From a virus: a stretch of 26,232 nt of DNA. The notes beneath the pieces are model-generated. The model made no database searches, was not told the DNA's origin, and was given only the letters and a program-made list of their open reading frames with translations. A program made the position numbers and the translations under genes. Positions 1 through 26,232 of the stretch are shown here, piece after piece; positions within the stretch are counted from its first letter, which is position 1, and every line of letters begins with the position of its first letter. Location of the stretch: IMG/VR virus record IMGVR_UViG_3300037349_000092, positions 1-26,232 of that record, one strand, 5' to 3'.

Positions 1-372
1 CGCCACCACGCTGTAGGCCGGCGAGCCGGCAACGGCGGTGACGCCGGTCGGCGCGTTCGGCGCCTTCGCCAGCGTAGTGAGGCTCGCCGTCCCCGAGGTC
101 GCGCTGCCCCCGGTGTTCGTGGCGATCACCTGGAAATTGTACGCCGTGGCGTCCGCCAGCCCGGTGACGCTAACCGAGGTCCCGGCGATCGGTGCCCCGA
201 AGCTGGACCAACCGCCGCCCGACGCCAGCGCGAATTGCGGCTGATAGGTCGCCGCCGCGTCGTGCGTGCCATCGATGGCCGAAGCCGTCCACGACAGCGC
301 CACCACGCTGTAGGCCGGCGATCCCGCCGCGGCCGAGACGCCGGTCGGCGCGTTCGGCGCCTTCGCCAGCGT
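1..372. repeat. Tandem 297-bp FN3-coding repeat
   Basis: Bases 1-75 recur at 298-372 with about a dozen differences. The first 24 bases and the last 33 bases of the two copies are identical. The spacing of 297 bp equals 99 codons, one FN3 domain. The left copy is cut by the window edge, so further copies may lie outside. Confidence 0.85.
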
Positions 373-2112
373 GCTGCCGGTGGCGATGTTCGAAGCATCG
401 CCGATTCCGGTGGCGTTGCTGCCGAGCACCCGGAAATCATAGGCGGTGCTGCTCGACAGGCCGGTGACCGTGAACCCGGTCGGAGAAGGTCCAACCGTGG
501 CGACGGGTATCCAGATCCCGGCGCCGTGCGCGCTGACCTGGACGATATAGCCCGAGGCCAGCCCTCCGGTCGCCGCCGGCGACCACGACAGAACCGCGCT
601 TGCCGACGTGCTGCTCGCCACCGTCAGGCCGAGGGGCGGGCTCGGATAGGGGAGCTGATACACCCCGCTGCTGCGCGCCGGCGCGATCAGCGGCACGGCC
701 GCGCCCGGCGCCAGCTCATAGCTCGGGTTCACCGTCGGCCCGGTGCCGGAGGCCAGCGCCTGAAATGTGGTCGGACAAAACGCCGGATGAATCGCACCCG
801 ATTCCGCCGCGATCTGATCCGACCGGCTGGCGTCCAGATAAAGCCGCTGCGCGATCACCAACGACGGCAGCGGAAGTTGCAGTTTGACCGTCACGACGCT
901 CGGCAGGCTGGCGCCGCGCACCGTCAGGTCCTGCACTACGGCCGAGCGCAGCGCCTTGAAGGCGGTATAGGTAGCGTCCTCGCCGGCATCGCCGGCGGCC
1001 GTGATCTCGCTGTCCAGCGCGGCAGCCAACGACACGCGCAGCGCGGCGGCGTCGTTGTAGCTGCTGGGTTGGTAGGAGGCCGATGCGCGCGCCAGGCTGA
1101 CCAGCGCGGCACGCCGGCACGCCGCAGCCATCGCATCCCGCATCGTCGCCATCGCTGCGCCGATCCCCACCGCACCGCCCGCGCTGTCGGTGAAGGTGAA
1201 GCCGGCGAGCGCCAGCAGGACCTGCACCTGGTCGGCCGGATCGGTGATCCCCGCCCGCATTGCCTCAACCAGCGCCGCCAAAGCGTCCGCCATGTCGGTG
1301 CTGGCGGAATACGCGCCAGCGGCGGCGGCAGCCCCAGTGCCCGCCAGGGCCAGCGCGGCACGCTGATTCGCGAGTTGGGCCTGGAGCGTCGCAACCGTGG
1401 TGCCGGCCGGCAGCATGACCGAGGCCGAACCGGCGCCATACCGGCCATAGGTGGTGTTCGAATCGGGCGGCGGCAGCGCCGCGGCCATGCCGACGATCGC
1501 GGTTGGATTGGCCCCCCCGAGGATCGTCGCCGCGGCGAAGCTGGTCACCACCGATTGCCCCTCGCCGGTGACGGCCGGCCCCGCCATCGCAGCCGGAATG
1601 GCCGTGTCCCCCAGGTCGGTGCCCAAGGCGGTCAAGGCGGTGTCGGCCGCCCCCAGCACGGCAACGACCGTGGCGATGATGGTGGAGGGGAAAACCGGGC
1701 TGCCCGCTTCAATGAACTGAAACGCGAACTCGATCACCCGCATCTTGTCTTTGTGGATCGCGGTCGAAGCCGATCCGACAGCCACCTGCACCGCGCCGAT
1801 CGTCGGGTGGATCAGCAGCCCCGGACCCTTCGTCTCGACGGCATTGTCCAGCAGGAGCTGCAAAACCGGCGCGGCGTCACCGATCAGGTAGCCCGAAAAC
1901 GAGTACATCCGCAGCGCACGGCCCATGTCCTCCGGCCAGCCGCCATCGACATAGGGGTACTCGTGGATCGCCTGCCGCCGGCCCTTCTTGGCCTGCGCGG
2001 CCACCACCTTGAACGGCACCCCGCGAAAGCTCGCGGTTTGCAGCAGGCCCATGAAGCCCGCGATGCTGGTGGGCGGCGCAAAGCCGGTGATGCCCGTGGT
2101 GAACCCGCTCAT
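1..2112 (-). CDS. Mu gpN-like DNA-circulation/baseplate protein with C-terminal FN3 repeats (3'-partial)
   Basis: The minus frame from the ATG at 2112 stays open for all 704 codons to the window edge, so the C-terminus is missing. Residues about 15-110 match the DNA_circ_N family (Mu gpN): TASFRGVPF at 26-34, GRRQAIHEYPYVDGG at 44-58, EDMGRA, and GPGLLIHPTIG at 96-106. In Mu-type phages this protein belongs to the baseplate/tail hub. Residues 200-480 are Ala-rich with no recognised domain. FN3-type beta-sandwich domains follow at about 491-582 and 583-681, and a third begins at 682. The last two begin almost identically, 99 residues apart. The start overlaps the tape measure stop as ATGA, so translation is probably coupled. 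gpN proteins are normally about 400-500 residues, so the FN3 tail is an addition. The family call is firm; the role of the FN3 tail is inferred to be surface or carbohydrate adhesion. Confidence 0.85.
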   Translation of the reverse strand, partial: MSGFTTGITGFAPPTSIAGFMGLLQTASFRGVPFKVVAAQAKKGRRQAIHEYPYVDGGWPEDMGRALRMYSFSGYLIGDAAPVLQLLLDNAVETKGPGLLIHPTIGAVQVAVGSASTAIHKDKMRVIEFAFQFIEAGSPVFPSTIIATVVAVLGAADTALTALGTDLGDTAIPAAMAGPAVTGEGQSVVTSFAAATILGGANPTAIVGMAAALPPPDSNTTYGRYGAGSASVMLPAGTTVATLQAQLANQRAALALAGTGAAAAAGAYSASTDMADALAALVEAMRAGITDPADQVQVLLALAGFTFTDSAGGAVGIGAAMATMRDAMAAACRRAALVSLARASASYQPSSYNDAAALRVSLAAALDSEITAAGDAGEDATYTAFKALRSAVVQDLTVRGASLPSVVTVKLQLPLPSLVIAQRLYLDASRSDQIAAESGAIHPAFCPTTFQALASGTGPTVNPSYELAPGAAVPLIAPARSSGVYQLPYPSPPLGLTVASSTSASAVLSWSPAATGGLASGYIVQVSAHGAGIWIPVATVGPSPTGFTVTGLSSSTAYDFRVLGSNATGIGDASNIATGSTLAKAPNAPTGVSAAAGSPAYSVVALSWTASAIDGTHDAAATYQPQFALASGGGWSSFGAPIAGTSVSVTGLADATAYNFQVIATNTGGSATSGTASLTTLAKAPNAPTGVTAVAGSPAYSVVA

Positions 2113-3959
2113 CCGTGGCCGACCATCGGCATGCTGTGCTCGACGCGCGGCGGCGAGGCGCTTGCGTGCCCTGTCGCCGTGGCGGTCGCGACCGTGCCAG
2201 TCGGCGCGCCATGCAAATGCACGTCCACCTGCACGCTCCCGTTGATGTTGGCGACGTACTGCTGCGTCTCGCTCGGCAAGCCCGAGGCGTCCCCGCTCTG
2301 GGAGAACAGCATCACCGACTTCCTGTTCGGCCCGGCATTGTAGGCGGCATCGGCCGCGGCATAGTTGCCGCCGAACCGCTCAAGGTTTTGCTTGTAGTAG
2401 CGCAGACCGCCCTCGACGTTCTGGCGCCAATCCCACGGGTCCACGCCGAGGCCGGCCGCCGTGCCCGACATCAACTGCATCGGCCCGATCGCACCAGCGC
2501 CCGAGACGCGGTCATAACCGCCGCCCTCGGCGCGGGCGAGCCGGACCATGTGTTCCTCGTCCAACCCCTGCAACCGGGCTTGCAGCCTGATCTGCCGTTC
2601 GACATCGGCCGGAATCGACCCGAGGCGGCGCGGACCGACCAGCCGCTGCGGACCGAACAACGGGCCGGTGCGCGGCACGCCGTTCGGTGCCGTTCCGCCG
2701 CCCAGAAGGCCCCCACCGCCACCGCCGGCCGGCGCCGGTACCGGCGGCGGATAGTCACCCTCGCCGGCGAAGCTCTGGCTGTTCGCGATCCGCGCCGCGT
2801 CGTCGTTCGAGTAGTAGCGGCCTGATCCGTCGCGGAAGCCGATCGGGTTGTTGAACTCGTCCATCCGATCAGGGGTCAGCCCGGCCCGTCCCGCCGCGGC
2901 AATCAGCGTGCCGGTCTGCACCGCGCCTTTCCAGCCGAGATAGGTCGCACCCGCGACCGCTCCGGCGACCAACGCCGGCGGCGAGGTCAGCGAGCCAAGG
3001 CCCAGCAGCCGCATGACCCAGGCAGCCGGTTTCAGCAGGCCGAGCGCCATGATGCCGATCCCGATCTTGGTATAGGAATCGGCAAGCGCCTGGTGCCTGC
3101 CGATCCAGTCGGAAACGGTGTCCATCGCGTGCGTCGCCGCCGGCGACCAGTCCTTCACAATGCGGTCGGTAACGCCCCCGATCGACAACCCGAGTTTGCC
3201 CCAGGCCGTGTCCATCTCCTTTGCGTTCTCCGCCATCTCGGAACTCATCACGCCGCCGGTCGCACGCGCCTGCTTAACGAAATCGTCAAGCCCGGCCTGC
3301 CCCTTCGCCAGCAAGGGCAGCAAATCCCGGTCCACGCCGACGACATCGAGGGCGTGACCCTGCACCTCCGGGTCCTTGTACGTCGCGACCTTATCGGCCA
3401 GCTTGCCGAGCGCGTCCTCGGTTTTGGTGATGTTGCCCTGTGCGTCGCGCCAGTCGATCCCCAGCGCCTTTAGATTCATCTGCGCGGTGGCGTCCTGATT
3501 ATAGAACGCCGCGTGCAATGTCTTGTTCAGGCCCGCCATGCTGCTGTCCAGCGCGCCGGCCGAGCTGTGCGCCAACACCGCGGCACCGTGCAACGCGCTC
3601 AGCCGATCGACCGGCGTGTTCAGCAGATAGGCGGTCTTGCTGATCGTGGTGCCCGCCGTCGCCCATTGCTTCGACAGAGCGGCGACGCCTGCCAGGCTGC
3701 CGGCGCCGACGATCCCCGCCATCGGGCCGGCCAGGCGCTCGATCGCCCGCGCCGCGCCGAGCGTGCGGTCGCCCAGCGTCTGCATGCCTTCGGCCGCCCG
3801 GTTGATCCCGGTGACGTCGCCGAATTTCGCCAGGCTCTTGTTGAACCGCTCCGCCGGCGCGGTCAGCGCGGCGATGCGCTTGTTGATGACATCGAGGCCC
3901 GCGCTCGCGCTATCGTTGATGCCGACGCCGATCGCGAACCCGGCCGACTTACCCGCCAC
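2109..3959 (-). CDS. Tail tape measure protein with C-terminal lytic transglycosylase domain
   Basis: This 616-residue protein sits where Mu gp42 sits, between the tail assembly chaperone and gpN. It sets tail length and is carried in the tail lumen. Residues 1-300 are mostly helical and Ala-rich. Hydrophobic stretches at about 301-345 (GIMALGLLKP; LVAGAVAGATYLGW) resemble the membrane-inserting part of tape measures. A Gly/Pro linker lies at 403-425. Residues 455-575 are an SLT-type (goose-lysozyme-like) peptidoglycan lyase: catalytic Glu478 in RAEGGG, GAGAIGPMQLM at 487-497 and AYNAGP at 539-544. The enzyme presumably opens the host cell wall during DNA entry. The start is GTG at 3959, overlapping the -1-frame chaperone ORF by 11 bases. 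The stop overlaps the next gene as ATGA. Confidence 0.9.
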   Translation of the reverse strand: MAGKSAGFAIGVGINDSASAGLDVINKRIAALTAPAERFNKSLAKFGDVTGINRAAEGMQTLGDRTLGAARAIERLAGPMAGIVGAGSLAGVAALSKQWATAGTTISKTAYLLNTPVDRLSALHGAAVLAHSSAGALDSSMAGLNKTLHAAFYNQDATAQMNLKALGIDWRDAQGNITKTEDALGKLADKVATYKDPEVQGHALDVVGVDRDLLPLLAKGQAGLDDFVKQARATGGVMSSEMAENAKEMDTAWGKLGLSIGGVTDRIVKDWSPAATHAMDTVSDWIGRHQALADSYTKIGIGIMALGLLKPAAWVMRLLGLGSLTSPPALVAGAVAGATYLGWKGAVQTGTLIAAAGRAGLTPDRMDEFNNPIGFRDGSGRYYSNDDAARIANSQSFAGEGDYPPPVPAPAGGGGGGLLGGGTAPNGVPRTGPLFGPQRLVGPRRLGSIPADVERQIRLQARLQGLDEEHMVRLARAEGGGYDRVSGAGAIGPMQLMSGTAAGLGVDPWDWRQNVEGGLRYYKQNLERFGGNYAAADAAYNAGPNRKSVMLFSQSGDASGLPSETQQYVANINGSVQVDVHLHGAPTGTVATATATGHASASPPRVEHSMPMVGHG

Positions 3960-4236
3960 GTTCGCGCTCCACGATGCTCGGAATCAAACTCAGCCGGCGC
4001 AGCAGCACCGAGAGCGGCAGGCCGCTCGCCCAGCGAAAGCCGTCGCCATAGAACCGCCCGACCGTCGCGACCTGAATTTCCAACTCGCCCGATCGGGCGA
4101 GCGCGATCAGGCAGCGGGCACCGACGCGGCTGCCAGCGCGGCCTGCGCCTTCGCCAAGGCTTCGGCCTCCAACGCCTCGGCCGCGGCCTGTGCGAGCAGC
4201 GCCTTGCGCCGCGCGACGCGCCAACTCTCCAAAGGG
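3949..4236 (-). CDS. -1-frame extension of the tail assembly chaperone (frameshift product)
   Basis: This frame is open from the slippery heptamer at 4236-4230 to TAA at 3949. It overlaps the end of the chaperone gene and the first 11 bases of the tape measure gene. It is -1 relative to the chaperone frame, as in lambda G/GT and Mu 41. A slip would give a fusion of about 192 residues: 99 codons of chaperone plus 93 from this frame. The first 40 residues are Gly/Arg-rich. The last 50 look like folded protein (LIALARSGELEIQ; GRFYGDGFRWASGLPL). It has no convincing start codon of its own; only TTG at 4224 is near. The alternative is independent internal initiation. Confidence 0.55.
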   Translation of the reverse strand, partial: PFGELARRAAQGAARTGRGRGVGGRSLGEGAGRAGSRVGARCLIALARSGELEIQVATVGRFYGDGFRWASGLPLSVLLRRLSLIPSIVERERGG

Positions 4237-4526
4237 TCCGGGGCTGGCGCGCCCGCGAACTCCTCAATGTAATCGGACACCTGCTGGGTGAACCAATGCG
4301 GCTGCACTTTCAGCACGTCATAGGGCACATGCTCGGCCGAGGCCGACTCCACCATGCGCAAGGTCACGTCGAGGCCGGTCGCGCCGTGAATCGCGGTCGC
4401 CTTCAACACGTCCTCGGACGTGGGCGCGCCCACGGTCAGCGTCGCATAGTGCATCCCGCCGCTCATCTGCGGTTTCGGCAGCGGCCAGCTAATCGGCTCC
4501 GGCACAGGTATCCAAACTGTCGTCAT
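4107..4526 (-). CDS. Phage tail assembly chaperone (Mu gp41-like)
   Basis: This 139-residue protein lies directly between tail tube and tape measure, the invariant place for tail assembly chaperones. The N-terminal 100 residues have the gp41/TAC pattern: a beta-rich PEPISWPLPKPQM start, then LTVGAPTSEDVLKA, then helical segments including PYDVLKVQPHWFTQQVSDYIE. The last 40 residues are an Ala-rich helix (ALLAQAAAEALEAEALAKA). These proteins coat the tape measure during tube polymerisation and leave the finished virion. The start ATG at 4526 overlaps the tube stop by 4 bases (ATGA). An in-frame CCCTTTG at 4236-4230 suggests a second, frameshifted product. Confidence 0.75.
   Translation of the reverse strand: MTTVWIPVPEPISWPLPKPQMSGGMHYATLTVGAPTSEDVLKATAIHGATGLDVTLRMVESASAEHVPYDVLKVQPHWFTQQVSDYIEEFAGAPAPDPLESWRVARRKALLAQAAAEALEAEALAKAQAALAAASVPAA
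4230..4236 (-). promoter_or_regulatory. Candidate -1 ribosomal slippery site CCCTTTG
   Basis: Read on the minus strand, the chaperone frame is GAC CCT TTG GAG, giving C CCT TTG. This is the X XXY YYZ heptamer placed in the correct frame for simultaneous -1 slippage to CCC TTT. The -1 frame downstream is open to the start of the tape measure gene. The pattern is seen directly; slippage itself is inferred from the conserved behaviour of long-tailed phages. Confidence 0.55.
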
Positions 4527-4927
4527 GACTTCCCCGCAATTTCCATGATGGTTCCGGCCACACCTTCAAACCGGAAATCGAATCCCGCGTCCGCACCGTT
4601 CACAGCGGGCCGTCCGACATACCAAAGGTTATGCCCGACGATCTGCTTGCCGTTCGCAAGCAGGAACACGACGGTGGCGTTGCTCATCCCGGTGAATGAC
4701 GTGACACTGTTCGCGCCGGTGTCGCGGAACTTGCCCGAGATATACGGCGCGACCGGCTTCTGATCGTAGCCGTCCACGCCGGACAGGCTGCTCATTGTGG
4801 TGTTCTCGACGTTCGCCGGGTCCCACATGAACTCAATCACCGAAAGCGCCGTGCCGTTGACGCTCGCGGCGGTGATGCCAGCGAGCCGACGATTGGTCGG
4901 CGTGCTGGGAGCAAGAGTGCCAGACAT
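4523..4927 (-). CDS. Phage tail tube protein (Mu gpM-like)
   Basis: This 134-residue protein has the Tail_tube family pattern: NRRLAGITAASVNGTALSV near the N-terminus, a central GVDGYDQKPVAPYISGKFRD, and a C-terminal GADAGFDFRFEGVAG. It follows the sheath gene by 12 bases, as in Mu (L then M). It forms the inner tube of the contractile tail. The ATG at 4927 is preceded by AGGGG at a 7-base spacing. Length is close to the usual 115-120 residues for this family. Confidence 0.88.
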   Translation of the reverse strand: MSGTLAPSTPTNRRLAGITAASVNGTALSVIEFMWDPANVENTTMSSLSGVDGYDQKPVAPYISGKFRDTGANSVTSFTGMSNATVVFLLANGKQIVGHNLWYVGRPAVNGADAGFDFRFEGVAGTIMEIAGKS

Positions 4928-4939
4928 GAATCAGCCCCT

Positions 4940-6445
4940 TTAAGTGCTCTGCCGGAATTGAATGAGCAGGCCCACGTTGATGACCTGATCGCTGAAATCG
5001 AGCGGCAGATACATCAGCACCTGACCCTTGGTGCCCGCGCCCGCCGTGGCGTTCTGTGCAAAGGTCTGCACGTTTTGCACGATGAAGATGCTCGCGAGGT
5101 AGGAATACACCGCAACCACGGCGCCGAGCATTGCGTTCGGCGTGGTGGCCGGCGAGCCAGGCGGGATGAGCGTCCCGTTGCTGACCAGGATCTTGCCCGG
5201 CGCGATGAACTGGCTCGTAATCTGAATCGCAATATAGCGGGCCGCATACATCGCCTGAAACATGATGTTCGTGTTCAGATACGAGTTGTCCGGCTGCCCG
5301 CTCGCATTGCTCTGGTAGGTAGTGATTGAGCGATCGATCCGGCACACCCCGGCAGCATCCACGGTGAAGGTGCTGATCCCGTCAAACAGCAGGGTGTTGC
5401 GCTCCCCCGGCGTGTCCTGCGAGGCGATCGGCGGCGGCAGCAGGTTGAGCTGCTGCGTCGAGAGGCCCTGCGCCGCGTTGACCCGCAGCCGGATGACATG
5501 CGCGGCGCACCAGTCCGAGGCTTCCAGCCAGGCCGGCGTCGGGCTGTCATAGAAGCCGAGGATGGTGGCGTGCTGATCGTTCCGGCCGGTGCCGAACGTG
5601 GTGCGGGTGCTGAACGTGCCGCGATAGGCCGAGAAGACATGGCCATACAGCATCGTCTCCGCCGACCAGCGGCCGGACGCATCGGAGAGGAACGTCTCCA
5701 GCGCATTCAGGCTGGTCGCGTCGGTGTAGGGCAGATCGATATAGTCGAAGAGCTGCACGCCAAGGTTCGACAGCAACGTGGTCAGCACCGGGTTGCTTGC
5801 GCCGCCCGACATGGCCGTGATGGTGAACCCGACCCCAGGGGGGATGACCTCGCCATTCTGCGCGCCCAGGTAGGCGAAGCGGATGTCGATGTCGTTTTGC
5901 GCGAGGCCCTTGTGCAGCGCGGTCAGATCGACCTGGTAGGCGTGCGTGCCGTCGATCGCCGCCGTGCAGGCAACGCCGATCGCGGCCGAGATCGCGGCGA
6001 CGGTGTTGGTCGCAATGACGGTCGCGGCGTCGCCGCTGTTCACCGCCACCGGGATCGATACGCCCATCAAATAGAGCGGCAGCGTGCCGGCGGCGGTCGC
6101 CGGCCCGGTGAAGCTGATGCTCCCGGTTGCTGCGGTGCCGCCGCCCGCATCCGAAACCGGCCCGAGCCATACCTCACCGAACGGGTCCATCAAGCGATAG
6201 GCCGCGTACTTCAGCGCCAGCATGGAGTTCAGACCGCACAGGCCGTTGACCTGGGTTTGGCTGTACGCCTGCACCGCGATGTTCGGCGTCGCGGTGCCCG
6301 AACTGAGGATTTGCCCGATCAGCAGCGCGCGCGCGTTCTGTGTCGCGGTGTTGGCCTGGCTGGGATCAAACTCGGCATTGACGCCCGACGGGCGCCAGTA
6401 CTGCCAGGGGAAGTACTTGAAGGCGAGCGAGCTGCTGTAGCTCAT
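4940..6445 (-). CDS. Contractile tail sheath protein (Mu gpL-like)
   Basis: This 501-residue protein corresponds to Mu gpL in size, order and C-terminal features. Its C-terminal third (ARYIAIQITSQFIAPG; PLDFSDQVINVGLLIQFRQS) resembles the conserved sheath polymerisation domain. It shows that the virion is a myovirus. The ATG at 6445 overlaps the DUF2635 gene stop (ATGA), and the tube gene follows after 12 bases. Residues 105-215 form a variable Ala/Thr/Gly-rich insertion, probably a surface-exposed sheath domain. Confidence 0.88.
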   Translation of the reverse strand: MSYSSSLAFKYFPWQYWRPSGVNAEFDPSQANTATQNARALLIGQILSSGTATPNIAVQAYSQTQVNGLCGLNSMLALKYAAYRLMDPFGEVWLGPVSDAGGGTAATGSISFTGPATAAGTLPLYLMGVSIPVAVNSGDAATVIATNTVAAISAAIGVACTAAIDGTHAYQVDLTALHKGLAQNDIDIRFAYLGAQNGEVIPPGVGFTITAMSGGASNPVLTTLLSNLGVQLFDYIDLPYTDATSLNALETFLSDASGRWSAETMLYGHVFSAYRGTFSTRTTFGTGRNDQHATILGFYDSPTPAWLEASDWCAAHVIRLRVNAAQGLSTQQLNLLPPPIASQDTPGERNTLLFDGISTFTVDAAGVCRIDRSITTYQSNASGQPDNSYLNTNIMFQAMYAARYIAIQITSQFIAPGKILVSNGTLIPPGSPATTPNAMLGAVVAVYSYLASIFIVQNVQTFAQNATAGAGTKGQVLMYLPLDFSDQVINVGLLIQFRQST

Positions 6446-6912
6446 GGCTTGATCTCCGCCAGATATTCGTCATGGGTGAGAAGCGGCGCGGCGGGGTCGC
6501 GCTCGTGCTCGGCCGCGGCGATGGCGAAGCCCTTGACGGCCGGACCGGATGGCGGCTCGATCGCCGGCAGCCGCGCCCACTCCGCGGCCGTCAGGCGCAG
6601 CGGCTCGCCCGCGAGGTGCTCGAGCTGGCCGGCGGCTGGCGGCAGGTGCCATTCGAAAGCGTCGGCCGCCGCCCGCGCCGCAGCCGGATCGGCGGCGCCC
6701 ACGGCAGCGGAGACACCCCGAACCACCGGCACCGGCCCGGGTGGCGGTGCCGGCGGTTCCGCCAGCACCACGTCGCCATCGCGGACGCGGCGGTGCCAGA
6801 ACGTGATCTCCGGCACGTCCTCACCCTCCGGCCGCAGCAGCCGCTTGTTCGGGCCGCGCACAACGAGAGGCATGGCAGGGTCGTCCTGCCGGTGTCCCGG
6901 TTTCACGAACAT
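6442..6912 (-). CDS. DUF2635 protein (Mu gp38-like) with long C-terminal extension
   Basis: The N-terminal 55 residues match DUF2635/Mu gp38: MFVKPGH, LVVRGPNKRLLRPEGEDVP, FWHRRVRDGDVV. The gene lies immediately upstream of the sheath gene, as in Mu. Its function is unknown. I chose the ATG at 6912 because GAGG lies 5 bases upstream; the GTG at 6918 falls within that ribosome binding site. Family members are about 60 residues, but this one has 156. The extra C-terminal 100 residues are Pro/Ala-rich, then end in an acidic segment (LLTHDEYLAEIKP). That tail matches no family I know. Confidence 0.75.
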   Translation of the reverse strand: MFVKPGHRQDDPAMPLVVRGPNKRLLRPEGEDVPEITFWHRRVRDGDVVLAEPPAPPPGPVPVVRGVSAAVGAADPAAARAAADAFEWHLPPAAGQLEHLAGEPLRLTAAEWARLPAIEPPSGPAVKGFAIAAAEHERDPAAPLLTHDEYLAEIKP

Positions 6913-6962
6913 TATCACCTCGGAATGTAGGAACCGCCCGCCGGCGCTCGGCCGCGCGGGCT

Positions 6963-6993
6963 GATTCAGGGTTGCGTCCGATTCAGGGTGCGT
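6963..6993. repeat. Short direct repeat GATTCAGGGT(T)GCGT
   Basis: GATTCAGGGTTGCGT at 6963-6977 is followed by GATTCAGGGTGCGT at 6980-6993, differing by one T. The second copy covers the stop codon of the small membrane protein gene at 6983. It may be a small slippage duplication; no function can be assigned. Confidence 0.5.
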
Positions 6994-7237
6994 GATGCAG
7001 CAACAGGTTGATCACCATCATAACGAGCGCGCCCACCAAACCCGCGCCGGCGGCGATCACGGCAGAGTCCAGTCTCGACGTGACCCGGCTCTGGCCCCGC
7101 TCCTGGTTCACCCGCTCGGCCAGGATTTCAACCGCGGTCATCAGTTTTTCCACCGATCGAACGACGGTTTGCAGCGTCGTCTCCGCCACCGCCACGCGCT
7201 CGCGCACCGCGGCCTCGACCGGGCAATGATCGGGCAT
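6983..7237 (-). CDS. Small coiled-coil membrane protein, possible holin/XhlA-like
   Basis: This 84-residue protein has an N-terminal amphipathic helix (about residues 8-50, VAVAETTLQTVVRSVEKLMTA) likely to form a coiled coil. One membrane segment follows at about 60-81 (VIAAGAGLVGALVMMVINLL), then a short HHAP end. This architecture resembles XhlA-type haemolysin/holin accessory proteins, which partner with lysis enzymes at the inner membrane. It lies between the esterase fibre gene and the tail genes. No separate endolysin is seen in the window. The holin role is inferred from topology only; a tail-associated membrane anchor is equally possible. Confidence 0.5.
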   Translation of the reverse strand: MPDHCPVEAAVRERVAVAETTLQTVVRSVEKLMTAVEILAERVNQERGQSRVTSRLDSAVIAAGAGLVGALVMMVINLLLHHAP

Positions 7238-7249
7238 GCGGCCCTCCTG

Positions 7250-9409
7250 CTATGTTGGGCTGGCGCTTAGCGTGATGGGCGTCGTCGTGGCGGCGAGCGG
7301 ATAGTTGATATTCCACGCGCTGCCGAGATCGCCACCGATGTCCCAACCGGCTGGCTTCGCCACGCTGGCGAAATTGTCGGTGACAGCGTTGCCGCGTCCC
7401 ATGTCGCCCCGATACGAAGGCGCTCCGGTCGGCGTGTAGGAGCCATAAGGATAGAACAGCAGGCACGCCGCTGCGGCATTCACCACAGCCTGCGACAAGG
7501 TGATTCGCAGGTGCGTCGCATCCACCCGCGCGCACGCCGTCGCCGGCACCAGCGTTCCGGGGCTGGCGACCGATCCGCCGTCCATCACCAGGAACCCCTG
7601 CCCGACCGCCGCCAGCAAGGGAACGACCAGGTCGTTCCCGGCGTCATGCGTCACGGTCAGAATGACCGTGGTGGCGTTCTGCAGGTACGCGTGCGTGATC
7701 GACGGGCCACCGGCCACGGGCAGGCCCGACGGTATCGCGGTAAACCCCCCGTCGCCCCAGCCGGTCGCATACAACGCTCGGGCGACCAACGGCGCAGCCC
7801 GCCACGCGAAGATGACGTTATCCCCGCCGTCGCGGTGCTGATTGTCGCCGCCGGTCTGGATGCCCGTGGACGGGTCCCAGGTCGCACCGCGGCTGTTGCT
7901 ATCCGCCGTCATCGGGTTGCTCAGCACGACGCCCTGCGTTGGATCCGCTGCGAGGCTGGCAATGACCTCGCGGTGCATCTGGATTCCAGAGGTGAACCCG
8001 AACGGAATCGCGTTCCACCAGCACACCGGCATGTTGGCTGCGGTCGCGCCGGCCACCATGCCGCGCAACAGACTGATCCACCGCTTCGCCGCGTGCTGGA
8101 AGGTGGTCCACTCCGAATAGGGCCGGTAGCTGTCCGTCTCCGACCACAGCAGCATCAGCGCCGCGATGTCGGACTGATCGTCGGAGGCCTGTTCCGCGAT
8201 ATAGGCCGCGACGTTGTTGCCCATCTTGCCGAGCGACCAGCCGCTCGGGTCCGATCCATCGCCCGGATCGACCAGGAAGGATGACGCATAGGTCGGCACG
8301 CCGGAGATCGGAAAATTGTAAATCCCGATACCGGGGTCGATCGTGCCAGGTCCGCCGCTGTTTTGCGTGTTGCCGACAAAGCCGTAGGCGCTCGCTCCGA
8401 GATACCACGCCACGCCCTTTGCCAGCATCGCGGCAGCGCCGTCCGCCAGCGTGTAGTTCGCAGCGTTCGACTGCCCGTTCATCACGAGCTGCACGCCCTT
8501 GCGAGGCCCCAGCGCCCAGCGCGCGGCGTAGGCAGCCAGGCCGGTGATCGAGGCTCCCGAGATCGCGCTTTCCCAGGTCGCGAATTCATGCAGCCAGCAC
8601 TGCGCGCCGGCCTGGTAGCCGTTCCCCCCGTGCAGCAGCAGCAGCGTGGCGATGCCGGTTCCGGCAATCGGGTTGGCGACGTTCGTCGCCACCTTCGCGC
8701 CATCGAGCCAGGCCGAGACGCCGCTCCCCGGCACATTCTGGAGAATCACCGAATGCGTGTGCCGCCGCGCCAGCGACGACGACAGCACCGCCGCCGCGCT
8801 GTTCGGGAACAGGATCAGCCGGCTCGTGCCGGCCGAGCCATCCGCCTGCAAGATTGGCGTCCCGCCCGCCGACAGCAGCACGTTGGCCGAGCTGTCAACG
8901 ACCGGAGGCGGGTACACGTTGGTGCGCCAGTTCGGGCGGGTCCAGACGAAATAGCGGGTCCATGAAGCTGTCGCGCCCATCGCCACACCCGGCAGTTGCC
9001 AGCCAAGGTTTTGATCGAGGGCCGGATAGGTCGGGCCGGCCGACAGGTCGAACCCGGCTCCCCCCAGCAGGCCGGACAGGCGCGGCGTCGCCATCGGCTG
9101 ATTCACGCTGCCGGAGCCATAGGAATACTTCGTCATCCCGATCAGGTGGCCCGACAGGTCCGCCAGGCTGACGATCGGCAGGTTCCAACCCGACAGCGGA
9201 TTGCCGTTGGCATCGGTCGCGTTGTTGAACGTCGACGCATCCCACCAGCCCGACAGGCCCGCGATCGCGCCCGGCGCAATCGCGCCGCTGCCGCCAGAGC
9301 CGCCGCCAGGCCCCGCACCGCCCGAACTGGTGCGCAGCGGCGTCCAGAGTGCCGCCCGGCCTGGCGCGACCAGCGCGGCGCGACCGGGCCGTGAAAACAG
9401 GACGGCCAT
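7250..9409 (-). CDS. Virion host-interaction protein: LamG-like domain plus SGNH/SASA-type esterase
   Basis: This is a 719-residue protein. After a Gly-rich linker (30-45), residues about 48-300 form a concanavalin/LamG-like sandwich: GLSGWWDAST at 51-60 and SVILQNVPGSGVSAWLDGAK at 220-239. Residues about 306-550 are an SGNH hydrolase. NGQSN at 311-315 gives the nucleophile Ser314, LLWSETD at 420-426 fits the WxExD block, and DNQHRDGGD at 522-530 supplies Asp522 and His525. The closest known style is the SASA/sialate O-acetylesterase family. It would remove acyl groups from surface polysaccharide during adsorption. Residues 560-719 look like a beta-rich C-terminal binding domain. It starts 2 bases after the FN3 gene. 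The exact substrate is unknown. Confidence 0.75.
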   Translation of the reverse strand: MAVLFSRPGRAALVAPGRAALWTPLRTSSGGAGPGGGSGGSGAIAPGAIAGLSGWWDASTFNNATDANGNPLSGWNLPIVSLADLSGHLIGMTKYSYGSGSVNQPMATPRLSGLLGGAGFDLSAGPTYPALDQNLGWQLPGVAMGATASWTRYFVWTRPNWRTNVYPPPVVDSSANVLLSAGGTPILQADGSAGTSRLILFPNSAAAVLSSSLARRHTHSVILQNVPGSGVSAWLDGAKVATNVANPIAGTGIATLLLLHGGNGYQAGAQCWLHEFATWESAISGASITGLAAYAARWALGPRKGVQLVMNGQSNAANYTLADGAAAMLAKGVAWYLGASAYGFVGNTQNSGGPGTIDPGIGIYNFPISGVPTYASSFLVDPGDGSDPSGWSLGKMGNNVAAYIAEQASDDQSDIAALMLLWSETDSYRPYSEWTTFQHAAKRWISLLRGMVAGATAANMPVCWWNAIPFGFTSGIQMHREVIASLAADPTQGVVLSNPMTADSNSRGATWDPSTGIQTGGDNQHRDGGDNVIFAWRAAPLVARALYATGWGDGGFTAIPSGLPVAGGPSITHAYLQNATTVILTVTHDAGNDLVVPLLAAVGQGFLVMDGGSVASPGTLVPATACARVDATHLRITLSQAVVNAAAACLLFYPYGSYTPTGAPSYRGDMGRGNAVTDNFASVAKPAGWDIGGDLGSAWNINYPLAATTTPITLSASPT

Positions 9410-9411
9410 CG

Positions 9412-11124
9412 TCAGGTGATTGTGAAGGCGACCGGCGTTCCGCCGTTGATCACCTGGTTCGCCTGCACCGCGCTGGCAACGATGCTGCCCCCGGCATTCA
9501 CCTCGACCGCCCAGACGTAATAGGTCCCCGCCACGCTCGGCGTCGCGAAGCCGAACTCATACCAATAGTTGTGGCCGCCGTTGGAGAATTGCCCTCCCGC
9601 CGCTGTCATGCCGGCGGTCGAACTCGGCGCGACCGACGACGACGTGCTCCACCCGAAATACACCTGCGTCGGAACGGTGTGGCTGCCGTCGTTCGTCGCG
9701 CTCATGTCGGAGACGTTGACCGACCCGACCGTCGTTCCGTGCGCAAAACTGGTGCCGGCGCCATACGGCTGGTAGCCGCTGCCCATCGCATAGTTGCCGC
9801 TCGCCGCCGCCGTCTCCGGGTCCGGGCTGATCGAGCTGGTGAAGGCCGAGGCGCCGATGCCGTTCACCGCCTGCACCTGGATGTCGTACTGCGTTGACGC
9901 TGCCAGGCCGGTGATCGTGTAAGCAGTCGGCGCGATGCCCGTGGCCTGCGTGTAGCCCCCGCCGCTGCCCATGACGCGCCACTGCACCGTGTAGCTGGTC
10001 GCCGCGCCATGCGTGCCGTCCACGGCCGGCGCGGTCCAGGTCACCGGGATTGTCGAGGTGGTCGTTGTGCCCGCCGCAAGAGCGGTCGGCACGCCCGGCG
10101 CATAGGATGCGGCCGCCCCGGTCGAGGTCGGGCCAACCGCGCTGGTGTAGCTGCCGGTACCGGCGCCGTTCACCCCCGCCACCCGGAAATAGTAGGCGGT
10201 CGAAGGGGACAGGCCCGTGGCGATATACGACGTGCCCGACGCGGCTTGCGGCGCTCCCCAGGTGGACCCATCCGGGCTCTGTTCCACGGCATAGGAAGAC
10301 GGCGCACCCCCCGTCGATGGTGCGGTCCAGGCGAGGGTAATCGTCGTGCTGGTGGCCGAGCCTGCCGTCAGGCCCGACGGAGCGCCAGGCGGCGTCGGGT
10401 TGCTGCCACCGCTCGCGGCCGACACGTTCACAAAATTCAGCGAGCCGCCCGAGTAACTCGCCGTCGAAACCTCTCCCACCTGCCCCACCGGGATCGACAG
10501 CGTGCCGGTGTTGGTGACGAAGCCGGCGCCCAGCGTCACCGCGCCCGGCGACGCATTGACGATGGTGCAAGAAAAACCGCTGCCCTGCGTTGCGAACGCC
10601 GGGTTGATCGTGGTCGCAGCCGAGCACACCAGGATCGCGCTGTTGTGGATCGAGGCATCGAGCTGCGTCGGGCTGGCGATCTCCACCACCGGCCGCTTCC
10701 ACTGCGGCAGATGGCCCGCGATCCACGCCCAGATTGCCGACAGCGGCTGGGCCAACATCGTGCTGCTGCCTTGGCCGGTCACCAGCACATCGGTGTCGCC
10801 CGCCGGCGCCGCCGCGGTGAACTGGTCAACCGTCTCGCCGGCCAGCAGGTTCGCCAACGAGATCGCGACCGTGCTGCCGCCCTGCCCGATCGGCAGGGTG
10901 TCCGACGATGCGACCGTGGTCACCACCGGCAACGCGGGAACCGACAGCGCGACGGCCGCCAGCGCGGCAGCAGCCGCGGCCGTGGCCTCGGCCGCGACGG
11001 AGTTCGAAAGCGCGGTCGCAGAGTTGGCGAGCGCGGTTCCTGCCGCAGTGAGGGCGGAGGCCGCCGCCGTCTGCACGGCCAGCACATCGGCTGCCGTCGC
11101 GTCATCGCCGGTGGCGATCGTCAT
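9412..11124 (-). CDS. Fibronectin type III virion protein, probable tail fibre
   Basis: The protein has 570 residues from the ATG at 11124, chosen because it overlaps the terminator gene stop as ATGA; a GTG lies two codons earlier. Residues 10-65 are an Ala-rich helix typical of trimeric fibre stalks. Residues 70-235 are beta-rich with no named domain. Two FN3 domains follow at about 245-335 and 342-438, each with the late conserved pattern (TGLSPSTAYYFRVAGVN; TGLAASTQYDIQVQAVN). Residues 445-570 are a further beta-rich region. FN3 domains on virions usually help bind cell-surface carbohydrate. The esterase protein follows directly, so the two probably act together at the tail tip or side fibres. 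Confidence 0.75.
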   Translation of the reverse strand: MTIATGDDATAADVLAVQTAAASALTAAGTALANSATALSNSVAAEATAAAAAALAAVALSVPALPVVTTVASSDTLPIGQGGSTVAISLANLLAGETVDQFTAAAPAGDTDVLVTGQGSSTMLAQPLSAIWAWIAGHLPQWKRPVVEIASPTQLDASIHNSAILVCSAATTINPAFATQGSGFSCTIVNASPGAVTLGAGFVTNTGTLSIPVGQVGEVSTASYSGGSLNFVNVSAASGGSNPTPPGAPSGLTAGSATSTTITLAWTAPSTGGAPSSYAVEQSPDGSTWGAPQAASGTSYIATGLSPSTAYYFRVAGVNGAGTGSYTSAVGPTSTGAAASYAPGVPTALAAGTTTTSTIPVTWTAPAVDGTHGAATSYTVQWRVMGSGGGYTQATGIAPTAYTITGLAASTQYDIQVQAVNGIGASAFTSSISPDPETAAASGNYAMGSGYQPYGAGTSFAHGTTVGSVNVSDMSATNDGSHTVPTQVYFGWSTSSSVAPSSTAGMTAAGGQFSNGGHNYWYEFGFATPSVAGTYYVWAVEVNAGGSIVASAVQANQVINGGTPVAFTIT

Positions 11125-11741
11125 GCCCACACGTCTCCATCATCCCAAACGAAACCGCCCCAGACAGCGACCGTCCCGCCGGCCGATTCCTCGGCGGTGA
11201 TTGGCGTGGCGAGGTTGATCGGATCGTCAGGTTGGATTGTTTCGGTAACGTTGGTCAGCTTATCGCCGCTCGGCGGGAACCCGTCGCCGTCGCTGATCGT
11301 GGCGTCGAAGCTCATCCGGTACATCCAGAACAACCGCGCGCGATCGAAGGTCAGCAACTCGCCGCCGGCGTAGTAGAGGCCCCGCGCGCCGCGCGTGGGA
11401 TCAATCACCCAACTCAGCAACGCGCCGAACAGCGCGTACTTCATCGCCTCGACCTGACTGACGCCGGCCTGCCCGCGCCGGTCGGCCGAGGCGTCGAACT
11501 CGACAATCACCCCGATGGTTTCGGTCACCGTCTGGAGGTTGCCGTCCAACAGGTCGTTGCTGCTGCCCTCATCCTCCAGCGGGATCACGACGGCGGCCGG
11601 ATAGACGAACTTGCCGGTCTTCGGGTCAGTGATCGCGATGACGGACTCGACCCCGGTTTCAAAGTCCGCCGCGCCGCCGACCCGTCCGCCCAGCGCCGGG
11701 CAGTAAGCCCGGAGCTGCGCGATCACCAACGAGATGTCCAC
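11121..11741 (-). CDS. Tail terminator-like protein (Mu gp37-like)
   Basis: This 206-residue protein has the look of the phage tail terminator/Gp37 family: a start of the type VIAQLRAYCPALGGRVGGAADFE, then a central beta-rich part ending in alternating strands (RARLFWMYRMSFDATI). Such proteins form the hexamer that caps the tail tube and joins it to the neck. It sits between the HK97-gp10-type gene and the fibre and tail genes, as expected. The start is GTG at 11741, 3 bases after the preceding stop, with GGAG just upstream. Confidence 0.65.
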   Translation of the reverse strand: MDISLVIAQLRAYCPALGGRVGGAADFETGVESVIAITDPKTGKFVYPAAVVIPLEDEGSSNDLLDGNLQTVTETIGVIVEFDASADRRGQAGVSQVEAMKYALFGALLSWVIDPTRGARGLYYAGGELLTFDRARLFWMYRMSFDATISDGDGFPPSGDKLTNVTETIQPDDPINLATPITAEESAGGTVAVWGGFVWDDGDVWA

Positions 11742-11744
11742 GGA

Positions 11745-11915
11745 CTACTCCGCGTCGATTTCCTCGAACTCGACCCCGCCTTCCAACGGCACGGTCGCAA
11801 CCACCCCATCGTCGTCGTCGTAGAAAATCAGGTGGCCGTCCTCGACCTGCACATAGGCCGCCGTGTAGTGGTAAATGTCCGCGCTCTCGACGCGCCTGAC
11901 CGCAAACGTCCTCAT
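11745..11915 (-). CDS. Small acidic protein of unknown function
   Basis: The protein has 56 residues from the ATG at 11915, with GGAG about 8 bases upstream. It is mostly beta-patterned (TFAVRRVESADIYHYTAAYV) and ends strongly acidic (FYDDDDGVVATV; FEEIDAE). Longer readings to 11987 add an Arg-rich N-terminus that looks non-coding. It lies in the neck gene cluster, 3 bases before the tail terminator. I do not recognise it. Confidence 0.55.
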   Translation of the reverse strand: MRTFAVRRVESADIYHYTAAYVQVEDGHLIFYDDDDGVVATVPLEGGVEFEEIDAE

Positions 11916-12016
11916 AAAATCGTCTCCGCTGATGTGATGCCGCCAGTGCGTTGGCCGGCCGCCGCGTCCTGGCCTGCGCGGTGGCAAGCTCCGGGCACAA
12001 GCCGGAGCTGTCTCAA

Positions 12017-12247
12017 TCAGCCGGCAGCAGCGGCCGGAGCGTCGGCATCATCGCCGGCGATCGGAAAGCCGCGCGACATGCTGCCGCGCAGGTGACCGTT
12101 TTCGATCAACCGCTGCACGATCAGCACGGCGCGGTCCCAGGCGATGCTGCGATCGTCCTGCCACAAGCGTTCGGTTCGCTCCACGATCGCGACCGCAGGA
12201 TGAATCCTGATCGCCGCGGCCCTGCGGGCCGGTGCTTCGACGGTCAT
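12017..12247 (-). CDS. Small protein of unknown function in the neck cluster
   Basis: This 76-residue ORF starts with ATG at 12247, overlapping the upstream stop as ATGA, the usual junction in this block. Residues 20-55 are helical (IVERTERLWQDD, DRAVLIVQRLIENG). The C-terminus is Asp/Ala-rich. No family is recognised. The start overlap and its coding-like composition support it as a real gene. Confidence 0.5.
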   Translation of the reverse strand: MTVEAPARRAAAIRIHPAVAIVERTERLWQDDRSIAWDRAVLIVQRLIENGHLRGSMSRGFPIAGDDADAPAAAAG

Positions 12248-12744
12248 GCTTTCTTGCCTCGCTGGAATTTCAAGCCGCTCATCACCGCGACGCGCACCCG
12301 GTCTGCCAGGCCGTTCGCGATGGCCTGGTCGAGCGCCGGTTCAAGGAACGGGCGTGGCAGCAGGATGCGCTTCCTCGAAACCGCGCTGCGCTTCATGCGG
12401 CGTGGCCCGGCCAGGTTCGACGGGACGAAGTTCGCCGCTTTGCTGGTGTCGCCCCCTCCGCCCTTCGCGCCACGGGAGAGGAACAGCGCGTAGAACTCGG
12501 ACGCGCGGATCGTGACGCCCTCGCCATCCTTCCAGACCCGAGCCCGGATCGACCGCGCCAGCTTGCCCGAGACGCTGCGCGGCGGCTCGCCCGGAGCGGA
12601 CGGGTGCTTGCGGCTGCCCGACCGGATCAGCGCGCGTGCGCGGGCCACAACCTCGGCACCAACCCCGCGCATGACGGCGCGCACCTGCTGCTTGCCGGCG
12701 ACGATCGTCCAACCGGACGGCACGGTGATTTGCAGCAGAGCCAT
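12244..12744 (-). CDS. HK97 gp10-like neck/tail-completion protein
   Basis: The protein has 166 residues from the ATG at 12744, which shares its A with the upstream stop. It carries the HK97-gp10 pattern: HPSAPGEPPRSVSGKLARSI in the middle, FYALFLSRGAKGGGG, and a late RPFLEPALDQAI. Family members act in head-tail joining or tail completion. The basic C-terminus (KFQRGKKA) is common in the family. The position after the head-closure adaptor fits. Upstream in-frame residues to 12948 are Arg-rich and overlap another gene, so they were excluded. Confidence 0.75.
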   Translation of the reverse strand: MALLQITVPSGWTIVAGKQQVRAVMRGVGAEVVARARALIRSGSRKHPSAPGEPPRSVSGKLARSIRARVWKDGEGVTIRASEFYALFLSRGAKGGGGDTSKAANFVPSNLAGPRRMKRSAVSRKRILLPRPFLEPALDQAIANGLADRVRVAVMSGLKFQRGKKA

Positions 12745-13076
12745 CAGACGGACCGCTCCCACCACGACTGGAAAGCAGCAACGTCCGGCCAATCCCCGAC
12801 GACCCAGGGCCGGTCCGCCGCGTGATGCCAGCAAGCGGTGAGGCGCACGCCGCCGGCTTCCGGCCGCTCTTGAGTCACGAGAAGCATGACCTCTTGGGGA
12901 AAGCCGGACGCCGGCACCTCTGGCAGCGAAGGGCCTTCGACCAGCCATTGCTCATAGCCCCTGTCGGGCCAGTCGCGCACCGCCGCCAGTCTATGCTCGG
13001 GCGGCAAAGCTCGCTCCCACCCCGGCAGCGATTCGCAAACCACCAGGATGCCGGCGCGGTAAGGACCTTCCGTCAT
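12744..13076 (-). CDS. Hypothetical protein between adaptor and gp10-like gene
   Basis: This 110-residue ORF starts at ATG 13076, overlapping the adaptor stop as ATGA. It contains many Trp and Pro residues (GWERALPPEHR; CWHHAADRPWVVGDWPDVAA; FQSWWERSV). Such a Trp-rich composition suggests a small globular protein. I recognise no family. A neck or accessory role is inferred only from position. Confidence 0.55.
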   Translation of the reverse strand: MTEGPYRAGILVVCESLPGWERALPPEHRLAAVRDWPDRGYEQWLVEGPSLPEVPASGFPQEVMLLVTQERPEAGGVRLTACWHHAADRPWVVGDWPDVAAFQSWWERSV

Positions 13077-13471
13077 GTCCGCTTCTCCAGTTCGCAATCG
13101 AGCCGCAGGAACCGCTGGCGGCCGTCGATCGCCATAGAGCGGCGCACGCGGAACCGCTCGATCATGTCGCTCTGGTCTGGCCGCTTGGTGACACGGATAA
13201 TGACGTGCGTGGTGTCCACCCAATCGAGCCACCGGATGATGATGCGATGGGTGACCGGCGTGTTGACCTGTTCCGCGGCATAGAAAGTCATCGTGCCGAT
13301 CGGCTGCACATCGGCCCGCACGGTCTGCATCTTCGCCAGGTTTTCCAGCAGCCCAGGCCCATCCGGGTCCGCCACCTGCTCGCGGGTCGCGATCACCACG
13401 CGCCAGCGCAGCGACCCGATGCGGACCGCGTTCGGGTCCGGCCCCTCTGCGGGTCCTACGCTCGCGCTCAT
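13073..13471 (-). CDS. Phage head-tail adaptor / head-closure protein (SPP1 gp16-like family)
   Basis: The protein has 132 residues from the ATG at 13471, one base after the connector stop. It shows the head-tail adaptor pattern: IGSLRWRVVIATREQ, then LAKMQTVRADVQPIG, then QVNTPVTHRIIIRW and THVIIRVT. These small beta-barrels bind beneath the connector and close the head after packaging. The gene order connector, adaptor, gp10-like, terminator is the standard HK97-type neck order. Extra N-terminal residues to 13561 are Cys/Arg-rich and off-frame to the connector, so they were rejected. Confidence 0.75.
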   Translation of the reverse strand: MSASVGPAEGPDPNAVRIGSLRWRVVIATREQVADPDGPGLLENLAKMQTVRADVQPIGTMTFYAAEQVNTPVTHRIIIRWLDWVDTTHVIIRVTKRPDQSDMIERFRVRRSMAIDGRQRFLRLDCELEKRT

Positions 13472-13472
13472 G

Positions 13473-14114
13473 TCAGCCGCCCAGGAACTGCAACCGCTGC
13501 CGGTCGAGCAACCACTGCGCCGCCTCGGGCATCGCCGCCGCGGAGTCACCGCGATGCTCATAGAGAAATGCCGTGGTCATCATAATCGCCTGGATCACGG
13601 TGGACGGAACGTCCTCGGCCGCGCCATAGCCGGCGACCATCGAGACCTGCAGGTGCTGTAGTTCGGTGCGATACGCCGGAAAGCCGCCGGTCAGCGGAGT
13701 TTCATGCCCGATCAGCAGCGTGGACGGCTCCAGGGTCAGGTCCGCGACATAGCCGAGGATCTCCGCCGGCGGCGTGATCGGCAGCGAGGCAGCCGAGATC
13801 GTCGTGCTGTTCCCCCACCTGTCCAGCGTCGTCACCGACCCGATCGACTGCACCGGCGCGCGCGGCAACTCCAGCGTCCCGCGCAGCAGGTTCCTGTTGT
13901 CGTGCAGATCGCTGGAAGGTCGCACCGTCCACAGCAGGGTCTGCGTCAGCAGCGCGCGGCTAAGGTAGCCCTCCGCCATCACTCTTGCCGCCGTCAGATA
14001 GCCCGCCAGCAGTTCGTCGTCCGCGTTGCTGTCGATCCGGCAATGCCGCTTCACCTGCTCGATCGACACCGGCTCCGCGCTCGGTTCCTCTGTCACCGCC
14101 AGCGTGGTTCGCAC
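13473..14114 (-). CDS. Head-tail connector protein (gp6/phiE125 gp8-like)
   Basis: This 213-residue protein begins with the typical EEPSAEPVSIEQVKRHCRID and continues with helical DDELLAGYLTAARVMAEGYL, then a beta-rich middle (LELPRAPVQSIGSVTTLDRW). It ends helical (IQAIMMTTAFLYEHRGD). This matches the gp6-like/phiE125 gp8 connector family, which docks under the portal. The start is GTG at 14114, with a G-run about 10 bases upstream and an in-frame stop just before it. It implies that a portal exists, although none is seen in the window. Confidence 0.8.
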   Translation of the reverse strand: MRTTLAVTEEPSAEPVSIEQVKRHCRIDSNADDELLAGYLTAARVMAEGYLSRALLTQTLLWTVRPSSDLHDNRNLLRGTLELPRAPVQSIGSVTTLDRWGNSTTISAASLPITPPAEILGYVADLTLEPSTLLIGHETPLTGGFPAYRTELQHLQVSMVAGYGAAEDVPSTVIQAIMMTTAFLYEHRGDSAAAMPEAAQWLLDRQRLQFLGG

Positions 14115-14197
14115 CGCTCAATCCCCCGTCCCTGCGCACCGGCGCCACCAGCGCCCGGTTGCGATAGCCGCTGCGTTCCATCATCGCGCTTCGTCCT

Positions 14198-14563
14198 TCA
14201 CAGCATTTCCGCTCTGGTAACGAGGTTGACCACGGCCGCGGCGACCTGGTTGACCGGCGCTGCGGAGGTTCCGCTGCGCAACTGGACCATGTTGACGCCC
14301 CGCCACATGTACGAAGGATCGGCTTCCAGGATGACGAATTGCCCTGCCGCCGCAGTGATCGTCACCTCGTTGCCCGAACCGTCGTACAGCTCCTGCCAGG
14401 TCGTTCCGCCGTCCGGACTGGCCTGAAACGTCAGCACTGCCGCGGTCCAGGTCGACGGCATCGAAATCCCGACCAAGGTCAGCGCGCCCAGCGCCACCGG
14501 CCCGGACAGCGACGTGCCCGCCGCGATCGACGCCGGATTGAGGGTAATGCCTACAGACAACAT
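14198..14563 (-). CDS. Unknown beta-rich virion protein, possible capsid decoration
   Basis: This 121-residue protein alternates beta strands and Gly/Ser turns (LTFQASPDGGTTWQELYDG; VTITAAAGQFVILEAD). The pattern resembles small immunoglobulin-like or receptor-like beta sandwiches found on phage virions. It lies in the head block between the LamG-like protein and the connector. No family is recognised with confidence; a structural role is inferred from position. Confidence 0.55.
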   Translation of the reverse strand: MLSVGITLNPASIAAGTSLSGPVALGALTLVGISMPSTWTAAVLTFQASPDGGTTWQELYDGSGNEVTITAAAGQFVILEADPSYMWRGVNMVQLRSGTSAAPVNQVAAAVVNLVTRAEML

Positions 14564-14582
14564 GCCGCGCGCACTCCCTGGC

Positions 14583-15326
14583 TTACTGCCGGTTCATCCA
14601 TGCGCGCACATAGTCGATCGTCAGGGTGGCAACGCCGGTGCCTGACGCCTTGTATGCAGCGAGGTATGGCTGCAACACCGCCAGCGTGCCGGTCGCCGCG
14701 AAGTTGATCGAGTTGTTCGCGTTCACCCGGTTGCCGTCGATATAGAAACCCACGTCCGCCAGGTTGCTCGCGTCGATGCGGTAGATATGCCAGTCGGTCG
14801 TTCCGACCGTCACACCGCTGGCAACCGAGGTCGTGGTCACCCCGTCGAACGCAGTGACCAGCACGGCGCCGTTCGCCTGCGCGCTGAATTCCAGGTAGCA
14901 GGTGTTGTTCTGCGGCCCGTCGATCCAGGCCGAGGCGACGCCCCAAACCGTCTGCACGCCGGCCGCACTCGGCAGCACCGGCAGCAGCGAACGGCACTCG
15001 AAGATCAGGCCCTTGGTGCAATCCAGCGCGAGGTTGTCGCCCCAGTACAGCGCGCAATCCTGTTTCTGGCTGGCCGAGGTCAAGGTGCATGCGACCTGGC
15101 CGCCGATCGCGTTGGCGACGCCGGCGAGAGTCGGCGGTGCGGCGCCGACGATCTTCGCCACCCAGGGGTTGCCGTCAACCGCCGAGCCGGCCGCCGGAAC
15201 CGCGACGGCTGACTGCCCGAGAAAATCGTCATAGAAATGGATCGGCGCGACCGGCAGCATGTACTCGAATGTCGCGGTATCGAAAAACTCCAGCCGCCCG
15301 GCATGGAACTTCGAGGTCGTGGTCAT
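14583..15326 (-). CDS. LamG/concanavalin-like putative head-surface protein
   Basis: This 247-residue protein contains a concanavalin/LamG-like sandwich across residues about 25-245: PIHFYDDFLGQS at the start, then YLEFSAQANGAVLVTAFDG, then DWHIYRIDASNLADVGFYID. Such sandwiches bind glycans. It sits two genes after the major capsid gene, so a capsid fibre or decoration role is more likely than a tail role. It follows a perfect 10-bp hairpin at 15359-15383. I see no enzyme motif. Confidence 0.55.
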   Translation of the reverse strand: MTTTSKFHAGRLEFFDTATFEYMLPVAPIHFYDDFLGQSAVAVPAAGSAVDGNPWVAKIVGAAPPTLAGVANAIGGQVACTLTSASQKQDCALYWGDNLALDCTKGLIFECRSLLPVLPSAAGVQTVWGVASAWIDGPQNNTCYLEFSAQANGAVLVTAFDGVTTTSVASGVTVGTTDWHIYRIDASNLADVGFYIDGNRVNANNSINFAATGTLAVLQPYLAAYKASGTGVATLTIDYVRAWMNRQ

Positions 15327-15358
15327 GTATTTCTCCCGATCGACCGCAAGGATGGTAG

Positions 15359-15383
15359 CCGCCCGGGCACGCGGCCCGGGCGG
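15359..15383 (-). terminator. Strong GC hairpin between two head genes (attenuator or processing site)
   Basis: A perfect 10-bp stem (CCGCCCGGGC / GCCCGGGCGG) with a 5-base loop lies between the stop at 15396 and the start at 15326. No T-run follows on the minus strand, so it is not a classical intrinsic terminator. It could stabilise the 3' end of the abundant capsid messages or act as an attenuator. Confidence 0.5.
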
Positions 15384-15395
15384 GATGAAAGCCGA

Positions 15396-15878
15396 TTAGA
15401 CAAGGGTCGATGGTGCGGACGCGCCCTGGTAGGACTCCCAGAGGAACAACTCTGCCTCGGTGATGTTCGCCGCATTCGAAGAGCTGGTCTGCACCGCGAT
15501 GGTGTGGAACCCGTTGACTAGGTCCATGCACATCTCCGGCGTAATCTCGAAAATGACGATCTTGTCAGCGACGGTCGCCGAGGTCTGGAAGGTCGCCGCG
15601 GCCGTCTGCCCCACAAGCGCATCTGAGGTCGCGGTTGCAGCAGTGAGCCAGATCGGCATGACGCCAACCGCCTTCGACCCGGTGCCGCTCACGTCCTGCC
15701 CTTGCAGGATCGAGAGCGTCACCTGCGCGGCGTTGCCCTGGTTCACATGCACCACGACCCACGCTTTGAGTGCGTTGGCCAGGTCGCGGTAGGCGCTGGT
15801 GCGGCCAGCGGAGTCGGCCGCCGGCGCCAGCAGGGCAACCGGCGGGAACTGATACGGCATCGAAATCTGACGCGCCAT
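15396..15878 (-). CDS. Unknown protein next to capsid gene, possible decoration or head-stabilising protein
   Basis: This 160-residue protein starts at ATG 15878 with a good AGGAGA site 9 bases upstream. It begins MARQISMPYQFPP, then has helical LANALKAWVVVHV and a beta-rich remainder (VTLSILQGQDVSG; KIVIFEITPEMCMDL). It is the first gene after the capsid terminator, and hairpins bracket it on both sides, so it may be highly expressed. No family is recognised; capsid decoration is inferred from location. Confidence 0.6.
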   Translation of the reverse strand: MARQISMPYQFPPVALLAPAADSAGRTSAYRDLANALKAWVVVHVNQGNAAQVTLSILQGQDVSGTGSKAVGVMPIWLTAATATSDALVGQTAAATFQTSATVADKIVIFEITPEMCMDLVNGFHTIAVQTSSSNAANITEAELFLWESYQGASAPSTLV

Positions 15879-15915
15879 AGTCCGAATTCTCCTGCCCGCC
15901 CCCCAAAGCGGTGCG

Positions 15916-15951
15916 AAAAAGCTGCGCGCGGGCCGAAAGCCCGCGCGGCAG
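15916..15951 (-). terminator. Intrinsic terminator after the major capsid gene
   Basis: On the minus strand a stem of about 12 bp (CTGCCGCGCGGGC / GCCCGCGCGCAG, one bulge) with a TTTCG loop is followed at once by CTTTTTCG. This is a classical Rho-independent terminator shape about 75 bases after the capsid stop. It probably gives partial termination, raising capsid mRNA relative to downstream genes. Confidence 0.7.
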
Positions 15952-16026
15952 AGCGGTGGGGAGCCGCGGATTTGTCGAGGATCAGGCCGCGAAGCGGACT
16001 GATGTGCCGTGAGGCGTTTGCTGCAC

Positions 16027-17394
16027 TCAGCGAGCCGCCAGCGCGATGAAGGGGCTCTTGGTGTTGGTGCCCTTGAACGGGGTCAGCGGCACCGACCACA
16101 TCGGTTTGCCGTCAACGCGATAGGTGATGCGGAACACCATCTCGTCGGTAAGGAATGCAACGTGCATGCTGGTCGCTGCCTGCACGCCGTTCTTGTCCAC
16201 CAGCATGTACTGGCTCATGTCCGCCAGCGTGATGTCGCCCAAGGTCCCGAGGGTCGAGTTGTATTCCGTCCACACCACCTCGCGGCCATAGAGCGTCGAG
16301 AACGGTGTTGCCGACAGACCGCCTGGCGGCAGGTAAACGAGCTGGCCGCCGGTGCCGACCGCCTGGTTCATCGCCATAAGCTGCGGCAGGCAATCCTGGT
16401 TGATGAACCACACCGCGTTTTTCGCTGACCGCGCCCAGAGACGCGCCCACATCTGGTCGATGTTCTCCTTGACGATCGTCGCTGCGGCCTGCCCGGTCAC
16501 CTTCGGTATCGTAATCAGGCAGGGGCTTTTCATGTAGCCGAACGGCATGCCGGCGCCGGTGCCCTCCACGATCGCGTCCTCGGTCATGAACATGACTTCT
16601 TCCGAGAACGCCTGCGCCGCGATCGAGGTCAGCGCCGTCGAATCCTGCAACAGTTCGTCGGTGGTGTACATCACCGACATCAGCTTTTTCAGGTCGAACT
16701 CGATGGTGCGGAACTTCGGCTTCGACGGGGTGACCGTGGTTCCTTCCCCTACCCAGTTCGAAGACACGCCGCCCCAGCGGCTGCCGGTCGCTCGGCTGGT
16801 TTCGTCCACGCCCGGGATTTTGATGCCGTTCGCGTTGGCGCTGATCGGCAGCTTGTTCACCCGGCTGAGGATCTCGCCCATGTCGTGCGCGAGCATGAAG
16901 ATCGAGGCCGCGAAATCGACCTGGACCAGGAAGCCGCCGCCGGTCGGATCGACCTCGCCGGCGCCGGTTGGCGCGCGGACCAGGCGGCGGTCGGTATCGC
17001 TGCCCTTCGAGCTGTAGTGCTTGAAAACCGACTGGAGCTGCTCGCCAAGGCTGCGGTACTGCTCGCCGGCGCGCGGCGTGAAATCCAGCCCCTTCCGGGC
17101 CAGGCTGAGATAGTCGTCAAAGCCTCGCAGCTTACCCTGGCGCGGGTCCATGCCGCGGATTTGCGACAGGGTGCGCTGCGACGGGTTGATCTCCAGCACG
17201 TCGTCGCCGGGGCCGGCGCCGATCGGGCGCGCCAGCTTGGCGGCGAGTTTCTCCGCGCGGTCCAGCTCCCCGATCGTACGCTCGAGCGTGGCGATCTCCG
17301 CCTCCTTCGCGGCGAAGCCCGGAGTCCCGGCCAGCGGGGCGAGTTCATCCACCGCCGTGCCCAGGGCGCGACGGAGCGACAGCAGTGTGCTCAT
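16027..17394 (-). CDS. HK97-fold major capsid protein
   Basis: This 455-residue protein has a predicted coiled-coil N-terminus (residues 1-60, AAKEAEIATLERTIGELDRA), corresponding to the scaffolding delta domain that the protease removes. The HK97 fold follows: DPTGGGFLVQVDFAASIFML, ISANANGIKIPGVDETSRA, FDLKKLMSVMYTTDELLQDS, and a C-terminal FRITYRVDGKPMWSVPLTPF. Length is normal for a precursor. The start is ATG at 17394, with GGAG about 11 bases upstream. It is separated from the preceding gene by 81 bases and followed by a terminator. Confidence 0.92.
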   Translation of the reverse strand: MSTLLSLRRALGTAVDELAPLAGTPGFAAKEAEIATLERTIGELDRAEKLAAKLARPIGAGPGDDVLEINPSQRTLSQIRGMDPRQGKLRGFDDYLSLARKGLDFTPRAGEQYRSLGEQLQSVFKHYSSKGSDTDRRLVRAPTGAGEVDPTGGGFLVQVDFAASIFMLAHDMGEILSRVNKLPISANANGIKIPGVDETSRATGSRWGGVSSNWVGEGTTVTPSKPKFRTIEFDLKKLMSVMYTTDELLQDSTALTSIAAQAFSEEVMFMTEDAIVEGTGAGMPFGYMKSPCLITIPKVTGQAAATIVKENIDQMWARLWARSAKNAVWFINQDCLPQLMAMNQAVGTGGQLVYLPPGGLSATPFSTLYGREVVWTEYNSTLGTLGDITLADMSQYMLVDKNGVQAATSMHVAFLTDEMVFRITYRVDGKPMWSVPLTPFKGTNTKSPFIALAAR

Positions 17395-17475
17395 TGTGTT
17401 GTAGGCTCCAATTTCCGAAGGAGCGGCGTTTCAGGTCGCCGCAACACCTCGCCCGCCCATGCGCGGGCAGGCACG

Positions 17476-17991
17476 TCAGGGCGCCGCGAGCCGGGCTTTC
17501 AGCGCAGTCGCGCGGGCCAGTTGCGCAGCCTTCTCACCGTCCGGGACCTCCGTGCCGGCGTCCGGCGGTGCCGTCGAACTGATCGGATCGGCCGCATCGA
17601 GCGCATCCACCACGCCGCCCAGCAGATCGATCGCCTTGCTGTGCTGCGATACCGCCTCAGTGAGAAACGCCTTCGAGGTCCGCAGGCACTTGTGCGCCAC
17701 GCGGATCGCGTCCTCGTGCTCCAGCGGCAGATCGTCGTCCGGCCCGCCATCCTTCCGGCGCGGAAACAGCCGCGCCAGTAGGCCAGTCAGGCGCTTCGCT
17801 TCCTCGGGATCGATGTCCAGCGCGGTGCCGGCGTGAACCGAACACTCGGCCGGATCGCTCATCCCGCACGGCTCATCGGCCTTGCGGCCGCAGTTGCCAA
17901 CGATCGCGCCGCCGGCGGCGGGATCGGCTTCCCCTGCCCCATCGGAGCGATGCGCGTGGCCCGCCGCCCGGCGGGGTGTCGGTCGTGTCAT
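17476..17991 (-). CDS. Unknown protein between protease and capsid, possibly the protease C-terminal part
   Basis: From the ATG at 17991 (ATGA overlap with the protease-frame stop) the protein has 171 residues. Its first 40 are Arg/Ala-rich with spaced Cys (VGNCGRKADEPCGM; AECSVHAG). Residues about 60-170 are helical (EEAKRLTGLLARLFPRR; AIRVAHKCLRTSKAFLTEAV; AIDLLGGVVDALDA), like a scaffold. The same frame is open upstream to 18141. That upstream part encodes GIDTRPLVEWAERTLDGE and GELERLRRAAKE, which look like the normal end of S78 phage proteases. So this may be the distal part of a protease-scaffold protein split by a frameshift rather than a separate gene. Confidence 0.55.
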   Translation of the reverse strand: MTRPTPRRAAGHAHRSDGAGEADPAAGGAIVGNCGRKADEPCGMSDPAECSVHAGTALDIDPEEAKRLTGLLARLFPRRKDGGPDDDLPLEHEDAIRVAHKCLRTSKAFLTEAVSQHSKAIDLLGGVVDALDAADPISSTAPPDAGTEVPDGEKAAQLARATALKARLAAP

Positions 17992-18626
17992 CGGCGGTTC
18001 CTTTGCTGCCCTACGTAGGCGTTCCAATTCGCCGAGCGGCAGGCTGGCCCTGCCCTCGCCGTCAAGCGTTCGCTCGGCCCACTCGACCAACGGCCGCGTG
18101 TCGATGCCCTTGAGCCGCGCCTGTTGGCCGGCACCGGGCACACGCTGATTTCCAAAAGGGCTTGTTCCAGGAAGTCGATGCCGAACCCCCGGTCGGGGTC
18201 GTTATCGACAAAGGCGTAGCGGGTCGGCAGGAAGCCGACGCTGACCGCGCGCAGGAACTTGCCGAGCAACAGGCGGTAGATCGTGTCCGCGAAGGCATAG
18301 GTCTCCGGCGGCGCGAACTCGATGTCGCCCAGCAGGCGGTTGCCCTCGACACCGACATTCCGCGCGCCGCCGATCGGCGGGGCCGAGCTGTCGTGCGCCC
18401 ACAACGCCACTGGGTTTGCCATGAAATCGGCAATGTCCCAGCCGGCAGCAGCGATCGTGTCGCCCATGCGGTCAACGCTGTCGTCGGAGAAGCAGAAGCG
18501 CAGCGTGCGCTCCGCACCGTCCACCGGCAGCGGCTGTGCCACGCTGACCCGATACACGCCGCCTGCAGGCGTGCGCTTCGCCCTCAGTTCCCCGCGGAAC
18601 TGGTCGGCGCTCATCAACACAGTCAT
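17988..18626 (-). CDS. S78-family prohead protease, apparent C-terminal frameshift
   Basis: The protein has 212 residues from the ATG at 18626, preceded by GGAGG 11 bases away. The HK97-type protease core is intact to residue 168: RMGDTIAAAGWDIADF, NPVALWAHD (His78), RAVSVGFLPTR (Ser129) and LLEISVCPVPAN at 157-168 (Glu159). It cleaves the capsid delta domain during maturation. After CPVPAN at about 18123 the frame becomes Arg/Ser-rich (RRGSRASTRGRWSS) and ends at 17988. The expected C-terminus lies in the -1 frame. One missing base near 18122 would restore GCC AAC NAG GCG CGG. It may be a real mutation or a sequence error. It follows the large terminase directly, with no portal gene between. 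Confidence 0.8.
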   Translation of the reverse strand: MTVLMSADQFRGELRAKRTPAGGVYRVSVAQPLPVDGAERTLRFCFSDDSVDRMGDTIAAAGWDIADFMANPVALWAHDSSAPPIGGARNVGVEGNRLLGDIEFAPPETYAFADTIYRLLLGKFLRAVSVGFLPTRYAFVDNDPDRGFGIDFLEQALLEISVCPVPANRRGSRASTRGRWSSGPSERLTARAGPACRSANWNAYVGQQRNRR

Positions 18627-18633
18627 GGAATCA

Positions 18634-20352
18634 TTAGCCTCCGACAATTAACAGGCCGCGGCCGTCGCCATAAATACCCGTTGGCTCGGCCATCGAGCGG
18701 CCCACCGCCATGATCGCCGCGACGATCGGGTCGATGCGCTCGATCGAGCGTTCCTTGTCCGGCTTGACGTTGCCGGCGGGGTCGGTGCGGATCGAGACAT
18801 TCGAGGCGCACCAGTCCGAAACCGGATCGCCGCCATGCTGCAACTCACGCGCCAACACCTTGCGCATGAACTCGGCTGCCGCCGGCCCCATGCTGAGAAA
18901 GCCCTGCCCGAACTCGACCAGGTTCATGCCTTCGTCCGCCAGGTTGCGGATGATCTCGCCGGCGAACGTGCGGTCAAACGCCAGTTCGGTGATGTCATAG
19001 ATGCCGGCGAGTTTAAGGATCGCCGCCTCGACAAACTTGAAGTCCGTCGTGTTGCCTTCGGTCGCGATCAAATGGCCCTGGTCGCGCCAGACCTGGTAGG
19101 GCGCGCGGTCGCGCCGCGACCGTTCTTCGATGTTGTCGGCCGGGCACCAGTGCCGCCACAGCAGTTTCCACTTCTCCCCGTCACTCACCGGGGGAAACAG
19201 CAGCGCCAGCGACGACAGGTCGTTGATCCGCGCCAGGTCGAGGCCCGCGAGGCACCTCCGGCCCCGCAGCGCCTCCGCGTCGATCGGCGCGGCCCCGTCC
19301 GCCCAGACCTCCATCGGGATCCAGCGCACAAGCTGCTGGGTCCACTGATTGAGCCGCAGGCGCCGGATGGAGTTCTGCCGCGTCGGCATCTCCAGCGCGA
19401 GCGCGACCTCCGCGCGCAGGTCCTCGATCTGGAGGACAACGCCGAGCGAGGGGTTGGCCTTGCGCCAGGCCAGTTCGTCTTGCCAGTCGTCGCCTTCGTC
19501 AACGGTCGCGACGTAGGCGAACCACCGATCCGCGGTCACCAGAGGGATCACGCCCTCCAGGACCTTTGCCGAGAAATCCCAATGCAGGTAGCAGACCGAA
19601 GTCCGGCTCACGCCCGCCGTCGTGGTTTCGTACATCAGCGGCTGGAGCCGCGCGCCCATCCCGGTGTCGAGTTTCTCGATCACGCCGGCGTCGGGATGCT
19701 CGTGCAGTTCGTCCACCAGCGCGACGAACACGTTCAAGCCGTCCATGGTCGACGTGTCGGCCGAGAGCGGCCGGAACCACGATGCGGTCGGCAGGACCGC
19801 CAGGTTGTTCGTCGTCTTGACGATCCGCCGGCGCAGCGCCGGCGAGCCCGCCCGCATGCGCTCCGCTTCGGTGAACACGATCCGGGCCTGATCGCGCGTC
19901 GTCGCGGCCGAGTAGATTTCCGCGCCAGGCTCGCCTTCGTCTATCAGCGCCTTGAGGCCGATGCCTGCCTCAATGGTCGATTTGCCGTTTTTCCGCGCGG
20001 TGGACACGAACGCCGTGCGGAAGCGCCTGACCTCGATCTTCTTGTCCGGCAGCAGCAGCTTCCAGCCGAAGATCGAGCCAACGACGAATTGTTCCCATTC
20101 GAGCAGGTTGAACGGCTGGCCCGCGTATTGCCCCTTGCTGTGACGCAGCACGGCCGGAAAGAAATCAATCGCCCGCTGGGCCGTCTCCCGGTCCCAGCGC
20201 AGGCCCCGCGCCGGCCCGTCAACCAGGTCGCGCAGGTGGCGCTCGCAAGCGAGGCGAACCAGGCGGCCGGTGACCACCTTGTTCTCGACCACCGCCCGGG
20301 CGTACGCCTCGACAGTGTCTTGCGGCTTCGCCCGCCGCCTACGCCCTGCCAC
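18634..20352 (-). CDS. terL: Large terminase subunit (ATPase-nuclease)
   Basis: This 572-residue protein contains a Walker A-like TARKNGKST at 118-126 and a Walker B VALVDELHEH at 210-219 with catalytic Glu215. A C-terminal RNase H-like nuclease shows Asp372 (GLDLA), Asp460 (LAFDR) and Asp541 (IDPIVAAI). It matches the HK97/P27-partner TerL family and is full length. It drives ATP-dependent DNA packaging and cuts the concatemer. The start is GTG at 20352, overlapping the small terminase by 14 bases. The protease ATG follows its stop by 7 bases. Confidence 0.93.
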   Translation of the reverse strand: MAGRRRRAKPQDTVEAYARAVVENKVVTGRLVRLACERHLRDLVDGPARGLRWDRETAQRAIDFFPAVLRHSKGQYAGQPFNLLEWEQFVVGSIFGWKLLLPDKKIEVRRFRTAFVSTARKNGKSTIEAGIGLKALIDEGEPGAEIYSAATTRDQARIVFTEAERMRAGSPALRRRIVKTTNNLAVLPTASWFRPLSADTSTMDGLNVFVALVDELHEHPDAGVIEKLDTGMGARLQPLMYETTTAGVSRTSVCYLHWDFSAKVLEGVIPLVTADRWFAYVATVDEGDDWQDELAWRKANPSLGVVLQIEDLRAEVALALEMPTRQNSIRRLRLNQWTQQLVRWIPMEVWADGAAPIDAEALRGRRCLAGLDLARINDLSSLALLFPPVSDGEKWKLLWRHWCPADNIEERSRRDRAPYQVWRDQGHLIATEGNTTDFKFVEAAILKLAGIYDITELAFDRTFAGEIIRNLADEGMNLVEFGQGFLSMGPAAAEFMRKVLARELQHGGDPVSDWCASNVSIRTDPAGNVKPDKERSIERIDPIVAAIMAVGRSMAEPTGIYGDGRGLLIVGG

Positions 20353-20803
20353 GCAAGAAGTCTTCGGCCGGGTCGGATGGCGGCGCCACCTCCGCAGCCT
20401 TGATTCGCGATCGCGCCGAGCCGGACAGCCCGATCTGCTCGGCGCACTGGCGCAACTGCTCCATCGCCCGGTTCGCGATCGTCAGGTAAGGCGAGTAGAT
20501 CGGCAAACCGTTTGGCGAGCGCAGGATCATCCCCTTGCTCGTGACCTCGCGCTCGCACTCGATCCACCTCGCCCACGCAACGCAGTAGCTGGCGACGATT
20601 GCCAGGTCGAGCTTTGTCATCAGCCCGGCCTCGGCCAGCAGGCGCGTGATGCGCCGCCATTCCTTGAGTGCGTCGCCGTTCAGATGCGCCGGCGGCGGCG
20701 GCACCGCCGGGGCAACCTTCGCCTCCCGGTCATTGAGCGGCCGGCGCCCCGGATTCCCGGTTACCAGCTTCAAGTGTGTCGGCGTTGGCTTGCGGCCCTT
20801 CAT
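20339..20803 (-). CDS. terS: Small terminase subunit (P27 family)
   Basis: The protein has 154 residues from the ATG at 20803, with GGAAGG 5 bases upstream. The opening MKGRKPTPTHLKLVTGNPG and the following PPPPAHLNGDALKEWRRI are the P27 family signature. A helical middle and a C-terminal AVASYC-type region follow (LDLAIVASYCVAWARWIE). It recognises the packaging site and recruits TerL. Its start lies 74 bases inside the 3' end of the ParB-like gene, a longer overlap than at most junctions here. Confidence 0.88.
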   Translation of the reverse strand: MKGRKPTPTHLKLVTGNPGRRPLNDREAKVAPAVPPPPAHLNGDALKEWRRITRLLAEAGLMTKLDLAIVASYCVAWARWIECEREVTSKGMILRSPNGLPIYSPYLTIANRAMEQLRQCAEQIGLSGSARSRIKAAEVAPPSDPAEDFLRGRA

Positions 20804-21521
20804 GTGGCCCTTCCAAAGCGGCAAAATGCGCCAGCGCGATGTCGATCATCCGAGTCAAAACCGCTCCGATCGCCCGCACGTTCTCGATCTTCGTGATGGT
20901 TCCGACCGCCTCGGCAAAGCGCGGATAGATGTCGGCCGACGCGACGCCCACCAGGTCGGTGTCCTTCGGTATCTTCTTGATCTGCGCTTCCAGCAGTTCA
21001 AATTTCTCGATCGCTGCCGGTAGGAACGCGAAGTGTACGAGATACCACGGCAGGATGGCCGCGATCGGCGGGATCGAAATGCTGTCAGCCGAGGCGATGT
21101 CACCGAAGTCCGCCGCGGTCACGTAGGACTCTAGGATGTCGTCAATCCGGCTGATCTCCTTGAACAGCGTCGCGAGCGTCTCCCGATCGTCGCTGCCGGC
21201 GATGCGGTTGTGCGCGATCTGCTTCGCAACCACCTGGGAGCGGGTCAGGTTCCGCGTGTCGGCCAGCACGTACAGTTCGGTAAGCCCGGCCATGCGCACC
21301 GCCCGGGTGCGATGGTGGCCCGACATGACCTCAAAGAAGTTCTTGCGTTTAACAGTGAGAGGCAGGCTTTCGAGGCGTTGTTCCTTGCGGATGGTGTCAG
21401 CCAGCCGCTCCAGCATTTCCGGCGGCATGACGCGCGCGTTCACGTCCTGCTCGCGGAGTTCCTCGGGATGAACCTTCCAAATCTCCAGGTTCGGCCCGAC
21501 CGCCGCTATGAACTCCGCCAT
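20730..21521 (-). CDS. ParB/sulfiredoxin-fold domain protein
   Basis: The protein has 263 residues from the ATG at 21521, with AGAGG 6 bases upstream. Residues about 12-115 form a ParB-type N-terminal domain: the opening IWKVHPEELREQDVNARVM, then LADTIRKEQRLESLPLTV, then EVMSGHHRTRAVRMAG at 64-79, where ParB has its conserved GxxR-type nucleotide-binding turn. Residues 100-135 are helical (QIAHNRIAGSDDRETLATLF) and the rest is alpha-helical with no clear HTH. Such phage proteins often accompany DNA-modifying enzymes and terminases; known members bind CTP or act as nuclease or kinase variants. The modification enzyme gene precedes it with a 125-base overlap. Precise activity is unknown. Confidence 0.75.
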   Translation of the reverse strand: MAEFIAAVGPNLEIWKVHPEELREQDVNARVMPPEMLERLADTIRKEQRLESLPLTVKRKNFFEVMSGHHRTRAVRMAGLTELYVLADTRNLTRSQVVAKQIAHNRIAGSDDRETLATLFKEISRIDDILESYVTAADFGDIASADSISIPPIAAILPWYLVHFAFLPAAIEKFELLEAQIKKIPKDTDLVGVASADIYPRFAEAVGTITKIENVRAIGAVLTRMIDIALAHFAALEGPHEGPQANADTLEAGNRESGAPAAQ

Positions 21522-22938
21522 CAAATTCCTCTCGGGCGCGTGGCGCCACCTTGCCGTCTTTGTTGAGCCACTCGGCAACCCGGTCGGCAAAGCTGCGGTC
21601 AGGGAACGGCGCCGCATAGACCAGCTTGAACCGGCCATCCGGCATCTTCGTTCGCTCGCGCAGTTTCAGGATGCCCCGGTCGGTTTTGACCTCCGGGTGC
21701 GGCGCGATGCAGGTTGTTTGCAGACTGCTCACGGATCGCAGCGGGTTCCTGACCATCGACCGGAAATAGGCCCGCGCGTCACCACTCACCAGCAACATCA
21801 TAAACAAGCGGCTCAGTCTCGCATGAACCGCGTTCGGCACGGTGAAGCCGAAGGTTTCATGCACGATCTCGGACACGCCGCGCTCGACCTGATCGAAGAA
21901 CACGCCGAACACGCTCATCAGGTGACCGTCGAGCAGCACGAGGAAATACCGCTCGGCCCGCGTCACGCCGAGCTTGTGCGCGAACAGGTCGCGATAGTAC
22001 AGCGCGCACGACTTGCTCGTTTCAACGAACCGCACCACGGTATCCGCGGTCACCGCCCGGTCATTCGGCCAGAGGGGAAACTCCGAAGGCCCGAGCTTGG
22101 TTTCCCGGCGCGTGTGGACGCCCTTGGGCAAGCCCTCCGGCCGGTTCGCCAGCCAATAATGCGGGACCTTCCGGTTCGGCGCCCACTCGCTGAAAATCGC
22201 GCGATCGGCGCCATCCTCCGGCAACTCGCCATAGAACGCCCACACCGCCAGCGCGGCGCCATCGCGCAGCATATCGTACAACTTCGGCTGCAAGGCGGGA
22301 TCGAACTGCGGGACCTTCGGCTCGCTCCAGGCGATGCGACCCTCGACCGGGAACATACGGTCATAGCCCTTGCGGTAGGCCGGTGGGAAAAGGCAGATCG
22401 CCGCGTGCGGATCGTCAATCCCCTGCTTGATCTGCGCCCACATATCCTCGATCTCGAAGGTGCAGCCGTCCAACGCGGTCACCCTCGCGTCGATCTGTTC
22501 CTGGAGTGCAGACGCCGCGCGTTCCCAATCGGAGGTGATGTCCTCCAACAGCAGCCGCGTGTACTGGCTTTCGGTTTTGTATTGGCACGCCTTGATCGCA
22601 GCGAGCGCCGCGCCCGCCTCGATCTTCGTGCCGGCGAACGCCGCCGCCGGCGCCAGCCGTTCGTCCAGGTAGCGGATGCCGAGGTCGGCAAGCGGCCGTC
22701 CGGCGATCGACGTGCCGATGATCGCGGAGACCAGGCCGGTATCGCCGGTGATGATCTTCGAGGGATCGAAGCCGGCGGACACCGCGGCCTGGGCGAGTCC
22801 GAACACGCCGGCGCACGGGTTGATGAACCGGGTGACGCCAAGCTCCCGGGATCGCCGGAGCGCACCGACGAGGAACTTCGCAGCCGGCGCCTTCAGTCCG
22901 CCCTTGAACAGCACGCCGGTAAATGTGTCGAGTTTCAA
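21397..22938 (-). CDS. Putative DNA-modification enzyme: methyltransferase-like N-terminus, Mom-like C-terminus
   Basis: This is a 513-residue protein. Residues 38-57 (FINPCAGVFGLAQAAVSAGF) resemble an AdoMet-binding motif I. ICLFPPAYRKGYDRMF at 181-196 resembles the (D/N)PPY catalytic motif of adenine methyltransferases but reads FPPAY. Residues about 300-445 (CALYYRDLFAHKLGVTRAER; YFLVLLDGHLMSVFGVF; SLQTTCIAPHP; RGILKLRERT; FKLVYAAPFP) resemble the GNAT-like Mom adenine-hypermodification family and phage proteins annotated as antirestriction adenine methyltransferases. It would modify phage DNA to evade restriction. The start is TTG at 22938 after a G-rich site. The last 41 residues overlap the ParB gene and look non-conserved. 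The family assignment is by recognition only. Confidence 0.6.
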   Translation of the reverse strand: MKLDTFTGVLFKGGLKAPAAKFLVGALRRSRELGVTRFINPCAGVFGLAQAAVSAGFDPSKIITGDTGLVSAIIGTSIAGRPLADLGIRYLDERLAPAAAFAGTKIEAGAALAAIKACQYKTESQYTRLLLEDITSDWERAASALQEQIDARVTALDGCTFEIEDMWAQIKQGIDDPHAAICLFPPAYRKGYDRMFPVEGRIAWSEPKVPQFDPALQPKLYDMLRDGAALAVWAFYGELPEDGADRAIFSEWAPNRKVPHYWLANRPEGLPKGVHTRRETKLGPSEFPLWPNDRAVTADTVVRFVETSKSCALYYRDLFAHKLGVTRAERYFLVLLDGHLMSVFGVFFDQVERGVSEIVHETFGFTVPNAVHARLSRLFMMLLVSGDARAYFRSMVRNPLRSVSSLQTTCIAPHPEVKTDRGILKLRERTKMPDGRFKLVYAAPFPDRSFADRVAEWLNKDGKVAPRAREEFDGGVHSGGRAEPGDLEGSSRGTPRAGRERARHAAGNAGAAG

Positions 22939-23234
22939 AACTGGACCGCCCCCGCGGAGTTGACACCACGATTACGCGGCTGAGTGGCCGCGGGTCCTAG
23001 ACTTAGACGAGGGGCGGATAAGCTGATCGGGACGCCACCGGCAGGTCGGCTCTTACTCGACCGCCCGGCATCGTCCCGACCAACATTGTTTCCTGCCACG
23101 GAAACGTCGGCACGATGCTCCGCACTTATGACCATGTCAAAGCCGCAGTGTATGACTGCATATTTCCCTGTCATCAGTCGTTGCTCTGTGCTACAATGTT
23201 CTTGCTAAAGACCACTTACAAAAAGGCCCTTCTA
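22939..23234. promoter_or_regulatory. Divergent intergenic region between late and rightward blocks
   Basis: These 296 bases separate the leftward block from the rightward block. Base composition drops sharply in G+C at about 23115-23235. The region holds the rightward promoter at about 23189-23197, a small inverted repeat GCAGT-GTATG-ACTGC at 23145-23159, and one copy of the TCCTGCCACG leader motif at 23091-23100. I see no convincing leftward promoter motif, although one is expected. An open frame from 23115 joins the DUF488 gene but looks non-coding. Confidence 0.5.
23189..23197 (+). promoter_or_regulatory. Extended -10 promoter TGCTACAAT
   Basis: TGCTACAAT at 23189-23197 is an extended -10 element (TGN plus TACAAT, 5 of 6 matches). 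It ends 37 bases before the ATG at 23235. A -35 box is weak (TGTCAT at 23169-23174, spacing 17). It would give a leader of about 30 bases and supports the start at 23235 for the DUF488 gene. The second rightward promoter at 25316-25324 has the same layout. Confidence 0.5.
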
Positions 23235-23843
23235 ATGCAACCGACTCTCATAAAAACCTCGGCCTGGGGCACCCAACTGCCCGAGGATCATCTGCGGGTC
23301 AGCATCTCGCGTGGCACGCCACGCCGGACGCCGGCCGGCTTCCGGGTGTATCGCGCGCTGGCGCCCGGACCCTGGTTCAACAAGGTCGGCACGGACGAAT
23401 ACTGCCGGCTCTACGCCGAGGAGATCCTCGCGCCGCTCGACCCGCGGCTGGTGGCCGACGCGCTGGTCTGCCTCGGCGACGGCCGCGTGCCGGTGCTGCT
23501 GTGCTTCGAGCGCCCCAACACCGGCAAGTGGTGTCATCGGGCACTGGTGGCCGAGTGGCTGGCCAAGGCCACCGGCCGCCCGGTCCCCGAGTTCGGCTTC
23601 GAGGCGTTGCCGCAGCACGAGCATCCGCTCCTGCCACCGGGCCATCCTCGCCTCGCCTTCCCAACCGCCATCCCCAGCCCGGAGATCGAAGCGTTTGCCG
23701 GTCGGACAGCGACGATCGACGGCGAGTTGCACCGGGTTGTCGGAGCGGACCCCGACCAGCCAGGCCGGGCAATCATCGCCGCCGGCGATCGGCGTTTCTC
23801 GACCAGCCTCGACACGCTGCACCGGCAGTTCGCCAAGCCCTGA
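23235..23843 (+). CDS. DUF488 family protein
   Basis: The protein has 202 residues from the ATG at 23235, with AAGG 8 bases upstream. It shows the DUF488 pattern: VSISRGTPRR near residue 23, then YRALAPGPWFNK at 39-50, YAEEILAPLDP, and VLLCFERPNTGKWCHRALVA at 87-106 with Cys90, Glu92, Cys100 and His101. The biochemical role of DUF488 is not established. The last 70 residues (PEIEAFAGRTATIDGELHRV) extend beyond the usual domain. It is the first gene of the rightward block. A longer reading from 23115 adds 40 residues of non-coding appearance upstream of the probable promoter. Confidence 0.75.
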   Translation: MQPTLIKTSAWGTQLPEDHLRVSISRGTPRRTPAGFRVYRALAPGPWFNKVGTDEYCRLYAEEILAPLDPRLVADALVCLGDGRVPVLLCFERPNTGKWCHRALVAEWLAKATGRPVPEFGFEALPQHEHPLLPPGHPRLAFPTAIPSPEIEAFAGRTATIDGELHRVVGADPDQPGRAIIAAGDRRFSTSLDTLHRQFAKP

Positions 23844-23855
23844 CTGCCAACCCCA

Positions 23856-23865
23856 TCCTGCCACG
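23856..23865 (+). promoter_or_regulatory. Leader motif TCCTGCCACG (copy 2 of 3)
   Basis: TCCTGCCACG followed by GA lies 12 bases before the ATG at 23878. Other copies are at 23091-23100 and 25824-25833, each 12-15 bases before an ATG. The CACGGA end may serve as the ribosome binding site. The conserved upstream part suggests a shared translation-control or regulator site. Confidence 0.45.
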
Positions 23866-23877
23866 GAGATTACGAAA

Positions 23878-24678
23878 ATGTCTGCCAACACCCGGAGCGC
23901 CGGCCGCACCCAAGCGGACCGGCGAGCGGATCGCCAGGACCGGATCGACAGCCGGTCCGATCGGCTCACCGCCGAAGCCACCAGTCAATTCCGCCGCGCC
24001 GACCAGATTTCGGAGCGGTTCTACGGGGGCCAGCCCATCCTGGTCGGCCATCACAGCGAGAAAGGCGCGCGGCGCGATCAGGCCAAGATGCACAACGCGA
24101 TGCGCAAGGGCATCGAGTTGAAAGATGCCGCCGCCGAGATCGCCTCGGTCACACCGTCAACCGCCGTGCTGGCCACCGACTCAGACGGCATCGAGATCAT
24201 GCAGGCCAGGCTCGCGAAGGCCGAGGCGAAGCAGGCCGAATACAAGGCGATCAATGCCCTCGTGCGCAAAGGCGACCGCGCTGCCCTGGCGGCGATGGGG
24301 CTTGGCGCGGCAACGATCGTGGAACTGTTCAAGCCCCAATGGGGCGAGCGCGGTCCGATCGGATTGCCCTCCTACTTGCTGTCCAACAATAGCGCCAACA
24401 TTCGCCGCATGCGGCTGCGGGTGGCGGAACTCGAACGCGCGACGGAACTGCAATTCAAAGAGCGCATGGTCGGCGACGTGCGTGTTGTCGAGGACCCGGA
24501 CACGATGCGGATTCAGCTTCATTTCCCCGGCAAGCCTTCGCCGGCGGTGATCGCCCTCCTGAAAGGCCACGCCTTCCGCTGGGCGCCGTCCGAGCGGGCG
24601 TGGCAGCGGCAACTGAACGGCAGCGGCCGCATGCACACCGACCTCGTGCTGCACGCCATCGAAAACGCGGGAGGCTGA
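23878..24678 (+). CDS. DUF3560 domain protein
   Basis: The protein has 266 residues from the ATG at 23878, with CGGAG upstream. The DUF3560 signature is clear: RSDRLTAEATSQFRRAD at 26-42 and GGQPILVGHHSEKGARRD at 50-67. A C-terminal region contains AFRWAPSERAWQRQLN, a segment often seen in phage and plasmid proteins of this kind. DUF3560 has no known activity; it is common on mobile elements. It is likely co-transcribed with the DUF488 gene and two small genes downstream, spaced by 1-34 bases. Confidence 0.8.
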   Translation: MSANTRSAGRTQADRRADRQDRIDSRSDRLTAEATSQFRRADQISERFYGGQPILVGHHSEKGARRDQAKMHNAMRKGIELKDAAAEIASVTPSTAVLATDSDGIEIMQARLAKAEAKQAEYKAINALVRKGDRAALAAMGLGAATIVELFKPQWGERGPIGLPSYLLSNNSANIRRMRLRVAELERATELQFKERMVGDVRVVEDPDTMRIQLHFPGKPSPAVIALLKGHAFRWAPSERAWQRQLNGSGRMHTDLVLHAIENAGG

Positions 24679-24679
24679 C

Positions 24680-24877
24680 GTGTTGAACGAACTCGAAACC
24701 GACCAACTCGCCGCGATGGTCGATGCCTACGGCATCAAGGGCCTGATCGACGCGCTGGCAACCGAGGCGACGAAACGCTCCGACCAAGCCCCTGACCATC
24801 TGCGCGGGGCCGCCTGGGGCCACGACGCCGTGGCCCTGCGCCGCGTTGTCAGCCGATTCTGGACCACGGGAGGCTGA
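24680..24877 (+). CDS. Small unknown protein in the rightward operon
   Basis: This 65-residue ORF starts with GTG at 24680, one base after the DUF3560 stop, with GGGAGG immediately upstream. It is acidic at first (NELETDQLAAMVDAYGI), then helical (LIDALATEATKR), and ends FWTTGG. The start region CGGGAGGCTGAC is repeated before the next gene. No family is recognised. Confidence 0.6.
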   Translation: MLNELETDQLAAMVDAYGIKGLIDALATEATKRSDQAPDHLRGAAWGHDAVALRRVVSRFWTTGG

Positions 24878-24878
24878 C

Positions 24879-25199
24879 ATGGACCAACTCCCGCCCCGCG
24901 TCCTCGCCAACGTCGAGGCTGCCATCACCACCCTGCGCGAGATCGCCGGCCAGCTCGCGCGCGCCAGGACAGAACTCGACGGCCGGCTCGGCGGCGGCGG
25001 CCGGTACGAGGCCGACGTGTTGAACAACCGCACCGGCGACATCACCTGGGCCAAGCAGCGGCTCGCCCACTTTCGCGAGTTCGCGCCGCGCAACGGCGTG
25101 GACGCCGAGGCGGTGCTGACCGGGCTCGGCGGCGTGCCCGACCTCTCCCCCAGCCCGGCCGCGGCCGGCTGGATGCAGGACGCCACGCCGGGAGCCTAG
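24879..25199 (+). CDS. Unknown protein in the rightward operon
   Basis: The protein has 106 residues from the ATG at 24879, one base after the previous stop, with GGGAGG upstream. It is helical: NVEAAITTLREIAGQLARAR, then YEADVLNNRTGD, then TWAKQRLAHFREFA. The C-terminus is Pro/Ala-rich. No family is recognised. It ends this gene cluster; a GC hairpin follows at 25203. Confidence 0.6.
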   Translation: MDQLPPRVLANVEAAITTLREIAGQLARARTELDGRLGGGGRYEADVLNNRTGDITWAKQRLAHFREFAPRNGVDAEAVLTGLGGVPDLSPSPAAAGWMQDATPGA

Positions 25200-25202
25200 C
25201 CA

Positions 25203-25221
25203 GGCCGCGCCAACTGCGGCC
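25203..25221 (+). terminator. GC hairpin after the DUF3560 operon (weak terminator)
   Basis: GGCCGC and GCGGCC form a perfect 6-bp stem with a 7-base loop, 3 bases after the stop at 25199. No T-run follows, so efficient intrinsic termination is doubtful. The same arms recur with a 12-base loop at 25795-25818 after the next gene. Confidence 0.35.
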
Positions 25222-25235
25222 CCCGACCGTTCAAG

Positions 25236-25252
25236 TATGCCAAAATATGCCA
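25236..25252 (+). promoter_or_regulatory. Direct repeat TATGCCA at 10-bp spacing
   Basis: TATGCCA occurs at 25236-25242 and 25246-25252, exactly one helical turn apart, inside the AT-rich intergenic region. This layout is typical of a regulator binding as a dimer to one DNA face. No regulator is identified in the window. Confidence 0.4.
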
Positions 25253-25262
25253 TCGCAAAGCC

Positions 25263-25298
25263 CCAGTAATATACTAGGGTTTTGGTGTATTATACTGG
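25263..25298 (+). promoter_or_regulatory. AT-rich inverted repeat, operator-like
   Basis: CCAGTAATATAC at 25263-25274 and GTATTATACTGG at 25287-25298 form an inverted repeat with 10 of 12 matching positions and a 12-base centre. It lies about 20 bases upstream of the likely -10 box. The low-G+C arms fit a repressor or activator operator better than a terminator. Confidence 0.5.
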
Positions 25299-25315
25299 TA
25301 TCGTAACGGCCATTA

Positions 25316-25324
25316 TGCTATAAG
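25316..25324 (+). promoter_or_regulatory. Extended -10 promoter TGCTATAAG
   Basis: TGCTATAAG at 25316-25324 is an extended -10 box (TATAAG, 5 of 6). It ends 36 bases before the ATG at 25361. The same layout (TGCTAYAA, 37 bases to ATG) is found before the DUF488 gene. No good -35 box is visible. Confidence 0.5.
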
Positions 25325-25360
25325 ATACTCACTAACCGCTCCCCAACGAAAGCCAGTCCC

Positions 25361-25786
25361 ATGACCGCACGCACCGCCCGGACCTCGAAGAAAGCAGCAG
25401 CGGTCCAAGCCGCCTACGCAAAGCGCACCGGCATGGACAGCCGCTCCGCGATCATCCTGGCAGCCGCCCACACCACGAAGCCCGAAACCTTCGTGGACGA
25501 GGACGGCAACACGGTCCGCATCTGGGACAACTCCGAAACCTACACTCACGCCGACATCGCTTCCTGCCTCGCGAACCGCGTGGCGGTCGAGGAAAACGAA
25601 ATGCTCGGCACCATCCCGCCGCGCGCCATCAAATACGCCACCACGAAGGGCTGGCTGGTGCCAAACGCGAGCCGGACCCTGTTCTCTGTCACCCTCAAGG
25701 GCGCGATCGACCTTAACCTTCCGCTCTATTTCCGCGGCAAGTTCAACGGTCGGAAAATCAGGTTCGCAGCAGCGCCCGCCAAGTAA
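25361..25786 (+). CDS. Unknown protein, first gene of the second rightward unit
   Basis: The protein has 141 residues from the ATG at 25361. The N-terminus is basic (ARTARTSKKAAAVQAAYAKR). Next come FVDEDGNTVRIWDNSE, then ADIASCLANRVAVEE, and TIPPRAIKYATTKGWL, a stretch that could be a winged-helix-like fold. The basic C-terminus (RGKFNGRKIRFAA) suggests nucleic acid contact, but I do not recognise a family. It has its own promoter region and operator-like sites, so it may be regulated apart from the upstream operon. Confidence 0.6.
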   Translation: MTARTARTSKKAAAVQAAYAKRTGMDSRSAIILAAAHTTKPETFVDEDGNTVRIWDNSETYTHADIASCLANRVAVEENEMLGTIPPRAIKYATTKGWLVPNASRTLFSVTLKGAIDLNLPLYFRGKFNGRKIRFAAAPAK

Positions 25787-25848
25787 ATCGGCCCGGCCGC
25801 AAAACCCCGCTCGCGGCCAACCTTCCTGCCACGAAAGCAACGTTTCAA

Positions 25849-26232
25849 ATGTCCGCAACAGACCTAGCTCGGCTGCAAACCGAGTATGTGCGTCTTCCTC
25901 CAAAGGATCAGACGTTCGCGCTCTCGCTGCTCCAGCAGCAGTCGCGCACCGGCAAACTCTCCGCGAAGCAATGGCCGTGGGTCACGAAGCTGGTCGATCG
26001 CATCGACCACCCGCAGCCGGTCACCGAAGCCCGCAACCTGGGCGACCAGACTGCGCTCCGGGCGATGTTCGCCACCGCCGGCGCGAAGATCAAATTCCCC
26101 CACCTGCTGCTGCGCCACGACGGCGACGGCTACACCGAGACTCTCAAGGTCTGGATCACCGGTTCGCGGTCGATGCAGCCCGGCTCGTTTTCCGTCACGA
26201 CAACGGCCGTCGCCCGCGAGTGGCTCGGCCGC
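25849..26232 (+). CDS. Unknown protein (3'-partial)
   Basis: From the ATG at 25849 the frame stays open for 128 codons to the window edge. It begins MSATDLARLQTEYVRL, then PKDQTFALSLLQQQSRTGKL and WPWVTKLVDRI, both helical. A beta-rich part follows (IKFPHLLLRHDGDGYTETL; SFSVTTTAVAREWLGR). It carries the TCCTGCCACG leader motif 15 bases before its start and shares the opening ATGTCYGC with the DUF3560 gene. I do not recognise the family. Confidence 0.6.
   Translation, partial: MSATDLARLQTEYVRLPPKDQTFALSLLQQQSRTGKLSAKQWPWVTKLVDRIDHPQPVTEARNLGDQTALRAMFATAGAKIKFPHLLLRHDGDGYTETLKVWITGSRSMQPGSFSVTTTAVAREWLGR

Follow-up and report, generated by a model that had tools for sequence, protein, structure and literature searches.

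What does a phage do with a single protein that joins a methyltransferase-like fold to an acetyltransferase-like one, encoded beside a ParB-fold gene with the terminase genes close by? The question is raised by a viral contig of 26,232 nucleotides (IMG/VR record IMGVR_UViG_3300037349_000092), the whole of which we call the window. A sequence-only reading of this DNA had proposed a two-part protein of 513 residues that would belong to a DNA modification system. The underlying observation is confirmed: the open reading frame starts with a TTG codon and is intact over its full length, and both of its Pfam domains score far over the cut-off of 27 bits, DAM-like-phage1 (PF22555) with 110.2 bits (1.4e-31) and GNAT-phage-like (PF22559) with 84.4 bits (1e-23). 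PHROG 7858, whose function is given as unknown, spans both domains (9.1e-50). The features are collected in Table 1. An identical protein is found in other IMG/VR contigs, at full length in three (L002-L004) and in part in a fourth (L005).

Table 1. Features of the locus in the window (domain and motif limits also given as residues of the fusion protein)
Feature	Position	Strand	Basis and remarks
DAM-like/GNAT fusion protein, 513 aa	21397..22938	-	PF22555 and PF22559; PHROG 7858
DAM-like domain, residues 11-266, Dam/D12 fold	22141..22908	-	PF22555, Foldseek and motif alignment
Motif-I-like loop NPCAGVFG, residues 40-47	22798..22821	-	Alignment; C42, G44 and F46 conserved in family
Motif-IV-like FPPAY, residues 184-188	22375..22389	-	Alignment; family consensus [N/F]PPTY
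GNAT/Mom-like domain, residues 300-461	21556..22041	-	PF22559 and hhalign to Mom family
ParB/sulfiredoxin-fold partner, 263 aa, SGHHR motif	20730..21521	-	PHROG 7405; 125-nt overlap with fusion gene
DUF488-N3a partner, about 202 aa, CxE...CHR motif	23235..23843	+	PHROG 2450; PF22751 1.8e-6; divergent from fusion gene
Terminase small subunit, neighbour outside module	20339..20803	-	PF05119 2.8e-26
Terminase large subunit, neighbour outside module	18634..20352	-	PF20441, PF03354

The family as such is already recognised, as its domains are listed in Pfam and PHROG. PHROG 7858 proteins that carry the DAM-like-phage1 and GNAT-phage-like domains, such as that of Faecalibacterium phage FP_Brigit, are homologous to the window protein along its whole length, arrange the two domains alike and have a ParB-fold neighbour; the divergence of the window protein leaves about 30% identity or less. 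GenBank records name the fusion protein hypothetical or methyltransferase, and NCBIfam holds no model. A literature search found no paper on the module and no experiment, nor any carrier whose DNA had been measured as modified. Three points rest on the tests described below: the conservation of three genes together, an Asn/Phe switch in the methyltransferase-like half, and a specific link of the other half to Mom.

The structure of the fusion protein was predicted by AlphaFold with 51 relatives, giving a mean pLDDT of 90.4. Among solved structures, the best Foldseek match to this model was E. coli Dam in complex with AdoMet and DNA (4rtp; E 1.6e-5, probability 1.00, TM-score 0.47 by target length), followed by acetyl-CoA GNATs. 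Among viral models (BFVD), the matches were adenine methyltransferases, many GNATs and phage Mom; the Mom of Salmonella phage FSL SP-031 (S4TTR0) ranked 23rd with an E-value of 9e-4. By fold (4rtp), the DAM-like half thus belongs with the Dam/D12 adenine methyltransferases, with which it also shares a motif order: an EPxxG loop, an acidic residue after strand 2, a long recognition segment and a PPY-type motif. When the protein is aligned with the Dam enzymes of E. coli and T4, NPCAGVFG falls on the EPFVGAGS loop, and the counterpart of DPPY is FPPAY. The FxGxG motif I and DPPY motif IV typical of Dam/D12 enzymes are thus themselves absent from the fusion protein, the family having CxGxF for the former and FPPAY or NPPTY for the latter. 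Profile searches contributed little on this half: Pfam D12 did not match the fusion protein at E<=10, an hhalign comparison against a Dam profile of two sequences only was too weak to score, and a scan of viral sequences for Dam relatives found none.

The changed DPPY motif had been read as special to the window protein, and the family does not bear this out. Among 40 non-redundant relatives, the first residue of the PPxY motif is only ever Asn or Phe, and the family tree falls into two strongly supported halves, one with each residue. Phe at position 184 is therefore normal in half of the family, which the earlier reading had overlooked, and the family alignment and tree together led us to reject FPPAY as a degenerate one-off. 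The window protein carries F184 yet pairs with one contig (L032) on the Asn side of the tree, which implies at least two changes at this position. C42, G44, F46, D66, P186, Y188 and E193 are conserved in both halves. Because the Asn/Phe changes repeat while these residues stay fixed, what is seen at position 184 resembles recurrent functional switching more than decay. Two irregular copies of the gene were also seen: in one contig (L084:1937-3340) it is broken into two open reading frames between the Dam-like and GNAT halves, and in another (L059:7911-12190) the fusion and ParB genes stand in tandem copies, the second fusion copy being shortened and having NAPGY in place of NPPTY.

One could read the switch as a divide in catalysis. 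The Dam-like half of the NPPTY clade would then be an active SAM-dependent transferase that places a methyl or larger SAM-derived group on adenine N6, the GNAT half would decorate the product, and the first step would be altered or lost in FPPTY and FPPAY members, the window included. NPP members do keep the Asn of amino-methyltransferases. A SAM synthetase gene, found upstream of the module in FP_Brigit and several Asn-clade records (at about 2-4 kb in some NPP members), occurs in 6/36 NPP-side records and 0/14 F-clade records, although this contrast falls short of significance (Fisher p of about 0.2, an estimate and not a tool-computed value) and the phages are related. The Gly pattern of motif I is altered to CxGxF in both clades, however, and both keep the same module; we regard such a divide as unlikely.

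The C-terminal half had been described as Mom-like, with the resemblance placed at residues 300-445. Foldseek and profile-profile comparison both uphold a GNAT/Mom likeness there. When 40 members of the fusion family were compared with 12 Mom proteins by hhalign, the GNAT half matched the Mom family with a score of 42.5 (P 6e-6) over 76 columns. In controls, none of 40 column-shuffled profiles scored above 16.0 and reversing the profile gave 16.1, while a profile of twenty ordinary GNATs scored 20.8 against the fusion family (P 0.02) and 18.3 against Mom. The GNAT half is therefore nearer to Mom than to ordinary GNATs. The match came with the deeper alignment, a shallower one of four sequences having given none.

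Kinship is not identity, and the stronger claim of a Mom enzyme does not stand. The Mom profile PF25680, which detects Mu Mom itself at 2e-75, did not match the fusion protein at E<=10. In the alignments, the Mom signatures HY, S(F/Y)AD and YxAxNF are absent from the fusion family, and of ELxR only the Arg has a counterpart. Plain membership of the Mom family was rejected on these grounds. The canonical GNAT pyrophosphate-loop pattern [QR]xxGx[GA] occurs in 0/40 relatives, which leaves the use of acyl-CoA by this half unproven; Mom proteins mostly lack the pattern too.

GNATs mostly act on proteins, tRNA or metabolites, and the fusion protein might likewise modify such a host substrate, its Dam-like half serving as a scaffold. 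In F-clade members the GNAT half (for example L008:8832-9338) also matches PHROG 2443, annotated as an amidoligase enzyme, though these matches take in just the C-terminus of the profile; the fusion protein as a whole is matched best in structure by A0A8S5SJK3, a viral model of 695 aa named amidoligase. Amidoligase PF12224 as a partner was found in 0/50 records, in a search that gave no positive anywhere. The specific kinship to Mom over generic GNATs, together with the fusion to a DNA-methylase fold and the ParB-fold partner, makes a host substrate very improbable.

The ParB-fold gene and the terminase genes that follow it lie as the sequence-only reading had them. The partner starts with an ATG at 21521 and matches PHROG 7405 at 8e-50. 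Pfam ParB_N stays under its cut-off (19.6 bits against 26.3), and the fold is nonetheless recovered by structure (7bnr, E 1.4e-6) and by a profile match (2e-7); the model resembles CTP-binding ParB, sulfiredoxin and serine kinase. The GERR motif of the partition-ParB CTPase is absent from the partner family, with an SGHHR-type motif at the same place. This gene is a near-constant companion, lying directly downstream and on the same strand in 109 of 113 family ORFs; the four exceptions are two contig ends, one half of a split gene and one truncated copy (L060). Querying 50,697 phage records with the ParB protein returned 16 from cultured phages (8 Mycobacterium, 5 Gordonia, 2 Faecalibacterium and 1 Microbacterium), the same set of organisms as the fusion-protein query. 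DndB and DpdB are ParB-fold proteins of DNA modification systems. Like them and the ParB-methyltransferase fusions of PHROG 498, the window partner places a ParB/Srx fold beside a DNA-modifying enzyme; it differs in being a separate gene, in its partner enzyme and in having SGHHR for the CTPase GERR.

A third partner, overlooked by the earlier reading, was exposed by a count of neighbouring genes. Upstream of the fusion gene lies a DUF488-N3a gene (PF22751, 28.7 bits against a cut-off of 27), present in 44/50 module records and in 0/37 control records of Mom, Mu and T4 type. Of 47 non-redundant groups whose upstream sequence extends for 3 kb or more, 44 have it. Across 46 relatives its Cys and CHR never vary, and its orientation is inverted in the window, as in five other groups. 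Also in the window, an open reading frame at 23311-24678 (+) carries a DUF3560 domain and resembles PHROG 6744 as well as a primase family, and a 719-residue protein near the tail sheath gene (7250-9409, -) had no Pfam or PHROG match.

The neighbourhood invites another explanation, in which the module is a DNA-end processing or packaging mark and not a base modifier, with DUF488 as an end-processing enzyme and the ParB-fold protein as a binder of DNA sites. Such a role would account for the terminase genes next door; 33 of 59 non-redundant groups have a gene for the terminase small subunit at about +1.8 kb. The rhodanese-phosphatase superfamily was surveyed in 2023 by Burroughs and Aravind, who probably covered these loci and reportedly predicted DNA-end processing for DUF488 relatives. 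Mycobacterium phage Argie, however, has no packaging gene within 8 kb on either side of its module, and the kinship to both Mom and Dam indicates base chemistry, so that we consider an end-processing role improbable.

Taken together, the Pfam domains, the structural matches to Dam and GNATs, the kinship to Mom and the co-conservation of the ParB and DUF488 genes across phages make it probable that the locus is a module of three or more phage genes for the hypermodification of DNA bases. The modification system first suggested, a fused methyltransferase-like and Mom-like protein with a ParB-fold partner almost always adjacent, thus remains plausible. ParB/Srx proteins such as DndB have been noted in DNA modification, and published work treats the Mom reaction as acyl transfer to adenine N6 (PMC7824862, PMC12839542). 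We infer a scheme in which the Dam-like half would bind DNA and hold a flipped base, probably adenine. The Mom-like GNAT half would then pass a small group of acyl type either to this base directly or to an arm attached beforehand. The ParB-fold protein may load the complex on DNA or regulate it there, and a cysteine-based step may come from the DUF488-N3a protein. The outcome would be phage DNA shielded from host restriction before packaging. In a bolder version, which is possible but doubtful, hypermodification would proceed in two steps, the Dam-like half putting a SAM-derived group on adenine and the GNAT half acylating it, with DUF488 and the ParB-fold protein adding chemistry and DNA loading; the resulting base would be one undescribed in any phage. 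Counts of four-letter palindromes yielded nothing useful.

Among the closest known systems, the phage Mu Mom (PF25680) that carries out adenine carbamoylmethylation shares with the GNAT half its fold and the profile similarity over 76 columns. That short span counts against the hypermodification reading, as do the missing pyrophosphate-loop pattern and the literature search that found no modified carrier DNA. So does Mu Mom itself, which needs neither a Dam-like domain nor a DUF488 partner, both of which accompany the Mom-like domain here. Independent support for the proposed mechanism comes from true Mom genes (PF25680) that directly follow ParB_N genes, as in Microbacterium phage Appa (L122:2469-3621) and Arthrobacter phage Sicarius2 (L128:1408-2564), much as the fusion genes adjoin a ParB-fold gene. 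In Alsa_4, a true Mom gene adjoins a DNA methylase gene.

Relatives are found in many viral contigs and in actinobacterial phages, and also in contigs from genomes of Clostridia, Negativicutes, Desulfovibrio and Synergistales. The module is probably a way of chemically disguising phage DNA, and as such a candidate disguise system whose carriers range from phages of Clostridia to those of Actinobacteria and other groups. Some carriers are grown on Mycobacterium smegmatis (phages Argie, Jeon and Megabear, on strain mc2 155) or Gordonia (phage Sting), so that the modified base can be sought directly. The pairing of Mom and ParB_N genes in Appa and Sicarius2 merits a survey of its own. If the hypermodification reading is true, Mom gains a relative that carries its own domain for reading DNA and works with defined partners.
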